From NCBI RefSeq assembly GCF_003312875.1, contig NZ_CP015163.1, positions 5,766,001 through 5,830,000 of the forward strand: DNA of 64,000 nucleotides, given 5' to 3'. A program made the translations under genes and the position numbers. Shown in pieces: positions 1 to 64,000 of this stretch (its first letter is position 1; every line of letters starts with the position of its first letter). Source of the DNA: Amycolatopsis albispora (lineage in GTDB: Bacteria; Actinomycetota; Actinomycetes; Mycobacteriales; Pseudonocardiaceae). The notes beneath the pieces are model-generated. The model worked only from the letters and a program-made list of their open reading frames with translations, searched no databases and was not told where the DNA came from.

Positions 1-584
1 TGAGTGGACGGGTTGGCCAGTTCGTCCGAGCCCCAGCGGTAGTCGGCGCGGTACTTGCCGACCACCGGCTCGAAGGTGTTCTCCAGCACCAGCCCGCCCG
101 CCGGGATGGTGATCAGCACGCCGCGCAGGCCGTTGGCGTACTTCGTGTTGAACACCGCGACCTCGGCGACCGTCGACGGATAGAGGTCGGCCTGACCCGA
201 GCCGACCTTCGACCCCGGCGGGCAGGCCTGGGGGCCACCGGCCTCGAAGGTGGCCCGGTCGCAGGTCGGGAACGCCTCCGGGTTGAACCGGATGGACTTG
301 TCGAACAGGAACACGAACTGACGCATCGCAGCGGGCTTCTCGCCGGTCGCGGTGCGGCTGGTGCGGTCGTAGAAGATCTCGATCCCGTCGCGCGTGCCGC
401 CGTCGGGGCGCACGGTGACGTCGAGGTTGTCGATGTTCTCCGGGCCCGCGACGTCGGGTTCGACGATCGGCGCGGGCCCGCCGGGGGTCGGCAGCGGGAA
501 CTTCGGCTGAGCGGCTTCCGCGGGCAGAAGACTGCTCGCGGTGGTGAGGGTGGCGAGAACGAACAGCTTGATCGTGGATCGCAT
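1..584 (-). CDS. Secreted protein of unknown function (C-terminus beyond window)
   Basis: The minus-strand frame opens with ATG at 584 and stays open to the window edge, so only about 194 N-terminal residues are visible. It begins MRSTIKLFVLATLTTASSLL followed by PAEAAQP, a typical Sec signal peptide, so the product is exported. The mature part has segments such as PEAFPTCDRATF and PGSKVGSG, which I cannot assign to a named family. It is divergent from the ArsR-type regulator starting at 673, and a perfect inverted repeat at 603-618 lies 19 bp upstream of its start codon, so ArsR control is likely (inference). Confidence 0.6.
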   Translation of the reverse strand, partial: MRSTIKLFVLATLTTASSLLPAEAAQPKFPLPTPGGPAPIVEPDVAGPENIDNLDVTVRPDGGTRDGIEIFYDRTSRTATGEKPAAMRQFVFLFDKSIRFNPEAFPTCDRATFEAGGPQACPPGSKVGSGQADLYPSTVAEVAVFNTKYANGLRGVLITIPAGGLVLENTFEPVVGKYRADYRWGSDELANPST

Positions 585-602
585 GACGCCTCCTGTCGTC
601 TT

Positions 603-618
603 TTCGAGACATCTCGAA
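603..618. promoter_or_regulatory. Candidate ArsR-type operator between divergent genes
   Basis: TTCGAGACATCTCGAA is a perfect inverted repeat with 7-bp arms and a 2-bp centre. It lies between the secreted-protein gene (start 584) and the ArsR-type gene (start 673), a usual place for an autoregulated winged-helix operator. Binding is inference. Confidence 0.5.
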
Positions 619-672
619 TAGAGCAGACCGGAGGTAGAGTCTTCGTGAACCGTCGAAAAGAAGGACGCACCC

Positions 673-993
673 TTGCCGCTCGGACGCTGGACGCCGCTGA
701 CCCACCCGGAGATCGACGAGGTGGCACTGGACGACGTGCTGCAGGCCCTCGCCGACCCCACGCGGCGCAAGATCGTGCGAATGCTGATCGACGAGGGCGA
801 CCGGGCGTGCGGCACGTTCGGGCTGAAGGTGGCGCCGTCCACGTTGAGCCACCACTTCCGGAGCCTGCGGAAGGCGGGCCTGATCCGGCAGGAGGACGTC
901 GGCAGGCAGCGGATGAACACACTGCGCCTGGCCGAGCTCGAGCAGCGCTTCCCCGGCCTGGTGGACCGCATCCTCGACGCCGCCGCCGAATAA
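673..993 (+). CDS. ArsR/SmtB-family winged-helix transcriptional regulator
   Basis: A 106-residue protein of the usual ArsR length. Helices ALADPTRRKIVRMLIDEGD and the recognition helix region STLSHHFRSLRKAGLI are the typical ArsR winged-helix core, followed by a wing with DVGRQRMNTLRL. I see no CXC metal-binding motif in the helix region, so it is probably not a classical metal sensor. The start is TTG at 673, chosen because AAGAAGGA lies at the right distance upstream. It probably represses the divergent secreted-protein gene and itself through the inverted repeat at 603-618. Confidence 0.85.
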   Translation: MPLGRWTPLTHPEIDEVALDDVLQALADPTRRKIVRMLIDEGDRACGTFGLKVAPSTLSHHFRSLRKAGLIRQEDVGRQRMNTLRLAELEQRFPGLVDRILDAAAE

Positions 994-1033
994 CCTCGGG
1001 AGCCCGTCGTCGTGGTGTGCCCGGGAGCCGACG

Positions 1034-1088
1034 TGTCACGAATGTGGCTTTCGAGACGCCAAACGTCTCGAAAGCCACATTCGTGACA
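1034..1088. repeat. Perfect 25-bp inverted repeat (long hairpin) in intergenic DNA
   Basis: Arms 1034-1058 and 1064-1088 are perfectly complementary with a 5-nt loop. The arm starts TGTCACGAATGTGGCTTTCG. It lies downstream of the ArsR gene and upstream of the GNAT gene. Either strand would encode peptides like VTNVAFET and VSKATFVT. I recall such strings in spurious proteins of Amycolatopsis genomes, so this is probably a dispersed palindromic element that may also serve as a terminator (inference). Its inner arm shares TTTCGAGAC with the operator at 603-618. Confidence 0.85.
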
Positions 1089-1173
1089 TCGGGCCAGCGG
1101 CGCGAAAGGGTGGTGGCTGTCGCCGAATAAAAAGCGGGTGCGGGCTGGGCGCTCACTGGTGTGAGATCCGCGC

Positions 1174-2034
1174 ATGACGATCGTGTTGGGGGAGCCTCGG
1201 GTCGACGAGCTGGGCAGCGCGGTGCGAGCGCTGCGCGAGTGGCAGTACGACGGCTCGCCGTTCCAGTTGCATCCCGGTGACATCGGCTGGTTCTGGCGGT
1301 TCGGCCCCGAGGCCACCGCGGCGGCGGTCCGGACGTGGAGCCGTGACGGCCGCATCCTCGCCATCGGCCTGCTGGACGGGCCCGACCTGCTGCGGCTGAC
1401 GATGGCCCCCGACGTCATGCGCGACGAGGAACTCGCCCGGCAACTGGCCGACGACCTGGCCGGGCACCACGTCCTACCGGCGGGCAAGGTCTATCTCGAG
1501 GCGATCCAGGGCGCACTCGTCCACGACCTGCTGACCGACAACGGCTGGGGCGTGGACGAGCCGTGGACACCGCTCCGGCGTGACCTCACCGAACCGGTAG
1601 CGGACCCCGGCGTGCGGATCGAGGTGGTCGGACCGGACCTGGTGTCCACGCGAACGGCCGTGCAGCGCTCGGCGTTCGGCGGGTCGACGTTCACCGACGA
1701 CCGCTGGCACGCGATGGCCGCCGGCCTCCCCTACGCCGACGCGCGCTGCCTGCTCGCCTTCGACGACAACGGCGACGCCGTGGCGACGGTGACGGTGTGG
1801 TCGGCCGGCCGGGGAAAGCCCGGCGCGGTCGAGCCGATGGGCGTGCACGCCGACCACCGCGGCCACGGCCACGGCAGGGCGATCACCCTCGCCGGGGCGG
1901 CCGTGCTCCGCGAACTCGGCTCGTCGAGCGTCGTGGTCTACACGCCGAGCGCCAACGTCGGCGCCGTGGCCACCTACCGGTCCGCCGGTTTCGAAGCGGG
2001 CCCCGAGATCCGGGACCGGCGCCGGGACGCCTGA
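1174..2034 (+). CDS. GNAT-family N-acetyltransferase
   Basis: A 286-residue protein with a C-terminal GNAT domain. The acetyl-CoA pyrophosphate loop is EPMGVHADHRGHGHGRAI (R-G-H-G-H-G), followed by the helix ITLAGAAVLRELG and the beta-5 segment SVVVYTPSANVGAVATYRSAGF, which carries the usual N..A...Y..GF pattern. The N-terminal 140 residues resemble a second, divergent GNAT-like half with no clear acetyl-CoA loop. The substrate cannot be told from sequence. It stands alone, with a terminator hairpin overlapping its stop codon. Confidence 0.85.
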   Translation: MTIVLGEPRVDELGSAVRALREWQYDGSPFQLHPGDIGWFWRFGPEATAAAVRTWSRDGRILAIGLLDGPDLLRLTMAPDVMRDEELARQLADDLAGHHVLPAGKVYLEAIQGALVHDLLTDNGWGVDEPWTPLRRDLTEPVADPGVRIEVVGPDLVSTRTAVQRSAFGGSTFTDDRWHAMAAGLPYADARCLLAFDDNGDAVATVTVWSAGRGKPGAVEPMGVHADHRGHGHGRAITLAGAAVLRELGSSSVVVYTPSANVGAVATYRSAGFEAGPEIRDRRRDA

Positions 2035-2050
2035 CCGAGGCGTCCCGGCG
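2020..2050. terminator. Bidirectional terminator hairpin between GNAT and glyA
   Basis: Perfect 13-bp stem (2020-2032 with 2038-2050), 5-nt loop, overlapping the GNAT stop codon and facing the convergent glyA end at 2063. There is no U-tract, as is usual in high-GC actinomycetes. Confidence 0.7.
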
Positions 2051-2062
2051 AACCGGCGAAAA

Positions 2063-3331
2063 TCAGGCCGTGTACCCCGGAATCGGGTACGCGCCGAGGA
2101 ACTCGCGGATCTCCGCGGCCACGGTGTCCACAGTGGACTGCTCGTCGGTGGCGGCCGCGGTGATCGCGCGGTCGATCCACTCGGCCACCTTCGGCTGGTG
2201 CTCGGGGCGCAGGCCGCGGGTGGTGATCGCGCCGGTGCCCAGCCGGATGCCCGACGGGTCGAACGGCTTGCGCGGGTCGAACGGCACGGTGTTGTAGTTC
2301 AGCTCGATGCCCGCCCGGTCCAGCGCCTGCGCGGCCGGCTTGCCGCCGATCTCCTTGTTCGTCAGGTCGACCAGCAGCAGGTGGTTGTCGGTGCCGCCGG
2401 ACACCAGGTCGTAGCCGCGCTCGGTCAGCGCCTCGGCGAGCGCCTTCGCGTTGGCCACGATCTGGTGCGCGTACTCACCGAACTCCGGCTTCGCCGCCTC
2501 ACCGAGCGCGACCGCGATCGCCGCGGTGGTGTGGTTGTGCGGACCGCCCTGCAGGCCGGGGAACACCGCCTTGTCCACCGCCTTCGCGTGCTCGGCGTCG
2601 GACAGGATCATCGCGCCGCGCGGGCCGCGCAGCGTCTTGTGCGTGGTCGTGGTGATCACCTGCGCGTGGCCGACCGGCGACGGGTGCGCGCCACCGGCGA
2701 CCAGGCCCGCGATGTGCGCGATGTCGGCGACCAGCACCGCGTCCACCTCGCGGGCGATCTCGGCGAACGCCGGGAAGTCGATGGTGCGCGGGATCGCCGT
2801 GCCACCGCAGAAGATCAGCTTCGGCCGGTGCTCGCGGGCCAGGTCGCGCACCTGGTCCAGGTCGACGCGGCCGGTCTCCTTGCGCACGCCGTAGCGCACC
2901 GCGTTGAACCACTTGCCGGTGGCGGACACGCTCCAGCCGTGGGTCAGGTGGCCGCCGTCGGGCAGCGCCATGCCGAGCACGGTCTCACCCGGCTTGGCGA
3001 AGGCGAGATAGGCGGCGAGGTTCGCCGGGGAGCCGGAGTAGGGCTGCACGTTGGCGTGGTCGGTGCCGAACAACGCCTTCGCGCGCTCGATCGCCAGCGT
3101 CTCCACCGGGTCGATGTTCTGCTGGCCCTCGTAGTAGCGCTTGCCGGCGTAGCCCTCGGAGTACTTGTTCGTCAGCACGGTGCCGGTGGCCTCGAGCACG
3201 GCCCGCGAGACGTAGTTCTCCGAGGCGATCAGCCGGATCTTGTCGTGCTGGCGGCGTGCCTCGTCCTCGACCAGGCCGGCGATCTCCGGATCCGCGGCGG
3301 CGAGCGTGGGCAGGGCGGGCTGGTGCGTCAT
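2063..3331 (-). CDS. glyA: Serine hydroxymethyltransferase
   Basis: A 422-residue, full-length SHMT. It interconverts serine and glycine with tetrahydrofolate, supplying 5,10-methylene-THF. Recognisable blocks are LIASENYVSRAV and KYSEGYAGKRYYEGQQNID near the N-terminus, the cofactor region VLVADIAHIAGLVAGG, the PLP-lysine motif TTTTHKTLRGPRG and the C-terminal IRLGTGAITTRGL. The ATG at 3331 is preceded by GGAG at the right spacing. The 5' leader carries a ZTP-type riboswitch, which fits the known link between this RNA class and one-carbon genes. Confidence 0.97.
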   Translation of the reverse strand: MTHQPALPTLAAADPEIAGLVEDEARRQHDKIRLIASENYVSRAVLEATGTVLTNKYSEGYAGKRYYEGQQNIDPVETLAIERAKALFGTDHANVQPYSGSPANLAAYLAFAKPGETVLGMALPDGGHLTHGWSVSATGKWFNAVRYGVRKETGRVDLDQVRDLAREHRPKLIFCGGTAIPRTIDFPAFAEIAREVDAVLVADIAHIAGLVAGGAHPSPVGHAQVITTTTHKTLRGPRGAMILSDAEHAKAVDKAVFPGLQGGPHNHTTAAIAVALGEAAKPEFGEYAHQIVANAKALAEALTERGYDLVSGGTDNHLLLVDLTNKEIGGKPAAQALDRAGIELNYNTVPFDPRKPFDPSGIRLGTGAITTRGLRPEHQPKVAEWIDRAITAAATDEQSTVDTVAAEIREFLGAYPIPGYTA

Positions 3332-3344
3332 GGTTCTTCTCCAG

Positions 3345-3440
3345 ACGATGCTCGACCCGACCCAGGCGCGCGGTGCGGGCCTTTCGCGTTCGCTTCCCGG
3401 TGGTGCTCCACCTCAAGGCGCCAGTCGCTGCTGCACGGGC
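3345..3440 (-). promoter_or_regulatory. Candidate ZTP (pfl-motif) riboswitch in the glyA leader
   Basis: Read on the minus strand, the glyA leader contains CGACTGGCG, then the hairpin GGTGGAGCACCACCGGGAA followed by GCG, and about 30 nt later CGCGCCTGGGTC. These match, in order and spacing, the conserved parts of the ZTP/pfl aptamer as I remember it: GACUGGCG, a short stem closed by GUGG...CCAC, CCGGG-AGCG, and a downstream CGCCUGGG. The aptamer would end just before the glyA ribosome-binding site at 3339-3342, which suits control by ZTP/ZMP, a signal of 10-formyl-THF shortage. Boundaries are approximate. Confidence 0.8.
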
Positions 3441-3470
3441 AACTCTAGTCGACGCCGCCGGATCCGCCCG

Positions 3471-4241
3471 TCAGCCTTCGTGGCCCAGCCGCGCGGACAG
3501 CGTGGCCGCGGCCTTCCGCACGGTCGGCGTCAGCGCGACCAGGTCGTCCCGTCCGGCGCGGACCGCCGGAATGGACACCGACAACGCGGCGGCGACCGAG
3601 CCGTTGTGGTCCCGGACCGGCACCGCGACGGCGACCACGCCCTTCACCCGTTCCTCGAGGGAAATCGCGTACCCGTCGGCGCGTACACGGGCCAACTCCC
3701 CCTCGAGCCGGGCAGCGGCGTCACCCAGTCCGGCGAGTACCCCGTCGATCACGTCGGCGGGCGCGTGCGCCAGCAGCACCTTGCCGGGCGCGCCCTGGTG
3801 CGGCGGCTTCGCCGCGCCCAGGTCGGTGTAGGTGCGGCGCAGCGCCTGCAACGACTCGACCTGCGCGATCGTCCGCCTGCTCGGCACCGCGTCGAGGATG
3901 TGCAGGCCGACCGTCTCGCCAGTTTGGTCCCGCAGCCAGGCCATCACCGGGCGGGCCTGCACGTCCAGCGACAGCTGCTCACGCGCCGCCTCGGACAGCC
4001 CGAGCAGCCGCGGCCCGAGCGAATAGGCGGCGGACCCCGGCACCTGCGCGAGCATGCCGTGTGCCGCCAGCGCGCTGACCAGCCGGTGCGTCGTGCCGCG
4101 GGACAGGCCCGTGTGCTTGGCCAGCTCGCTGATCCCGACCACCGGCCGGGCGCGGGAGAACGCGGTCAGGATCGCCACCGCGCGGTCGATCGACTGCACG
4201 CCGGACGGCTTGTCGCCGCCGTCGCCCTCCGCTGCCGTCAC
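3471..4241 (-). CDS. IclR-family transcriptional regulator
   Basis: A 256-residue protein with the standard IclR layout: an N-terminal winged helix (VQSIDRAVAILTAF, ISELAKHTGLSRGTTHRLVSAL) and a C-terminal effector domain with LGLHILD-type and PPHQGAPGKVLLAH segments. The start is GTG at 4241. It is divergent from the DASS transporter/PrpD-like operon, the usual arrangement for an IclR regulator of a carboxylic-acid catabolic operon, so it probably controls that operon in response to a related organic acid (inference). Confidence 0.92.
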   Translation of the reverse strand: MTAAEGDGGDKPSGVQSIDRAVAILTAFSRARPVVGISELAKHTGLSRGTTHRLVSALAAHGMLAQVPGSAAYSLGPRLLGLSEAAREQLSLDVQARPVMAWLRDQTGETVGLHILDAVPSRRTIAQVESLQALRRTYTDLGAAKPPHQGAPGKVLLAHAPADVIDGVLAGLGDAAARLEGELARVRADGYAISLEERVKGVVAVAVPVRDHNGSVAAALSVSIPAVRAGRDDLVALTPTVRKAAATLSARLGHEG

Positions 4242-4298
4242 GGCGTCCAGCCTATCGGCGCCCCTTGCCTTCGACGTGCCCTGCCTCCTATGGTGCCC

Positions 4299-4327
4299 GC
4301 ATTACGGAACACGGTATCGCATTACGG
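4299..4327. promoter_or_regulatory. Direct-repeat operator candidate, IclR/transporter divergent promoter
   Basis: GCATTACGG occurs twice, at 4299 and 4319, spaced exactly 20 bp (about two helical turns), in the 103-bp region between the IclR gene and the DASS transporter. This is a reasonable IclR-binding candidate; no experiment supports it here. Confidence 0.45.
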
Positions 4328-4344
4328 GCACTCCCGGAGGATGC

Positions 4345-5877
4345 ATGGAAACCCAGGTCCGCAACGGCGCGGCACCGGCCGCTCAGGAACGCTTCGACAC
4401 CATCCGCGGCCGCGCGGGGCTGGTCATCGGCCCGCTGGCCTTCGCGCTGGTCCTGCTCGCCACGGGCGGGCTCCCGTGGTCACAGCGAGCACTGGCCGCG
4501 GTGCTCGTGCTGGTCATTTCGTGGTGGGTCACCGAGGCCGTGCCACTCGCCGTCACCGCGATCTTCGCGATCGTGCTGTGCGTTTTCCTCGGGGTCGCCG
4601 ACGAGGACACGGTGTTCGGCGCGTTCGGCAACGACACGATCTTCACCTTTCTCGGCGGGTTCGTGATCGCCCGCGCGATGACCGTGCACGGGCTCGACCG
4701 GCGCATCGCGCTGCGGGTGCTGTCCGCCGGCGCGGTGGTCAGCTCCCCCGCGCGCACGGTGATCGCCTTCGGCGCGATGGCCATGGTGATCTCGGCGTTC
4801 ATCTCGAACACCGCCACGGTCGCCATGCTGTTCCCGATCGGCATCGGCATCGTCGGCGCGGTCAGCGCGATCAACCGCGAGCAGGACGGCCGCGACCTGC
4901 GGTATTCGCGCTGGTCCACGGCGCTGATGCTGGTGATCGCCTACGGCGCGTCGATCGGCGGCCTGCTCACCCCGATCGGCGCCCCGCACCAGCTCATCGG
5001 GCGTGACCTGGTCGAGGAGCAGACCGGGCGCACGATCAACTTCGTGCAGTGGGTGCTCACCTTCGCGCCGATCGTGCTGGTGATGTTCGTGGTGCTGTGC
5101 GCGGTGCTGCTCTGGCTGAACCGGCCGGAGGTCCGCCGGCTCGAAGGCGCGGCCGAATACGTCGCGGCCCAGCGCGCCGAACTCGGCCGGTTCTCCCGCG
5201 GTGAGGCGAACACCTGCGTGGCGTTCGCGCTCGCGGTCGTGCTGTGGACCGCGCCCGGCATCGGCAGCCTCGTGCTCGGTGACGACCACGGGTTCGTCAA
5301 GCTGATGCACGAGCACCTCACCGAAGGCGTCGCGGCGGTGTTCGCGGCGACCGCGTTGTTCCTGCTGCCGCTGGGGCGTTCGGCAGGCCGCCGGGAAGCC
5401 ACGCTCACCTGGGGTGAGGCGGTCAAGATCGACTGGGGGGTGATCCTGCTTTTCGGCGCGGGCACGGTGATCGGCTCGCTGTCGTCGAAGACCGGCCTGG
5501 CCGGCACGCTCGGCTCCGCGCTCGCCGAGCACCTCGGGGTGTCCTCGCTGACCGCGATCACCATTCTCGCCGCGGTCACCGGGCTGATCATCTCCGAGAC
5601 CACCAGCAACACCGCCAGCGCGGGCATCGTCGTGCCGATCGTGGTGCCGATCGCCGTCGCGGTCGGGGTCAACCCGCTGGTGCCCGGGCTGGTGGCGACC
5701 GCGGCCGCGGGCTACGGCTTCATGCTGCCCGTCTCGACGCCGCCGAACGCGATCGTCTACGGCTCCGGAATGGTCCCGATGACCCGGATGCTGCGCAGCG
5801 GCGCGGTGTTCGACGTGCTCGGCGTGGCCGTCCTCGTTTCCGGCGTCCTGCTCATGTCCCACCTCGTCGGTTTCTGA
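4345..5877 (+). CDS. DASS (SLC13)-family sodium/carboxylate symporter
   Basis: A 510-residue membrane protein with about 11 hydrophobic helices. Two repeated Ser-Asn-Thr motifs, ISNTATVAMLFPIG in the first half and TTSNTASAGIVVPI in the second, are the sodium and carboxylate-binding signatures of divalent anion:Na+ symporters. SIGGLLTPIGAPHQLIGRD and MLPVSTPPNAIVYGSG are the matching hairpin-loop segments. The start at 4345 follows GGAGG at 4336-4340; the open frame extends upstream, but that part overlaps the regulator gene. It is followed after 18 bp by the PrpD-like gene, so the two probably import and process the same organic acid. Confidence 0.92.
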   Translation: METQVRNGAAPAAQERFDTIRGRAGLVIGPLAFALVLLATGGLPWSQRALAAVLVLVISWWVTEAVPLAVTAIFAIVLCVFLGVADEDTVFGAFGNDTIFTFLGGFVIARAMTVHGLDRRIALRVLSAGAVVSSPARTVIAFGAMAMVISAFISNTATVAMLFPIGIGIVGAVSAINREQDGRDLRYSRWSTALMLVIAYGASIGGLLTPIGAPHQLIGRDLVEEQTGRTINFVQWVLTFAPIVLVMFVVLCAVLLWLNRPEVRRLEGAAEYVAAQRAELGRFSRGEANTCVAFALAVVLWTAPGIGSLVLGDDHGFVKLMHEHLTEGVAAVFAATALFLLPLGRSAGRREATLTWGEAVKIDWGVILLFGAGTVIGSLSSKTGLAGTLGSALAEHLGVSSLTAITILAAVTGLIISETTSNTASAGIVVPIVVPIAVAVGVNPLVPGLVATAAAGYGFMLPVSTPPNAIVYGSGMVPMTRMLRSGAVFDVLGVAVLVSGVLLMSHLVGF

Positions 5878-5895
5878 ACCAGGTAAAGGAGATCC

Positions 5896-7701
5896 ATGTC
5901 CAGCCCGCTCGACCGGCTCGCCCGGCTGATCACCACCCGCCACGACCGGCCGTTGCCCGCCGAGGTGACCGAGGCGGCGCGGCGCACGCTCTACAACGCG
6001 CTCGCCACCGCCGTCGGCGCCGCCCGCGAGCCCGCGATGGACCTGGTGGCGACCGCGCTGACCGGGTTCGGTGAGGGAACGGGCGTGCTGCCCGGCCGCG
6101 TCGAACGCCTGCACCCGCTCGACGCGGCCCTCGCCACCGGCATCGCCGCGCACCTCGACGACTACGACGACACGCACCTCGCGACGGTCATCCACCCGGG
6201 CGCGGTGTGCGTGGCCGCGCTCGTCGGGCTGCAGGACGAGATCGGCGAGCGCGACGGCACGGAGATCCTGACCGCGTTCGCGTGGGGTGTGGAAGCACAG
6301 CTGCGCCTCGGGGTTTCGGTGTCACCGGAGCACTACGACGCCGGGTGGCACATCACCGGGACCTGCGGCGCGGCCGGGGCGGCGGTGACCGCGGGCCTGC
6401 TGCTGGGACTGGACGCCGAGCGGCTGCGGATCGCGCTCGAATGGGCCGTCGAAGGCGGCCTCGGCAACCGCGAGGGCTTCGGGTCGATGACCAAGCCGTT
6501 CCACCCCGGCAAGGCGGCGGTGCGGGGGTTGCGGTCGGCGCTCGACGCGGCGGCCGGGCGGCCGGGGCCGGGTGACACGCTGACCGGCCCGGACGGCTTC
6601 GTGGCGCGCCTGGCCGGCGGGAAGTTCGACCCCGATGTGCTCACCGGCGACCGGTGGGAGTTGCTGGACAACACGTTCAAGCCGTACCCGTGCGGAATCG
6701 TCACGCACCCGGCGATCGAAGCGGCCGAGGCGGTGCGCCCGTCGCTGGCCGGGCACGGCGGACCGGCGGCGGTGACCGCGATCCGGCTGGCGTGCCACCC
6801 GCTGGTGCCCGAGCTGACCGGCCGCGTGCAGCCCGCCGACGGTCTGCAGGCCCGGTTCTCCACGGCACACGGCATCGCCGCCGGGTTGCTGCTGCCGAAG
6901 GTGGATCTCGCCGGGTACGCGACGGACTTCGTGGTTTCCCCCGAAGCGCGGCGGTTGCGGTCGCTGGTGGAGTTCGAGGCGACGCCGTCGTGCGCGCGGG
7001 ACGCCGCCCGGCTGTCGGTGACCCTCGACGACGGGACCGTGCTGGAGCACACCGTCGAGCACGCCAGTGGCAGCCTCGCGCGACCGCTGACCGACGCGGA
7101 ACTGCGGGCCAAGGCCGAGGGCCTGGTGGACCGGATCGTGCCGGGTGGCGCGGCCGCGCTGGACGCGGCTTCGCGGCACGAAGGCCCGGGGTACGTCCGG
7201 AACCTGCTCGACGCGGTGAGTGCGGCGAAACCCGCCGACGAGAACGAGGACCACGAGCTGGCCCGCCTGCTCGCGTCCACTGTGGACGGTCGCGAGCAGG
7301 CGGCGGCGCGGGCGGCCGAGCTGGTGGCGGCCGGGCGGGACCCGCTGGCCGCGGTGATCACCGCCGCCGGAGGTGGCGAGGTGAGCGACGCGGTGTCGCG
7401 GGTGGCCAAGCGACTGGACGTCCCGGCCGAGCGCCTCCTCACGCTGGCCGCGACCTTCTCGGCCGTGGTCGCGCGAGGACTACCGGCGTCGGCCGCACTG
7501 CGGGCGCTCGGCCTGGCCGCCACCCAGACCACCACGGTGACCGGCACGGCGGCCGGCACCGAGGTCGCCGCGGTGCGGGCCGCCCACGCCGCGGCCGACG
7601 GCGTGGAAGCGGCGGTGCTGGGCGCGCACGGCTTCACCGTGCCCACCCACCCGCTGACCGGCCGCCGCGGGTTGCTGAGCCTGCTCAGTCCTCGACCTTG
7701 A
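5896..7701 (+). CDS. MmgE/PrpD-family protein with C-terminal extension
   Basis: 601 residues, against about 450 for the family, which includes 2-methylcitrate dehydratase and cis-aconitate decarboxylase. The N-terminal helical domain carries AAHLDDYDDTH, VIHPGAV, ITGTCGAAGAA and the FGSMTKPFHPGKAA motif; DNTFKPYPCGIVTHPAIEAA begins the second domain. The last 110 or so residues (roughly 490-601) are extra and end TVPTHPLTGRRGLLSLL, resembling the end of a PrpD first domain. GGAG precedes the start. It is in an operon with the DASS transporter. The exact substrate is unknown. Confidence 0.85.
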   Translation: MSSPLDRLARLITTRHDRPLPAEVTEAARRTLYNALATAVGAAREPAMDLVATALTGFGEGTGVLPGRVERLHPLDAALATGIAAHLDDYDDTHLATVIHPGAVCVAALVGLQDEIGERDGTEILTAFAWGVEAQLRLGVSVSPEHYDAGWHITGTCGAAGAAVTAGLLLGLDAERLRIALEWAVEGGLGNREGFGSMTKPFHPGKAAVRGLRSALDAAAGRPGPGDTLTGPDGFVARLAGGKFDPDVLTGDRWELLDNTFKPYPCGIVTHPAIEAAEAVRPSLAGHGGPAAVTAIRLACHPLVPELTGRVQPADGLQARFSTAHGIAAGLLLPKVDLAGYATDFVVSPEARRLRSLVEFEATPSCARDAARLSVTLDDGTVLEHTVEHASGSLARPLTDAELRAKAEGLVDRIVPGGAAALDAASRHEGPGYVRNLLDAVSAAKPADENEDHELARLLASTVDGREQAAARAAELVAAGRDPLAAVITAAGGGEVSDAVSRVAKRLDVPAERLLTLAATFSAVVARGLPASAALRALGLAATQTTTVTGTAAGTEVAAVRAAHAAADGVEAAVLGAHGFTVPTHPLTGRRGLLSLLSPRP

Positions 7702-8122
7702 CGCCCATCGAGCGCGCGGTCCCGGCGACCGTGCGCATCGCGGCTTCGACGTCACCGGTGTTGAGGTCCGGGAGCTTGCGCAACGCGATCTCCCGGACCT
7801 CCGCCCGGCTCAGGATGCCGGCGGTCTCGTGCCCCGGCCGGGCGGAACCCTTGCCGCCCAAGGCTTTCCGGATCAGGAAGGCGGTCGGCGGGGTCTTGTA
7901 GACCAGCTCGAACGAGCGGTCGTCGAACACCGAGACGACCACCGGCACCACGTCGCCGCGCTGGGCCGCGGTCGCCGCGTCGTAGGCACGCTTGACCTCG
8001 ACCAGGTTGACGCCGGTCTGCCCGAGCATCTTGCCGAGGTCGACCACCGGCGCCTCGCCCGCCGGGAGCTGCAGGGTGGTGCTGAACTGGAGCTTCGGTG
8101 ACTTCCGTGTCTTCGGTGCCAT
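7685..8122 (-). CDS. Divergent ribosomal protein L11 paralogue
   Basis: A 145-residue protein aligning over its whole length with L11: GVNLVEVKRAYDAAT, DVVPVVVSVFDDRSFELVYKTPP and the C-terminal DVEAAMRTVAGTARSMGV. The normally invariant proline-rich turn (APPVGPALGQ in housekeeping L11) reads APVVDLGKMLGQ, so the prolines that thiopeptides contact are replaced. It is not next to rplA or secE-nusG, so it is a second copy rather than the housekeeping rplK. It is the third gene of a minus-strand run after the carboxypeptidase and carbonic anhydrase genes. Its 3' end overlaps the convergent PrpD-like gene by 17 bp. Confidence 0.88.
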   Translation of the reverse strand: MAPKTRKSPKLQFSTTLQLPAGEAPVVDLGKMLGQTGVNLVEVKRAYDAATAAQRGDVVPVVVSVFDDRSFELVYKTPPTAFLIRKALGGKGSARPGHETAGILSRAEVREIALRKLPDLNTGDVEAAMRTVAGTARSMGVKVED

Positions 8123-8157
8123 GTCCCGGCACGCTAAGCACTCCAGTTACCGGAGGG

Positions 8158-8682
8158 TCAACCGTCGAGCGGCTCGATCCCGTCCGCGTGCCGCCGCGCC
8201 AGCTGCTGGTAGACCGCCGCGTTGTGCTCGACCCAGCCGCGCGCGGAGTCGGACAGCGGCACGAACTTCTTCGCCGGGCTGCCCATCGCGATCACCTCGG
8301 GCGGCACCACGGTGTTCGGCGTGACGGTGGACCCGGCGGCGATCAGCGCGCGCTCGCCGATGCGCGCCTGGTCGAGCACGGTCGCGCCGTTGCCGATCAG
8401 CGCCTGCTCGCCGACCGTGCAGTCGTGCACCAGGCACATGTGCCCGACGGTGACGTTCCGGCCGATCTCGCACACCCCGTCGTTGACGTGCACGACGGAG
8501 TTGTCCTGGATGTTGGCGCCCTCGCGGATGACGATCCGGCCGAAGTCGGCGCGGATGACCGCGCCGTACCAGATGGACACGTCCTTCTCGACGGTCACCG
8601 CGCCGATCAGCGTGGCGGTCGGGGCGATCCAGGCGTCGGGGTGCACGGTGGGGCTCACGCCCTCGAAGGAGAACAACGGCAT
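8158..8682 (-). CDS. Gamma-carbonic anhydrase-like hexapeptide-repeat protein
   Basis: About 174 residues forming a left-handed beta-helix: repeated hexapeptides such as TATLIGAVTVEKDVSIW, IVIREGANIQDNSVVHV and IGNGATVLDQARIG. The histidines of VVHVND, VGHMCLVHDC match the zinc ligands of the gamma-carbonic anhydrase/YrdA/PaaY group. ATG at 8682 (MPLFSFEG) is the usual family start; GTG at 8691 is also possible. It lies 18 bp after the carboxypeptidase gene. Function could be carbonic anhydrase or an uncharacterised hydratase/transferase-like role. Confidence 0.88.
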   Translation of the reverse strand: MPLFSFEGVSPTVHPDAWIAPTATLIGAVTVEKDVSIWYGAVIRADFGRIVIREGANIQDNSVVHVNDGVCEIGRNVTVGHMCLVHDCTVGEQALIGNGATVLDQARIGERALIAAGSTVTPNTVVPPEVIAMGSPAKKFVPLSDSARGWVEHNAAVYQQLARRHADGIEPLDG

Positions 8683-8700
8683 GAGCCCCACACTATGCGG

Positions 8701-9966
8701 TTACACAGCGGCGTTGATCAGGATGTCAACGGCCTTGTCGTTGCGGGCGGTCTGCGCCGGGATCACCTCGTCGGGCGGGTAGAACCCCGGGTTCGAGCCC
8801 TTCGGGTACATCTCGAAGGTGTAGCTCAGGATCTTGTGGGCGTACCACATCCAGTCGTTCACCGAGCCGTCGGTGATGTACAGGTCGCTCGCCTGCTGCG
8901 GGGTGTAACCGTTCGTCGCCGCCATCTGCTGGCCGAGCGACTTGAACTTCTGCGCCTCGGCCGCGGTCATGCCCGGTGCGGTGTCGGCGTAGGTGTAGCC
9001 GAACGGCCACAGGACCAGCTCCGAATAGGTGTGGAAGTCGATGTGCGACTTGATCTGCTGCACCCCGCCGACCCGGCGGGTGCCGACGAAGTCCGCCACG
9101 GCCTTGACCTCCGGCGCGGAGAACGCCGCCGTGCCGCGGTAGGTCTCGCTGGCCGGGTTGCCCGAGGAACCACCGCAGCAGCCCCACCGGTGGCCCCAGT
9201 TGCGGTTCGGGTCGGTGCCCTGGCCCTGGCGGTTCTTGCGCCACATCTTGTAGCTGCCGCCGGAGATGTCGTACTCCGAGCCGTCCGGGTTCACCGTCGG
9301 GACGACCCAGATCTCCTTGCTGTCCACCATGTTCTTGACGTTGGCGTCGGTGGCGTAGTTGTCGGTGAACCGCTTGACGATGTGCAGGCACATCTCGGTG
9401 GTGAGGTGCTCGCGCGCGTGCTGGTTGCAGGTGAACAGCACCTCGGGCTCGGCCTCGTCGGTGCCCACGTTGTCGCTGATCTTGATCACCGGCAGGGTGC
9501 GGCCCTGGTAGGAGGTGCCGATGCTGGACACCTTCGCCAGGCTCGCGTGGTCGGTGACCGTCTGCTGCAGTTCCGAGACCACCTCGGCGTAGGTGTGGTA
9601 CTTCTCGTCGCCCGCCGGGAAGTCGGCGGCCGCGGTGGTCACGTCGGCGCTGCGGCTGGCCCGGTACTGCTCGAAGCCGGGGCGCTTCTCCACCTTGAAG
9701 CCAAGGCCGCGCAGCTGCCGCGCGTCGGCGCCGGTGCCGATGATGGTGGTGGTTTCGCCTGCCGTCACCACGTCCACGCCGGTGGCGGAGACCTTCGTCC
9801 GCAGCTGCGGGGAGTTCGTGCCCAGTACCTCGTAGAAGTCCAGCTGCGTCGCGGCTTCGGCCGCGGCGGTGTCCGGTGCCGCACCCACCGAGGGGCTCGC
9901 CGCCACCGCCGCGGCGATCAAGACGGCCGCCGACAGCGCGGCTGCCACGCTTCTTCTCTTGCGCAT
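8701..9966 (-). CDS. Secreted M14-family zinc carboxypeptidase
   Basis: 421 residues with a Sec signal peptide (MRKRRSVAAALSAAVLIAAA...GAAPDT). The M14 domain starts near residue 120 (YHTYAEVVSELQ). Zinc ligands are the His and Glu of NQHAREHLTTE and the His of SHIDFHTYSE; NPDGSEY and the arginine of DPNRNWG fit substrate binding, and the catalytic Glu is in SYTFEMYPKG. A cysteine pair in RWGCCGG may be structural. It should trim C-terminal residues from extracellular peptides. A 16-bp palindrome lies 73 bp upstream. Confidence 0.95.
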   Translation of the reverse strand: MRKRRSVAAALSAAVLIAAAVAASPSVGAAPDTAAAEAATQLDFYEVLGTNSPQLRTKVSATGVDVVTAGETTTIIGTGADARQLRGLGFKVEKRPGFEQYRASRSADVTTAAADFPAGDEKYHTYAEVVSELQQTVTDHASLAKVSSIGTSYQGRTLPVIKISDNVGTDEAEPEVLFTCNQHAREHLTTEMCLHIVKRFTDNYATDANVKNMVDSKEIWVVPTVNPDGSEYDISGGSYKMWRKNRQGQGTDPNRNWGHRWGCCGGSSGNPASETYRGTAAFSAPEVKAVADFVGTRRVGGVQQIKSHIDFHTYSELVLWPFGYTYADTAPGMTAAEAQKFKSLGQQMAATNGYTPQQASDLYITDGSVNDWMWYAHKILSYTFEMYPKGSNPGFYPPDEVIPAQTARNDKAVDILINAAV

Positions 9967-10038
9967 CTGCTCTCCTCGTCGTCAAGCCCGGAACAAGGCC
10001 CGTCGACCCACCCTGCTCACCCAGGGAGGTCGGCACAA

Positions 10039-10054
10039 TCCGTAGCGCTACGGA
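10039..10054. promoter_or_regulatory. 16-bp palindrome upstream of the carboxypeptidase gene
   Basis: TCCGTAGCGCTACGGA is a perfect palindrome. The half-site CCGTAG/CTACGG recurs nearby (CCCGTAA, CCCGTAGCC, CCTACGGAAG). It sits in the 257-bp gap between the carboxypeptidase gene and the DUF262 gene and is a candidate operator for the former. Confidence 0.5.
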
Positions 10055-10223
10055 ACAAAAGCCCGTAACTACCCGTAGCCCGGCTGAGGTTGCCAGCGAT
10101 TAACCAAGTCCTGGCACCTACGGAAGACGGTTGACTTCTGGGGCGCTCCCGACGACGCGGGCACGCAGGTACCGGCCCCAGCCGGGCACAGCCGCTAGCC
10201 TCATGCGGTGGAAGGGGGTGACC

Positions 10224-11690
10224 GTGGCGAATATCCCGAGGCTGGTGACGTACTCGCTCCAAAAGCTCGTTGACCTGGCCTTACACGGCGAGATCCGGAT
10301 ACCGGCATTCCAGCGCCCGTTCGTCTGGCACGCCTCCCACGTGATCGACTTCTTCGGCAGCCTGCTGCGGGGCTACCCGGTCGGCATGCTGCTGTTCGCC
10401 GAACGCCCGGCCGAAGCGGACACCCTGGCCTTCGGCCCGGTTGTGGTGGACGCACCGGCCCGCGAGCGGGCGCTGTGGATCATCGACGGCCTGCAGCGGA
10501 CAACCGCCCTGGTGGGCACACTCGGCCCGGCGACCGACACCGGTGATCCTCGGTTCGACATCGGCGTCGATCTCGACACCGGTCAGGTCAGCGGCGCAAC
10601 CGCCGACGCATCGGCGGCATGGGTACCCCTGCGCACCCTCTTCGGCCAGGACCAGCGGGCCGTCTGGCGCCGGGAGAACGCGCACTGGCTCACCGACGGC
10701 CACCACCGCGCCCTGGACCAGTACGCCTCGCGACTCGTCGACACCGTTCTTCCCGGCAACATCTTCACCGGCGACGAAACCGAGCTGGTGGAGGTCTTCA
10801 GCAGGCTAAACACCGGCGGGAGGCGGCTCACCGACGAAGAAGTGGCGCACGCGGGCAGGTCGACGAGTGGCAACCCGTTCGACCGGGCTGGTTTCGGCCG
10901 TGTTCCGGCAGCTCGGCTCAGCGCCGTTCACCAGGCGGTGCAGGCGGTGGCCTCAGCCGGCGGACCGTCTCCGCAGCAGGTCCTGTTCCAGGTCGCCACC
11001 ACGCTGCGCCGAGATGTGCACATCCCGCACCTTCGGCTGTTGCCCCACAACTCGATGTTGCTCGTGCTCGTCGCGTTCGTCGCCAGGTTCGGTCCCCCCC
11101 AGGGGCGCACCGCGGACCTCGTCCGCCGCTGGGTGTGGCGGACAGCGATACTCGAGCCAGGGCCATATCCGGAAGCGCAGCTTTCCCGGTTAGCGGCCGC
11201 GGAATCGCCTGAGGCGGCCGTTCTCAGCCTGCTCGAAGCCGCCCCCACCCAGGTCGGCGACTGGTCTCCCGACCTGGACCACCACACCGAATGGCGAGCT
11301 TCCGACCGTCTCAACGCGCTCGGCCTGTGGTCGGCCGGACCACGGCACCTCGACGAGAATCACGCACCTCTCAGCGCCGCGGAGATCTTCGACAGCGGCG
11401 AACCGCTTCCCGAGGCGGCTCCGATCGATGGCTGGCCAGGTCTCCTGCTGCACCCTCCGTTGGGGCGGCTCGACTTCGTCCGGCAGGACGTGGACACCCT
11501 CGCCAGTCACCTGATCGACACCGCAGCCAGGAAGTTCCTGCTTTCCGGCGACCAGGAAAGCTTCGGCGCACACCGGGCCGACCTGCTCGCCCAGGCGGTC
11601 CGCACCGTGCTGGACCGCAACGCCGAATGGGGCGCCCGCGACTCGTTCTCGGCTCGGAACCTGCTGGGCAGGGCGGCTCGTGATGCGTGA
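10224..11690 (+). CDS. DUF262-domain protein, first gene of a DUF262-HipA module
   Basis: About 488 residues. The N-terminal 120 residues carry the DUF262 (ParB-like, GmrS-type) signatures: IRIPAFQRPFVW followed by IDFFGSLLRGYPVG and the IIDGLQRTTALVG motif (family DGQQR). EVFSRLNTGGRRLTDEEV also matches DUF262. No C-terminal DUF1524/HNH nuclease motif is visible. GTG at 10224 is chosen because AAGGGGG lies 6 bp upstream; ATG at 10203 is an alternative. Two rare TTA leucine codons occur (10281, 11190). It overlaps the next gene by 8 bp, so the two are probably translated together. Role unknown; DUF262 proteins often act in defence. Confidence 0.82.
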   Translation: MANIPRLVTYSLQKLVDLALHGEIRIPAFQRPFVWHASHVIDFFGSLLRGYPVGMLLFAERPAEADTLAFGPVVVDAPARERALWIIDGLQRTTALVGTLGPATDTGDPRFDIGVDLDTGQVSGATADASAAWVPLRTLFGQDQRAVWRRENAHWLTDGHHRALDQYASRLVDTVLPGNIFTGDETELVEVFSRLNTGGRRLTDEEVAHAGRSTSGNPFDRAGFGRVPAARLSAVHQAVQAVASAGGPSPQQVLFQVATTLRRDVHIPHLRLLPHNSMLLVLVAFVARFGPPQGRTADLVRRWVWRTAILEPGPYPEAQLSRLAAAESPEAAVLSLLEAAPTQVGDWSPDLDHHTEWRASDRLNALGLWSAGPRHLDENHAPLSAAEIFDSGEPLPEAAPIDGWPGLLLHPPLGRLDFVRQDVDTLASHLIDTAARKFLLSGDQESFGAHRADLLAQAVRTVLDRNAEWGARDSFSARNLLGRAARDA

Positions 11691-12903
11691 GCCGGTGACC
11701 GGCCGAGCGGCCGTCCTCCTCCAGGACCGCCAGGTCGGCGAACTGAGCTTCGCCAAGGGCGGCAGCACGTTCGAGTACACGGACGACCTGTCGGATCGCG
11801 ACCACGAGGTGCTCGGCCAGGTCTTCGAGGAACGACCACGGCACCGGTTCGCGAATCCGGTCGGGCTGCCCCACTGGTTCGCCAACCTGCTCCCCGAACA
11901 GGGCAGTGGGCTTCGCCGGTACTACGCCGCACAGTTCGGCGACCGCCACCTCGACGACGCGAGGCTGCTGCTCATGCTCGGCGCCGACCTTCCGGGTGCG
12001 GTCTCGGTACGAGCGGTCGACGTGCCGGAGAAAGGTGTACTGCTCCCGCCGATCAAGCCCGAAGTGGACGGCACCGGCCTGCACCTGTCCGCGCTGGCCG
12101 GTGCCCAGCCCAAGATGTCGCTCGTCCGCAGTGGCGAGCGGTTCACCCTGCCCGGCAAGGGCCAGACCGGGGAACTGATCGCGAAACTGCCGGACCGGGC
12201 GTTCGACCGGCTCTGCGAGAACGAGTACCTGATGATGCGCTGGGCGGCCACCGGTGGGCTGGACGTGCCGGAGGTCGAACTCCGCCCGGTCAGCCGCGTG
12301 CCTCGGCTCTTCGACACCGTGCTCGACGAGGACGCGATGGTCTACTTGGTCCAGCGGTTCGATCGGCTCGGGGCTCGGCGGGTGCACATAGAGGATCTCG
12401 CCCAGGTCGCCGACCAGCCGCCCGCACTGCGCGACCGGAACGCGACCTACGACGGCATCGGCGCACTGGTACTGGCGCTCGCGGGAGACAGCGCGTTCGA
12501 CGAGTACATCCGCCGCCTCGTGGCGATGGTGCTGATGGGCAACACGGACGCCCATCTGAAGAACTGGTCGCTCCGGTATGCCGACGGACGCACCCCTGAG
12601 CTGTCACCAGCCTACGACCTGGTCTGCTCCAGCGTGTACCGGTCGCTCCGGCACGCCCCGCTGACCTTCGCGCTCGGCGGGGAGAGGATCTCCACCCGCG
12701 TCGATCTCGACTCCTTCGCGAGGCTGGCGGACACCGCCGAGGTCGGCGCGGACCGAGTGCGCGACCTCGTGCTGGAGACGAGCGCCCGCTTGGTCGATGG
12801 CTGGCAAAGCATTCGCATGGAACGAAAACTGTTTCCCAGCTTGATCGAGCACATCGACCAGCTACTGGCCCGGCACCCGCTCAGCCGCCCCTCGTTCGGG
12901 TGA
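11683..12903 (+). CDS. HipA-family Ser/Thr kinase (toxin-like)
   Basis: About 406 residues with full HipA architecture. The N-subdomain 1 is at residues 1-90 (VGELSFAKGG, LPHWFANLLPEQG). Then come the glycine-rich loop SALAGAQPKMSLV, the ATP-binding lysine in ELIAKLP, NEYLMMRWAATGGLDVPEVEL, the catalytic loop MGNTDAHLKNWSL and the metal-binding SPAYDLVCS. The active residues appear intact. HipA kinases phosphorylate glutamyl-tRNA synthetase or other targets and are normally neutralised by HipB. No HipB-like helix-turn-helix gene is present; the partner is the DUF262 gene it overlaps. ATG 11683 or GTG 11680 is the start. Confidence 0.92.
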   Translation: MREPVTGRAAVLLQDRQVGELSFAKGGSTFEYTDDLSDRDHEVLGQVFEERPRHRFANPVGLPHWFANLLPEQGSGLRRYYAAQFGDRHLDDARLLLMLGADLPGAVSVRAVDVPEKGVLLPPIKPEVDGTGLHLSALAGAQPKMSLVRSGERFTLPGKGQTGELIAKLPDRAFDRLCENEYLMMRWAATGGLDVPEVELRPVSRVPRLFDTVLDEDAMVYLVQRFDRLGARRVHIEDLAQVADQPPALRDRNATYDGIGALVLALAGDSAFDEYIRRLVAMVLMGNTDAHLKNWSLRYADGRTPELSPAYDLVCSSVYRSLRHAPLTFALGGERISTRVDLDSFARLADTAEVGADRVRDLVLETSARLVDGWQSIRMERKLFPSLIEHIDQLLARHPLSRPSFG

Positions 12904-12948
12904 ACCTCGGGCGGGGGCGCGGGAGCGCGAGCAGGCGCGCGAACAAAA

Positions 12949-12981
12949 CCAGGGCCCCTCCGGATTCCGGAAAGACCCTGG
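12949..12981. terminator. Hairpin between hipA-like gene and tRNA-Thr
   Basis: CCAGGG (12949-12954) pairs with CCCTGG (12976-12981), with an inner TCCGGA/TCCGGA pairing. It can terminate transcripts from both the HipA gene and the convergent tRNA. Confidence 0.55.
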
Positions 12982-12991
12982 TCAACGGTGG

Positions 12992-13065
12992 AGCCGCCTA
13001 GGGGAATCGAACCCCTGACCTATTCATTACGAGTGAATCGCTCTGGCCGACTGAGCTAAGGCGGC
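12992..13065 (-). tRNA. tRNA-Thr (anticodon CGU)
   Basis: Minus-strand 74-nt cloverleaf: acceptor GCCGCC/GGCGGC, D-arm TTAGCTCAGTCGGCCAGAGC, anticodon stem ATTCA/TGAAT with loop CTCGTAA (anticodon CGT, reading ACG threonine), and T-arm AGGGGTTCGATTCCCCT. CCA is not encoded. Its 3' end faces the HipA/DUF262 module. Confidence 0.96.
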
Positions 13066-13167
13066 AGGACCGGCTCCCAGTGTAACGGTAACCTCCGGCG
13101 TCACTTCACCACCCCGTCGTCGTTAAGCCGGGCACCAGCGCCTGCCCAGCTCAGGAGGACCTCGCCG

Positions 13168-14814
13168 ATGCGGTCGAGTCTGCCCCGGATGCTCGCCCTG
13201 CCGCTCACGGCAGCGGTGCTCGTCCTGTCCGCCGTGCCAGCCGCGGCCCAGAGCACCACCATCCCCACCACACCGATCCCCCAGCCGAACGATCCTGGCC
13301 AGGCGCCGATCACGCAGCCGCCGAACCCGCAGCCGCTCGGCCGCGCGGTCGGCGACGCGGGCACCGGGCTCGGTGTGCTGCGCCTGCTGCCGAACGCCGT
13401 GCCCACCAACGCGATCCTGCCCGGCGTCGGCGAGCAACTGCCCAAGCAGGCAGCCTTCGAAGCCGGGATGGGGCTGGCGAGCGCGCAGGCGAACTCCGAG
13501 TCCTACCTCGCCTACGAGCGGTCCATCGCGCAGTCGTCGCCGTTCGGCATCGCCGTCGGCGGCAACTCGCCGCAGGCGCCCGGCACGCTGGTGCAGACCG
13601 CGCTCCCGGACAACCCCGAACCCCGCACCGGCGGCTTCAACGCCCCCAAGAACCCGCTGCTCAACGTCGGCCTGCTCAACGGCAGCGCGCACGCGCGCTG
13701 GAGCGCCACCGAAGGCCCGTGCGTCGGCACCATCGCGGACGCGGTCACCGAGGTGGCCAGCCTGTCCGCGCTGAACGTGATCCCGTCGCTGCCGAACGTC
13801 GGCCTGCCGAACCTGCAACTGCCCGACGGCGCCAAGCTCGCCGAGGGCTTCGAACCGGGCAAGGGCCTGCAGGCGCTCGGCGGGCTGCTCGCCGGTGGCG
13901 GGCAGACCAGCGCCGACGGCACCAACGCGCTGCTGAGCCTGCCGAACACGCTGTCCGCGCGCTCCACCGTGCGGCTGGTCGACCTGCCCGGCTCGAAGAA
14001 CAAGGCGGTCGAGTCCACCTCGACCCTGCAGGCGGCGAACATCAACCTGCTCAAGGGCACCCCGCTGGAGCTGACCATCAAGGTGGCCAGCCAGCCCACG
14101 CTGCGCGTCACCTCCACCGGCAAGCGGGAGACCTCGAAGGTCGAGTACACCGCGCCGGTGCTCACCGTGGAACGCCAGGGCAAGGTGCTGTTCACGCTCG
14201 ACGCGGCCAACCCGACCAAGGACATCCCGGTCGGCCTGCCGCTGGACGCGCTGACCCAGCAGTTCGGCCCGGTGGAGAGCGTGCCGGTGGTCGGCGGGCT
14301 GGTGTCCACGCTGACCAAGGGCGTGCAGCCGGTCGGCGACACCGCGGGCAAGGTGCTCGACCTCGGCGTGCTGCGGCTGGGCATCGCGCAGCTCGACGAC
14401 AAGAAGCTCGACATGACCGACCCGTTCAAGGGCTTCCAGCTCGGCGCCGCGGCCCGGCTGCTCGACCTCCAGGTGCTGCCGACGAAGGCGCTGAAGCAGT
14501 CGCTCGGCGAGGCGGGCAACGCGCTGCCGTCGTCGCTGGCGCAGCTGACCCTGGGCGAGCAGGTGGCGCGGGCGTACGCGCCGGAGAACGGCGTGGAGTG
14601 CGGCAGCACTTCGACCCCGCCGCCCGCCGGCGGTGAGGCACCGGGCGTGCCGAAGAAGCTCGCGCAGACCAGCGCCGCGTACGCCACCGTGCCGCTGTTC
14701 TGGAGCGGGACGGCGTTGCTGCTGATCGGGGTGGTCCTGGTGGCCGCGCTGCCGCGGCGCCCGCGCAAGGCCGCGCCCGCCGCGTTCAAGCCGTCACCGC
14801 GCCCCCGGAAGTAG
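13168..14814 (+). CDS. Secreted, C-terminally anchored surface protein of unknown function
   Basis: 548 residues. A Sec signal peptide (LALPLTAAVLVLSAVPAAAQ) is followed by a Pro/Thr-rich linker, a large extracytoplasmic region without recognisable enzyme motifs, a Pro/Gly-rich stretch, then LAQTSAAYATVPLFWSGTAL, a hydrophobic segment and the tail RRPRKAA. That C-terminus has the layout of a sortase sorting signal, with LAQTS where LAXTG is expected. A strong AGGAGG precedes the ATG. It is probably a cell-wall or membrane-anchored protein; no function can be assigned. Confidence 0.8.
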   Translation: MRSSLPRMLALPLTAAVLVLSAVPAAAQSTTIPTTPIPQPNDPGQAPITQPPNPQPLGRAVGDAGTGLGVLRLLPNAVPTNAILPGVGEQLPKQAAFEAGMGLASAQANSESYLAYERSIAQSSPFGIAVGGNSPQAPGTLVQTALPDNPEPRTGGFNAPKNPLLNVGLLNGSAHARWSATEGPCVGTIADAVTEVASLSALNVIPSLPNVGLPNLQLPDGAKLAEGFEPGKGLQALGGLLAGGGQTSADGTNALLSLPNTLSARSTVRLVDLPGSKNKAVESTSTLQAANINLLKGTPLELTIKVASQPTLRVTSTGKRETSKVEYTAPVLTVERQGKVLFTLDAANPTKDIPVGLPLDALTQQFGPVESVPVVGGLVSTLTKGVQPVGDTAGKVLDLGVLRLGIAQLDDKKLDMTDPFKGFQLGAAARLLDLQVLPTKALKQSLGEAGNALPSSLAQLTLGEQVARAYAPENGVECGSTSTPPPAGGEAPGVPKKLAQTSAAYATVPLFWSGTALLLIGVVLVAALPRRPRKAAPAAFKPSPRPRK

Positions 14815-14823
14815 GCCGCGCGA

Positions 14824-14855
14824 CCCTGCGCCGGGGTGTCAGCCCTGGCGCAGGG
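14824..14855. terminator. Bidirectional terminator between surface-protein gene and holB
   Basis: CCCTGCGCC (14824-14832) pairs perfectly with GGCGCAGGG (14847-14855). The hairpin overlaps the holB stop codon and serves both convergent genes. Confidence 0.6.
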
Positions 14856-16032
14856 TGGTGACCATGGCCTCGATGGCGATGCGGGGCTTCACGTTCCACT
14901 CGATCGCCTCACGGCATTCCAGCACCGCTTCCAGCCGCCGCAGCGTCGACTCCGGCGACCACTGGCGCGCGGCGGCGGTGATGTCGGACGCGCGGTCGGG
15001 ATGGGTCAGCGTCGCCCCGGACCGGCTCAGCGTGACCAGCACGTCGCGGTAGAACCCGGCCAGGTCGATCAGCGCCAGGTCGAGCGTGTCGCGCTGGGTT
15101 CGCGTGGCGCGCGACTTCTGCTTCTTCTCCAGCGCCTTCACCGCGGCGTCGGCGGCCCGCTTCGCGCCCCCGAGGCCCTTGCCGGTCGCGTCACCGCCCA
15201 TCGCGGTGCGCAGTTCGGTCTTCTCCGACTCGTCGCGGACCTTGCTCTCCTCGGACGCGTCGGCCTCGGCGACCTTGATCAGGCCGTCCGCGCAGGTGAA
15301 CACGTCCGACGGGTGCCGCAACCCCAGCGGGATGCGCAGCACCGCCTCGCGGCGCTCACGTGCGTTCTCGTCGGTGGCCAGCCGCCGCGCGCGGCCGACG
15401 TGCCCGCCACACACCGAAGCCGCCCATTCCGCGCGGTCCGGCGGCACCCCGTCGCGCTCGGCGAGCACCTGGGCGATGGCCGCCGCCGACGGCGTGCGCA
15501 GGTTCACCAGGCGGCACCGCGAGCGGATGGTCACCGACACGTCCTCCGGGTGGTCCGACGGCGCGCAGAGCAGGAACACCGTGCGCTCCGGCGGTTCCTC
15601 GACCGCCTTCAGCAACGCGTTCGCCGCGCCCTCGGTCAGCCGGTCGGCGTCCTCGATGATCACCACCTGCCAGCGCCCGGTGGTCGGCCGCCGCGCGGCC
15701 GCCTGCACCAGCGCCCGCATTTCGGCCACCGAGATCGACAGTCCCTCCGGCACCACCAGCCGCACGTCGGCGTGCGTGCCCGACAACGTGGTCCGGCAGC
15801 CGGGGCACTGCCCGCAGCCGACCCCGGTGATGCACTGCAACGCGGCGGCGAAGGTGCGCGCCGACACCGACCGGCCGGATCCCGGTGGCCCGGTGAACAG
15901 CCACGCGTGGGTCATCGCACCCGCCGCGGCCGGCTCGCCGTCGACGATCTTCGCGGCCGCGTCCGCCGCGGCGGAGAGCACCTCGACGGCGGGCTCCTGG
16001 CCCACCAGCTGCGACCAGACGCCAGACGTCAC
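14839..16032 (-). CDS. holB: DNA polymerase III subunit delta'
   Basis: 397 residues, a clamp-loader AAA+ subunit. It shows a P-loop-like FTGPPGSGRSVSART (arginine replaces the lysine, as in many ATPase-inactive delta' subunits), four zinc-binding cysteines (CITGVGCGQCPGC), sensor/Walker-B-like VVIIEDADRLTEGAANALLK and EEPPERTVFLLCAPS. GTG at 16032 begins within the end of the upstream gene (4-bp GTGA overlap, 16029-16032), so the two are translationally coupled. The longer open frame upstream of 16032 is a shadow of the tmk gene. Confidence 0.94.
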   Translation of the reverse strand: MTSGVWSQLVGQEPAVEVLSAAADAAAKIVDGEPAAAGAMTHAWLFTGPPGSGRSVSARTFAAALQCITGVGCGQCPGCRTTLSGTHADVRLVVPEGLSISVAEMRALVQAAARRPTTGRWQVVIIEDADRLTEGAANALLKAVEEPPERTVFLLCAPSDHPEDVSVTIRSRCRLVNLRTPSAAAIAQVLAERDGVPPDRAEWAASVCGGHVGRARRLATDENARERREAVLRIPLGLRHPSDVFTCADGLIKVAEADASEESKVRDESEKTELRTAMGGDATGKGLGGAKRAADAAVKALEKKQKSRATRTQRDTLDLALIDLAGFYRDVLVTLSRSGATLTHPDRASDITAAARQWSPESTLRRLEAVLECREAIEWNVKPRIAIEAMVTTLRQG

Positions 16033-18092
16033 GCCGTGTCCTCCTTGCCCTCCTCGGGCGGCGCGGGCGCCAGCCCGGCATACGGCCCCACCAGTACCGC
16101 GCGCACGGCCGTCCGCACGCGCTCGCTGACCTCGTCCTCGGTGCCCTCGGCGTCGACCACCACGTACTGCTCCGGATTGGCCGAAGCCAGCTCGGTCAGC
16201 ACGTGCTGCACCCGCCACTGCTGGTCGGCCACGTGCTGCGGCGCGGGCTCCGCCGCCCCGTCCGGCGCGGCGTCCAGCAGCACCGTCACGTCCGGCCGCA
16301 GCTGCCCGGTCGCCCAGTCGGCCAGGCCCTCGAACTCCTCCGCGTCCAGCCCGGCCACCGCGGACAGGTGCGCGAGCGGCGAGTCGACGAACCGCTCCAT
16401 CACCACCACCGAACCGGCGTCCAGCGCGGGCTGCACGTCGCGCTCCACGATGTCCGCGCGCACCGCCGCCGCGGCCAGCGCCTGCGCCCGCGCCCCGGAC
16501 AGCGAGGCGCCGGACAGCAACGCGGCCAGCCGCTGCTCGTCCAGCGCCGGGTCCGCCGCGAGCACCACCGTGCGCGGCCCCTGGCCCAGCCACTCGGCCA
16601 GCTTGGCGGCCTGGCGCGCGGTGTCCGTGGTGGTGGTGCCCTCCACCGCGATCAGCAGCCCGTTCACCCGCCGCGGGCGGCGGCGCAGCGCGTTGCGCAG
16701 GTCGGACAGGATCGGCTCGCTCCGGCGCGAGTCCATCTGGCGGTAGGCGATGACCCCGACCAGCGCGGCCAGCAAGCCGCCGCCGAGCATCACCGGGCGC
16801 GTGCCGTCGACGATGATCGTCCCGCCCCAGACGCTGACCTGACGCGGCTGCACCAGGCCGACCAGCAGCGGCACCAGCGCGATCGAGCCGCCGAGCACCA
16901 CCTTGAGCATGGACTGGTAGATCGCGTTGATCCGGCCGCGGATGGCGTCGTCGATCTGCGAGCCGATGATCGTCACGCCGGTCAGGAAGGCCGCGCCGGC
17001 GCAGGCGCCGACCACCGCGACCACGATCATCGACACCGCCAGGTGCGGGGACAGCGCGACCAGGATCAGCGCCAGCCCGGCCAGCACGATGGCGATGCCG
17101 AACAGCCGGTCGTGCGGCAGCCGCCGCGCCAGCTTCGGCGCGCCGACCATGCCGGCGATCAGGCCGAGGAACACCGAGATGAGCAGCAGGCCCCAGGCCG
17201 ACTCGCCACCGAGCAGGCTCAGCGCGTAGGTCTGCGCGGAGCCGACCACCGCGCCACCGGCGGCGAAGGCACCCATCATGCCGATCAGCAGGCCGCGCAC
17301 CAGCGGGGTGGTGCGGATGTAACCGCCGGCTTCCTTGATCATCTGGAAGAAGCCGGGATTCTCCTCGGCCGGCTTGACCAGCTCGCTGCGCCGCGGCGCG
17401 GCGTGCACGTTCCGCAGCGACAGCTCGGGAATGCGGGTGGCGATGCTCAGGCTGCTGACCAGGTAGAACAACGCGGCGACGATGATGCCGAGCTTGATCA
17501 CGCCGTTCGCGCCGAACAGGTCGTCCGGCAGGTGGAAGGTGGTGCGCACACCGGTGATCACGGTGAAGATCCCGGCACCGAAGAGCACCGAGACCCCGTA
17601 GGTCATCACCAGGCCGAGCTGGTTGGCCGTCTCCACCTGCTCCGGGCGGCGCAGCAGGTTCGGCACCGCCGCGTCCTTCGACGGGATCCACATGCTCGCC
17701 GCGCAGTTCAGCAGGAAGATCGCGGCGTAGATCCACCACAGCGTGTCCACCAGCACGATGGACACCAGCAGCCCGGCGCGGAAGATGTCGGCGACCACCA
17801 TCACCTTGCGGCGGTCGAACCGGTCCGCGAGCAGCCCGCCCAGCGGCGCGAACAGCAGGCCGGGGATCAGGCTGGTGAAGATCACGCTGCTGAAGGCGAA
17901 GTTCTTGGCGATGTAACCGCTGGCCATGTTGCTGGCCAGCGCGGACACCGCGAGCAGCTGCAGCCAGTCGGCCGTGCTGCAGAACCCGGTGACTCCCCAG
18001 AGCCGCCGGAAGGGCCTGATCGCGAGCACCCGGCGCGCGCGATAGATCGTCGACGTTTTCGTCGACGGCTTCGCGTCCGCCTCGGCGGTCAC
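16029..18092 (-). CDS. MFS transporter-thymidylate kinase-like fusion
   Basis: About 687 residues. Residues 1-440 are an MFS transporter of the MFS_3/enterobactin-exporter type (ALASNMASGYIAKNF, GLLADRFDRRKVMV motif A, 11-12 hydrophobic helices). After a basic linker (RNALRRRPRRVNG) comes a dTMP-kinase-like domain of about 200 residues. There the P-loop reads LIAVEGTTTTDTARQAAKL instead of EGxDGxGKST, and the DRY motif reads MERFVDSPLAH. A membrane-fused Tmk upstream of holB is known in actinomycetes. The missing P-loop lysine makes catalysis doubtful here. GTG 18092 follows GAGGG; GTG 18125 is an alternative. Confidence 0.85.
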   Translation of the reverse strand: MTAEADAKPSTKTSTIYRARRVLAIRPFRRLWGVTGFCSTADWLQLLAVSALASNMASGYIAKNFAFSSVIFTSLIPGLLFAPLGGLLADRFDRRKVMVVADIFRAGLLVSIVLVDTLWWIYAAIFLLNCAASMWIPSKDAAVPNLLRRPEQVETANQLGLVMTYGVSVLFGAGIFTVITGVRTTFHLPDDLFGANGVIKLGIIVAALFYLVSSLSIATRIPELSLRNVHAAPRRSELVKPAEENPGFFQMIKEAGGYIRTTPLVRGLLIGMMGAFAAGGAVVGSAQTYALSLLGGESAWGLLLISVFLGLIAGMVGAPKLARRLPHDRLFGIAIVLAGLALILVALSPHLAVSMIVVAVVGACAGAAFLTGVTIIGSQIDDAIRGRINAIYQSMLKVVLGGSIALVPLLVGLVQPRQVSVWGGTIIVDGTRPVMLGGGLLAALVGVIAYRQMDSRRSEPILSDLRNALRRRPRRVNGLLIAVEGTTTTDTARQAAKLAEWLGQGPRTVVLAADPALDEQRLAALLSGASLSGARAQALAAAAVRADIVERDVQPALDAGSVVVMERFVDSPLAHLSAVAGLDAEEFEGLADWATGQLRPDVTVLLDAAPDGAAEPAPQHVADQQWRVQHVLTELASANPEQYVVVDAEGTEDEVSERVRTAVRAVLVGPYAGLAPAPPEEGKEDTA

Positions 18093-18189
18093 GCCCGTAC
18101 CCTCACTGTTCGCCCCACCTCGCACGACGGATCCCCCGGCCTCGCGGGCCAGGGTATCCCCAGTCGGCTGAGAGGCGCCCAGCCAGGGG

Positions 18190-18753
18190 TTAGCTGAAGA
18201 TCCCGGTGATACCGCTGACCAGGCTCGACACCAGCTGGATCGCGATCACCACAAAGAGGATCAGCAGCACCACGGCGATGGCGACACCGGCCGAACCGCG
18301 GGAAGCGGGCGTCTTCGGCACCACCGACTTCGGCGACTTGGCCGCGGCCGCCGCGGACTGGCGCGCACCCCGCAGGCGCTGGCGGAGCAGCTGCTGCGGC
18401 CGGGCGGGCCAGGTGCGCTGCTGGGGGATCAAGCCCATCGGCGCGCCACCGGGCGGTGGCGGCGGCTCCGGCTTGGCGGCGGGCGGCGCCTCCGGCTCCG
18501 GCGGTGTTTCGGCTTCGGGCTTCGCCTCCGGGGAGGTCCGCGGGCCGAACAGGTCCGGCTCGTTGGCCATCGCCGCGCGGACCATCTCCTGGACCGCGTC
18601 GGCGTCCGGCTCGATCGGCTTCGCGACCTCCACGTGGTACACGTCGTCGTCGCGGACGGCGCCGGCGATCCCGGTCATCGGGTCGGCGAAGGCCGAAGGC
18701 GGTGCCGGGGGCTGCGTCCCGTCGCCGTCGTACAGCTTGTCGTCGCCCACCAC
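18190..18753 (-). CDS. Tail-anchored membrane protein with proline-rich cytoplasmic region
   Basis: About 187 residues. The N-terminal half is acidic; the middle (roughly 80-105) is Pro/Glu-rich (PEAEAPPAAKPEPPPPPGG type). Then comes a basic stretch and a single C-terminal hydrophobic helix (VAIAVVLLILFVVIAIQLV). Start is one of two adjacent GTG codons (18753, 18750) after GAGGAG. The sequence matches no family I recognise. It lies just upstream of the MFS-Tmk fusion on the same strand and downstream of topA. Confidence 0.7.
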   Translation of the reverse strand: MVGDDKLYDGDGTQPPAPPSAFADPMTGIAGAVRDDDVYHVEVAKPIEPDADAVQEMVRAAMANEPDLFGPRTSPEAKPEAETPPEPEAPPAAKPEPPPPPGGAPMGLIPQQRTWPARPQQLLRQRLRGARQSAAAAAKSPKSVVPKTPASRGSAGVAIAVVLLILFVVIAIQLVSSLVSGITGIFS

Positions 18754-18847
18754 ACGCTCCTCGTGGTCCCTGGAAAGCGGTCACTTCCCAGGGTATCCAC
18801 GAACGAGCGGGCTGAATCCGCCCAATGGCTGAGAGGGCTGGTTACGC

Positions 18848-21697
18848 TCAGCTCTTGGACTTCGCCGTGGTCTTCTTCGCCGGTGCCTTGCGCTTGGCCG
18901 GTGCCTTCTTCTTCGGCGCCGGCCCCTTCGCCCGCTTCTCGGCGAGCAGCTCGGAAGCGCGCTCGGCGGTCAGCGACTCGATGCTGTCGGTCTTGCGCAG
19001 CGTGGCGTTGTACTCACCGTCGGTCACGTACGGGCCGAACCGGCCGTCCTTGACCACCATCGGCTTCTTCGACACCGGGTCCTCGCCGAGTTCCTTCAGC
19101 GGCGGCTTCGCGGCGGCCTGCCGTCCCCGGCGCTTCGGCTCCGAATAGATCTTCAGCGCCTCTTCCAGGGTGATCGAGAACAGCTGCTCCTCGGTCTCCA
19201 GCGACCGCGAGTCCGTGCCCTTCTTCAGGTACGGCCCGTAGCGCCCGTTCTGCGCGGTGATCTCGTCGCCGGACTCCGGGTCCTTGCCGACCACCCGCGG
19301 CAGCGACAGCAGCTTGAGCGCGTCCTCCAGGGTCATCGTCTCGATCGACATGGACTTGAACAGCGAGCCGGTGCGCGGCTTCGGCTGCTTGGCCTTGGCG
19401 GCCTTCTTCTGCGCGGCGGTGGCACCCTCCGGCAGCGGCTCCGGCTCGGGCAGCACCTCGGTCACGTACGGCCCGAAGCGGCCCTCCTTGGCCACGATCT
19501 CGTGCCCGGTCACCGGGTCGGTGCCCAGCGAACGCCCCTCCTGCGGGGTGGCGAACAGCTTCTCCGCGATCTCCGCGGTCAGCTCGTCCGGCGGCAGGTC
19601 CTCCGGCAGGTTCGCGCGCTGCGACTCGCCGTTCACCTCACGCTCGAGGTACGGCCCGTAGCGGCCGACGCGGACCACCACGGTCCGGCCCTCGTCGTCG
19701 CTGAACAGCGGGATCGAGTTGATCTCGCGCGCGTCGATGTCCTCGACGCTGCCCTCGACCAGCTTCTTCAGCCCGCCGAGACGGCCGATCGAGCCGTCCA
19801 CGCCCATGTCGCCGCCGAAGTAGAACTTCGACAGCCACTGGGTGCGCTGCTCGTCACCGGCGGCGATGCGGTCGAGCTCGTCTTCCATGCCGGCCGTGAA
19901 GTCGTAGTCGACCAGCCGCTCGAAGTGCCGTTCCATCAGGCCGATCACCGCGAACGCCACCCACGAGGGCACCAGCGCGGAGCCCTTCTTCCAGACGTAC
20001 CCGCGGTCCTGGATGGTCTTGATGATCGACGCGTAGGTCGACGGGCGGCCGATGCCCAGCTCTTCCAGCTTGCTGACCAGGCTCGGCTCCGAGTACCGGG
20101 CGGGCGGCGAGGTGGTGTGCCCGTCCGGGCTCAGCTCGGTCGCGGTCAGCGCCTGGTCCTTGACCAGCTGCGGCAGCCTGCTCTGCTTGTCGTCGGCCTC
20201 GCCGCCGGTCTCGGTGTCCACCGCCTCCACGTAGGCCTTGAGGAACCCGGCGAAGGTGATCGTGCGGCCCGACGCGGAGAACACGCACTCCTCGCCGGAG
20301 GTCGCGTTGCCGGTGATCCGGACCGAGATCGTGGTGCCCTTGGCGTCGGCCATCTGCGAGGCGATGGTGCGCTGCCAGATCAGCTCGTACAGCCGGAACT
20401 CGTCGGCCTCCAGCTCACCGGCGACCTGCCCCGGCGTGCGGAACACCTCACCGGCCGGCCGGATCGCCTCGTGGGCCTCCTGCGCGTTCTTCACCTTGCG
20501 GGTGTACTGGCGCGGCTTGTCGGCCACGTGGTCCTTGCCGTACAGCTGCGCCGCCTGGCTGCGTGCCGCCTGGATCGCCGTCTCCGACAGCGTCGTGGAG
20601 TCGGTACGCATATAGGTGATGTAGCCGTTCTCGTACAGCCGCTGGGCGGTGCGCATGGTGCGCTCCGAGGAGAACCGCAGCTTGCGCCCGGCCTCCTGCT
20701 GCAGCGTCGAGGTCATGAACGGCGCGTAGGGCCGCCGGGTGTACGGCTTCTCCTCCACGCTGGAGACGGAGAACGCCTGGTCGCGCAGGGCCTGCGCGAG
20801 CTGGTTCGCCCCGGTCTCGTCGAGGATGCGCACGTCGGCGGCGCTGGCCTTGAGCTGGCCGTCCGGGCCGAAGTCACGGCCGGTCGCCAGGCGCGAGCCG
20901 TCCACCGAGAGCAGGCGCGCCGGGAAGGTCTGCGGCGAGGCGTCGGGCCCGGCGTCCATGGTCGCCGAGATGTCCCAGTAGGACGCCGACTTGAAGCGCA
21001 TCCGCTCGCGCTCGCGCTCCACCACGATCCGGGTGGCCACCGACTGCACGCGGCCCGCCGACAGCTTCGGCATGACCTTCTTCCACAGCACGGGCGAGAC
21101 CTCGTAGCCGTAGAGCCGGTCCAGGATGCGGCGGGTTTCCTGGGCGTCGACCAGGTCGCCGTCCAGTTCACGGGTGCTGTCCGCGGCGGCGCGGATGGCC
21201 TGCTCGGTGACCTCGTGGAAGACCATCCGCCGGACCGGGATCTTGGGCTTGAGCGTCTCCAGCAGGTGCCAGGCGATGGCCTCGCCCTCGCGGTCGGGGT
21301 CCGTGGCGAGGTAGAGCTCGTCGACGTCCTTGAGCAGGCCCTTCAGCTCGGTCACCTTGGACTTCTTGTCCGGGGTGACCACGTAGAGCGCCTTGAAGTC
21401 GTTGTCCACGTCCACGCCGAGGCGGGCCCACGACTCGCCCTTGTACTGGGCTGGCACGTCGGCGGCGCCGCGCGGGAGGTCACGGATGTGGCCGACCGAG
21501 GACTCGACGACGTACCCGCCGCCGAGGTAGGGCGCGATCTTGCGGGCCTTGGTCGGCGACTCGACGATCACCAGGCGCCGCACGACCCCGTTGCTTCCGG
21601 CGCCGCGCCCCGTCGCCCGGCCGCCCGCGGAGCCACCGGTGCCCGCAGTCTTCTTCGTCCGTGTCGATCCAGCCACGCTGTTCCGCTCTCCGCTCAT
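18848..21697 (-). CDS. topA: DNA topoisomerase I (type IA)
   Basis: 949 residues. The TOPRIM domain begins RRLVIVESPTKARKIAPYLG and has the acidic triad in YLATDPDREGEAIAWHL. The catalytic tyrosine lies in ENGYITYMRTDSTTLS. SNIVATRIVVERERER-type and GIGRPSTYASIIKTIQDRGYV segments are the expected type IA core. The C-terminal third has four to five Topo-C repeats with YGPYL/FGPYV motifs in place of zinc fingers, and a Lys/Ala-rich tail (PKKKAPAKRKAPAKKTT), both typical of actinobacterial TopA. It relaxes negative supercoils and is essential in related organisms. Confidence 0.97.
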   Translation of the reverse strand: MSGERNSVAGSTRTKKTAGTGGSAGGRATGRGAGSNGVVRRLVIVESPTKARKIAPYLGGGYVVESSVGHIRDLPRGAADVPAQYKGESWARLGVDVDNDFKALYVVTPDKKSKVTELKGLLKDVDELYLATDPDREGEAIAWHLLETLKPKIPVRRMVFHEVTEQAIRAAADSTRELDGDLVDAQETRRILDRLYGYEVSPVLWKKVMPKLSAGRVQSVATRIVVERERERMRFKSASYWDISATMDAGPDASPQTFPARLLSVDGSRLATGRDFGPDGQLKASAADVRILDETGANQLAQALRDQAFSVSSVEEKPYTRRPYAPFMTSTLQQEAGRKLRFSSERTMRTAQRLYENGYITYMRTDSTTLSETAIQAARSQAAQLYGKDHVADKPRQYTRKVKNAQEAHEAIRPAGEVFRTPGQVAGELEADEFRLYELIWQRTIASQMADAKGTTISVRITGNATSGEECVFSASGRTITFAGFLKAYVEAVDTETGGEADDKQSRLPQLVKDQALTATELSPDGHTTSPPARYSEPSLVSKLEELGIGRPSTYASIIKTIQDRGYVWKKGSALVPSWVAFAVIGLMERHFERLVDYDFTAGMEDELDRIAAGDEQRTQWLSKFYFGGDMGVDGSIGRLGGLKKLVEGSVEDIDAREINSIPLFSDDEGRTVVVRVGRYGPYLEREVNGESQRANLPEDLPPDELTAEIAEKLFATPQEGRSLGTDPVTGHEIVAKEGRFGPYVTEVLPEPEPLPEGATAAQKKAAKAKQPKPRTGSLFKSMSIETMTLEDALKLLSLPRVVGKDPESGDEITAQNGRYGPYLKKGTDSRSLETEEQLFSITLEEALKIYSEPKRRGRQAAAKPPLKELGEDPVSKKPMVVKDGRFGPYVTDGEYNATLRKTDSIESLTAERASELLAEKRAKGPAPKKKAPAKRKAPAKKTTAKSKS

Positions 21698-21941
21698 TCC
21701 TCGTCGCCGTCACCGCGACGCCTGTTCGACCCGCCAGTGTGCACGCCGATGCCCGTTCGTGTCCGCACAGGTGGCGCAACACGCCGTTGACCGCACGTCC
21801 AGCGCATCGGTCAGGCGGCCGATGACGTTTCTCTTTCCAGAGCTAACACACCTCGTCCACCGGAATATTCATCGGCCCCCTGCGTAACCGATCGCCTACC
21901 CTCTGCGGTGACCACCTCGCCGATCCGGAAAGGTCACCGAG

Positions 21942-22790
21942 ATGACCCGACGCCTGCTGGGCGCCATCCTGCCTGCCACGGCCGCGTTCGCGCTGGTCAG
22001 CGCCATGCCGGCGGCCGCGGAAACCGCGGCCGTGGACTTCGCCGGCGCGGTCGCGCTGTCGAACTGCTCCGGCTCGGTCGTCAGAACCGCTTCGGCGGCG
22101 GCGGACGACCCGGCCCTGGTGCTGACCAACGGCCACTGCCTGGAAGAAGGCTTCCCCGAGGCCGGCGAGGTAATCGTCGACCAGCCGTCCGCACGGACCT
22201 TCTCCCTGCTCAACGCGGACGGCTCCGGTCCGATCGGCGAGTTGCGCGCCAACCGGCTGGAGTACGCCACGATGACCGGGACGGATGCCGCGCTCTACCG
22301 GCTTGATGTCAGTTACACCCAGATAGAGCAGTCCTACGGCATCAAGGCGCTCGAGTTGGCCGCCCGGCCGGAGGAAGGCGCCGCGATCAGCGTGGTGTCC
22401 GGTTACTGGCAGAAGATCTACAGCTGCTCGGTGGACGGTTTTGTGCACGAACTGCGGGAAGCCGACTGGACCTGGCAGGACTCGATCCGGTACACGCCGG
22501 AGTGCGACACCATCGGCGGGACCTCAGGCTCCCCGATCGTGGACAACGCCAGCGGCAAGGTGGTCGGCGTGAACAACACCGGCAACGAGTCCGGTGAGCG
22601 GTGCACCATGAACAACCCGTGCGAGGTGGACGAGCAGGGCAACGTGACCGTCCGCCACGGCCGCAACTACGGCCAGCAGACGCACCAGATCCCCGGCTGC
22701 CTGACCGCGGGTAGCCGGATCGACCTGAACCAGGCCGGCTGCGAGCTGCCCAAGCCGTCCTCCCTGCTCAAATCGCTGGTCAGGCCATAG
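21942..22790 (+). CDS. Secreted trypsin/V8-like serine protease
   Basis: 282 residues with a signal peptide (LLGAILPATAAFALVSAMPAAAE). The catalytic triad is readable: His in VLTNGHCLEEG, Asp in MTGTDAALYRLD and Ser in DTIGGTSGSPIVDN. Several cysteines (SNCSGSVV, YSCSVDGF, PECDT, ERCTMNNPCEV, PGCLTAG) suggest disulfides in the secreted form. It stands alone and overlaps the convergent neighbour by 11 bp. Extracellular proteolysis is the likely role; substrate unknown. Confidence 0.92.
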   Translation: MTRRLLGAILPATAAFALVSAMPAAAETAAVDFAGAVALSNCSGSVVRTASAAADDPALVLTNGHCLEEGFPEAGEVIVDQPSARTFSLLNADGSGPIGELRANRLEYATMTGTDAALYRLDVSYTQIEQSYGIKALELAARPEEGAAISVVSGYWQKIYSCSVDGFVHELREADWTWQDSIRYTPECDTIGGTSGSPIVDNASGKVVGVNNTGNESGERCTMNNPCEVDEQGNVTVRHGRNYGQQTHQIPGCLTAGSRIDLNQAGCELPKPSSLLKSLVRP

Positions 22791-23400
22791 CCGACCGCAC
22801 GTAGGGCTGGTCGGGAACTTCGACCGCGCCGCCCGGCCACCGCGCTTCCGCGCCGGGCGGCGGGTCCCCGATCAGTTCGGTGAGCGTGTCCAGCCGCCGC
22901 CTGCCGCGCACCCGCACCGCCGGCCCGCCCCCGCGCGGGCCCACCACCGGTCCCGGCACACCCGCCGCGGCCAGCGCCGCGGTGAGTGGAGCGTGCGTCT
23001 GCGGCGCGTCGGGATCGAACGGGAAGAAGTAGCCCCGCGGCTCGTTGCGCCCGGCGGCCAGCGCCCACAACCGCAGCATGCCGCCGTCGAGCCGGAAGCC
23101 CGGCGGCACGATCTTGTCGTCCCCGTCCAGCCAGGCGTTGGCCATCGGCAGCAGGTCCACCTGGAAGGCCGTGCGGACCAGCGGACTACCGCATTCGGCC
23201 GTGGTCAGCGTGACCCGGACACCACGCCAGGCGAACTCGGCGGCGAGCAACCGCGCCCGCCATGGCTCTTCGACCACCACCTGCAGGCGCGCCGCCGTCC
23301 GCCCGAACGCCGTCGCCCTGCCCTGCGCGCACAGCACCCCGGCGAGGTCGGACAACCGTGGCCCGCTCGCTTCCACCGAGAAGAACGAGATCTGCCGCAC
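22780..23400 (-). CDS. Conserved hypothetical protein, WhiA/LAGLIDADG-like fold suspected
   Basis: 206 residues, GTG start at 23400. No membrane segment or catalytic motif is visible. The pattern of two similar alpha-beta halves, with LSDLAGVLCAQGRATAFG, RLQVVVEEPWRARLLAAEF, GMLRLWALAAGRNEPRGYFFP and RRLDTLTELIG, resembles the LAGLIDADG-type domain of the sporulation regulator WhiA, but without its C-terminal helix-turn-helix. Its place between topA and the helicase matches that of Rv3647c in M. tuberculosis (from memory). Function unknown. Confidence 0.65.
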   Translation of the reverse strand: MRQISFFSVEASGPRLSDLAGVLCAQGRATAFGRTAARLQVVVEEPWRARLLAAEFAWRGVRVTLTTAECGSPLVRTAFQVDLLPMANAWLDGDDKIVPPGFRLDGGMLRLWALAAGRNEPRGYFFPFDPDAPQTHAPLTAALAAAGVPGPVVGPRGGGPAVRVRGRRRLDTLTELIGDPPPGAEARWPGGAVEVPDQPYVRSAMA

Positions 23401-23479
23401 GCCGGACAGCGTAGAACATCCGTTCGAATCTGGATAGTCACTGTGCGTTCAGCCAGGTCGCTCGGGAGCGACCTCGCGC

Positions 23480-24109
23480 TCAGGCGGTGGGCGGCGGCGG
23501 TGTGGCCAGGCTCGGCGCGCTGCCCTCTTCGGTGAGCGAACTGCAGGTCGGCGCGCGACGGCTGGCGTCCTGGAGGCGTGGCGCCGCGGCGAGGCCGCTG
23601 AGCAGGTCGGCGCTGGCGATCTCGTCGAGCGCGTTGCCCGCGGCGCTGATCGCCTCCTGCCCCTGCCGGGTGCCCGGCCCGGCGCTGTCCAGCTGTTGCT
23701 TGGCCTGCTGCACGCGATCGCGGATCCCGGTGTAGCTGTCGACGGCCGCGCGCTTGGCCTGGTCACCACCCGGCGCGGGCGAGGCGGGCAGGCCGTTGAG
23801 ATTGACCAGTGTCCGGTCGAGACCACCGACCAGCGTGCCGAGCATGTCGCTGGCCGTGGTGGCGGCGCTCTGCGGGCTGGTCGGATCCACCCGAGGCATG
23901 CCGGCCATCGTCTCCAGCAGCCCCACCACCGCACCGCAGTACTGGTTCGCCCAGGTCACTTCCGGATCGCTCTCGGGAGCGGACTGCGGCTGCGCCCCCT
24001 GGCCGATCCGCGACCCCGTCGCGTTTTCGCCGACCGGCTGCCCGCAGGCACCCAGCAGCACACCAACACCCACCACCACCGCGGCGAAAACACCCATCCG
24101 GGGCCGCAA
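23480..24109 (-). CDS. Putative lipoprotein
   Basis: 209 residues with a lipoprotein signal ending in the lipobox LLGAC. The mature region is mostly helical with one cysteine in WANQYCGAVVGLL and another near the C-terminus (APTCSSL). It starts at TTG 24109, which is preceded by AGGAGG at 8 bp; ATG at 24097 is in frame but less well placed. It resembles the next gene upstream (WVNDFCGALAPL) in length, lipobox, W-x-N-x-[YF]-C-G motif and final cysteine, so the two are tandem paralogues. Function unknown. Confidence 0.78.
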   Translation of the reverse strand: MRPRMGVFAAVVVGVGVLLGACGQPVGENATGSRIGQGAQPQSAPESDPEVTWANQYCGAVVGLLETMAGMPRVDPTSPQSAATTASDMLGTLVGGLDRTLVNLNGLPASPAPGGDQAKRAAVDSYTGIRDRVQQAKQQLDSAGPGTRQGQEAISAAGNALDEIASADLLSGLAAAPRLQDASRRAPTCSSLTEEGSAPSLATPPPPTA

Positions 24110-24234
24110 CGCCTACACCTCCTGTGACACCGGGGGCAAAGCCGCATCCGACGGTACAAGGCCCGGGGATGTTCGCAACCCATTGGGGGCTCGGTTGGCA
24201 ATTTTCCGCCTGACCGAGCCCCCGTCAACGAAGG

Positions 24235-24846
24235 TCAGCCGTTGAGCTTCTGGCAGTTCGGCTGGTCCTTGCCGGCCGCCTCGACCTCGGCCGTGCCCTT
24301 CGCCGAGGACATGCCCGTGCTGGCCTTCTGCAGGCCCTTGCCGACGTTCTGCAGGCTGGTCGCCGCCTCCTTGACCGCGTTGGCGTCGTTGGCGGGCGCC
24401 GCGTCCAGCTTCTCCTTTGCCGACTTCGCCTCGTCCCGCACCGGCTTGAACAGCTCCAGCACCGAGGTCTTGGCGTCCTCACCGGCCTGCATCGGCGCCT
24501 GGCCGAGCTTCTCCAGGTCGTCGACCACCGGGCCGACGCTGCCCTCGATCTTGCCGAGGAAGTCCCCCACCGCACTGCGCGCGCCGGCCAGGTCGCCGGG
24601 CTGCATCTCCGGCGGCTTCAGCTGGCCGAGGTCGGCCAGCGGGGCCAGCGCACCGCAGAAGTCGTTGACCCACGCGCCGGTGTCCGCGTCCGCCGCGGCG
24701 GACGACGGTGCCGCCGCCGACGAGGGCGGGGCGGCGGGCGGTGCCGCCGCGTTGTCGGCCGGCTTGTCGTTCCCGCAGGCGGTGAGCGTCAGCGCGCACG
24801 CCAGTCCGGCGGCGGTCACGGCGAGGCGCGAAGCCTTGAGCCCCAT
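24235..24846 (-). CDS. Putative lipoprotein, paralogue of the neighbouring gene
   Basis: 203 residues. The signal peptide ends in lipobox LTLTAC, then an Ala/Pro-rich linker and a helical domain starting ADTGAWVNDFCGALAPLADL and ending DQPNCQKLNG. The conserved Cys after W-N and the C-terminal Cys match the lipoprotein encoded at 23480-24109. ATG at 24846 is preceded by GGAG. It probably sits on the outer face of the membrane; role unknown. Confidence 0.8.
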   Translation of the reverse strand: MGLKASRLAVTAAGLACALTLTACGNDKPADNAAAPPAAPPSSAAAPSSAAADADTGAWVNDFCGALAPLADLGQLKPPEMQPGDLAGARSAVGDFLGKIEGSVGPVVDDLEKLGQAPMQAGEDAKTSVLELFKPVRDEAKSAKEKLDAAPANDANAVKEAATSLQNVGKGLQKASTGMSSAKGTAEVEAAGKDQPNCQKLNG

Positions 24847-24931
24847 CTGTACTCCTTCGTTCGGTATGCAGACGAGCGCGCCGAGCGTACTCCGTTCAGC
24901 ACAACCCACTGCTCCGCATCACCGGACGAAA

Positions 24932-24969
24932 ACGGGCCCGCCCGCACATCGTCGTGCGGACGGGCCCGT
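24932..24969. terminator. Terminator hairpin downstream of hppA
   Basis: A 16-bp stem with one mismatch (ACGGGCCCG at 24932 pairing with CGGGCCCGT at 24961-24969, continuing inward to CCGCAC/GTGCGG) and a 6-nt loop. It lies between the hppA stop (24986) and the lipoprotein gene start (24846). Confidence 0.75.
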
Positions 24970-24985
24970 CGGTCTTGCCGTGGCG

Positions 24986-27280
24986 TCAGGACGCCTTCGC
25001 GGCCTCCGCGTTCGCCGGGGTGTCGGCGATGGAGGTGCTCCGCCGCTTCGACACCACGATCGCCACCACGATGATCGCCACCGCGACCAGCGAGATGGCC
25101 ACCCGGATGCCCACCGACGCGTCCTCGCCGATGGAGAACTGCACCACCGCGGGCGCGATCAGCAGCGAGACCAGGTTCATCACCTTGATCAGCGGGTTGA
25201 TCGCCGGGCCCGCGGTGTCCTTGAACGGGTCACCGACGGTGTCACCGATGACGGTGGCGGCGTGGGCCTCGGAGCCCTTGCCGCCGTGGTGCCCGTCCTC
25301 GACCAGCTTCTTCGCGTTGTCCCACGCCCCACCGGAGTTGGCCAGGAACACCGCCATCAGCGTGCCGGTGGCGATCGCGCCGCCCAGGTACCCGGCCAGC
25401 GCGCCGGTGCCGAGGCCGAAGCCGACGGCGATCGGCGCGAACACCGCGAGCAGGCCGGGGGTGGCCAGCTCACGCAGCGAGTCGCGGGTGACGATGTCGA
25501 CCACGCGGCCGTACTCGGGCCGGGTGGTGCCCTCCATGATCCCGGGGATGTCGCGGAACTGGCGGCGCACCTCGTAGACCACCGCACCGGCCGCGCGGGA
25601 GACCGCGTTGATGGCCAGCCCGGAGAACAGGAACACCACCGCGGCACCGAGCAGCACGCCGACCAGCGTGTTCGGGCTGACGATGTCGCTGACGAACCAC
25701 TTCATCGCGTCCGTGGTCGCGCCGGTGACGCCTTCCAGCGCCTGCCGGATCGAGTCCTGGTAGGAGCCGAACAACGCGGTCGCCGCGAGCACCGCGGTGG
25801 CGATCGCGATGCCCTTGGTGATCGCCTTGGTGGTGTTGCCGACCGCGTCCAGCTCGGTCAGGATCGCCGCCGCCTTCTCGTCCACGTCACCGGACATCTC
25901 GGCGATGCCCTGCGCGTTGTCCGAAACCGGGCCGAAGGTGTCCATCGCGACGATGACGCCGACGGTGGTCAGCAGGCCGGTGCCGGCCAGCGCGACCGCG
26001 AACAACGCGACCGAGCCGCCGAGCAGGTAGGCGCCGAACACCGCGCCGCCGATCACGATGGCGGTGTAGACGGCCGACTCGAACCCGACCGACAGGCCGG
26101 ACAGGATGACCGTCGCCGGGCCGGTTTCCGAGGTCTTGCCCACGTCCTTGACCGGCTTGTACTCGGTGCCGGTGAAGTAGCCGGTCAGCCACAGGATGAT
26201 GCCGGCCAGCACGATGCCGATGATCACCGAGACGGTGGCGATCACCGCCGGGTTGCCGGTGTGCTGGGCGAACTCGGTGCCGAAGTCGGCGAAGCTGCCG
26301 GGCAGGAAGACGAACGCGGCGATGGTGGACAGCACCGCGGAGATCACCGCGGAGATGTAGAACGCCTTGTTGATCGTGGTCAGCCCGCTTTCGCCGACCT
26401 TCGCCTTGGTGATGTAGACCCCGATCACCGCGGTGATCACGCCGATGGCCGGCACGATCAGCGGGAACAGCAGCCCGTCCACCCCGAAGGCCACGCTGCC
26501 CAGGATGAGCGCGGCGACCAGGGTCACCGCGTAGGACTCGAACAGGTCCGCGGCCATGCCGGCGCAGTCACCCACGTTGTCACCGACGTTGTCGGCGATG
26601 GTGGCGGCGTTGCGGGGGTCGTCCTCGGGAATGTTCTGCTCCACCTTGCCGACCAGGTCCGCGCCCACGTCGGCGGCCTTGGTGAAGATGCCGCCGCCGA
26701 CCCGCATGAACATGGCGATCAGCGCGGCACCGAAGCCGAAACCTTCGAGCACCTTCGGGGCCTGGCCCGCGTACACCAGCACGACGACCGCGGCGCCGAA
26801 CAGGCCGAGGCCGACCGTCGCCATGCCGACCGCACCGCCGGTGCGGAAGGCGACGCGCATGGCTTTCTCCCTGCCGCCGTCCTCGCGCGAGGCGGCCGCG
26901 ACCCTGAGGTTCGCCTGCGTGGCGAGCCACATGCCGAGATAACCGATCGCGAACGAGAACCCCGCGCCGACGAGGAAGAAGATCGACCGCCCGATGCGCT
27001 CGTTCAGGTCCTCCGCCGGCAACGCGAACAGCAGCAGGAACACGATCACGCCGAAGACGGCGAGGGTGTTGCGCTGGCGCTTGAGGTAGGCGGCCGCGCC
27101 TTCCTGCACCGCCTTGGCGATCTCCTGCATCTTCTCGGTGCCCTGGCCGGCGGCCAGCACCTCCTTGAGCAGGAAATAGCCAACGACGAGTGCGGCAAGG
27201 GCGACCACGGCGACCACAGCCACGATGCTGTAGTCACCTCCGGAGAGCACTGGGCCCTCCGCGAGGAACTGCCGGGACAT
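24986..27280 (-). CDS. hppA: Proton-translocating membrane pyrophosphatase, K+-independent type
   Basis: 764 residues, about 16 membrane helices. The pyrophosphate site is DVGADLVGKVEQNIPEDDPR, followed by NVGDNVGDCAGMAADLFES; the C-terminal acidic motif is DNAKK near GGAWDNAKKLVE. The segment VGNTTKAITKG has lysine after GNTT, the signature of K+-independent enzymes (K+-dependent ones have alanine). It pumps H+ outward-in across the cell membrane coupled to PPi hydrolysis. AGGAGG precedes the ATG. Confidence 0.96.
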   Translation of the reverse strand: MSRQFLAEGPVLSGGDYSIVAVVAVVALAALVVGYFLLKEVLAAGQGTEKMQEIAKAVQEGAAAYLKRQRNTLAVFGVIVFLLLFALPAEDLNERIGRSIFFLVGAGFSFAIGYLGMWLATQANLRVAAASREDGGREKAMRVAFRTGGAVGMATVGLGLFGAAVVVLVYAGQAPKVLEGFGFGAALIAMFMRVGGGIFTKAADVGADLVGKVEQNIPEDDPRNAATIADNVGDNVGDCAGMAADLFESYAVTLVAALILGSVAFGVDGLLFPLIVPAIGVITAVIGVYITKAKVGESGLTTINKAFYISAVISAVLSTIAAFVFLPGSFADFGTEFAQHTGNPAVIATVSVIIGIVLAGIILWLTGYFTGTEYKPVKDVGKTSETGPATVILSGLSVGFESAVYTAIVIGGAVFGAYLLGGSVALFAVALAGTGLLTTVGVIVAMDTFGPVSDNAQGIAEMSGDVDEKAAAILTELDAVGNTTKAITKGIAIATAVLAATALFGSYQDSIRQALEGVTGATTDAMKWFVSDIVSPNTLVGVLLGAAVVFLFSGLAINAVSRAAGAVVYEVRRQFRDIPGIMEGTTRPEYGRVVDIVTRDSLRELATPGLLAVFAPIAVGFGLGTGALAGYLGGAIATGTLMAVFLANSGGAWDNAKKLVEDGHHGGKGSEAHAATVIGDTVGDPFKDTAGPAINPLIKVMNLVSLLIAPAVVQFSIGEDASVGIRVAISLVAVAIIVVAIVVSKRRSTSIADTPANAEAAKAS

Positions 27281-27357
27281 TCGTCCTCCTGGAAATGTCG
27301 CCTGTGATCGGCGTGACCAGGCCCGATGAAAGCCGTGTCGACGCCGACATGGGATCT

Positions 27358-27373
27358 ACACCACAAGTGGTGT
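27358..27373. promoter_or_regulatory. Inverted repeat in the hppA/helicase divergent promoter region
   Basis: ACACCAC-AA-GTGGTGT, perfect 7-bp arms with a 2-bp spacer, 78 bp upstream of hppA and about 157 bp upstream of the helicase gene. A candidate operator for an unidentified regulator. Confidence 0.4.
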
Positions 27374-27529
27374 GGTTTGCCGGAGTGTATTGGTACTGCG
27401 AGAGGCGTCGGCAAGGCGTCCCGGCGAGAACACGCTGCGTGAAGGTCGTGAGCTTGATCACTTGACCGTTCTTGTTGCCCCGCAACGCACTCCGCGAAAC
27501 CTGTCGGTGCCCTGTGCGAAGCTCTTCGA

Positions 27530-29944
27530 GTGCGACCAGCGACCAACGGTGACCGAGGGCGACACCTGCTGCGTCGGATCACCGCGGGCATTCCCGAAGA
27601 CAGGAACCCGGTCACGCACGTCGCCGAGCTCCCGGCGCGGGCGCCCGGCTACCGCGACTGGCCGTCGTGGGCCCCGGAGGCGGTGACCGGGCGCTTCGTC
27701 GCGGCCGGCGTCGAGCGCCCGTGGACGCACCAGGTCGAGGCCGCCGACGCGGCGTGGTCGGGCAGGCACGTGGTGATCGCCACCGGCACGGCGTCGGGCA
27801 AGTCGCTGGCCTACCAGCTGCCCGTGCTCTCCGCGCTGACCGCCGACGAGAAGGCGTGCGCGCTGTACCTGTCCCCCACCAAGGCGCTGGGCGCCGACCA
27901 GCTCCGCACAGTGTCCTCTTTGGACGTTCCAGGGGTGCGCGCGGCCACCTTCGACGGCGACACCCCGATGGCCGAACGCGACTGGGTCCGCGCGCACGCG
28001 CGCTGGGTGTTCACCAATCCGGACATGCTGCACCGCGGCATCCTGTCCGCGCACACCCGCTGGTCGCGGTTCTTCCGCAAGCTGTCCTACGTGGTCGTCG
28101 ACGAATGCCACACCTACCGCGGGGTGTTCGGCTCGCACGTCGCGCTGTTGCTCCGGCGGCTGCAACGCGTCGCGCGGCACTACGGCAGTTCCCCGGTTTT
28201 TGTGCTCGCTTCGGCGACGACCGCCGAGCCCGCCGAGTTCGCCGGGCGGCTCACCGGGGTCGAGTGCGTGCCGGTCACGGAGGACGCGTCGCCCCGCGGC
28301 GCGCGCACGGTCGCGCTGTGGGAGCCGCCGCTGCTCGACGAACTCGCCGGGGAGAACGGGGCGCCGGTCCGCCGCTCGGCCGGTGCCGAAGCCGCGCGGA
28401 TCCTCGCCGAGATGGTGATCGAAGGCGCCCGATCACTCGCTTTTGTCCGCTCCCGACGTGGCGCCGAGCTGACGTCGTTGGGCGCGCGCCGCATCCTCGC
28501 CGAGGTCGATCCGCTGCTGCCGGAGAAGGTGGCCGCCTACCGCGCGGGTTATCTGCCGGAGGAACGCCGCGCGCTGGAGAAGGCCCTGTTGTCGGGAGAA
28601 CTCCTCGGTGTCGCCACCACGAACGCGCTCGAGCTGGGGGTGGACATCGCCGGCCTGGACGCCGTGGTGCTCGCCGGCTATCCGGGCACGCTCGCTTCGT
28701 TCTGGCAGCAGGCCGGGCGGGCGGGGCGCTCCGGTGACCAGGCGCTGGTGGTGTTTGTCGCCCGGGACGACCCGCTCGACACCTACCTGGTCCACCATCC
28801 CGCCGCGGTGCTGGACCGGCCGGTGGAAACGGCGGTGCTCGACCCCGGCAATCCGTACGTGCTGGGCCCGCAACTGGCCTGCGCCGCCGCCGAACTGCCG
28901 CTGACCACCGGCGAACTGGACGCGTTCGGCGGCGACGGTGCCCGCCAGGTGCTCGACGAGCTGGTCGCCGACCGCGTGCTCCGGCGCCGGTCGAGCGGCT
29001 GGTACTGGACTTCGCGGGATCGCCCGCAGCACCAGGTGGACATCCGCGGCTCGGGCGGTGAGCCGATCGCCGTGGTGGAGGGCGACACCGGCCGCCTGCT
29101 CGGCACGGTCGACCACGGCTCGGCCTGCAACACGGTGCATCCCGGCGCGCTGTACCTGCACCAGGGTTCGTCGTACGTGGTCGACGAGCTGGACCTCGAA
29201 GAGGGCCTGGCGATGGTGCACGCCGAGGAACCGGAGTGGAGCACGTCGGCCAGGGAGGTGGTCGACATCGCGGTGCTGGAAACGCACGAGCGCCAGGAGT
29301 TCGACGGCGTCACGGTCTGCCTCGGCGAGGTCGCGGTGACCTCGCAGGTGGTCGGCTACCTGCGCCGACTGCCGTCGGGCGCGGTGCTCGACCAGGTCGC
29401 GCTGGACCTGCCGGAGCAGGTGCTGCGCACGCGGGCCGTCTGGTACACGATCACCGACGGCCTGCTGTCCGGTGGGGACCGGGGAGTTGAGGGCAGGGCG
29501 CCGGGTCGCGCCGGGGTCGAACCGGCGCGGGTCCCCGGCGCCCTGCACGCCGCCGAGCACGCGGCGATCGGCCTGCTACCGCTGTTCGCTACGTGCGACC
29601 GCTGGGACATCGGCGGTGTGTCAACCGCGCTGCACGCTGACACCGGGGAGGCGACGGTGTTCGTGCACGATGGCCATCCCGGGGGTGCGGGATTCGCCGA
29701 TCGCGGTTTTGCCGCGTTGGTCCCTTGGCTGGCCGCTACGCGGGAGGCGATCGTCTCCTGCGAGTGCCCGGCGGGTTGCCCGTCCTGTGTTCAGTCGCCC
29801 AAGTGCGGGAATGGGAACGAACCACTGGACAAGGCGGGGGCGGTGACCGTGCTGGAGCTCGTGCTGGGGGCTGTTGGTCGTCACGAGTTCCCGCGTGGTC
29901 ACGGGGTCGATCAGGCCGCCGACGGTTCGGCGACGGCCAGCTGA
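27530..29944 (+). CDS. DExH-box helicase of the MrfA type with C-terminal zinc-binding domain
   Basis: 804 residues. Helicase core: Walker A IATGTASGKSLAY, motif II VVVDECHTYRG (DECH), motif III LASATT, and the second RecA domain with LGVATTNALELGVDIAG and FWQQAGRAGRSGDQALV. The C-terminal third (DUF1998/MZB type) ends with SCECPAGCPSCVQSPKCGNG, the four-cysteine zinc site of the MrfA family, which repairs mitomycin-type DNA damage in Bacillus. GTG start at 27530. The 3' end overlaps the convergent gene by 34 bp. The orthologous position in mycobacteria is Rv3649. Confidence 0.9.
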   Translation: MRPATNGDRGRHLLRRITAGIPEDRNPVTHVAELPARAPGYRDWPSWAPEAVTGRFVAAGVERPWTHQVEAADAAWSGRHVVIATGTASGKSLAYQLPVLSALTADEKACALYLSPTKALGADQLRTVSSLDVPGVRAATFDGDTPMAERDWVRAHARWVFTNPDMLHRGILSAHTRWSRFFRKLSYVVVDECHTYRGVFGSHVALLLRRLQRVARHYGSSPVFVLASATTAEPAEFAGRLTGVECVPVTEDASPRGARTVALWEPPLLDELAGENGAPVRRSAGAEAARILAEMVIEGARSLAFVRSRRGAELTSLGARRILAEVDPLLPEKVAAYRAGYLPEERRALEKALLSGELLGVATTNALELGVDIAGLDAVVLAGYPGTLASFWQQAGRAGRSGDQALVVFVARDDPLDTYLVHHPAAVLDRPVETAVLDPGNPYVLGPQLACAAAELPLTTGELDAFGGDGARQVLDELVADRVLRRRSSGWYWTSRDRPQHQVDIRGSGGEPIAVVEGDTGRLLGTVDHGSACNTVHPGALYLHQGSSYVVDELDLEEGLAMVHAEEPEWSTSAREVVDIAVLETHERQEFDGVTVCLGEVAVTSQVVGYLRRLPSGAVLDQVALDLPEQVLRTRAVWYTITDGLLSGGDRGVEGRAPGRAGVEPARVPGALHAAEHAAIGLLPLFATCDRWDIGGVSTALHADTGEATVFVHDGHPGGAGFADRGFAALVPWLAATREAIVSCECPAGCPSCVQSPKCGNGNEPLDKAGAVTVLELVLGAVGRHEFPRGHGVDQAADGSATAS

Positions 29945-30546
29945 ACTCGCGCTCCGTCGAGCGCGCGGGAAAGCACGTCGTGCACGACGGCCGCGTCCGG
30001 CAGTCGCCAGCCCCAGACCTCGGGCTTGACCCGCCAGTGCACCACCCCGTGGTGGAACGGGGTCGGCGGCAGCGGGATCCAGCTGCCCTCGCCGTGGTAC
30101 CGGACCGACTCGCGGTCCCGCAGTGCGGCGGGGCACTCGCCGGCGGCGGTGGTGAGGAACAGCCACCGGCCGTTCGGCATGGCCACGATCGGCGCCGGCT
30201 GGCCGAGCGCGCGGAGCAGGCAGGCCGCGCGGCGGCCCAGCGCGTCGTCCACCTCGACCGCGTCGACCACGGTGCCGGTGGCGACCAGGAGGCTGTACGG
30301 CGCCTCGGTCCACCAGGCGGCGACCCGGTGCGGGTGGGCGCCGACCTCGTCACGCCAGTTCGGGTACACCGGGACCGGGCTCTGCCAGTCGGGGTCGGCC
30401 CCGGCTTGGTCAGTCACCGACTCCGGAACCGCCGGGTAGGTGCCCGGGAGCACCGGCCAGCCACGCCCGGCGAGTCCGATCGCCTCGGCGCGCAGTTCGA
30501 TGCGGAAGGCGCCGCGCCAGCTGTCCGACCAGTCTGTGTCCAACAT
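29911..30546 (-). CDS. Small Prim-Pol-domain-like protein
   Basis: 211 residues from ATG 30546, which follows AGGAAA; the longer open frame upstream lacks coding character. AEAIGLAGRGWPVLPGTYP, followed by WWTEAPYSLLVATGTVVDAVEV and WLFLTTAAG, resembles the bifunctional primase/polymerase (Prim-Pol) domain seen in small actinobacterial proteins, but the usual catalytic acidic pair is not clearly present. It may be a degenerate, regulatory or non-catalytic member. Not obviously part of an operon. Confidence 0.6.
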   Translation of the reverse strand: MLDTDWSDSWRGAFRIELRAEAIGLAGRGWPVLPGTYPAVPESVTDQAGADPDWQSPVPVYPNWRDEVGAHPHRVAAWWTEAPYSLLVATGTVVDAVEVDDALGRRAACLLRALGQPAPIVAMPNGRWLFLTTAAGECPAALRDRESVRYHGEGSWIPLPPTPFHHGVVHWRVKPEVWGWRLPDAAVVHDVLSRALDGARVQLAVAEPSAA

Positions 30547-30929
30547 TTTCCTGCCTGCTCTCCTAGCTGCTTCAACCGCGTGAGCGGCTCTGCACTCAAA
30601 TAAACGGCAACTTGCAGAACGCCGGAAGTACTCACGCGACGGCCGGTGCGAATCGGACGACGAATGAATCCCCGGCCACCGGAGAACCGAAGATCGGCCG
30701 ATTCGCGGCCTCCGCGTCGCCCGTTGTTCACCTGAAGCGGACATTTCCTCGCTATACCAACGGTTTTCCCGAATCCGGCGGCGATCGGGAAGCACACAGT
30801 GATACGTGAACGCAACAGAACGTGATACCGCTCACCGCGCCTGGCCGACCGTTGCTCGTGGCTGCCGACGGCCGCTCGCCGTACGCGCGAGCAGTGGGAC
30901 CGTTCAGCCCTGCCGTTCGTCGCAGGACC
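30547..30929. other. Non-coding gap between Prim-Pol-like gene and the tad operon end
   Basis: 383 bp without a convincing gene on either strand. It is less GC-rich than its surroundings and contains a direct repeat GTGATAC at 30799 and 30822. It probably holds the promoter of the Prim-Pol-like gene and the end of the tad transcript. I see no clear terminator hairpin. Confidence 0.4.
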
Positions 30930-31283
30930 TCACGACGAGCTGTCGACCGGCCCGGCTCGCGCCCTGCCCGAGGCCGCCGGGAACCGGGCCAGCGGCCCCG
31001 GCAGCCCGGCCCGCGTCTCGACCAGCGCGTCCCACCCGTCGAGCCGGCATCCGGCCAGCTCCACGCGCATCTCCGCGACCACCTGCCCGGCCTTCGCGCA
31101 GGCGGCTTCGGCCCCGTCGATCGCGGCTCCGGCCGCCGCGAGCGCCGCCAGATCGGCGGCGGCCGACGCCCGCTGCCTGGCGAGCACCACGGCGCCCAGC
31201 CCGTACAGGGCGGTGGCCACCAGCACCAGCGCCGCGACCGCGGACGCCGCCCAGACGGTGGCCACCCCGTCATCCCGGCGCAC
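30930..31283 (-). CDS. Rv3654c-family TadE-like protein
   Basis: 117 residues. It begins RRDDGVATVWAASAVAALVLVATAL, a short leader plus the single N-terminal membrane helix characteristic of TadE/TadG-like pseudopilins; a helical region and a Gly/Ala-rich C-terminus follow. Two cysteines (AACAKAG, LAGCRLDG) may form a disulfide. It is the last gene of the tad operon and overlaps tadE by 14 bp. Probable surface or secreted minor pilin-like component. Confidence 0.88.
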   Translation of the reverse strand: MRRDDGVATVWAASAVAALVLVATALYGLGAVVLARQRASAAADLAALAAAGAAIDGAEAACAKAGQVVAEMRVELAGCRLDGWDALVETRAGLPGPLARFPAASGRARAGPVDSSS

Positions 31284-31620
31284 GGTCCACCACCTCCGGT
31301 TCGTACAGCGCGTAGGCGTGACCGTTCAGCCGGAGCCCCGGCAGCAGCCTCGCCCCGGCGGCCACCTCGACGGTGACCGCGTCACCCGCCGGCCGCACGA
31401 CGTACTCGGCACCCGCCGGGCCGATCTCGCGCACCGCCCGCTCGGCCGACTCCGGCTGCCCGCGGGCGACCAGCCGGGCCGCTTCCCTGGCCGCGTCCGC
31501 GCACCGCAGTTGGTCGGTCATGGCCACCAGGCCACCGATGAGCAGGAAGAAGAAGCCGGACAGGGCGCCGAGCGCGATGGCGGTCTCCACGGTCACCGCC
31601 CCGCGGTCGAGCGCCCTCAT
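31270..31620 (-). CDS. TadE-family minor pilin-like protein
   Basis: 116 residues. RGAVTVETAIALGALSGFFF is the pilin-like leader and helix, with the conserved Glu (VTVE) five residues after the Gly processing site, as in type IV/Flp pilins. A soluble beta-rich C-terminal part follows. It overlaps the DUF4244 gene by 4 bp (ATGA, 31617-31620). It corresponds in position to Rv3655c. Confidence 0.9.
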   Translation of the reverse strand: MRALDRGAVTVETAIALGALSGFFFLLIGGLVAMTDQLRCADAAREAARLVARGQPESAERAVREIGPAGAEYVVRPAGDAVTVEVAAGARLLPGLRLNGHAYALYEPEVVDRAPG

Positions 31621-31787
31621 CCCGGGGCCTCCAATGCGTCCTCGACCAGGGCCGCCAGCAGATCGACGACCATTCCGCCGGTGACCAACTTGAACAGCAC
31701 CGCGGCGAGCGCGGCGGCGACCAAGATCACCACCGTGTATTCGACGGCCGCGGAACCGGCATCCCGGTGCAGCTCGAGCGCGTTCAT
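31617..31787 (-). CDS. DUF4244 Flp-pilin-like small protein
   Basis: 56 residues. The leader MNALELHRDAGSAAVEYTVV is followed by a hydrophobic helix (ILVAAALAAVLFKLV) and a short tail. The GSAAVEY segment has the Gly cleavage site and Glu+5 of Flp-type pilins, so this is the likely major pilin subunit of the tad system. It matches Rv3656c/DUF4244 in length and place. ATG at 31787 has AAAGGA upstream. It overlaps tadE by 4 bp. Confidence 0.9.
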   Translation of the reverse strand: MNALELHRDAGSAAVEYTVVILVAAALAAVLFKLVTGGMVVDLLAALVEDALEAPG

Positions 31788-31810
31788 GGTTGGGTCCTTT
31801 CTCCAGGGGT

Positions 31811-32467
31811 TCAGGGCAGGGTCAGCTGGGCCGCCAGCCCGGCGAGCACGGGCAGCACGCCCCAGCAGAGGAAGGCGGGCAGGAAACAGAGGCCGAGCGG
31901 CCCGGTGACCAGCACGCCGGCGCGCTGCGCCCGCGCCTCGGCCTGGTCGCGCATCGCGGCTCGGACCCGCTCGGCGAGCGCGTCGGCGACCCCGGCCAGC
32001 GCCGAACCGGACCGAGCCGTGCGACGAGCGGCTCTGGCCAGCTCAGCGGTGTCGGCGCAGGTGCTCGCCGCCGCCCAGGCGTCGCGGGGGTCCGCGCCCA
32101 GCGCGAGCAGTTCGGCTGTCGAGCGCAGGGCCGAGGCCACCTCGTCCGGCGCGCCCGCGGCGACCGCCCGGATCGCGACCGGCACCGGCAACCCGGCCCG
32201 CAACGCCGCGGCGAGCAGATCCCAGCCCGCCGCGAGCCGCCGGGCGTCGGCCGCCGAAGGCACCCGAGGCCGCCGAGCGGCGAACCGCATGCCCAGCACC
32301 AGCCCGATCGCCACGACCATGCCGCCGACTCCGGCCAGCACCGCCATCAGGCCCACCGCGGTCAGTTCGAGCAGCAGCCGAGGCGGCTTCCTGACGTGAC
32401 GCGGGATCTCGCGCATTCCCGGCCAGAGCGCAACGGCACCGGCGAGCAACGCCATCGCCGCGGCCAT
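31811..32467 (-). CDS. Type II secretion F-domain protein (TadC-like)
   Basis: 218 residues with N-terminal membrane helices (LLLELTAVGLMAVLAGVGGMVVAIGLVLGM region), a cytoplasmic four-helix T2SF domain (LAAGWDLLAAALRAGLPV, ALRSTAELLALGADP) and two C-terminal helices. It forms the inner-membrane platform of the pilus machine with TadB. ATG 32467 shares one base with the upstream TGA stop (TGATG). The longer open frame upstream overlaps tadB and is not used. Confidence 0.9.
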   Translation of the reverse strand: MAAAMALLAGAVALWPGMREIPRHVRKPPRLLLELTAVGLMAVLAGVGGMVVAIGLVLGMRFAARRPRVPSAADARRLAAGWDLLAAALRAGLPVPVAIRAVAAGAPDEVASALRSTAELLALGADPRDAWAAASTCADTAELARAARRTARSGSALAGVADALAERVRAAMRDQAEARAQRAGVLVTGPLGLCFLPAFLCWGVLPVLAGLAAQLTLP

Positions 32468-33216
32468 CACGGCGAGATCCTGGTCAGCCGGGCCGTCCAC
32501 ACCACACCCGCGGCGAGCAGCGCCGCGCCGAGCAGCAGCATCAGCTGCCCGAGCCCGGTGTTCGCCAGCAGGTGCACCGGCCGCGCGCCGATTGCCTCGC
32601 CGAGCCCGATCCCGGCCACGGGCAGCGCGGCGAGCACCACCGCGCTCATCCTCGGCCCCGCCATGGTGGCCTGGACCCGCCTGGTGAACCGGAGGCTGGC
32701 ATCGAGGTCGCGGCGTACCGCGCCCAGCACTCCGGCCATGGGCAGGCCGTGGCGGTGGGCCAGCAGCCAACTGCGGGCCAGTTGCGCGGCGGCGCCTTCG
32801 GACAGGTTCGGGTCATCGCCCAGCCGGACCGCACCGGACACGGCCCGGACCGCCTTGGCTGTCTCGGGCGGCGAATCCATCGCGGCGGTTTCGGCGGCCG
32901 TGGCGGGATCGGCACCGGCGTCGAGTTCGGCTGCCATCGTGCGCATGGCCTCGGCCATGCCCTCGGCTTCCGCGATCCGCGCCTTGCCCGCCGCGACCGA
33001 GCGCCAGAAGTACCGGCCCGCGGCGGCCAGAACCAAGACCGCCACCGGCCCGGCCGGCCCGAGCGCGAGAAAGGCCGCCAGCAGAGCGGTCACGCAGCCC
33101 GTCACCGTCGCAAGTAGACGGACACGTGGCTGGGGTGGGGTGCGCGGGAGTTCCACCGCGCGACCAGGCCAAGTGAGCAACGCGGCCGCGGCGAGCAGCA
33201 GGGTGAGCGTCAGCAT
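32467..33216 (-). CDS. Type II secretion F-domain protein (TadB-like)
   Basis: 249 residues: two N-terminal helices, then a T2SF domain (MAEAMRTMAAELDAGADPATA, SWLLAHRHGLPMAGVLGAV) and two C-terminal helices (MSAVVLAALPVAGIGLGEAI, LGQLMLLLGAALLAAGVV). Platform protein paired with the downstream TadC-like protein; corresponds to Rv3658c. It overlaps tadA by 7 bp. Confidence 0.9.
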   Translation of the reverse strand: MLTLTLLLAAAALLTWPGRAVELPRTPPQPRVRLLATVTGCVTALLAAFLALGPAGPVAVLVLAAAGRYFWRSVAAGKARIAEAEGMAEAMRTMAAELDAGADPATAAETAAMDSPPETAKAVRAVSGAVRLGDDPNLSEGAAAQLARSWLLAHRHGLPMAGVLGAVRRDLDASLRFTRRVQATMAGPRMSAVVLAALPVAGIGLGEAIGARPVHLLANTGLGQLMLLLGAALLAAGVVWTARLTRISP

Positions 33217-34364
33217 CTCTTGCCTCCGGGGTCGCCCGGGAGCAGGGTGCGCAGGGCGGGGCCATGCTCGGTCCAGATGCCGTCCTGCCAGGCCGTGAGG
33301 ACCTGGAGCCCGTCACCGCCCCGGCGCACCACCGCGATCTCGGCGAGGCGTCGCGTGTTGTCCGGACCGCGAACCATGTGCAGCACAACGCGGATCGCGG
33401 CAGCGACCTGGCTGTGCACGGCATCGCGTGAAAGCCCGCCCAGCGCCGCCAGCGCTTCAAGCCGCGCCGGGACTTCGTTCGGCGAATTGGCGTGCAACGT
33501 GCCGGAGCCGCCTTCGTGCCCGGTATTGAGCGCGGCGAGCAACTCGCATACCTCGCGACCGCGGACCTCACCGACGACCAGTCGGTCCGGACGCATGCGC
33601 AGGGCCTGGCGAACGAGTTCGCGCAGCGTGACCTCGCCGACACCCTCCACATTGGGCGGTCGCGCGACGAGCCGGACGAACTGCGGGTGCGAGGGATGGA
33701 GTTCGCCCGCGTCTTCGACGCAGACGATGCGTTCGGTCGGCGGCACCGCGCCGAGGAGGGCGGACAGCAACGTGCTCTTCCCCGCACCGGTGCCGCCGGT
33801 GACCAAAAAGGCCAGCCGGGCGGCGACGATCGCGCGGAGCACCGAGGCGCCGGTCGCGCCGAAGGTGCCGAGGCGCTGGAGTTCGGCGAGGTCGTGCTTG
33901 GCCGGACGGAGCACGCGGAGGGACAGGCAGGTGCCGTCGGGCGCCAGCGGTGGCAGGACCGCGTGCAGCCGGACGCGGCCGTGTGGACCGGGAATCCAGC
34001 CGTCGGCAAACGGCTGCGCGTCATCGAGGCGACGCCCGGCCGTGGTCGCCAGCCGCTGCGCGAGCCGCCGAACCGCGTCCTCGTCAGCGAAGGCGACCTC
34101 GGTTTTGCGGAGGCCTTCCGCGCCCTCGACCCAGACTTCGGTGGGTGCGGTGACGAGCACGTCGGTCACGTCGGGATCGGCGAGCAACGGCTCAAGCGGT
34201 CCGGCGCCGACGAACTCGTGGCGGACCATGCGGAGCGTCTCGAGCAGTTCCTGATGCCCGGCGATGCCATTCGCCTCGGCACGCACCGCTTCGGCGAGGG
34301 CCGTGGCTCCGGTGCCCTCCCTGGCCAGACGACGGCGTACCCGATCGACGAGATCAGTCGTCAT
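33210..34364 (-). CDS. TadA-family secretion/pilus ATPase
   Basis: 384 residues. An N-terminal all-alpha/beta domain (FVGAGPLEPLLADPDVTDVLV) precedes the ATPase core: Walker A VTGGTGAGKSTLLSAL, Asp box VCVEDAGELHPSHPQFV, Walker B PDRLVVGEVRGREV and His box GHEGGSGTLHANSP. It powers assembly or secretion by the tad machine and corresponds to Rv3659c. ATG at 34364 lies inside the end of the repeat-protein gene (11-bp overlap), so its translation is probably coupled to that gene. Confidence 0.94.
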   Translation of the reverse strand: MTTDLVDRVRRRLAREGTGATALAEAVRAEANGIAGHQELLETLRMVRHEFVGAGPLEPLLADPDVTDVLVTAPTEVWVEGAEGLRKTEVAFADEDAVRRLAQRLATTAGRRLDDAQPFADGWIPGPHGRVRLHAVLPPLAPDGTCLSLRVLRPAKHDLAELQRLGTFGATGASVLRAIVAARLAFLVTGGTGAGKSTLLSALLGAVPPTERIVCVEDAGELHPSHPQFVRLVARPPNVEGVGEVTLRELVRQALRMRPDRLVVGEVRGREVCELLAALNTGHEGGSGTLHANSPNEVPARLEALAALGGLSRDAVHSQVAAAIRVVLHMVRGPDNTRRLAEIAVVRRGGDGLQVLTAWQDGIWTEHGPALRTLLPGDPGGKRC

Positions 34365-35385
34365 GGTGGGCCTCCGGTTTGTGCGTTCTCTCGGCGGTGC
34401 CGCGTCTTGCGGGTTGGGAGTTCCGGGTGGTGGTGATTGGCGGGCATGGCTGCGCAGCGGGCGGGGCTTGATGCGCGGGCGGGATTTCGGGCGCGGGCTG
34501 CGGGTCGGGTGTGGACGGAGGACTTGGCGTGGGTGAGGTTGGCTGCGGGGACAGGGGCCTGGGCGGAGGCTTGGGGACAGGCCGCGGAACAGGAGCGGGC
34601 GGCATGGTGTCCGGAGGCGGCTCAGGGCTGGTCGAAGACGGCCCGGCCGGTGACTGGGGTTTTTGCGCGACGAGCAGTTCGGCCGGGGATTGGGATATGT
34701 GCACGACGAGCGGCTCGGTCGCAGGCTGGGCTTTGTGAGCGGCGGGCGACTTGGCGCTGGACAGGGTGGGTAGCGCGCGAGCGGTGGGCGCGTTCTTGGG
34801 ATGCGGGGGACATGGGTGCGCCTTGGGCGTAGAGGTAGCGGGACGGGCCAGGCGATGAAGAGCGTCGGGAAAGGTCCGGCGGCCGAGGGCTGCGTGACGG
34901 GTAGGGCGCTCGGGCGCGGCGGGAGAGGCAGGGCGATGTAAAGCGGCGGGGTCGGCCTGGCGGTCGAGGGCGGCGTTTTGAGCCGTGTGATGCATGGCGG
35001 CGGAATGGGCACGGTGGTCGAGGGCAGCCGGAAGAGCCTGGCGGTGTATGGCGGCGGGGTGGGCCTGGCGGTGCACGACGGCCGGATGAACCCGGCCATG
35101 CAAAGCGGCGGGACTGGGCGGGCAGCACAAGGCGGCGGAATGAGCCCTGCGGTGCACGACGGCCGAATGAGCCCGGCGATGCGAGGCGGTGAGATTGGGC
35201 GGGCAGCACAAGGCGGCGGGATGGGCCCGGTGGTGCAGGGCGGCGGGATGGGCGCGGGGATGCGAGGCGGTGGGATGAGCCTGGCGTTGTGAGGCGGCGG
35301 GATGGGTTTGGCGTTGTGAGGCAGTGGGATGGGGCGGACTGGGCGAGGTGGAGGGGTGGGGCGCGGGTTGGAGGGTGGTGGTCAT
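34354..35385 (-). CDS. His/Pro/Ala-rich nonapeptide-repeat protein inserted in the tad operon
   Basis: 343 residues. Residues about 25-185 are some 18 tandem copies of a nine-residue unit, consensus LHRRAHPAA (variants VHRQAHPAA, SQRQAHPTA, LDHRAHSAA, LCCPPSPAA). The rest is a Pro-rich, low-complexity tail ending THKPEAHHDD. I see no signal peptide, membrane helix or known domain; it should be largely disordered and strongly positive. That the frame is used is supported by the ATGA overlap with ssd (35382-35385), AGGAG at 35395-35399, the 11-bp overlap with tadA and high GC at third positions. The other frames also look repetitive because the 27-bp unit is a multiple of three. Function unknown. 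Confidence 0.72.
   Translation of the reverse strand: MTTTLQPAPHPSTSPSPPHPTASQRQTHPAASQRQAHPTASHPRAHPAALHHRAHPAALCCPPNLTASHRRAHSAVVHRRAHSAALCCPPSPAALHGRVHPAVVHRQAHPAAIHRQALPAALDHRAHSAAMHHTAQNAALDRQADPAALHRPASPAAPERPTRHAALGRRTFPDALHRLARPATSTPKAHPCPPHPKNAPTARALPTLSSAKSPAAHKAQPATEPLVVHISQSPAELLVAQKPQSPAGPSSTSPEPPPDTMPPAPVPRPVPKPPPRPLSPQPTSPTPSPPSTPDPQPAPEIPPAHQAPPAAQPCPPITTTRNSQPARRGTAERTHKPEAHHDD
34990..35340. repeat. 27-bp imperfect tandem repeat array
   Basis: About 13 clear units on the plus strand of the form GGCGGCGGGATGGGCCTGGC plus 7 nt ending GTGCAC, GTGCAA or TTGTGA, each 27 bp; more diverged units continue toward 34840. The array encodes the nonapeptide repeats of the minus-strand gene 34354-35385. 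Confidence 0.88.
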
Positions 35386-36458
35386 GGGGTGGGCTCCTGG
35401 CGTGGGAGGGCGGTTAGGGCGGCGACCGCTGCGGAGTGGAGGGGGCTTCGGCGGCGTGGGGGTGGGTAGGTGCCCCGGGCGAGGGAGCGGGTGAGGCGGG
35501 ACTCTCGCCGGTATTCGGCCAGCAGGGGGGCGCCGATGCGGGTGGCGGCTTCGGTGGCGGTGGGGCCCGTGTGGGCGGGGCCCTGCGCGACGATGCGGGT
35601 GTCTGCACCCGCGCTTCGCAGGAGGGCGACCACGTGCTTCGCGGCGGAGCAGGCTCGGTGTTCGAGTGGGACGACCACCACGGCCAGGTCGGCACGCGCC
35701 GCGGCTTCGGCGGAGCCGTCGCCGAGGTGGCGCGGCAGGTCGCACACCACCAGGCGGCCGGCGCGGCGGGCCGACTCCACGACGCCGGCGATGGCATCGC
35801 CGCTGGGACGGCTGCCATCGGCCGACAGCCAGCTGAACCAGCCCGCCCCGCACTCCCGTCGCGGCAGGGCCTCGTCCAAAGCGGACAGCAGCACCCTGCC
35901 GGAGTCCACGCGCAGGTCGGACCAGCGCGACTGACCGTGGTTTTCCGCGCCCAGCAACAAATCCAGGCCGCCGCCGAGTGGATCGCAGTCGATCAGGAGC
36001 GGGTGCTCCCCCGCTCTCGCCGCGACGGTGGCGACCCCGGCGGCGAACACCGAGGCGCCGGCGCCACCGCGCCCGCCGAGCACCGCGAGCACGCGTCCGC
36101 CCGGCCGGGCCGGACCGTCCACGATTTCGGCGAATGCCTTCAGCACCGCGGTTTCGTCATCGGGCAGGGAATGCACCTGTTGCGCGCCGACGGCGAACGC
36201 GCGCTGCCAGGTCCCCGGCTCCGGCGGCCCCTTGCACACCACCAGCACACCCTTGCGCCGCGGCAGCTCGACCGGGTCGTCCTCGGTGACGGCGGCTTCG
36301 TCCACCAGCACCAGCGGCGCTTCTTTCCAGCGCGCCCGCGCGGCGAAAAGATCCGGTACGCATTCCGTTTCACAATTCGCGACCGCGGCGAGGCGCAGGA
36401 CTTCGTCGAGTACGACCGCGTCGGCCGCGACTACGAGGGCGCGGTTTCCGGTCACTGG
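35382..36458 (-). CDS. ssd: Ssd/TadZ-like septum-site/pilus-localisation ATPase-like protein
   Basis: About 358 residues. The N-terminal third is receiver-like (RALVVAADAVVLDEVLRLAAVA). The C-terminal two thirds are a MinD/ParA-type fold: VLAVLGGRGGAGASVFAAGVATV followed by PLLIDCDPLGGGLDLLLG and VVCDLPRHLG. The deviant Walker A lacks the lysine (GGAGAS), as in related Ssd proteins. In mycobacteria Ssd (Rv3660c) affects septum formation; TadZ relatives position the pilus machine. GTG 36458 has a GGGGGG leader; ATG 36470 is an in-frame alternative. It is the first gene of the tad operon. Confidence 0.88.
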   Translation of the reverse strand, partial: PVTGNRALVVAADAVVLDEVLRLAAVANCETECVPDLFAARARWKEAPLVLVDEAAVTEDDPVELPRRKGVLVVCKGPPEPGTWQRAFAVGAQQVHSLPDDETAVLKAFAEIVDGPARPGGRVLAVLGGRGGAGASVFAAGVATVAARAGEHPLLIDCDPLGGGLDLLLGAENHGQSRWSDLRVDSGRVLLSALDEALPRRECGAGWFSWLSADGSRPSGDAIAGVVESARRAGRLVVCDLPRHLGDGSAEAAARADLAVVVVPLEHRACSAAKHVVALLRSAGADTRIVAQGPAHTGPTATEAATRIGAPLLAEYRRESRLTRSLARGTYPPPRRRSPLHSAAVAALTALPRQEPTP

Positions 36459-36545
36459 TATCCCCCCCATTTGGTTCGGCGGCGAGTGGCTTGGGTTCCA
36501 CGGTCGCCTGGGGGTGGGGAGGGGACAAGCGCGGGAGAGCGGGGC

Positions 36546-36602
36546 TGTGGACAAGTGGTCGGTTGTGGACAACCGGGAACACACAGCAACCCAGGAACAC
36601 AC
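36546..36602. promoter_or_regulatory. Two DnaA-box matches plus paired GGAACACAC repeats
   Basis: TGTGGACAA (reverse complement TTGTCCACA, the actinobacterial DnaA box) occurs at 36546-36554 and 36564-36572, 18 bp apart. It is followed by GGAACACAC at 36576 and 36594, also 18 bp apart. The region is about 90-145 bp upstream of the ssd start, within the 410-bp gap between ssd and the divergent HAD gene. Confidence 0.55.
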
Positions 36603-36632
36603 CGCGACCAGGTCACCAAAGCGGACATAGAA

Positions 36633-36664
36633 CGACCCCCGCCAGGGGGGAGGGGCGGGGGTCG
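36633..36664. other. Strong GC hairpin in the ssd-HAD intergenic region
   Basis: CGACCCCCGCC (36633-36643) pairs perfectly with GGCGGGGGTCG (36654-36664), 10-nt loop. It lies between two divergent genes, so it is not an ordinary gene-end terminator. It could separate divergent transcripts or be an element of a 5' leader. Confidence 0.5.
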
Positions 36665-36868
36665 CTGGGGGTCCAGCCCCGGGGGGGGTCGGACTGAACC
36701 GGCCCGGGTGACACCGGGCACTCCCACTGTAACCACGCGCTGAGCGCGTTATCGCTGTTCAAGACGCCCACAATTCGGTAACGGAACTCCGGATCGGCGC
36801 CGGTCCCCTGTCGTGGATTTTCCGCCCGCACCGGGGAACAGTGCCGGGGCCACGCCTATTGTTGAACG

Positions 36869-37687
36869 GTGGCAGATCCCCGCTTCACGCCGCCGGAGTC
36901 CCCGGTGGCCGCGTTTTTCGACCTCGACAAGACGATCATCGCCTCGTCCAGCGCACTGGCGTTCAGCAAGCCGTTGCTCAGCCGCGGCCTGATCAACCGC
37001 CGCGCCGCGTTGAAGAGCGCGTACGCGCAGCTCGTGTTCTCCCTTTCCGGTGCCGACGCCAGCAAGACCGAACGGATGCGCGCGGAGATTTCCGCGCTGT
37101 GCCGGGGCTGGGACGTCTCGCAGGTCCGCGCGATCGTCGCGGAAACCCTGCACGACGTGGTCGATCCGCTGGTCTACGCCGAAGCCGCGGAACTGATCGC
37201 CGAGCACCGCGAGCAGGGCCACGACGTGATCGTGCTGTCGGCGACCGGCGAGGAAGTGGTCGCGCCGATCGCGGAAATGCTCGGTGCCACGCACAGCGTG
37301 GCCACTCGCATGCAGATCGTCGACGGCCGCTACTCGGGCGAAGTGGACTTCTACTGCTACGGCGAGAACAAGGCGGTCGCGGCGAAACGGCTCGCCGCCG
37401 AACGCGGGTACGACCTGTCCGCCTGCGCCGCCTACACCGACTCCAGCACCGACATCCCGCTCCTCGAAGTGGTCGGCAGCCCGCACGTGGTCAACCCGGA
37501 CCGGACGCTGCGCCGGCTGGCCGCCGAACGCGGCTGGCCGGTGCTCGCCTTCACCCATCCCGTGCCGCTGCGGAACCGCCTCGCGGGTCCGGCCATCGCG
37601 GTCGGTCTCGGCGTGGGCGCGGTGGCCGCCGGAGCCACCTGGTACGGGCTGGCCAAGCGCCGGAAAGGCAAGGAAGGCAAGGCCTGA
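36869..37687 (+). CDS. HAD-IB family phosphatase (SerB-like) with C-terminal membrane helix
   Basis: 272 residues. HAD motif I is AFFDLDKTII, motif II VIVLSATGEE, the motif III lysine is in ENKAVAAKRL and motif IV is AYTDSSTDIPLLE. After the catalytic domain, a hydrophobic segment (IAVGLGVGAVAAGATWYGLA) and a basic tail (KRRKGKEGK) suggest membrane anchoring. GTG start at 36869. It corresponds to Rv3661, divergent from ssd as in mycobacteria. Substrate unknown; phosphoserine-like or lipid phosphates are possible. Confidence 0.92.
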   Translation: MADPRFTPPESPVAAFFDLDKTIIASSSALAFSKPLLSRGLINRRAALKSAYAQLVFSLSGADASKTERMRAEISALCRGWDVSQVRAIVAETLHDVVDPLVYAEAAELIAEHREQGHDVIVLSATGEEVVAPIAEMLGATHSVATRMQIVDGRYSGEVDFYCYGENKAVAAKRLAAERGYDLSACAAYTDSSTDIPLLEVVGSPHVVNPDRTLRRLAAERGWPVLAFTHPVPLRNRLAGPAIAVGLGVGAVAAGATWYGLAKRRKGKEGKA

Positions 37688-37777
37688 CAAACCTCACCCG
37701 GATGACATAACCGCTGGTAGCGCAGGGTGTCGGGGTCACTGAATCGTGCCTCTGTACCGGTGCACCCGATCGCGCCC

Positions 37778-37807
37778 TTGAAGTGACCGGCATCACTGGC
37801 GTACAAA
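37778..37807 (+). promoter_or_regulatory. Sigma-70-type promoter for the candidate small RNA
   Basis: TTGAAG (37778-37783), an 18-bp spacer, and TACAAA (37802-37807). It points into the 430-bp stretch that has no gene, with predicted transcription start near 37813. Confidence 0.5.
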
Positions 37808-37812
37808 GTGAG

Positions 37813-38050
37813 TGCGGACATCTTGTCGGCCAGGGACGAGGCGAAGAGAAGCCTCACTCCACCCCGAAAGAGCTCCGTGCGCGGACTCCGGGCACCCACG
37901 CGCAGCACGCCGCGGGAGGCTTGTCGTCTAGGGATTGCGTACCGGGACGCCGGACGCCGAGTCCAGGTAGGTACGACTGGAGTTGCACGCTTGGTAACCC
38001 AGCAGTCCGCGCGAGCAGGCGGCGCCGATTCGTCGGCGCCGCCTGCAGCA
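37813..38050 (+). ncRNA. Candidate Ms1 (MTS2823-like) 6S-like small RNA
   Basis: The 557-bp gap after the HAD (Rv3661-like) gene has no credible ORF but is highly structured. A promoter-like element ends at 37807, and a perfect 14-bp hairpin with a TTCG tetraloop (38015-38046) can end the transcript, giving an RNA of about 235 nt. GCGGAC near the 5' end pairs with GTCCGC at 38005-38010, and GGACTC pairs with GAGTCC inside, so the RNA can fold into a long closed rod. In M. tuberculosis, MTS2823/Ms1, which binds RNA polymerase core, lies between Rv3661 and Rv3662c; here the gap likewise follows the Rv3661 counterpart. Ends are approximate. Confidence 0.6.
38015..38046 (+). terminator. 14-bp hairpin with TTCG tetraloop
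   Basis: GCAGGCGGCGCCGA (38015-38028), loop TTCG, TCGGCGCCGCCTGC (38033-38046): a perfect stem. It is the probable 3' end of the small RNA above; it could alternatively end HAD-gene read-through. Confidence 0.75.
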
Positions 38051-38130
38051 TGTTCGGGGTGCGCACAAACGTTTGAGACACGCCGGAATCACGGTGTGAG
38101 CGCTGCGTACTCCGAACGGCACAGCGGGTC

Positions 38131-38159
38131 GTTGACCGGCGCTGGTTCGGTGAGTAGCT
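38131..38159 (+). promoter_or_regulatory. Candidate promoter of the peptidoglycan-recycling operon
   Basis: TTGACC (38131-38136), 17-bp spacer, TAGCTT (38154-38159), about 85 bp upstream of the nagZ start codon. This is sequence match only. Confidence 0.4.
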
Positions 38160-38244
38160 TCCCGATGCCGGTCCAAACAGGTGAGTCCCCAACTCCATAC
38201 CGGCTATACCTGTCAGCCAAGCGGAACCGAACAGGGAGGCCGAC

Positions 38245-40101
38245 GTGAGTATCGGGCGCACGAGCAAGCAGCGACGGAGGAACCATGCGCTCGCCGCGTC
38301 CCTCGCCGCGCTGCTGGCGACCACCGGCGTGGCGGGCGCGGTGCCCGCGTCGGCGATGAACCCGGCCGACACCCCGGTGAAGCGGCAGCAGGCGGCCCAG
38401 CGGCAGGACGACGCCGAGACGGCCGAGGCGAAGCAGTCACTCGCCCGGATGACGCTGGAGCAGAAGGTCGGCCAGTTGTTCGTCGCCGACGTCTTCGGCA
38501 AGTCGGCCACCGAGGTGCACCCGAGCAACCAGAAGAAGTACGGCGTGGGCACCGCCGCCGAGGTGGTCCAGAAGTTCGGCGTCGGCGGGGTCATCTACTT
38601 CAACAACCCCGGCACCGACAACATCGACGACCCGGTCCAGCTCGCGAAGTTCTCCAACGGCCTGCAGAAGGCCGCGCTGAACTCGGGCGCGAAGCTGCCG
38701 CTGATCCTGTCGATCGACCAGGAGGGCGGCCGGGTCACCCGCCTCGGCAAGCCGGCCACCGAGTACCCCAGCAGCATGGCCGTCGGCGCGGGCCGCAGCA
38801 CCGAGGACGCCAAGCGCCTGGCCACCATCAACGGGCACGAGCTGCGGGCCGTCGGCATCGCGCAGAACTTCGCGCCGGACGCGGACATCAACTCGAACCA
38901 CCTCAACCCGGTGATCGGCTCGCGGTCGTTCTCCTCCGACCCGGCGCTGGCCAGTTCGCTGGTCACCGCGGAGATCGACGGCTACCAGCGGTCCGGCCGC
39001 GCCACCGAGACGGTGTCCAGCGCGGCCAAGCACTTCCCCGGCCACGGTGACGCCGCCGAGGACAGCCACACCGGCCTGCCCGAGATCGACCGCACCGAGC
39101 AGGAGTGGCGCGAGATCGACCTGCCGCCGTTCAAGGCGGCCATCGAGGCGGGCGCCGACTCGATCATGACCGCGCACATCACCGTGCCGAGCCTGGACCC
39201 GTCGGGCAATCCCGCCACGCTGTCCAAGCCGATCATGGGCGACCTGCTCCGCGGCGAACTCGGTTACCGCGGTGTGGTGGTCACCGACTCGCTCCAGATG
39301 GCCGGTGTGCGCAAGCTGCACCCGGACCACGAGATCCCGGTGCTCGCGCTGGAGGCAGGCGTCGACCAGATGCTCATGCCGCCGAACCTGGACGTGGCGA
39401 TCAACGGCGTGCTCGACGCGGTGAAGAGCGGCCGGATCACCGAGGAGCGGATCAACGAGAGCGTCATCCGCATCCTCAAGCTGAAGCTCAAGCGCGGCAT
39501 CTTCGCCCAGCCGATGGCGGACGTGAACGCGGTCAAGAAGAAGGTCGGCACGCCGGCGCACCTGGCCGACGTGCAGGCGCTGACCGACCGCACCACCACC
39601 GTGCTGCGCAACGATGCGAACCTGCTGCCGCTCAAGGACCCGGGCAAGGTGCTGGTCACCGGGTACAACCGGCCGGACTACCCGGGGTACCCGGCCGAGC
39701 CGGTCGCCGCGCTGGCGAAGGCGCTGGGCGCGACCGGCCTGTCCACCGGCACCAGCCCGAACGCGGACACCGTGGCGAAGGCGGTCGAAGCTGCCAAGGG
39801 CGCGGACACCGTGATCGTGCTGACCAACGGCCTGCGCACCAGCGCGAACCAGGTCAACCTGGTCAAGTCGCTGCAGGCCACCGGCAAGCCGGTGATCGCG
39901 GTCGGCGTGCAGGAGCCCTACGACCCCGGCTACGCGGACGTGCCGACCTGGGCGGTCACCTACGACTGGCGTGAGGTCACAATGAACTCGCTGGCGAAGG
40001 TGCTCAAGGGCGAGATCTCACCGCAGGGCAAGCTGCCGGTGAACATCCCGGCCGCGGACGGCCAGGTCCTCTTCCCCTTCGGCCACGGACTGAGCTGGTA
40101 A
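38245..40101 (+). CDS. nagZ: Secreted GH3 beta-N-acetylglucosaminidase (NagZ type)
   Basis: 618 residues. A Sec signal peptide (ALAASLAALLATTGVAGA) precedes a GH3 TIM barrel: ILSIDQEGGRVTRL, the NagZ loop AAKHFPGHGDAAEDSHTGLP carrying the Asp-His acid/base dyad, and nucleophile Asp in GVVVTDSLQMAGV. A second alpha/beta GH3 domain follows (residues about 440-610) with VLVTGYNRPDYPGY and ending LFPFGHGLSW. It should release GlcNAc from cell-wall fragments outside the cell. GTG start, preceded by AGGGAGG. It is the first gene of the recycling cluster. Confidence 0.93.
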   Translation: MSIGRTSKQRRRNHALAASLAALLATTGVAGAVPASAMNPADTPVKRQQAAQRQDDAETAEAKQSLARMTLEQKVGQLFVADVFGKSATEVHPSNQKKYGVGTAAEVVQKFGVGGVIYFNNPGTDNIDDPVQLAKFSNGLQKAALNSGAKLPLILSIDQEGGRVTRLGKPATEYPSSMAVGAGRSTEDAKRLATINGHELRAVGIAQNFAPDADINSNHLNPVIGSRSFSSDPALASSLVTAEIDGYQRSGRATETVSSAAKHFPGHGDAAEDSHTGLPEIDRTEQEWREIDLPPFKAAIEAGADSIMTAHITVPSLDPSGNPATLSKPIMGDLLRGELGYRGVVVTDSLQMAGVRKLHPDHEIPVLALEAGVDQMLMPPNLDVAINGVLDAVKSGRITEERINESVIRILKLKLKRGIFAQPMADVNAVKKKVGTPAHLADVQALTDRTTTVLRNDANLLPLKDPGKVLVTGYNRPDYPGYPAEPVAALAKALGATGLSTGTSPNADTVAKAVEAAKGADTVIVLTNGLRTSANQVNLVKSLQATGKPVIAVGVQEPYDPGYADVPTWAVTYDWREVTMNSLAKVLKGEISPQGKLPVNIPAADGQVLFPFGHGLSW

Positions 40102-40105
40102 TCCC

Positions 40106-41362
40106 ATGGGCTTCTCCCGAAGGCGACTGCTCGGCGGCGCGGCCGCGGCCTCCCTGCTGACCGTCGGCAGCGCGAGCGCGCAGGAAAACGAGACACAGCA
40201 CCACGGCGGCGTGATCACCGGCGCGGACCAGCTGGCCAAGCAGGGCTGGCAGCAGCTCGCCGGGCGCAAGCTCGGCGTGCTGTCCAATCCGACCGGAGTG
40301 CTCGCGAGCCTCGACCACACCGTCGACTCGATGGTGGCCGCCGGCGTGCGCCCGGTGGCCGTCTTCGGGCCGGAGCACGGCTTCCGCGGCAGCGCGCAGG
40401 CAGGCGGTTCGGAAGGCGACTACGTCGACCCGCGCACCGGCGTCCCGGTGTACGACGCGTACGGCGCCGACGCCGCGAAGCTGGCCGGGATGCTGACCAA
40501 GGCGGGTGTGGACACCGTGGTGTTCGACATCGCCGACGTCGGCGCCCGCTTCTACACCTACATCTGGTCCATGTACACCGCGATGGTGGCCGCCGCGAAG
40601 ACCGGCGCCGCCTTTGTCGTGCTGGACCGGCCGAACCCGCTCGGCGGCCGGGCGTACGGCCCGATGCTGGACCCGGCGTTCGCCTCGGGCATCGGGCGCA
40701 AGCCGATCGTGCAGCAGCACGGCATGACCGTCGGCGAGCTGGCGCGGTACTTCGCGGGCGAGTTCCTGCCCGCCGAGGGCGTCGAACCGCCGGAGCTGGA
40801 GATCATCCAGGTCAAGGGCTGGCGCCGGGACACCTTCTTCGCCGGGACCGGTCTGCTGTGGACACCGCCGAGCCCGAACATGCCGACGCCGGACACCGCG
40901 CTGGCGTATCCGGGCACCGGCCTGTTCGAGGGCACCGTGTTCTCCGAGGGCCGCGGCACCACCAGGCCGTTCGAGATCATCGGCGCGCCCAAGCTGGACT
41001 GGCGCTGGCGCGAGGCGCTCGACGAGCTGAACCTGCCGGGCGCGCGGTTCCGTGAGAACTACTTCGTGCCGACGTTCCACAAGTTCGTCGGCGAGACCTG
41101 CGGTGGCGTGCAGCTGACCGTCACCGATCCACGTGCCTTCGACGCGGTCCGCACCGGCGTGGCCATGCTGGTCACCGCGAAGAAGGTGCATCCGAACCTG
41201 TTCGGCTGGCGGCCGGACAACTTCATCGACAAGCTCTCCGGCTCGGCGCGGCTGCGGACCATGGTCGACGCGGGGGCGGGCGTGGACGAGATCGTCGGCT
41301 CGTGGCAGGGCGAGCTGGCGGACTTCGACCGCAGACGGCGGCAGTACCTGCTCTACAAGTAA
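40106..41362 (+). CDS. namZ: Exo-beta-N-acetylmuramidase (DUF1343, NamZ type)
   Basis: 418 residues. Twin-arginine-like export signal MGFSRRRLLGGAAAASLL. The DUF1343 domain shows LGVLSNPTGVL, VAVFGPEHGFRGSAQAG, VVFDIADVGARFYTYIWSM and VLDRPNPLGG, with the Asp/Glu-rich motifs expected of the Bacillus YbbC/NamZ family (GH171). It cleaves terminal MurNAc from GlcNAc-trimmed glycan ends, working together with NagZ encoded 4 bp upstream. Confidence 0.93.
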   Translation: MGFSRRRLLGGAAAASLLTVGSASAQENETQHHGGVITGADQLAKQGWQQLAGRKLGVLSNPTGVLASLDHTVDSMVAAGVRPVAVFGPEHGFRGSAQAGGSEGDYVDPRTGVPVYDAYGADAAKLAGMLTKAGVDTVVFDIADVGARFYTYIWSMYTAMVAAAKTGAAFVVLDRPNPLGGRAYGPMLDPAFASGIGRKPIVQQHGMTVGELARYFAGEFLPAEGVEPPELEIIQVKGWRRDTFFAGTGLLWTPPSPNMPTPDTALAYPGTGLFEGTVFSEGRGTTRPFEIIGAPKLDWRWREALDELNLPGARFRENYFVPTFHKFVGETCGGVQLTVTDPRAFDAVRTGVAMLVTAKKVHPNLFGWRPDNFIDKLSGSARLRTMVDAGAGVDEIVGSWQGELADFDRRRRQYLLYK

Positions 41363-41374
41363 GAGGGGGAAGCG

Positions 41375-43111
41375 ATGAGGCTCGGCGCGCTGATCGCGAT
41401 CGCGGCGGTCACCATGGCGGGTATGACCTCGAGCGTGGTCGCCGCCGAGGGCGAAGCGGTGACCGGCCGGTTCGACCGGCCGCAGCAGGGCTTCGCCCCG
41501 CCGGGCACCACGCTGCGCCCGGCCACGCCGGAGGAGGCCGGGCTCGACCCGGCCCCGCTGCTGGCCGCCGAGCAGAAGATCGACGCCTGGACCAGGCCGG
41601 ACAGCACCGGGCACCCGCTGTTCGCCGGTGCCGTCGGCATGCAGGTCCACGACGGCATGGTGGTGAACACGCACACCGCCGGCTCCGCGCTGCGGTACGC
41701 CGACGGCGCCGGCACCGAGCTGCCGCCCGATCAGCAGGTGCCGATGCGGATGGACACCATCTTCGACCTGGCCTCGATCTCGAAGCTGTTCACCTCGCTC
41801 GCGGTGATGCAGGTGGTCGAGACCGGTCAGGTGGACATCGACGAGAAGGTGGCCACCTACCTGCCGGAGTTCGGGGTCAACGGCAAGGAGTGCATCACCG
41901 TCCGGCAGCTGCTCACGCACACCTCCGGGCTGGAGCCGTTCCTGCCGCTGTGGCGCGACTGGCCGGACAAGGCCGCGCGCATCAAGGCCGTGATGGACGT
42001 CAAGCCGGTGTACGAGCCGGGCAGCACTTACAAGTACTCCGACCTGAACCTGATCACGCTGGGCGTGCTGGTGGAGCGGATCACCGGGCAGCCGCTGGAC
42101 GTGCGTGTGCGCGAGGGCATCACCGAACCGCTCGGCATGGTGGACACCGGCTACAACCCGCCCGCCGAAAAGCTGGACCGGATCGCCGCGACGGAGTTCA
42201 TGACCGTGCCGGACCGCGGCATGATCCGCGGCCAGGTGCACGACGAGAACGCGTGGTCGCTGGGCGGGGTCGCCGGGCACGCCGGGGTGTTCTCCACCGC
42301 CGCGGACCTGTCCGTGCTCGGGCAGGCCGTGCTCAACGGCGGCGCCTACGGCGGCAAGCGGATCCTGCGGCAGGACACCGTCCGCCAGATGCTCACCGAC
42401 TACAACCAGGACTTCCCCGGCAACGCGCACGGGCTGGGCTTCGAGCTGGACCAGCTCTGGTACATGGGCGGGCTGACCTCGCCCGGTACCGCCGGGCACA
42501 CCGGGTTCACCGGCACTTCGCTGGTGATCGACCCGGCTTCGCGCTCGATCGCCATCCTGCTGACCAACCGCGTGCACCCGACCCGGACCTGGGGCTCGAT
42601 CAACGCGGCCAGGGAGGCCTGGGCGACCGGGCTGTCGCGCGCGCTGGCGGTGCCGCCGAAGCACGGGCCCGACGCGTGGTTTTCGGAAATCGGCAACCTG
42701 TCGACCGCGACCCTGACCACGAAGCCGCTCACCGTGGGTGACCGACCACTGAGAGTGACCTTCGACACCTTCGTCGATACCGAATCGACCGACCAGCTGG
42801 TGCTCGAGTCCTCCACGGACGGGACGACCTGGCAGCCGGTGTCACTTCGGGCAGCCGGGCCGGGAGCGCCCGGCGGGGAGGTCAGCGCGCTGTCCGGCAC
42901 CGGGCACCGATCTTGGTGGTCGGTCAGCGCGATGGTGCCGCCCAGTGAAAATGTGGCCCTGCGCTGGCGTTACACCACGGACAAGCAGTACACCGCGCGC
43001 GGCGTGCTGCTGGACGGCGTGCAGGCCGTGGTGTCCGGTAACGCGGTACTCGACCTGGAACGCGAGCCGGAAGCTGTAACACCGCAGGGATGGCAGTTGC
43101 GTAGTCGCTGA
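41375..43111 (+). CDS. Secreted beta-lactamase-family serine hydrolase with C-terminal beta domain
   Basis: 578 residues. A signal peptide (LIAIAAVTMAGMTSSVVAAE) is followed by a class C beta-lactamase/PBP fold: the SxxK motif in DLASISKLFTSL, YSD in TYKYSDLNLITLG, and HTG in GTAGHTGFTGTSL. Residues about 450-578 form an extra beta-rich region (TFDTFVDTESTDQLVLESS). Related genes sit beside nagZ and namZ in Bacillus (ybb operon). It may be a muropeptide or D-amino-acid peptidase. Twelve bp separate it from namZ. Confidence 0.88.
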   Translation: MRLGALIAIAAVTMAGMTSSVVAAEGEAVTGRFDRPQQGFAPPGTTLRPATPEEAGLDPAPLLAAEQKIDAWTRPDSTGHPLFAGAVGMQVHDGMVVNTHTAGSALRYADGAGTELPPDQQVPMRMDTIFDLASISKLFTSLAVMQVVETGQVDIDEKVATYLPEFGVNGKECITVRQLLTHTSGLEPFLPLWRDWPDKAARIKAVMDVKPVYEPGSTYKYSDLNLITLGVLVERITGQPLDVRVREGITEPLGMVDTGYNPPAEKLDRIAATEFMTVPDRGMIRGQVHDENAWSLGGVAGHAGVFSTAADLSVLGQAVLNGGAYGGKRILRQDTVRQMLTDYNQDFPGNAHGLGFELDQLWYMGGLTSPGTAGHTGFTGTSLVIDPASRSIAILLTNRVHPTRTWGSINAAREAWATGLSRALAVPPKHGPDAWFSEIGNLSTATLTTKPLTVGDRPLRVTFDTFVDTESTDQLVLESSTDGTTWQPVSLRAAGPGAPGGEVSALSGTGHRSWWSVSAMVPPSENVALRWRYTTDKQYTARGVLLDGVQAVVSGNAVLDLEREPEAVTPQGWQLRSR

Positions 43112-43232
43112 GTCACAGCGCGCTCATTGAACGGGCGCAAAGATGTTGAATCTTCTACGACTAGTCACAACATCGTTACCCATTTGGGCCAATCACCGCC
43201 GATAGTTTCACTGGGTGTAGCAAGTTGCGAAG

Positions 43233-43254
43233 TTGTTAACAAGTGAACGTTAAC
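43233..43254. promoter_or_regulatory. Candidate RpiR/MurR operator upstream of the regulator gene
   Basis: TTGTTAACAA (43233-43242), a perfect palindrome, and a second GTTAAC at 43249-43254 lie in an AT-richer 231-bp gap upstream of the RpiR-family gene. Repeated GTTAAC sites are plausible binding sites for the regulator. Confidence 0.45.
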
Positions 43255-43342
43255 ATCTTCGACCTGGTTAGCGACTTTCACAGCAACCAAGCATGAGCTG
43301 CCCGACCAGGAGACACCGTCGGGTGGCACTCTCCTCCGAAGG

Positions 43343-44362
43343 GTGTGGGTTGCCTTGTCGCAGATTCCTACGGTTAGTAAGTTTCCCACGGTGACCAGCC
43401 CTGAGTCCGGCACCGACTCCGCCCCGGAACCCGCCCCGGCGCGGGACGCCGTGCGCGAGTCCGAGGCCAGCCCGCTGGTCCGGATCCGGTCGCTGCTGCC
43501 CGGCCTGGCCAGGGCCGAGCAGCGCGTGGCCAAGGTAGTGCTCGACGACCCGTCCAGCGTCGCCAGACGCAGCATCACCGAGGTGGCGCTGGCCGCGAAC
43601 ACCAGCGAGACCACGGTGACCCGGTTCTGCAAGGCCATCGGCGTCGGCGGTTACCCGCAGCTGCGCATCGCGCTGGCCGCGGACACCGCGCGCACCGAGG
43701 CCCGCTCCAGCCGCAACCTCGGCGGCGAGATCGGCCCGGACGACGACCTGGCCGCGGTGATCGGCAAGGTCAGCTTCGCCGACGCCCGTGCCGTCGAGGA
43801 GACCGCCGACCAGCTCGACGTGGCCGCCCTGCAGCGCGTGATCGACCTGATCGCCGGCGCCGGCCGGGTGGACGTCTACGGCGTCGGTGCCAGCGCCTTC
43901 GTCGCCGCCGACCTGCAGCAGAAGCTGCACCGCATCGGCCGGGTCAGCTTCGCCTGGTCCGACACGCACATCATGCTGACCTCGGCCGCGGTGCTGAAGC
44001 CCGGCGACGTCGCGGTCGGCATCTCGCACACCGGGGCCACCACCGACACCGTGGAAGCGCTCCGCGTGGCCCGTGAGCACGGCGCCATCACCGTCGCGCT
44101 GACCAACTTCCCCCGCTCCCCGATCACCGAGGTGGCCGACCACGTGCTCACCACCGCGGCCAGGGAGACCACCTTCCGCTCGGGGGCCACGGCCAGCCGG
44201 ATCGCCCAGCTCACCGTCATCGACTGCATGTTCATCGGCGTGGCGCAGCGGCACATGGATGCCGCCGTGTCCGCGCTGGACGCCACCCGCGACGCCGTCG
44301 GCCACCACCGGCTCGGCGTCCGGCCGGACGGCCGCCGCCGGCCGAGGGAGACCGGGAAATGA
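43343..44362 (+). CDS. murR: RpiR-family regulator with SIS domain (MurR-like)
   Basis: 339 residues. The N-terminal RpiR helix-turn-helix (LARAEQRVAKVVLDDPSSVA, ITEVALAANTSETTVTRFCKAIG) is followed by a SIS sugar-phosphate domain (RVDVYGVGASAFVAADLQQKL, VAVGISHTGATTDTVEALR). Its 4-bp overlap with murQ indicates it senses MurNAc-6-P or a related sugar phosphate and controls the recycling genes. GTG 43343 gives the longest product; GTG 43391 is a likely alternative. Symbol by analogy. Confidence 0.86.
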   Translation: MWVALSQIPTVSKFPTVTSPESGTDSAPEPAPARDAVRESEASPLVRIRSLLPGLARAEQRVAKVVLDDPSSVARRSITEVALAANTSETTVTRFCKAIGVGGYPQLRIALAADTARTEARSSRNLGGEIGPDDDLAAVIGKVSFADARAVEETADQLDVAALQRVIDLIAGAGRVDVYGVGASAFVAADLQQKLHRIGRVSFAWSDTHIMLTSAAVLKPGDVAVGISHTGATTDTVEALRVAREHGAITVALTNFPRSPITEVADHVLTTAARETTFRSGATASRIAQLTVIDCMFIGVAQRHMDAAVSALDATRDAVGHHRLGVRPDGRRRPRETGK

Positions 44363-45324
44363 GTGATGTGAAGGTGAAGGACACAGTTCGGCCGCTCGTC
44401 GGCCTGCGCCGCCAGGTGGTCCACGTGGACTCCCCGACGGAGCAGCGGAACCCCCGCACCATGGACATCGACCTGATGTCCACCGTGGGCATCCTCGGCG
44501 CGCTGAACGCCGAGGACAAGCTGGTCCCGGACGCGGTCAACGCGGTGCTGCCGCAGCTGGCCCGCGCGGTGGACTACGCGGTGGAAGCCCTGCGTGCCGG
44601 ACACCGCGTGCACTACGTCGGTGCCGGTACCTCCGGCAGGCTCGCCACGCTCGACGCGGCCGAACTCGTTCCGACCTTCAACGTGCCCGACGACTGGTTC
44701 GTCGCGCACCACGCCGGTGGGCCGCGTGCCCTGCGGCAGGCCGTGGAGAACGCCGAGGACGACGACGACGCCGGTGCCGCCGAGCTGCGCGAGTCGGTGG
44801 AGCCGGGTGACTTCGTGCTCGGCCTCACCGCCTCCGGGCGCACGCCGTACGTGCTCGGCGCGCTCGCGGCCGCTTCGGAGGCCGGGTGCCGGACGGCGCT
44901 GGTCTCGGGCAACCCGCGTTCGCAGAACGTGCCGGGCGTCGACGTGCTGATCGCGGTGGACACCGGCCCGGAGGCGATCGCCGGCTCCACCCGGATGAAG
45001 GCGGGCAGCGCGCAGAAGATCATCCTGACCGCGTTCTCCACCGCCACCATGATCAAGCTCGGGCGGACCTACTCGAACCTGATGGTCAGCATGCGGGCGA
45101 CCAACGCGAAGCTGCGCGGCCGCAACGTGCGCATCCTGCGTGAGGCCACCGGCATGAGCGAGCACGACTGCTCCGAGGCGCTGGCCGAATCCGGTGACGA
45201 CCTCAAGGTCGCACTGGTGCACCTGCTGTCCGGTGTGGACACCAAAACGGCGGGCAAGGCGCTGGAGGCCAACCAGGGGCACGTGCGCAACGCACTCGCG
45301 TCGCTGCACATGCGCGCTTCCTAG
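44359..45324 (+). CDS. murQ: N-acetylmuramic acid 6-phosphate etherase
   Basis: 321 residues, full length. SIS-domain motifs HYVGAGTSGRLATLDAAEL (containing the catalytic Glu of the family), FVLGLTASGRTPYVLGAL, ALVSGNPRSQN and GSTRMKAGSAQKIIL are all present, and the C-terminal helical part has SGVDTKTAGKALEANQG. The enzyme converts MurNAc-6-P into GlcNAc-6-P and D-lactate. No MurNAc kinase or PTS gene is in the window, so MurNAc-6-P must come from elsewhere. Confidence 0.96.
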   Translation: MSDVKVKDTVRPLVGLRRQVVHVDSPTEQRNPRTMDIDLMSTVGILGALNAEDKLVPDAVNAVLPQLARAVDYAVEALRAGHRVHYVGAGTSGRLATLDAAELVPTFNVPDDWFVAHHAGGPRALRQAVENAEDDDDAGAAELRESVEPGDFVLGLTASGRTPYVLGALAAASEAGCRTALVSGNPRSQNVPGVDVLIAVDTGPEAIAGSTRMKAGSAQKIILTAFSTATMIKLGRTYSNLMVSMRATNAKLRGRNVRILREATGMSEHDCSEALAESGDDLKVALVHLLSGVDTKTAGKALEANQGHVRNALASLHMRAS

Positions 45325-45330
45325 GATTTC

Positions 45331-46059
45331 CTAGGAGCCCGCGGAATCCGCGATGCCGGTGGCCTCCCGCGCGCCGGTTTCGTAGCTCTGGCAGCAGAAC
45401 AGCAGCCACTCGCGGACACCGTCCGGCTCGCCGGAGGCGAACGCCTCCGCGGCCGCGGTGTACCGCCGCACGTGCCGGAAGCAGGCGACCTCGGGCACGG
45501 TGAGCGCCTTCGGGTCGAGCCCGGTGGCGATCATCGAAAGCCGCGCGGCGGCTCGTGCCAGCACGCCGTCCGCGGTGCCGAACGGCCGCAGCGTGAGCAG
45601 TTCCCCGTGCACCACCGCGGTGAGCACCGGCCCCGGCACCGAGGTGGCGCCGGTGACCAGCTGCGCGAGCAGCTCGAGGCGTTCGGCGGTGCCCGTGCGC
45701 GGCCTGCCGAGCGCGTCGGCGTCGGCGGTCAGGTCCGCGGCGGCGAGCACGTGCAGCTTCGCCAGCGCCTGCAACGGCGCCCGCCGCCAGGTCGGCAGCA
45801 GCGACTCCGCCGCTTCGGCCACGCGCAGCGAGCCCGCGAGCACCGGGTCGGTGACCGAGCCCTCGGCCGGGATGTCGGGATCTCCGCCGTCGATCCCGGC
45901 CGACGCGCGGGCGGCGCGAACCGAGGCCTCGGCGGCGGTCGCGGCTCCCGCGCGCAGGTTGGCCGGGTGGCGGTGCACGGCGAACACGGCGTCCTGCGCG
46001 GACTTCACCGCGGCGGCCACACCGTCGAGGTCCAGCAGCGGGGCGAGCGGATCGGTCAT
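45331..46059 (-). CDS. Fic-like protein with degenerate active site
   Basis: 242 residues, helical, no signal peptide. VHGELLTLRPFGTADGVLAR lines up with the Fic core (HPFxxGNGRxxR): histidine is replaced by arginine and GNGR is lost, while PF, the final Arg and the following helix (LSMIATGLDP) are kept. AMPylation by the canonical mechanism therefore looks unlikely. It resembles the Rv3662c group. ATG at 46059 overlaps the stop of the phosphoribosyltransferase gene by 4 bp, so the two are co-translated. Confidence 0.68.
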   Translation of the reverse strand: MTDPLAPLLDLDGVAAAVKSAQDAVFAVHRHPANLRAGAATAAEASVRAARASAGIDGGDPDIPAEGSVTDPVLAGSLRVAEAAESLLPTWRRAPLQALAKLHVLAAADLTADADALGRPRTGTAERLELLAQLVTGATSVPGPVLTAVVHGELLTLRPFGTADGVLARAAARLSMIATGLDPKALTVPEVACFRHVRRYTAAAEAFASGEPDGVREWLLFCCQSYETGAREATGIADSAGS

Positions 46060-46550
46060 GCGTCCAGCACCTGCGCTGCCCGGGTGATCACCGGCGGCTG
46101 CGAAGACCACGGGAAGTTGATCCACTTGTCGGTCCGCCGCCACACGTACTCGCAGCTGACCTCCGACTTCGGCTTCTCGTAGACCACCGCGCAGCGCACC
46201 TCGGCCACGTGGTCGGCGCAGAAGTCGCGGACCAGCTTGAGCGTGGCACCGGTGTCGGCCACGTCGTCGGCGATCAGCACCTTCTTCTGCGTCAGGTCGA
46301 CCACGTTCGGCACCGGCGGCAGCATCACCGGCAGGTCGAGGCGCTGGTTCACGCCGGTGTAGAACTCCACGTTCATCACGTGCAGGTTCTTCACGTCGAG
46401 CGCGTACCCGAGCGCGCCCGCCACGAAGAGCCCGCCGCGCGCGATGGACAGGATGAGGTCGGGGTCGTACCCGCTGCCGGCGACTTCTTCGGCCAGTGCC
46501 CGGCTCGCCTCACCGAACAGTTCCCAGGTCAGCTCTTCGCGTTCTGCCAC
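46056..46550 (-). CDS. Phosphoribosyltransferase
   Basis: About 164 residues. The PRPP-binding loop is VLIADDVADTGATLKLVRDF; the N-terminal part has DLILSIARGGLFVAGALGY, the PPi loop of type I PRTases. WRRTDKWINFPWSS near the C-terminus resembles the Gpt/hypoxanthine-xanthine PRTase group. GTG at 46550 is chosen as the longest start without a poor leader. It forms an operon with the Fic-like gene (ATGA overlap at 46056-46059). Purine salvage is the likely role. Confidence 0.86.
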   Translation of the reverse strand: MAEREELTWELFGEASRALAEEVAGSGYDPDLILSIARGGLFVAGALGYALDVKNLHVMNVEFYTGVNQRLDLPVMLPPVPNVVDLTQKKVLIADDVADTGATLKLVRDFCADHVAEVRCAVVYEKPKSEVSCEYVWRRTDKWINFPWSSQPPVITRAAQVLDA

Positions 46551-46641
46551 TTCCCGAGCATAAGCACGAGCAAGTGGACTGCTGGAACTGGGTGAAAATG
46601 GATCTGTGCGATATCCACTTGCCCGGCCTACGGTGGGCGGC

Positions 46642-47223
46642 GTGAACGACTGGACCCGCCGTCCGACGCTCGTCGGCAAGCACGTGCGCCTCGAACCCCT
46701 CACCACCGACCACGCAGCCGGGCTGCATGAAGCCGGGTCCGACCCAGTGGTCTGGACCTGGCTGAGCCTGCACCGGCCGGAGACGGTGGCCGCCACCGAG
46801 GCGATGATCGCCGAGGTCCTCACCGACCCGGACCGGCTGGCCTTCGCGCAGGTGGACGTGCGTACCGGTGCCGTCGCCGGCACCACCTCCTACTACGGGA
46901 TCGTGCCCAAGCACCGGATCCTGAGCATCGGGCACACCTGGATCGGCAGGCCCTGGCAGCGCACCGCGTTGAACACCGAAGCCAAACTCCTGTTGCTGCA
47001 GCACGCTTTCGAGGAACTGGACGCGAACAGGGTGGCGTGGGAGACCGACATCAACAACGTCCAGTCGCAGCGCGCGATCGAGCGGCTCGGCGCGAAGAAG
47101 GAGGGCGTCCTGCGCGGGCACCGCGTCCGCAAGGACGGCTCGGTCCGGGACACCGTGCTGTACTCCGTCACCAAACCGGAATGGCCATTCGTACGCGATT
47201 CCCTGGCCGCTCGTCTGGGCTGA
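46642..47223 (+). CDS. RimJ/RimL-type GNAT acetyltransferase
   Basis: About 193 residues, single GNAT domain. TLVGKHVRLEPLTTDHAAGL is the typical RimJ/L opening, YYGIVPKHRILSIGHTWIGR the central strands, and WETDINNVQSQRAIERLGAKKEGVLR the C-terminal N..S..A..RLG motif. The pyrophosphate loop (RPWQRTALNTEAKLLL) follows the Q-R-T-x-x-N variant common in this subgroup. GTG 46642 is chosen; GTG 46606 is in frame. Divergent from the PRTase operon. Confidence 0.87.
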   Translation: MNDWTRRPTLVGKHVRLEPLTTDHAAGLHEAGSDPVVWTWLSLHRPETVAATEAMIAEVLTDPDRLAFAQVDVRTGAVAGTTSYYGIVPKHRILSIGHTWIGRPWQRTALNTEAKLLLLQHAFEELDANRVAWETDINNVQSQRAIERLGAKKEGVLRGHRVRKDGSVRDTVLYSVTKPEWPFVRDSLAARLG

Positions 47224-47376
47224 GCCGCCGTTCGTCCGCGCGCGGCCACCATTCGTCGGACCAGCCGATCCACCTGCCCGTGTGTAACCTCGAGGCAACC
47301 TTTTACTTCGGGTACCAACGTCGCTACGGTGCCCTCCGGGGTAGCCCAGGATTCGCGAATCAGGAGGCAGCGCACC

Positions 47377-49368
47377 ATGACCGAGCAGTCGCCGGCGCTC
47401 GACAATCTGCTCACCGAGAGCCGGACCTTCCCTCCCAGTGACGAGTTCGCCGCCCAGGCCAACGCGAACGCGGACCTCTACGCCGAAGCCGATGCCGATC
47501 GCGAGGCGTTCTGGGCCAAGCAAGCCGAGCGGCTGCACTGGGAAACCAAGTGGACGCAGGTGCTCGACTGGTCCGACGCGCCGTTCGCCAAGTGGTTCGT
47601 CGGCGGCAAGCTGAACGTCGCCTACAACTGCGTGGACCGGCACGTCGACGGCGGCCACGGCGACCAGGTCGCCATCCACTGGGTCGGCGAGCCCGGCGAC
47701 ACCAGGGACATCACCTACGCCGAGCTCAAGCGCGAGGTTTCCAAGGCGGCCAATGCCTTCGCCTCGCTCGGGCTGGTCGCCGGCGACCGCGTGGCCATCC
47801 AGCTGCAGATGATTCCCGAGGCGATCTTCTCCATGCTCGCCTGCGCGCGCCTCGGCCTCACGCACAGCGTGGTCTTCGGTGGCTTCTCCCCCACCGCGCT
47901 GCGGTCCAGGGTGGACGACGCGGCGGCGAAGGTGGTCATCACCTCCGACGGCCAGTTCCGCCGCGGCAAGGCCGCGCCGATGAAGGCCAACGTCGACGAA
48001 GCGCTCGACGGTGCCGAATCGGTGGAAAAGGTCATCGTCGTCAAGCGCACGGGCGAAAAGCTCGAGGGCGAAGTGCCGTGGACCGAGGGCCGCGACCTCT
48101 GGTGGCACGAGCTGGTCGATGGCCAGTCCGACGAGCACACCCCGGAGGCCTTCGACTCCGAGCACCCGCTGTACATCCTCTACACCTCCGGCACCACCGG
48201 GAAGCCGAAGGGCATCCTGCACACGTCGGGCGGTTACCTGACCCAGGCCGCGTACACGCACCACTACGTGTTCGACCACAAGCCGGGCCAGGACGTCTAC
48301 TGGTGCACCGCCGACATCGGCTGGGTCACCGGGCACAGCTACATCGTGTACGGGCCGCTGGCGAACCGCGCCACGCAGGTGGTCTACGAGGGCACGCCGA
48401 ACACCCCGCACGAGGGCAGGCACTGGGAGATCATCCAGCAGTACAAGGTCTCCATCTACTACACCGCGCCCACGCTGATCCGCACGTTCATGAAGTGGGG
48501 CAAGGAGATCCCGGAGAAGTACGACCTGTCCTCGCTGCGCGTGCTGGGCAGCGTCGGCGAGCCGATCAATCCGGAGGCGTGGATCTGGTACCGGGACAAC
48601 ATCGGCGCGGGCAAGGCGCCGATCGTGGACACCTGGTGGCAGACCGAAACCGGCGCGATCATGATCTCGCCGCTGCCGGGCGTCACCGCGGCCAAGCCGG
48701 GTTCGGCGCAGCGCGCGCTGCCGGGCATCTCGGCGAAGGTGGTCGACGACCAGGCGGCAGAGGTCGGCCACGGTGGTGGCGGTTACCTGGTGCTCGACAA
48801 GCCGTGGCCGTCGATGCTGCGCGGCATCTGGGGCGACAACGAGCGCTACCGCGAGACGTACTGGTCGCGGTTCGCCGACCAGGGCTTCTACTTCGCCGGT
48901 GACGGCGCGAAGTACGACAACGACGGGGACATCTGGCTGCTCGGCCGGGTGGACGACGTGATGAACGTGTCCGGCCACCGCATTTCGACCACCGAGGTCG
49001 AGTCGGCGCTGGTGTCGCACCCGACGGTGGCCGAGGCGGCCGTGGTCGGCGCGTCCGACCCGACCACCGGGCAGGGCATCGTCGCCTTTGTCATCCTGCG
49101 CGGCAACGTGGCGCAGGACGAGGCGAAGGGCGAGGAGGCCATCACCGCGCTGCGCAACCACGTGGCGAAGGAGATCGGCCCGATCGCGAAGCCGCGGCAG
49201 ATCATGGTGGTGCCGGAGCTGCCGAAGACCCGCTCCGGCAAGATCATGCGCCGCCTGCTGCGTGACGTGGCCGAGAACCGCCAGGTCGGTGACGTCACCA
49301 CGCTGGCCGACTCGTCGGTGATGGACCTGATCTCCTCCGGCCTGAACTCCGGCAAGTCCGACGAATGA
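47377..49368 (+). CDS. acs: Acetyl-CoA synthetase
   Basis: 663 residues, full length. Motifs: AMP-binding loop ILYTSGTTGKPKGILH, TADIGWVTGHSYIVYGPL, VDTWWQTETGAIMISPLPG, GRVDDVMNVSGHRIST hinge and the C-terminal KTRSGKIMRRLLR with the lysine that is commonly acetylated. It activates acetate via acetyl-AMP. AGGAGG precedes the ATG at 47377. Monocistronic; position equals Rv3667. Confidence 0.97.
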   Translation: MTEQSPALDNLLTESRTFPPSDEFAAQANANADLYAEADADREAFWAKQAERLHWETKWTQVLDWSDAPFAKWFVGGKLNVAYNCVDRHVDGGHGDQVAIHWVGEPGDTRDITYAELKREVSKAANAFASLGLVAGDRVAIQLQMIPEAIFSMLACARLGLTHSVVFGGFSPTALRSRVDDAAAKVVITSDGQFRRGKAAPMKANVDEALDGAESVEKVIVVKRTGEKLEGEVPWTEGRDLWWHELVDGQSDEHTPEAFDSEHPLYILYTSGTTGKPKGILHTSGGYLTQAAYTHHYVFDHKPGQDVYWCTADIGWVTGHSYIVYGPLANRATQVVYEGTPNTPHEGRHWEIIQQYKVSIYYTAPTLIRTFMKWGKEIPEKYDLSSLRVLGSVGEPINPEAWIWYRDNIGAGKAPIVDTWWQTETGAIMISPLPGVTAAKPGSAQRALPGISAKVVDDQAAEVGHGGGGYLVLDKPWPSMLRGIWGDNERYRETYWSRFADQGFYFAGDGAKYDNDGDIWLLGRVDDVMNVSGHRISTTEVESALVSHPTVAEAAVVGASDPTTGQGIVAFVILRGNVAQDEAKGEEAITALRNHVAKEIGPIAKPRQIMVVPELPKTRSGKIMRRLLRDVAENRQVGDVTTLADSSVMDLISSGLNSGKSDE

Positions 49369-49505
49369 CGCGTGCTTCCGGGGTCGTGGGCGGCGACGCG
49401 GCCGCGCTACGCTTGCCCACCCCCGGCCGTGCGGTGATCGAACGCATGTTCTAGGCTGTCGCGCTGGGAGAACCCATCTATTGCGGCAAGGAGACAAGAC
49501 CTGCG

Positions 49506-49934
49506 ATGACCGTGGATTCCTTGACAGAACCCGAGGCGCCGGCCGCGACGCCGGAGCCGGTCTCCGAGAACGGCCAGGCGGAAGCTCCCCAGACGCCCGA
49601 GAACGGCCAGGCCGAGGCCAAGCCCAAGCGCGGCCGTCCGAAGGGCCAGACCACCGCCAAGAAGACCCGCACCGTCGAACTGACGCTGACCGTCACCGGC
49701 ACCGCCGACGGTGAGTGGCAGGCGGAGCTCAAGCACGGCAGCAAGTGGATCGCCCGCGGCATCGAGATCCCCGCCGCCGCCGTTTCGCGCGCGGCCAAGG
49801 AACTGCACGAGGAACTGTCCGGCCCGATCGACGAGGTCATCAACGCCGCCCGCGAACAGCAGGCGCAGAAGGTGGCCCAGCTCGAAGCCGAGCTGGAAGA
49901 GGCCAAGAAGGCCCTCGCGGAACTCGAGCAGTAA
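49506..49934 (+). CDS. Small protein with AT-hook and C-terminal coiled coil
   Basis: 142 residues. The N-terminal 50 residues are Pro/Glu/Ala-rich and disordered, followed by the AT-hook-like KPKRGRPKGQT, a small beta-rich domain (TVELTLTVTGTADGEWQAEL, KWIARGIEIPAAAV) and a C-terminal helix with heptads (QKVAQLEAELEEAKKALAEL). It could bind DNA through the RGRP motif. I do not recognise a characterised family with certainty (possibly DUF6319). A strong terminator follows. Confidence 0.72.
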   Translation: MTVDSLTEPEAPAATPEPVSENGQAEAPQTPENGQAEAKPKRGRPKGQTTAKKTRTVELTLTVTGTADGEWQAELKHGSKWIARGIEIPAAAVSRAAKELHEELSGPIDEVINAAREQQAQKVAQLEAELEEAKKALAELEQ

Positions 49935-49951
49935 ACACCTGCTCACAACAA

Positions 49952-49991
49952 AAATCGGGACTGTCGCGACCAAACGCGGCAGTCCCGATTT
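49952..49991. terminator. Bidirectional terminator
   Basis: A 17-bp stem with one G-U pair (AAATCGGGACTG at 49952 pairs with CAGTCCCGATTT ending 49991), 6-nt loop, flanked by A and T runs on both sides. It ends the AT-hook gene and the convergent cupin gene. Confidence 0.88.
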
Positions 49992-49997
49992 CCGTTT

Positions 49998-50336
49998 TCA
50001 GGTGCTCAGCGGCGCCCGTCCCGGCAGCGGCGACTTGAACTCCAGCCAGTGGCTGTCCTCGATCGCCTCCACGGTGTGCGGCACGCCGCGCGGGTGCACC
50101 ACGGTCTCACCGGGGGCGAGCCGGACCTCCCGGCCGTCGATCGTGCCGCGCAACTTTCCCGACAGCAGATAGATGACGCTGTCGTGGTCGTGCCGGTGCT
50201 CCGGCGAACCGACCCCGGCGGGATAGCGGATTTCGTACAGCAGCCCGGAAACCGCGGTCTCGCGGGTGCGGAAGGTGCCGGTGCCGCCGACCAGCGGCCG
50301 ACCCTCCACAGTGGACAGAACCTGCCAGTCGATCAT
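49998..50336 (-). CDS. Small cupin-domain protein
   Basis: 112 residues, a single cupin barrel. The metal-site motif 1 is SPEHRHDHDSVIYLLSGKLRG (His-x-His and Glu-like position) and motif 2 is ETVVHPRGVPHTVE. GTIDGREVRLAPG links the two. Function unknown; such proteins are often small dioxygenases or sugar-binding proteins. Its ATG at 50336 overlaps the OsmC stop by 4 bp. Confidence 0.85.
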   Translation of the reverse strand: MIDWQVLSTVEGRPLVGGTGTFRTRETAVSGLLYEIRYPAGVGSPEHRHDHDSVIYLLSGKLRGTIDGREVRLAPGETVVHPRGVPHTVEAIEDSHWLEFKSPLPGRAPLST

Positions 50337-50797
50337 GCCAGCGTCCGCGGCTCGTGCCGGACCGGGAAGTTCACCGAACGCGCGATGTAGCACTTCGAAT
50401 GCGCGATCGCGTGCAGCTTCTCCGCGGCTTCCACCATGCCCGGCTCGGCCACGGTGACCACCGGACGCAGCGTCACCTCGCGGAACTGCCCGCCACCACC
50501 GGGTTCCTCGACCATCACGCCGTCCGCCTCGTCGGTGTAGCCGGTGATCACCACCTTCTCCATCGACGCGAGCGCGAGCACCCAGAGCATGTGGCACTCC
50601 GACAGCGAGGCGACCAGCAGTTCCTCCGGGTTCCAGCGGGTGGCGTCCCCGCGGAAGGCCGGGTCGGCCGAGCCCGCCAGCACCGGCTTGCCCGGGATGT
50701 AGACGTCGTGCGCCCGCGAGTAGTCGCGGTAGGTGGCGGTGCCCTTGCCCTGGTCGCCCGTCCAGGTGACGGTCATGGCGTAGCGATGTTCCTTCAT
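50333..50797 (-). CDS. OsmC-family peroxiredoxin-like protein
   Basis: 154 residues. The two redox cysteines of the OsmC/Ohr fold are present: LLVASLSECHMLWVLAL and IAHSKCYIARSVN. DATRWNPEELLVAS is the typical helix lead-in. It is likely to reduce organic hydroperoxides. ATG at 50797 is preferred; ATG 50827 is in frame but overlaps the GntR operator. Operon with the cupin gene. Confidence 0.88.
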   Translation of the reverse strand: MKEHRYAMTVTWTGDQGKGTATYRDYSRAHDVYIPGKPVLAGSADPAFRGDATRWNPEELLVASLSECHMLWVLALASMEKVVITGYTDEADGVMVEEPGGGGQFREVTLRPVVTVAEPGMVEAAEKLHAIAHSKCYIARSVNFPVRHEPRTLA

Positions 50798-50834
50798 TCG
50801 GCTCACGTCCTCCGGCTTCCGTGGCATGTACTAT

Positions 50835-50854
50835 TCGTATACAGGTCGTATACA
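50835..50854. promoter_or_regulatory. GntR-type operator, two TCGTATACA repeats
   Basis: TCGTATACA at 50835-50843 and 50846-50854, spaced 11 bp, each containing palindromic GTATAC. It lies between the GntR gene (start 50871) and the divergent OsmC gene. A related TGTATACA occurs at 52855, upstream of the DUF2848 gene. Confidence 0.6.
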
Positions 50855-50870
50855 AAGTCTAGGGGGATGG

Positions 50871-51503
50871 ATGGCCGCCCGCTCCGGCCGTGAGAAGGCC
50901 TACGAGTTCCTCAAGGGCGAGGTGCTGCCCGATCCCGCCGCGCAGGGGCAGTTCATCAGCGAACAGGACCTCGCGAGCCGGATCGGTGTCTCGCGCACGC
51001 CGATCCGCGAAGCACTGCTCATGCTCGCCGCCGAGGAACTCGTGCAACTGGTGCCCAACCGCGGCGCCTACATCGCCCCGCTCACCGGCCGCGACCTCTC
51101 CGAGCTGATCGAGCTGCGCGGCATGATGGAGCGCTTCGCCGCGGAGAAGACCATCGCCGGTGACGGCGTGCCGGTCGAGCGCATGCGCGCCACCCTCAAG
51201 CAGCAGGCCGAACTCGCCGATCCCGCGCAGGCCAAGGAGTTCATCGAGCTGGACACCGCCTTCCACACGCACCTGATCGACGCGGCGGGCAACGCCATGC
51301 TCAGCAAGGCCTACGCCGGACTGCGCGACCGGCAGCTGCGGGCCGGGCTGGTCGCGTTGTTCGCCTGCCCGAACCGCCAGCACGCCGTCTGCGAGGAGCA
51401 CCAGGCGATCGTCGACGGCCTGGCGGCGCGCGACCTCGCCGCCACGCACGCCGCCATCGACCACCACCTCGGCACCACCCTCAAGCTTCAGCTGACCAGC
51501 TGA
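50871..51503 (+). CDS. GntR-family (FCD) transcriptional regulator
   Basis: 210 residues. N-terminal winged helix with FISEQDLASRIGVSRTPIREALLMLAAEELV; the all-helical FCD effector domain follows (IELRGMMERFAAEKT, DTAFHTHLIDAAGN, HQAIVDGLAARD, with the metal-binding Asp/His pattern). ATG at 50871 follows AGGGGG. It overlaps the convergent transporter gene by 16 bp. It probably controls itself and the MHS transporter/DUF2848 pair through GTATAC operators. Confidence 0.92.
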   Translation: MAARSGREKAYEFLKGEVLPDPAAQGQFISEQDLASRIGVSRTPIREALLMLAAEELVQLVPNRGAYIAPLTGRDLSELIELRGMMERFAAEKTIAGDGVPVERMRATLKQQAELADPAQAKEFIELDTAFHTHLIDAAGNAMLSKAYAGLRDRQLRAGLVALFACPNRQHAVCEEHQAIVDGLAARDLAATHAAIDHHLGTTLKLQLTS

Positions 51504-52807
51504 TCGGCGTTGTCGTGCGCCTCGTACTCGGCCGGGTCGGGGTCGCGGCCGATCAGCACGCCGATGACCGTCACGATCGCGGTCACCAGCACGTACGCGG
51601 CGATCGCCAGCCAGGTGCCGAACCCGGCGAACAACGCGGTGAACAGCAGTGGCGCGAGCGCGCCGCCGACCACCCCGGCCAGCGTGTAGCCGAGTGAGCT
51701 GCCGGTGTAACGCAGCCGCGGCGAGAACTGCTCGGTGACCAGCGCGGCCTGCGGGCCGTACAGCAGGGCGTGGATGACCAGTGCGAGCACGATGCCGACC
51801 ACCACGGCGAGGAACGAGCCGGTGCTGACCATCGGAAAGAAGATGAACGGCCAGATCCCGGCGGCGATGGTGCCCGCCAGGTACAGCTTGCGCCGGTTGA
51901 CCCGGTCCGAGAGCGCGCCGGCCGCCGGGATGAGCACCAGCTGGCAGGCCGAGCCGATCATCACCGCGGTCAGGCCTTCGCTGCGCGACATGTCCAGTTC
52001 CTGCGTCATGTAGGTCAGCACAAAAACGGTGAACAACGCGTAGAGCACATCGGGGCAGACGCGGATCAGCACGGCCGCGACCAGCCCGCGCCGCTCGTCG
52101 CGGAACACCTCGGAGATCGGCGCCTGCGGCCGGTCGCCCTTCTCCGCGATCTTCTTGAACACCGGGGTTTCTTCCAGCTTCAGCCGAATCCAGAGTCCAA
52201 AGAGGACAAGCACGCCGGAGAGCAGGAAGGCGATCCGCCAGCCCCACGAGTTGAACTGGGCCTCGGACAGCAGCACGGCCAGCAGCGCGAGCACACCGTT
52301 GGCGAGCAGGTTGCCCGCGGGCGGGCCGACCTGCGCGGCCGATGCCCAGAACCCGCGTTTGCGTGGATCACCGAATTCGCTGGAGAGCAGGACCGCGCCA
52401 CCCCATTCACCGCCGATGCCGACGCCCTGCGCGAACCGGAGCGCGACCAGCAGCACCGCGGCGAGCCCGCCGATGTTCTCGTAGGTGGGCAGCACGCCGA
52501 TCAGGAAGGTGGCGACGCCGGTCAGGATCAGCGTGAACACCAGCACGCGCTTGCGGCCGATCACGTCGCCGAGCCTGCCGAAGACAAAACCGCCGAGCGG
52601 GCGGGCCAGGTACCCCACGGCGTAGGTGGAGAAGGCCGCCATGGTGCCGGCGAGCTTGTCACCGGCGGGGAAGAACAACTCGCCGAAGATCGTCGCCGCG
52701 GCGACCGAGTACGCGGCGAAGTCGTACCACTCCAGCGCGGTCCCGGACAGGCTCGCCGCGAAGGCGCGCCGCAGCGAGCGGCCGTCCACCTGTTCTTGTG
52801 CAGTCAT
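51488..52807 (-). CDS. MFS transporter, metabolite:H+ symporter (MHS) type
   Basis: 439 residues, 12 predicted helices. GTALEWYDFAAYSVAAATIF is the MHS-family opening; GRLGDVIGRKRVLVFTLIL is MFS motif A; RFAQGVGIGGEWGGAVLL is the MHS central signature; PRKRGFWASAAQVG follows. It likely imports a carboxylic acid or betaine-like compound. Divergent from the DUF2848 gene. Confidence 0.93.
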   Translation of the reverse strand: MTAQEQVDGRSLRRAFAASLSGTALEWYDFAAYSVAAATIFGELFFPAGDKLAGTMAAFSTYAVGYLARPLGGFVFGRLGDVIGRKRVLVFTLILTGVATFLIGVLPTYENIGGLAAVLLVALRFAQGVGIGGEWGGAVLLSSEFGDPRKRGFWASAAQVGPPAGNLLANGVLALLAVLLSEAQFNSWGWRIAFLLSGVLVLFGLWIRLKLEETPVFKKIAEKGDRPQAPISEVFRDERRGLVAAVLIRVCPDVLYALFTVFVLTYMTQELDMSRSEGLTAVMIGSACQLVLIPAAGALSDRVNRRKLYLAGTIAAGIWPFIFFPMVSTGSFLAVVVGIVLALVIHALLYGPQAALVTEQFSPRLRYTGSSLGYTLAGVVGGALAPLLFTALFAGFGTWLAIAAYVLVTAIVTVIGVLIGRDPDPAEYEAHDNADQLVS

Positions 52808-52854
52808 CGCTCACATCCCGTTTGGCTATGGTGCCGAGTTGCGGTAATACTGGT

Positions 52855-52877
52855 TGTATACATCTTGCATGCGCAAG
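52855..52877. promoter_or_regulatory. Second GTATAC operator and adjacent inverted repeat
   Basis: TGTATACA (52855-52862) is a perfect palindrome, and CTTGC-ATGC-GCAAG (52864-52877) is next to it. Both lie between the MHS transporter gene and the DUF2848 gene. The GTATAC core is shared with the GntR promoter. Confidence 0.5.
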
Positions 52878-52910
52878 TCCCAATTGAGTTTTACCTGGTC
52901 AGGAGGTCCC

Positions 52911-53600
52911 ATGCCGGAGTACCCACGGCTCAGCTTCACCCTGCCGGACGGCAGCGAGGTGCACACGGACGTGCACACGCTGCTCAACGCGGGTTACGCC
53001 GGCCGCAGTCAGGACGACGTCGCCGCGCACGTCGCGGAGCTGGCCGAGCTGGGCGTCCCGGCGCCGTCGACCACCCCGGCGCTGTACCCGGTGGCGCCCT
53101 ACCTGGCCAGCCAGACCGACGAGGTCCCGGTGCAGCACGGCCGCACCTCCGGCGAGGCGGAATGGGCGCTGGTGATCACCGGGCCGTCACCGGAGGACGT
53201 GCTGCTGACCGCGGCCTGCGACCACACCGACCGCGCGCTCGAGGTGCACGGCGTGGCGTGGAGCAAGAACGCGGGCCCGGACGTGCTCGCGCGGAAAGCG
53301 TGGCGCCTGGTCGACGTCGAAGACCGGCTCGACGACCTGGTGCTGCGCGCCTGGGCTGGTGACGTGGAAATCCAGCACGGGAAGCTCGCGGAACTGCTCA
53401 CGCCCGCGTACTGGCTGGACGTGCTGCGCTCGAAGGGCTGGTACGAGCCGGGCGTGGTGCTGATCTCGGGCACCATTCCGATGCACCACGGCGTGGACCA
53501 GTTCACGTCTTCCTGGCGCGTCGAACTGAGCGACCCGGCGACCGGGAACGTGATCGAGCTGGGCTACCGCGTGCGGCCGCTGCCGGAACCCATCGGCTGA
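52911..53600 (+). CDS. DUF2848-family protein (FAH-like fold, probable catabolic enzyme)
   Basis: 229 residues. PRLSFTLPDGSEV, followed by NAGYAGRSQDDVAAHVAELA, TSGEAEWALVI, ACDHTDRALEVHGVAWSKN and a C-terminal ISGTIPMHHGVDQFTSSWRV, corresponds to DUF2848, related in fold to fumarylacetoacetate hydrolases. Members sit in catabolic loci with GntR regulators and transporters, as here. AGGAGG precedes the ATG. Substrate unknown. Confidence 0.85.
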   Translation: MPEYPRLSFTLPDGSEVHTDVHTLLNAGYAGRSQDDVAAHVAELAELGVPAPSTTPALYPVAPYLASQTDEVPVQHGRTSGEAEWALVITGPSPEDVLLTAACDHTDRALEVHGVAWSKNAGPDVLARKAWRLVDVEDRLDDLVLRAWAGDVEIQHGKLAELLTPAYWLDVLRSKGWYEPGVVLISGTIPMHHGVDQFTSSWRVELSDPATGNVIELGYRVRPLPEPIG

Positions 53601-53622
53601 CGCATCAGTCCTTTGTGGACTA

Positions 53623-53645
53623 CCGCCCCGGCGTCAGCGGGGCGG
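53623..53645. terminator. Bidirectional terminator hairpin
   Basis: CCGCCCCG (53623-53630) pairs with CGGGGCGG (53638-53645), 7-nt loop, between the convergent DUF2848 gene and the proline/glutamine-rich membrane protein, whose stop lies within it. Confidence 0.65.
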
Positions 53646-54209
53646 GTACGGCGGTTGCTGCGGCGGATACCCGGGCTGCTGCGGATACCCCGGCGGTGGC
53701 CCCTGCTGCGGGTAGCCGGGTTGCGGATATCCCTGCTGCGGCCCCGACTGCGGAAAACCTTGCTGCGGCTGCGGCCCAGAAGCCGGAAAGCCTTGCTGTG
53801 GCTGCGGTCCCGACGGCGGGAAGCCTTGCTGGGGATACGCCTGCTGCGCCTGCCCCTGCGGCTGCGGCGGGAAACCCGGCGGCGGGCCACCCGGCGGGAA
53901 CTCACCGGGCGGCGGACCGGCGGGGCGCTTCTTCCGGAACTGGGTGTAGCTCCAGAACGCCCCGCCGCCCAGCATCAGCACCCCGCCGCCCAGCAGGAGC
54001 CAGCCGGTCCGCGTGTTGTCCCCGCGCTGCTCCTCCAGCGACCGCTCGGTCGAGGAACCGCCGCGGCGGGAGGACTCCACGCAGGTGTCACCGGCCTCCA
54101 TGGTCTGGCTGCCGCATTTGACCGTGTCATCGGAGAGCGTCACAAAACCGCCGATCAGCAGGAAAACCCCCACCACGGTGGTCAGCACGGCATAGATCTT
54201 GTCCCGCAA
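53634..54209 (-). CDS. Membrane protein with PQQG-rich C-terminal tail
   Basis: 191 residues. Two hydrophobic helices ([19 protein letters not shown] and [18 protein letters not shown]) flank a short extracytoplasmic loop with two cysteines. The C-terminal 95 residues are a Pro/Gln/Gly-rich tail with repeats such as [11 protein letters not shown] and GYPQQG, predicted disordered in the cytoplasm or outside. Tails of this kind mediate weak protein interactions. Function unknown. Confidence 0.78.
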
Positions 54210-54251
54210 GACTCTCCCCTCAGCGACGAAAGCGGCCCCATCCTGCCACGC

Positions 54252-55712
54252 TCAGCGCACGCCCGACATCAACTTCCGGATGAACGGCGTGCCCAGCACC
54301 AGCAGGATGCCGATCCCGATGCAGATCGCGCCCAGCGTGCCGAAGTACGGCACCTCGCTGTCCGCGCTGTAGAACCGCGCCAGCCAGCCGGACAGCGCCG
54401 TGCCCAGCGCCACCGACAGGAAGTTCAGCGCGACCATCTGCGTCTGGTACGCCTCCGGCGCCAGCTTCGTCGACAGCGACAGGCCGACCGGCGAAAGGCT
54501 CAGCTCGGCCACGGTGACCACCAGGATGATCCCGACCAGCGCGAGCAACGGCGTCGACGCCGGGCCACCCCCGGCCAGCGGCAGGAACAGCAGGAACGAG
54601 ACGCCGGCGATCCCGGTGCCCATGGCGAACTTGATCGGCGACGACGGCTGCCGCTCGCCGAGCTTCGTCCAGATCGCCGCGACCACCGGTGCGAGCAGCA
54701 GGATGAACACCGGGTTCACCGAGTTCATCCACGACACCGGCATCTCCCAGCCGAACAGGTTCCGGTCCAGCCGCTCGTCGGTGTAGGCCGCGATCACCGT
54801 GAACTGCTGCTGGAACAACGCGAAGAACGCGGCGCTGGCGATGAACATCGGGATGAACGAGGCCACCCGCTTCCGCTCCACCGGCGTGGTCTTCTTGCTG
54901 GTCAGCAACACCGCGAAGTAGGCGACCGAGGCGATCACGATCACCAGGATGGTGCGGTCGGACAGGTTCTCCGCGGTGACGAACCCGGTCAGCACGGCCA
55001 CCACGATCAACGCGACGACCACCACCGCGAGCACCGCCACCAGCGGACGCCGGTTGGCGGGCAGCGGGTTCGGCACCACGCGCCCGCTGTCGGGCAGGTT
55101 CTTCCGGCCCAGCGTGTACTGGATCAGCCCGGCGGCCATGCCGATCGCGGCCAGCCCGAAGCCGTAGTGGAAGCCGAGTTCCTCCTGCGCCAGCCCGGTC
55201 AGCAGCGGGCCGATCCAGCCGCCCAGGTTGACGCCCATGTAGAACAGCGTGAAGCCGCCGTCGCGGCGTTCGTCGTGCTCGCCGTAGAGCCCGCCGACCA
55301 GCGCGGTCGCGTTGCCCTTCAGCCCGCCGCTGCCCAGGGCGACGCACACCAGGCCGACGCCGACCCCGGCGAACCCGGGGAGCAGCGCGAGGCTGATGTG
55401 CCCGGCCATGATCAGCAACGCGCTGTAGAACAGCGTGCGCTCGGAGCCGAGCAGCCGGTCGGCGATCCAGGCGCCGACGACGGTGGACAGGTAGACCAGG
55501 CCGCCGTACGCGCCGACGATGCCGAGCGCGGTCGGCTTCTCCAGGCCGAGGCCGCCGTCCGTGGTCGAGTAGTAGAGGTAGATGGCGAGAATGCCCTGCA
55601 TCCCGTAGAAGGAGAAGCGTTCCCACATCTCGACGCCGAAGAGGTTCGCCAGCCCTCGTGGGTGCCCGAAGAACCCCTTGTCCTTGCCGACCTCGGTAGA
55701 GGTAGTACTCAC
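54252..55712 (-). CDS. POT-family proton-coupled peptide transporter
   Basis: About 486 residues, 12-14 helices. The ExxER motif appears as FGVEMWERFSFYGMQGIL, the signature of PTR2/POT transporters. Supporting motifs are VVGAWIADRLLGSERTL, GLKGNATALVGGLYG and YMGVNLGGWIGPLL. It imports di- and tripeptides with protons. GTG at 55712 (STTSTEVGKDKGFFGHP) matches the usual start of homologues; the frame extends to 55775. Confidence 0.92.
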   Translation of the reverse strand: MSTTSTEVGKDKGFFGHPRGLANLFGVEMWERFSFYGMQGILAIYLYYSTTDGGLGLEKPTALGIVGAYGGLVYLSTVVGAWIADRLLGSERTLFYSALLIMAGHISLALLPGFAGVGVGLVCVALGSGGLKGNATALVGGLYGEHDERRDGGFTLFYMGVNLGGWIGPLLTGLAQEELGFHYGFGLAAIGMAAGLIQYTLGRKNLPDSGRVVPNPLPANRRPLVAVLAVVVVALIVVAVLTGFVTAENLSDRTILVIVIASVAYFAVLLTSKKTTPVERKRVASFIPMFIASAAFFALFQQQFTVIAAYTDERLDRNLFGWEMPVSWMNSVNPVFILLLAPVVAAIWTKLGERQPSSPIKFAMGTGIAGVSFLLFLPLAGGGPASTPLLALVGIILVVTVAELSLSPVGLSLSTKLAPEAYQTQMVALNFLSVALGTALSGWLARFYSADSEVPYFGTLGAICIGIGILLVLGTPFIRKLMSGVR

Positions 55713-55935
55713 GATGTGTCCATCCTGTTTCGAGACATCGTTGTCAAAGCGCATGGTAGGACCGGCGGTGAACAACGAACAGGTCCGGTCGTATTGACGG
55801 TGCTGTCTGACAAGTCACCCGTGGGGAAGCCCACCTTCGCCACCGCGACCACCCGTTCGGGCGCTAAAATCGCGTAAAGGTGTGCCGGGAAGTCTGGTCG
55901 GCGAAGCTGAACCCGACCCCGGAAACGGAGCTTGC

Positions 55936-57156
55936 GTGAGCACACCCGAACCCCGGCTTCCCGCCAAGGCCGCCGAATTCGCGCGGTACCTGCGCACCGA
56001 GACCACCGGCGGGCTGATCCTGCTGGCGGCCACCGCGCTCGCCCTGCTGGTGGCCAACTCCCCGCTCGGCGACATCTACCGCGACATCCGGGACTTCCAG
56101 CTGGGGCCGCACTTCCTGCACCTGGACCTGTCCATTGGGGACTGGGCGAAGGACGGGCTGCTCGCGCTGTTCTTCTTCGTCGCCGGGCTGGAGCTCAAGC
56201 GTGAGCTGGTGGTCGGCGAGCTGTCGAAGTTCAAGCAGGCGATCCTGCCGATCTTCGCCGCGCTCGGCGGCATGATCGTGCCCGCGGTGGTCGCGCTGGG
56301 CATCGGCTGGGGCGAGCCGGGCATCGACCGCGCGTGGGCCGTGCCGGTGGCCACCGACATCGCCTTCGCGCTCGGTGTGCTGGCGCTGACCGGGTCCAAC
56401 CTGCCCAGCAGCGCCCGGGTTTTCCTGCTGTCGCTGGCCGTCGTGGACGACCTGGGCGCGATCATCGTGATCGCGGTGCTGTTCACCACCGGCTTCGACC
56501 TGGTCGCCGCGGCGATCGCGCTGGTCGCGCTGGCGCTCTACGCCTGGCTCCAGCACCGGCGGGTGCGGGCGTGGTGGCTGTACGTGCCGCTGGCGGTGAT
56601 CACCTGGGTCGCGGTGCACTCGGCTGGCATCCACGCCACCATCGCCGGGGTCGCGCTCGGCCTGCTCACCCGCGTCCGCCCCGACGAAGGCGAGGAGCAC
56701 GCACCCGCGATCCGGCTGGAGCACCGGCTGCAGCCGTGGTCGGCGGCGCTGGCCGTGCCGCTTTTCGCGTTGTTCGCCGCGGGCATCGAGATCGACGGGG
56801 ACGCGCTCGCTTCGGTGTTCACCTCGGCGCTGCCGCTGGCGATCATGATCGGCCTGATCGGCGGCAAGGTGATCGGCATTCTCGGCGCGAGCGCGCTGGC
56901 GGTGAAGCTCGGCTTCGCCGCGAAACCACGGGGCATGGGCTGGCGGGACATGACCGCGTTGTCGGTGCTCGGCGGCGTCGGGTTCACCGTCAGCCTGCTC
57001 ATCGCCGACCTCGCGCTGGACGGCGCGCTGGCCGAACAGGCCAAGGCGGCGGTGCTGATCGCCTCGGCGATCGCCTCGCTGACCGCCGCCGCCCTGCTGC
57101 TACGCCGCAGCCGAGTCCACGCGAACGCCGAAGACCCCGAGGTCACCGACGACTAA
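55936..57156 (+). CDS. nhaA: Na+/H+ antiporter NhaA
   Basis: 406 residues from GTG 55936 (GGAG upstream). About 12 helices. Ion-binding aspartates are in LAVVDDLGAIIVIAVLF; PVATDIAFALGVLALTG and GLELKRELVVGELS are also hallmarks. It exchanges cytoplasmic Na+ for external H+ and contributes to pH and salt tolerance. Confidence 0.96.
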   Translation: MSTPEPRLPAKAAEFARYLRTETTGGLILLAATALALLVANSPLGDIYRDIRDFQLGPHFLHLDLSIGDWAKDGLLALFFFVAGLELKRELVVGELSKFKQAILPIFAALGGMIVPAVVALGIGWGEPGIDRAWAVPVATDIAFALGVLALTGSNLPSSARVFLLSLAVVDDLGAIIVIAVLFTTGFDLVAAAIALVALALYAWLQHRRVRAWWLYVPLAVITWVAVHSAGIHATIAGVALGLLTRVRPDEGEEHAPAIRLEHRLQPWSAALAVPLFALFAAGIEIDGDALASVFTSALPLAIMIGLIGGKVIGILGASALAVKLGFAAKPRGMGWRDMTALSVLGGVGFTVSLLIADLALDGALAEQAKAAVLIASAIASLTAAALLLRRSRVHANAEDPEVTDD

Positions 57157-57196
57157 CGGCGCGCCCGCCGAGCCTGATCTTTCGGCACGTGGCACG

Positions 57197-57697
57197 ATGA
57201 AGCGCGTGAGCAGCCCCAAGCACCAACTCAACGATGCCGATGGCATGGGCGCCGTCCCCTACCTGCCGCTGTCCGACGACAGCGAGCGCAACGGGGAGCA
57301 GTCGATCGGTGCGCTGGTCAAGGACGCCACACAGCACCTGTCGACGCTGGTCCGTGCCGAGGTCGAGCTGGCCAAGTCGGAGGTCGTCGGCGAGGTCAAG
57401 AAGGGCGTCAAGGGCAGCGTCTTCTTCATCGTCGCTCTGGTCGTCGCCCTGTACAGCTCGTTCTTCTTCTTTTTCTTCCTCGGCGAACTGCTGTCCGAGT
57501 GGCTGCAGCGCTGGGCCGCCTTCGGCATCGTGTTCGCGCTGATGCTGGTGGTCGCCGCGCTGTGCGGCTTCCTCGGTTATCGCAAGATGAAGAAGATCCG
57601 CGCGCCGGAACGCACGATCGACAGCTTCAAGGAAACCGCCGCCGCGCTGAAGTCGCGCCAGCCGTCCGGGGACGAACTCCCCGCGGTGCGCGACTGA
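57197..57697 (+). CDS. Actinobacterial holin-like (Holin-X/DUF1469) membrane protein
   Basis: 166 residues. GEQSIGALVKDATQHLSTLV and RAEVELAKSEVVGEVKKG form the amphipathic N-terminal region, followed by two close membrane helices, the first with six consecutive phenylalanines, then a basic cytoplasmic tail. This is the DUF1469/Holin-X layout, not evidence for a prophage. It precedes the EphE-like gene by 9 bp and corresponds to Rv3669. Confidence 0.85.
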   Translation: MKRVSSPKHQLNDADGMGAVPYLPLSDDSERNGEQSIGALVKDATQHLSTLVRAEVELAKSEVVGEVKKGVKGSVFFIVALVVALYSSFFFFFFLGELLSEWLQRWAAFGIVFALMLVVAALCGFLGYRKMKKIRAPERTIDSFKETAAALKSRQPSGDELPAVRD

Positions 57698-57706
57698 GCC
57701 AGCAGC

Positions 57707-58651
57707 GTGCACGCGGGTCCTGATCCGTCCACCGTGCGGTTCGGCGGTCCATGGACCCATCGCGACGTCTCGGCCAACGGCATCCGGCTGCACGTCGCGG
57801 AACTGGGCTCCGGGCCGCTGGTGTTGCTGCTGCACGGGTTCGGCGAGTTCTGGTGGGCGTGGCACCGCCAGCTGACCGGGCTGGCCGAAGCCGGTTTCCG
57901 GGTGGTCGCCGCGGATCTGCGCGGCTACGGCGACTCCGACAAACCGCCACGCGGCTACGACGCGTGGACGCTCGCCGGTGACGTCGCGGGGCTGGTGAAG
58001 GCGCTCGGGGAACGCCGCGCGCACCTCGTCGGGCACGCCTGGGGCGGCATGCTCGCCTGGACCGCCGCCACCCTGCACCCGCGGGTCGCCGCTTCGGTGG
58101 GCGCGCTCGGCGCCGCGCACCCGCTGGCCCTGCGCGGCTCGGTGGCCAGGACGGCCTGGCGCGGCCGGGGCGGCAACCAGGCCCGCGCGATCGGGCACCT
58201 CTTCGGCTTCCAGGTGCCGATGGCGCCGGAACGCAGGCTGGTCCGGGACGACGCCGCCGAGGTGGAGCGGCTGATGCGGGCCTGGGCTGGTCCGAAGTGG
58301 ACGGAGACCGCCGAGTTCGCCGAGGCGGCGGCGAAGTTCCGGCAGGCGATGCAGGTGCCCGGGGTGGCGCACAGCTCGCTCGAGTACTACCGCTGGGCCT
58401 TCCGCGCGCAGTTCCGCGGTGAGGGCAGGCGGTTCACCGAAGCCGCCGACAAGCCGAGCCCCGTGCCGGTGCTGCAGTTGCACGGCCAGGAGGACCGCTG
58501 CGTGCTGCCGCGCACGGCCGAAGCCTCCGAACGCTGGCTCGGCCCGGACTCGGTGCTGACCACGCTCGCCGGCGTCGGCCACTACCCGCACCTGGAAGCC
58601 CCGTTGCGCACCACGGAGATCCTGGTGCAGTTCCTCACCAAGAGCGCTTGA
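57707..58651 (+). CDS. Alpha/beta-hydrolase, epoxide-hydrolase-like, nucleophile replaced by Ala
   Basis: 314 residues. LLLHGFGEFWWAWHRQL gives the HG oxyanion region and the fold is complete up to GVGHYPHLEAP (catalytic His) and GQEDRCVLP (acid). At the nucleophile elbow the sequence is LVGHAWGGMLAW: epoxide hydrolases have GHDWGG, so the nucleophilic Asp is Ala (codon GCC). It is either inactive, uses another residue or has changed function. GTG start at 57707. It matches Rv3670 (ephE) in position and ends 3 bp before marP. Confidence 0.85.
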   Translation: MHAGPDPSTVRFGGPWTHRDVSANGIRLHVAELGSGPLVLLLHGFGEFWWAWHRQLTGLAEAGFRVVAADLRGYGDSDKPPRGYDAWTLAGDVAGLVKALGERRAHLVGHAWGGMLAWTAATLHPRVAASVGALGAAHPLALRGSVARTAWRGRGGNQARAIGHLFGFQVPMAPERRLVRDDAAEVERLMRAWAGPKWTETAEFAEAAAKFRQAMQVPGVAHSSLEYYRWAFRAQFRGEGRRFTEAADKPSPVPVLQLHGQEDRCVLPRTAEASERWLGPDSVLTTLAGVGHYPHLEAPLRTTEILVQFLTKSA

Positions 58652-58654
58652 GCC

Positions 58655-59839
58655 TCAGGCGGCGCACGGCCCGGTGCTGACCGCGGTCCCGTAACCCGGC
58701 GCCGCCGCCACCTCCGGGGCCACCTCCGCGGCGGTCAGCGTGAAGCCGGTGTCCGGGTCCTCGACCGCGGCGCCGAACACCACGCCGATCACCTCGCCCT
58801 GCGGGTTCACCAGCGGCCCGCCCGAGTTCCCGCTGCGGATCCCGGCACGCACGGTGAACACGTCCCGCTGCACGGTGTTGGTGTCGTAGATGTCCGGACC
58901 ACGCAAGGTGATCTGCTGCCGCACACGCGCCGACGTCGCGGTGTACGGGCCGTCGAGCGGATAGCCGAGCGCGATCGCGTCGTCTCCAGCGCGCGCGGGC
59001 TGGTCGGCGAACGACAGCGGCTCGGCCTCGAGCCGCGGCACGGCGAGGATCGCGACGTCGGTCGCGGGATCGAAGTGGACCACCCTGGCCGGGAGCCTGC
59101 CTTCCGGCGTCTCGACCGCGGTCTCGTCGGTACCGGCGACCACGTGCGCGTTGGTCATCACGCGCTGCGGCGCGATCACGAAGCCGCTGCCCTCCAACGC
59201 GCGGGAGCACGAAGGCGCGTTGCCCCTGACCTTCAGCACGCTGCCGCGCAGCTGACGCACCACCGAGCTCGCCTGCAGGTTCTCGTCGGGTGGCGCCACA
59301 TCGGCCTTCGGCGCCTGCTGGAACGGGGCCACGATGGACGGGAAGCCCGAGGCGTCGAGCAGCTTGCGCAGCTCGTTCGGCAGGCCCTGCGCCGAATCCG
59401 GCATCACCTGGTCGACCCCGCCGAGCACGGTCGAGTTGTTGATCGCCCTGGACAGCCCCGGCAGCCCGGCCACGCTGGTCAGCGGCACCGCGATCAGCCA
59501 CGCCACCACGAAAACAACCAGGCCCTGCACGATCGCGCCGAGCGTGTTGTCCACTCCGGACAGCTTCGGTGAGCTGATCTTGTTGCGCAGCTTGCGGCCC
59601 GCCCACACCCCGAGCGTTTCGCCCAGCGCCACCAGGAAGACCACCACGCCGACCACCACGGCCACGCGCAGCGCGGGATTGTCGAACAGGTCCACGATCA
59701 GCGGGGCCAGCCGGATGCCCGCGATGGCCCCGATCAGCACGCCGAGAAAGGCGGGCAGCGCGACGAGCACGCCCTGACGCGCACCGGAGATCGCCGCCAG
59801 CACGGCCAGCAGCACCACGAGCACGTCGACCCAGTTCAC
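58655..59839 (-). CDS. marP: Membrane serine protease of the MarP type
   Basis: 394 residues. Four N-terminal membrane helices (VDVLVVLLAVLAAISG, LPAFLGVLIGAIAGI, LRVAVVVGVVVFLVAL, AIVQGLVVFVVAWLIAV) precede a periplasmic trypsin-like domain with His (VMTNAHVVAG), Asp (DPATDVAILAV) and Ser (GIRSGNSGGPLVN). Cysteines in NAPSCSRALEG and near the C-terminus (STGPCAA) match the regulatory disulfide of MarP. In M. tuberculosis it is needed to keep internal pH in acid. GTG start at 59839 overlaps the NUDIX gene by 4 bp. Confidence 0.93.
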   Translation of the reverse strand: MNWVDVLVVLLAVLAAISGARQGVLVALPAFLGVLIGAIAGIRLAPLIVDLFDNPALRVAVVVGVVVFLVALGETLGVWAGRKLRNKISSPKLSGVDNTLGAIVQGLVVFVVAWLIAVPLTSVAGLPGLSRAINNSTVLGGVDQVMPDSAQGLPNELRKLLDASGFPSIVAPFQQAPKADVAPPDENLQASSVVRQLRGSVLKVRGNAPSCSRALEGSGFVIAPQRVMTNAHVVAGTDETAVETPEGRLPARVVHFDPATDVAILAVPRLEAEPLSFADQPARAGDDAIALGYPLDGPYTATSARVRQQITLRGPDIYDTNTVQRDVFTVRAGIRSGNSGGPLVNPQGEVIGVVFGAAVEDPDTGFTLTAAEVAPEVAAAPGYGTAVSTGPCAA

Positions 59840-60564
59840 GATTGCTCCCTCTCCCTGGAGCCACCGTTGTACACCGCCCGTGCCCGCGCCGCGTGCGCGG
59901 CCAGCGCTTCGTCGAGATCCCGGACGTCGGATTCGTCCCACTCGCGGTGCCAGCCGCCGAGCCGCAGGATCGTCGACAGCAGGCCGGCGGTGAAGCCCCA
60001 CACAAAAAGCCCGTCGACCTCGAAAACCGGTCCCACCCAGTCATATCCCTTCCGGCGCACCTGGAACCGGTTGGCCGGGTCGAGCAGGTCCTCGACCGCG
60101 ACCCGCGCCACCGCCGCGGTCTCCCCTGGATCTACGGCGTGCACCGGCGAAGGGTTCACCCAGTGGGCGAGCACGGGGGTGACCGAGAAGCCGGACACCG
60201 GCACCCACAGGTCCGGCAGCACGGCCACCGGGCGCACCCCGGACGGCAGCACACCGGTCTCCTCCTCGGCCTCCCGCAACGCGGTCCCGACCGGGCCGCC
60301 GTCACCGGCGTCGGCGCCACCACCGGGGAACGCGACCTGACCGGCGTGCGAGCCGAGGGTGTCGGCCCGGCGCAGCAGCAGCACGTCCGGCCCGCGCGGG
60401 CCCTCACCGAAGAGCACCAGCACCGCCGCCGGCCGGGTCTTCGTGCCACGCGGCGGGCGGAACCTGGTGAACGCCGACGCGTCCACCTCCCCGCTGGCGG
60501 TGACCAGCGGGCCCAGCCATTCCGGCACGCTCCCGGCGTCGACCAGCGGCCCGTGTTCGCTCAT
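59836..60564 (-). CDS. NUDIX hydrolase, coenzyme A pyrophosphatase type
   Basis: 242 residues. The NUDIX box lies in GGGADAGDGGPVGTALREAEEETGV (shown in parts: GGGADAGDGG, then REAEEETGV). SHAGQVAFPGGG upstream is the CoAse signature. It probably cleaves CoA or its derivatives. ATG-type 4-bp overlaps join it to the MarP gene (59836-59839) and to the thioredoxin-like gene (60561-60564). Confidence 0.92.
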   Translation of the reverse strand: MSEHGPLVDAGSVPEWLGPLVTASGEVDASAFTRFRPPRGTKTRPAAVLVLFGEGPRGPDVLLLRRADTLGSHAGQVAFPGGGADAGDGGPVGTALREAEEETGVLPSGVRPVAVLPDLWVPVSGFSVTPVLAHWVNPSPVHAVDPGETAAVARVAVEDLLDPANRFQVRRKGYDWVGPVFEVDGLFVWGFTAGLLSTILRLGGWHREWDESDVRDLDEALAAHAARARAVYNGGSREREQS

Positions 60565-61148
60565 GCGGAGTACCTCGCCACGGCTTCGCGCACCTGCCCC
60601 ACATCGGCGAGCAGGCGCGGGTTGTCGATGAACCGGACCTCCCCGCCCGGGGTGACCAAATAGGACGCGGGCAGCGCGGGCGGCACCTTCAGCGCGGTGC
60701 GCACGGGCCCGGCCTGCCCCTCACCGTCATACACCGCGGGCAGGCGCACGCCCAGTTCCGCGAGCAGCTCCAGGCCGTCCGACGGCGAGCTGGCGACCTG
60801 CACGGTGAGCACCCGCGCGGCGCCCGGCTCGGCCGCGTAGGCGGCGAGCACCGGCAGCTCGGTGCGGCAGGGCTGGCACCAGGTCGCCCAGATGTTGACC
60901 AGCGTCGGGCCGGGGCCGAGCGCGGCGGCCAGGTCGACCGGCGAGCCGTCACCCAGGCATTCCGTGCCCACACCCGCGAGCGCGGGACCCGGCGTGCCCG
61001 TGGTGCACGCGGCCAGTGCCGCCTTCGCCCGCGCGGGACCAAGATCCTCCGACACCTGGGGCGTGTGCTGTGTTCTCGGCAACACCGCGACGATCACCGC
61101 GAGCAACAGCACCGCCACCGCGAGCGCCCACTTGGTCGCCGTGGTCAA
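60561..61148 (-). CDS. TlpA-like membrane-anchored thioredoxin-fold protein
   Basis: 195 residues. An N-terminal membrane anchor ([18 protein letters not shown]) is followed by a TlpA/DsbE-type thioredoxin fold with active site [17 protein letters not shown] and cis-proline loop [12 protein letters not shown]. It probably reduces disulfides outside the membrane, possibly in cytochrome c maturation or in resetting MarP. The start is TTG 61148, which overlaps the nth stop as TTGA. Confidence 0.9.
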
Positions 61149-61927
61149 GAGTTCGCCACCATCGCCAGCAGGTGTTCGCGCTCCTCCCCCTTGACCAGCT
61201 TCGCGGCCTCTTCGAACTCGGTCGGCCCGGTGCCGTAGGACGGGCAGTCGCGCGCCAGCGGGCAGGCCCCGCAGGCCGGCTTGCGGGCGTGGCAGACGCG
61301 CCTGCCGTGGAAGATCGTCCGGTGGGACAGCATCGTCCACTCCTTGCGCGGGATCAGCTCGCCGACCGCGTGCTCGACCTTCACCGGGTCCTCGAGCGTG
61401 GTCCAGCCCCAGCGGCGGACCAGCCTGCCGAAGTGGGTGTCCACGGTGATCCCCGGCACGCCGAAGGCGTCCCCGAGCACCACGTTCGCGGTCTTGCGGC
61501 CGACGCCGGGCAGGGTGACCAGGTCGGCCTGGTTGCCCGGCACCTCGCCGTCGAACCGCTCGACCAGCGCCGCGCCGAGCCCCATCAGCGAGTTCGCCTT
61601 GGCCCGGTAGAAGCCGGTCGGCCGGAGGTACTCCTCCAGCTCGGTGCGGTCGGCACCGGCGTAGTCGGCGGCCGTGCGGTAGCGCGCGAACAACGCCGGG
61701 GTGACCTGGTTCACCCGGACGTCGGTGGTCTGCGCGGACAGCACCACGGCCACGAGCAGCTCCAGCGGCGTGGTGAAGTCCAGCTCGCAGTGGGCGTCCG
61801 GATAGGCCTCGTCGAGGCAACGTTTCATCCGCCGGGCGCGTCTCACCAATGCCAACCGGCTTTCGCCGTCGGCGGATCGGGCGGCGGCGCCACCCTTACG
61901 GGGGGCTTTACGGGCTTCGGGCGGCAC
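61145..61927 (-). CDS. nth: Endonuclease III
   Basis: 260 residues. The helix-hairpin-helix [16 protein letters not shown] includes the catalytic lysine, the catalytic Asp is in [13 protein letters not shown], and the 4Fe-4S cluster ligands are [17 protein letters not shown]. The N-terminal 35 residues are basic and Ala-rich, longer than in E. coli. It removes oxidised pyrimidines from DNA. GTG start at 61927. It is the first of four tightly overlapping minus-strand genes. Confidence 0.96.
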
Positions 61928-61997
61928 CCCGATAGCCTACGGGCGCCATCAGTTCAGGCGCGAAAAGGACCGAGCCGCAAGCGAGGATCTGAAAGCT

Positions 61998-62249
61998 ATG
62001 ACCGTCTGGTTCGTTATCGCGGTACCGCTCGTGATCATGTTTTTCGCCCTGATCATGGAGCGCGTGGAGAGCCGCCTCCGGCACGTGGCCGTGCAGGAGG
62101 AAGAGGTCGAACAGTTCCTGGAGCAGGCCCAGCCCAACGAGATCAGGGCGCTCCACGGCCACGGGATCGGCCGCGCGCTGGAGCTGTTCCGGCTGCGCCG
62201 GCTCGGCGGACGGGCGGCCAAGCTGCGGCCGCGCCGGGTGCGGAGTTAA
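61998..62249 (+). CDS. Small membrane protein (Rv3675-like)
   Basis: 83 residues: one N-terminal helix (VWFVIAVPLVIMFFALIM), a charged helical region (RVESRLRHVAVQEEEVEQFLEQ) and a basic C-terminus (RPRRVRS). Single-pass, C-terminus in the cytoplasm. It lies between nth and crp, as Rv3675 does. Function unknown. Confidence 0.8.
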   Translation: MTVWFVIAVPLVIMFFALIMERVESRLRHVAVQEEEVEQFLEQAQPNEIRALHGHGIGRALELFRLRRLGGRAAKLRPRRVRS

Positions 62250-62281
62250 GCTCTGCCGCTGACCGAGATCGTCTTAACTCC
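62242..62281. terminator. Inverted repeat overlapping the small membrane gene stop
   Basis: GGAGTTAAG (62242-62250) pairs with CTTAACTCC (62273-62281), 22-nt loop. It includes the stop codon and may end the transcript before crp. Confidence 0.5.
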
Positions 62282-62441
62282 TCTCGTCCGCGCGACGAGC
62301 GGTGTCCGGGTGAACACCGATCGCCCCGGCTTCGGCGAGCCATGAGGCGATCTCGCTGGCACGCCCTACACTGCACGCAAGTGATCGGCGACACGCTCAT
62401 CCGTCCTGGACCGCGGGTCGCCACCGATGAGGAGGCACGAG

Positions 62442-63116
62442 GTGGACGAAACCCTGGCCCGCGCGGGCATCTTCCAGGGGGTGGAACCTGCCGCAGCTGA
62501 GGCGCTGGCGCAGACCTTGGAGAGCGTCGAGTTCCCCCGCGGCCACGTGATCTTCAGTGAGGGCGAACCCGGCGACAAGCTCTACATCATCCAGTCCGGG
62601 AAGGTGAAGCTCGGCCGCAAGTCCGCGGACGGGCGCGAGAACCTGCTCCAGATCATGGGCCCGTCCGACATGTTCGGCGAGCTGTCGATCTTCGACCCGG
62701 GCCCGCGGACCTCCAGCGCCACCACGGTGACCGAGGTGCGCGCGGTGATGATGGACCGCCCGGCGCTGCGCCAGTGGATCTCCACCCGGCCCGAGATCGC
62801 CGAGCAGCTGCTGCGCGTGGTCGCGCGACGGCTGCGCCGGACGAACAACATGGTCGCCGAGCTGATCTTCACCGACGTTCCCGGCCGCGTCGCGCGGGCC
62901 CTGCTCCAGCTGGCCCAGCGCTTCGGCAGCCAGGAGGCCGGCCTGCTGCGGGTCACCCACGACCTGACGCAGGAGGAGATCGCCCAGTACGTCGGCGCGT
63001 CGCGGGAGACCGTGAACAAGGCGCTGGCCGACTTCGCGCACCGCGGCTGGCTGCGACTGGAAGGCAAGAGCGTGCTGATCCTGGACCCGGAGCGGCTGGC
63101 TCGACGGGCTCGCTGA
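62442..63116 (+). CDS. crp: Crp/Fnr-family cyclic-nucleotide-responsive regulator
   Basis: 224 residues. The cNMP-binding domain shows [20 protein letters not shown] and [19 protein letters not shown], with Glu/Arg/Ser-Ser positions typical of cAMP binding. The HTH is [24 protein letters not shown] at 62442 follows GAGGAGG and gives the usual [13 protein letters not shown] start; ATG 62427 is in frame. It is the counterpart of Rv3676/GlxR and probably a global regulator. Confidence 0.94.
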
Positions 63117-63143
63117 GCGGGTTGCTCACGTTGATCGCAACAA

Positions 63144-63191
63144 CATGAGGGGCCGGGCGCCACCCCCGACGTGGCGCACCGGCCCCTCATG
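63144..63191 (+). terminator. Terminator hairpin after crp
   Basis: CATGAGGGGCCGG (63144) pairs with CCGGCCCCTCATG (ending 63191), with GCGCCAC/GTGGCGC inside and one bulged A: about 20 bp, 7-nt loop. Confidence 0.85.
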
Positions 63192-63555
63192 CCGTGCGCG
63201 GACCATCCCCCGACGATCCGCGCTCCCCGCCCTCCGGTCGCAGGCCCCGACCCTTATGCCGGAGGGAGCTGAGAAGTCCTATCAAGTTCTGACGATCCAT
63301 CCACCATGAACGGCTTGAGGCCCTCACTTCAAGGCCGTTCACCCTCAAGGACGCCAACCGCCGCAGTTTGTTGCGCCGTTTCGCCCAAAAAACTCGGTTC
63401 GTTACCCAACCGAGACACGAATGGCCCAACCCGGCTGGTCAGTCGCTGTCCATCTTGCCCGTTCAACGACCCGGGCGCCGGATTCATTCCCGTCCCATCC
63501 CACACTTCCGCAGGATTTCTGGTCACAGCTTGGTGACGAAGGTCGCTGGGAAATA
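63192..63555. other. Gene-free stretch between crp terminator and the MFS operator
   Basis: About 360 bp with lower GC than the flanks and only short open frames without coding character. I see no convincing promoter, RNA or repeat beyond the operator that follows at 63556. Confidence 0.4.
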
Positions 63556-63575
63556 AGTGGTACAGACGTACCACT
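63556..63575. promoter_or_regulatory. Palindromic operator upstream of MFS gene
   Basis: AGTGGTAC-AGAC-GTACCACT: perfect 8-bp arms, 4-bp centre, 20 bp before the start codon. A further half-site TGGTACA lies just before the ATG. It is typical of a TetR/MarR-controlled efflux promoter; the regulator is not in the window. Confidence 0.65.
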
Positions 63576-63594
63576 CAGCGGCATACTGGTACAC

Positions 63595-64000
63595 ATGTCC
63601 CACTCTGCCTCCGGCGGCACCACGCTGGCCGACTACCGCGCCGCGCTGACCGCACCCGGTACGCGCGGCCCGGTGATCGCCTCCGTGCTGGCCCGCCTGC
63701 CGATCGCGATGATCGGCATCGCCGCACTGCTCTACGTGCAGCGGGAGACCGGGTCGTTCGCCGCCGCCGGGCTGGTTTCGGCCGGTTCGCTGGTGGGCGT
63801 GGCCGCCGGTTCGGTGGTCCAGGGGCGGCTGATCGACCGCTTCGGCCCGACCCGGCCGCTGCTGACCACCACCGTGTTGTTCGCCGCCGCCGTCGCGACG
63901 TTGATCACCTTCATCGAGGCGGGCGCGCCGACCGCGTTGCTGGTGGTGCTCGCCGGCGGGATCGGGATCACCGAGCCGATGGTGGGCTCGGCCTCGCGCG
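63595..64000 (+). CDS. MFS transporter (C-terminus beyond window)
   Basis: 135 residues visible from ATG 63595. TRGPVIASVLARLPIAMIGI, then the motif-A-like GSVVQGRLIDRFGPTRPLL, and further helices match the N-terminal half of a major facilitator, of the kind often annotated as a drug or sugar exporter. The palindrome directly upstream suggests ligand-induced expression. Cut by the window end. Confidence 0.82.
   Translation, partial: MSHSASGGTTLADYRAALTAPGTRGPVIASVLARLPIAMIGIAALLYVQRETGSFAAAGLVSAGSLVGVAAGSVVQGRLIDRFGPTRPLLTTTVLFAAAVATLITFIEAGAPTALLVVLAGGIGITEPMVGSASR

Follow-up and report, generated by a model that had tools for sequence, protein, structure and literature searches.

We lean towards reading the open reading frame (ORF) that fills the gap between ssd and tadA in the Tad/Flp operon of Amycolatopsis albispora as a translational-relay cistron, which would preserve the coupling of tadA to ssd despite an expanded junction. 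The ORF lies in a stretch of 64,000 nucleotides that was analysed as a whole (the window). In the mechanism proposed here, tadA would have been coupled to ssd through an ATGA overlap, with ribosomes that finish ssd restarting on tadA, and this direct coupling was presumably the ancestral state. The junction would then have expanded in the lineage of the window, which would break the link unless the insert were translated from end to end, and an ORF running from the old ATGA to the tadA start would carry ribosomes across it. Such an insert would be best tolerated if ribosomes were carried over it in this way, because coupling does not survive distances above about 20 nt: in the accessible part of one study reinitiation is nearly abolished at about 20 nt, with loss in E. 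coli gene pairs given at 38 nt (PMC10666635), and the accessible part of another reports strict coupling in 13 of 14 tested overlapping gene pairs (PMC6728339). The window ORF would accordingly be translated, its repeat would be mostly filler, presumably added by later slippage, in which the residues matter little, and selection would act on continuous translation and not on the product.

The minus-strand gene order in the window is ssd, the ORF, tadA, tadB, tadC, an flp-type frame, tadE and a tadF-like gene (Table 1). An earlier sequence-only reading had described a minus-strand frame of 343 codons that overlaps ssd by ATGA and tadA by 11 bp, has AGGAG upstream and encodes about 18 LHRRAHPAA-like copies followed by a Pro-rich tail. 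All of this was borne out, the array, which takes up half of the ORF, consisting of 19 exact 27-nt units with HPAALHRRA as the majority unit (18.4 copies, 64% matches and 2% indels according to TRF). The whole product of 343 residues contains 74 Pro, 65 Ala, 33 His and 27 Arg. When coupled cistrons are defined by a start between -8 and +10 nt of the upstream stop, the ORF falls within this range with respect to ssd (-4), and the tadA start, 11 nt before the ORF end, falls just outside it. The 11-nt overlap is no independent evidence for a gene, because the first bases of tadA (ATGACGACTGA) hold off-frame stops and both off-frames are closed within 11 nt. The GGAGG that tadA itself possesses may permit independent starts, which would count against a relay. 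By eye, the stretches ahead of the ORF start and of the tadA start are alike past the ribosome-binding site (GGAGCCCACCCCATGAC and GGAGGCCCACCATGAC), a likeness that would fit a duplicated junction. No promoter-like site was found in the region, the single terminator-like site was on the plus strand and shuffled sequences gave the same number, and no RNA family reached its gathering score within the ORF. Upstream of ssd, a 6C RNA (RF01066; 36627-36703, minus strand; 58.1 bits, E 3.2e-06) may be part of the leader of the Tad operon.

Table 1. Features of the Tad/Flp region of the window, by position in the 64,000-nt stretch.
Feature	Position	Strand	Remarks
ssd (CpaE/MinD-like)	35382..36455	-	TIGR03815, 284 bits; GTG start assumed
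AGGAG, ribosome-binding-like site of the ORF	35394..35398	-	within ssd
Candidate relay ORF in the ssd–tadA gap	34354..35385	-	343 codons; ATG at 35385, TGA end at 34354
ATGA, ORF start on ssd stop	35382..35385	-	4-nt overlap
Array of 19 in-register 27-nt units	34819..35331	-	consensus HPAALHRRA; codons 19-189, without indel
Pro-rich, low-complexity tail	34354..34818	-	includes PVPKPPPRP
GGAGG, ribosome-binding-like site of tadA	34371..34375	-	within the ORF
Stretch shared by ORF and tadA	34354..34364	-	ORF stop 11 nt into tadA
tadA ATPase	33210..34364	-	TIGR03819, 480 bits
tadB	32467..33216	-	T2SSF
tadC frame	31811..32770	-	T2SSF; true start probably ~32467, by eye
flp-type pilin frame	31617..31787	-	by eye
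TadE-type minor pilin	31270..31620	-	NF041390
Rv3654c-type TadE-like protein	30930..31283	-	TIGR03816

Comparison across the genus supported the earlier claim that the ORF is a true operon member and not a shadow, although not through the features first cited for it. TadA was used to search 80 Amycolatopsis genomes; 79 were positive at E 1e-60 and an upstream ssd could be readily placed in 76. The two genes are joined within 31 nt in 39 of the 76, including 24 with a 4-nt overlap (23 ATGA and one GTGA), and are separated by a spacer of 163-1107 nt in the other 37. In the long spacers elsewhere in the genus, the ORF that starts in the ATGA of ssd ends early, its stop overlaps the start of the next ORF, and this continues onward to tadA. 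Under a strict rule (a 4- or 1-nt start/stop overlap at each link, spacers above 100 nt, interiors shuffled 300 times each), which superseded a looser one covering 19 loci, such a chain led from ssd to tadA in 33 of the 37 spacers against 12.8 expected from the shuffled interiors, counts that are not independent events since the genomes are related. The last ORF was out of the tadA frame in all 33 chains and ended in tadA's own NTGA (4-nt overlap) in 31, and four chains (L052, L067, L068 and L069) had a final link of three codons. We infer that the chains are maintained by selection for coupling. A set of 34 named Amycolatopsis loci was kept out of the other-genera comparison, as the genus had already been counted; for five of them the genus set contains no tadA with an identical start, namely two direct overlaps, two spacers outside both sets that have a full chain (L089 and L093) and one locus without ssd in reach.

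Outside the genus, the analysis took in 23 spacers that had a readable start and measured 100 nt or more, and a full chain was found in ten of them (3.0 expected): eight of 11 in Lentzea, with up to seven ORFs, one in Actinokineospora and one of eight in Saccharothrix, the latter being an in-frame run into tadA (an in-frame fusion). The remaining 13, comprising seven of the eight Saccharothrix, all three Prauserella and three of the 11 Lentzea spacers, had no chain. As read from these sequences, the pattern, though strong, has exceptions. Coupling is not indispensable, because chains are missing in these 13 spacers, in four of the 37 genus spacers (G009, G020, G059 and G068) and in G010. This last genome is one of the three of 79 that fall outside the 76, together with G001 and G070. 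In G010 a DUF2891 gene (L168, 6576-7619; 408 bits) follows ssd, overlapping its stop by ATGA, and the 305 nt left between that gene and tadA hold no chain. G001 has about 5 kb between ssd and tadA. In G070 an antisense IS110-family transposase gene (L167, 132-1601) lies between them, and the sister genome G079 has a plain ATGA. The 1465-nt IS110-bearing gap of G070 contains a sense ORF of 489 codons, with ATGA at its ssd end and TAATG at its tadA end, which would speak for a relay but may be luck, because GC-rich genes frequently have open antisense frames.

The nearest relatives of the window, G053, G057 and G026, have TadA proteins 89-91% identical to its own. The ORF in the ATGA frame has 343 codons in the window and 317, 73 and 154 in G053, G057 and G026; every one of them starts in an ATGA, and those of the three relatives stop 11, 4 and 4 nt into tadA. 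All four products are Pro-rich and barely alignable, sharing their first residues, a Pro-rich stretch (PVPKPPPRP in the window tail, comparable to PKPPPxPKPPP in G053 and G057) and little else. Among these four genomes the nonapeptide array is limited to that of the window, and G053 has a different array of 12 in-register six-residue units (RPxHVx). The ATGA frame is open in all four clade members, with two stops in each of the two other sense frames; that number is itself below the 4.7 expected, which counts against the relay. Between G053 and G057, 34 codons picked as the sole alignable inner segment of the clade differ at 4, 5 and 15 sites by codon position (pS 0.48, pN 0.14); for tadA of the same pair pS was 0.30 and pN 0.03. 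The frame loss in homologous loci that would have spoken against a gene, as the sequence-only reading had put it, was not seen, given the open ATGA frame in the clade, the chains of the genus and the constraint in the G053/G057 segment.

This amino-acid constraint in a Pro-rich segment, together with the small junction proteins conserved elsewhere (family A and a Lentzea mini-ORF, see below), argues for a second explanation, in which the product itself matters as a disordered Pro/His/Arg-rich accessory of the Tad system, for example a scaffold binding Ssd or TadA and made in step with both. The Pro-rich part of the window ORF may indeed be functional itself, but as an account of the whole ORF we consider an accessory protein rather unlikely, since the clade members have so little sequence in common, the array bears no detectable mark of selection and no homologue was found among the candidates scored. 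Variability within the array was near equal at the three codon positions (0.39, 0.36 and 0.41), and its pN/pS was 0.81 against 0.95 (sd 0.19) in permuted columns, with 27% of 500 permutations equally low; amino-acid selection on the array was therefore rejected, as codon position, frame and column permutation tests gave nothing significant. Among the best 7,991 candidates scored there was no homologue of the ORF product, not even an identical protein, and no family matched it in Pfam (E up to 1) or NCBIfam (E up to 0.01), described Tad/Flp protein families included. In its own genome the protein search returned nothing but its own locus below E 0.69 (best 150 of 178 candidates), and at the DNA level matches elsewhere in four genomes were of 43 bits or less (best 40 candidates per genome), so that a dispersed mobile repeat was discarded for these scored candidates. 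AlphaFold2, run without an alignment, gave a mean pLDDT of 46.5 and placed 33 of the 343 residues in the 70-90 range, which suggests that the product is likely disordered and is otherwise uninformative. The metal-, nucleic acid- or pilus-interacting role put forward in the sequence-only reading found no support, since the array is present in one of four clade genomes and comes without a homologue among the candidates scored, a family match or detectable selection. Its remark that no such protein is described in Tad systems agreed with the literature matches listed, but unnamed junction proteins do exist in databases, for instance a hypothetical protein of A. balhimycina.

Taken alone, the window ORF is weak evidence for a gene. 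When the spacer was dinucleotide-shuffled 2000 times, its frame stayed open in 14% of cases, a value for which openness was dropped as proof of a gene; in the spacer, one of the other sense frames contains no stop at all and the third a single one. Stops are rare in the spacer because its sense strand is 51% C and 21% G. These values, the third-position GC of the ORF (only 0.74) and the lack of an identical protein among the candidates scored would all suit an untranslated C-rich minisatellite spacer that is open through base composition alone. We judge this improbable in view of the excess of chains over shuffled spacers, the ATGA frame that is open throughout the clade when the two others carry stops, and the third-position bias between G053 and G057. 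Counting against the relay, a start/stop chain had a 0.21 chance under shuffling for the window ORF alone; the product for the four clade members was about 0.02. A TadA N-terminal extension or programmed frameshift product, suggested by the tadA frame being open from 35099 (33210-35099, minus strand, 629 codons), is very hard to sustain, as the tadA frame varies relative to the ATGA frame among the four species, the G026 spacer has a stop in it and all four tadA genes retain a start at the same place.

The relay that we favour resembles several known systems. Mycobacterial MIRUs have units that measure from tens of bp up to about 100 bp. In the accessible part of one report, their internal ORF is coupled to the gene at the insertion site with a spacing of -4 nt (PMC12548453). 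Both MIRUs and the window ORF sit among co-directed operon genes, those of the window being co-directed and overlapping in an operon read from sequence, and in both an internal ORF is tied to the flanking genes by start/stop overlaps. Unlike MIRUs, which are short and interspersed, the window ORF has 1032 nt and 343 codons with a 27-nt internal repeat, and no dispersed copies of it were found among the candidates scored; in addition, the filler of some relatives is made from the junction itself. By this analogy, the window ORF would work like a MIRU but is not one. Termination-reinitiation pairs (ATGA/TGATG) have the same overlaps and follow the same distance logic in the accessible parts of PMC6728339 and PMC10666635, but there two genes are involved, whereas here a variable filler cistron or chain separates the two. 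Short upstream ORFs whose sole task is to deliver ribosomes are also alike in their proposed role, since their translation would serve the next gene and not their own product (accessible part of PMC12548453), although the window ORF is long, is flanked by two genes within an operon and has an expanded repeat. Among the literature matches listed, in which subscription journals are thinly covered, none dealt with the ssd-tadA junction or with chains made by junction duplication.

Judging from their spacers, relatives have very different small genes in the ssd-tadA gap, some of which grew from copies of the junction. Ten loci were searched for such copies in 20 tests without multiple-test correction, the query letters being singly shuffled 200 times. 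A copy of the tadA 5' end beat all 200 shuffles in four of the ten loci (G026, with 54 nt, Lentzea sp. NBRC 105346, G077 and G039), and a copy of the ssd 3' end reached p <=0.01 in three (G026, Lentzea sp. NBRC 105346 and L. atacamensis). The spacer of Lentzea sp. NBRC 105346 contains a 49-nt tadA 5' copy with two mismatches and a 48-nt ssd 3' copy with 39 matches. In G026, from the window's own clade, the 54-nt tadA copy is followed by a 28-nt ssd-like piece, which, as read from the sequence, is the order given by a tandem duplication of the junction; with such a duplication, a ribosome-binding site and an ATGA would come along. By eye, mini-ORFs of Lentzea such as MTALSVDGVREELPS look like a TadA N-terminus joined to an Ssd C-terminus. 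Among the ten loci, no significant junction copy was found in G000, G053, G057, G046 and G068. A copy in the window's own spacer was looked for and not found (best p 0.03), and five of the six spacers tested outside Lentzea and family A, the window's included, had no standout copy. The window spacer would presumably also have begun as a junction duplication.

Tentatively, and with less than even confidence, we propose that the junction could be a cradle of new genes: tandem duplication of an ATGA junction would give a mini-cistron with translation and coupling in place from the start, chains would drift freely while they stay open, and some would become repeat proteins like that of the window and others conserved small proteins now acting on the Tad machine, as in family A and Lentzea. 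If this is true, duplication of a stop/start overlap would be a route for bacterial gene birth whose intermediates can still be seen in extant species, and it might account for some low-complexity "hypothetical proteins" inside operons. Family A is a small junction protein of 28 Amycolatopsis genomes, which form one clade with support 100/99 on the tadA tree (79 genus genomes plus 17 of 80 named loci; the family-A genome G005 was unlabelled by the motif). Its core, RVxELLLPTVLTLxxRGPxSAxNFLxLL, had a pN/pS of 0.59 in the 27 of 28 genomes analysed, G024 having been missed by the motif. Like the window ORF, family A sits between ssd and tadA, starts in an ATGA at ssd (usually with another at tadA) and has a Pro-rich tail; unlike it, family A has a conserved core and is placed far away on the tadA tree, and neither the window ORF nor any of its three closest relatives showed the core motif (RVxELLLPTVLTL...SAxNFLxLL). 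In five of the 12 Lentzea loci examined, an ORF of 33 residues adjoining tadA had a pN/pS of 0.19 for the final 31 codons. Both cases show that junction products can be selected for themselves.

Two similar mini-ORFs of about 32-37 and 33 residues stand in tandem in the Lentzea loci L116, L118, L120, L124 and L136, the second lying directly before tadA in L116, L120 and L136. In L134 and L154, the sequence of the second mini-ORF before tadA is inside a longer open frame. The family-A spacers contain 93 GTRVTA-like units (five mismatches or fewer), of which 53 are exactly GTRVTA and 85 are in the frame of the chain. A dispersed DNA repeat was considered and rejected for these units, since their mismatches by codon position (44, 44 and 168) fall mostly on the third, so that they look conserved as protein. 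The pattern GGCACNCGNGTNACNGC had 5-12 exact matches per genome in four genomes, and 2-9 of these lay at a single further repeat locus. Lastly, a separate ORF locus of GTRVTx hexapeptide repeats, a motif shared with the family-A junction proteins, was present in all four genomes examined (G000, G053, G007 and G016; L163-L166, L163 being G000:C1:8500916-8501133).
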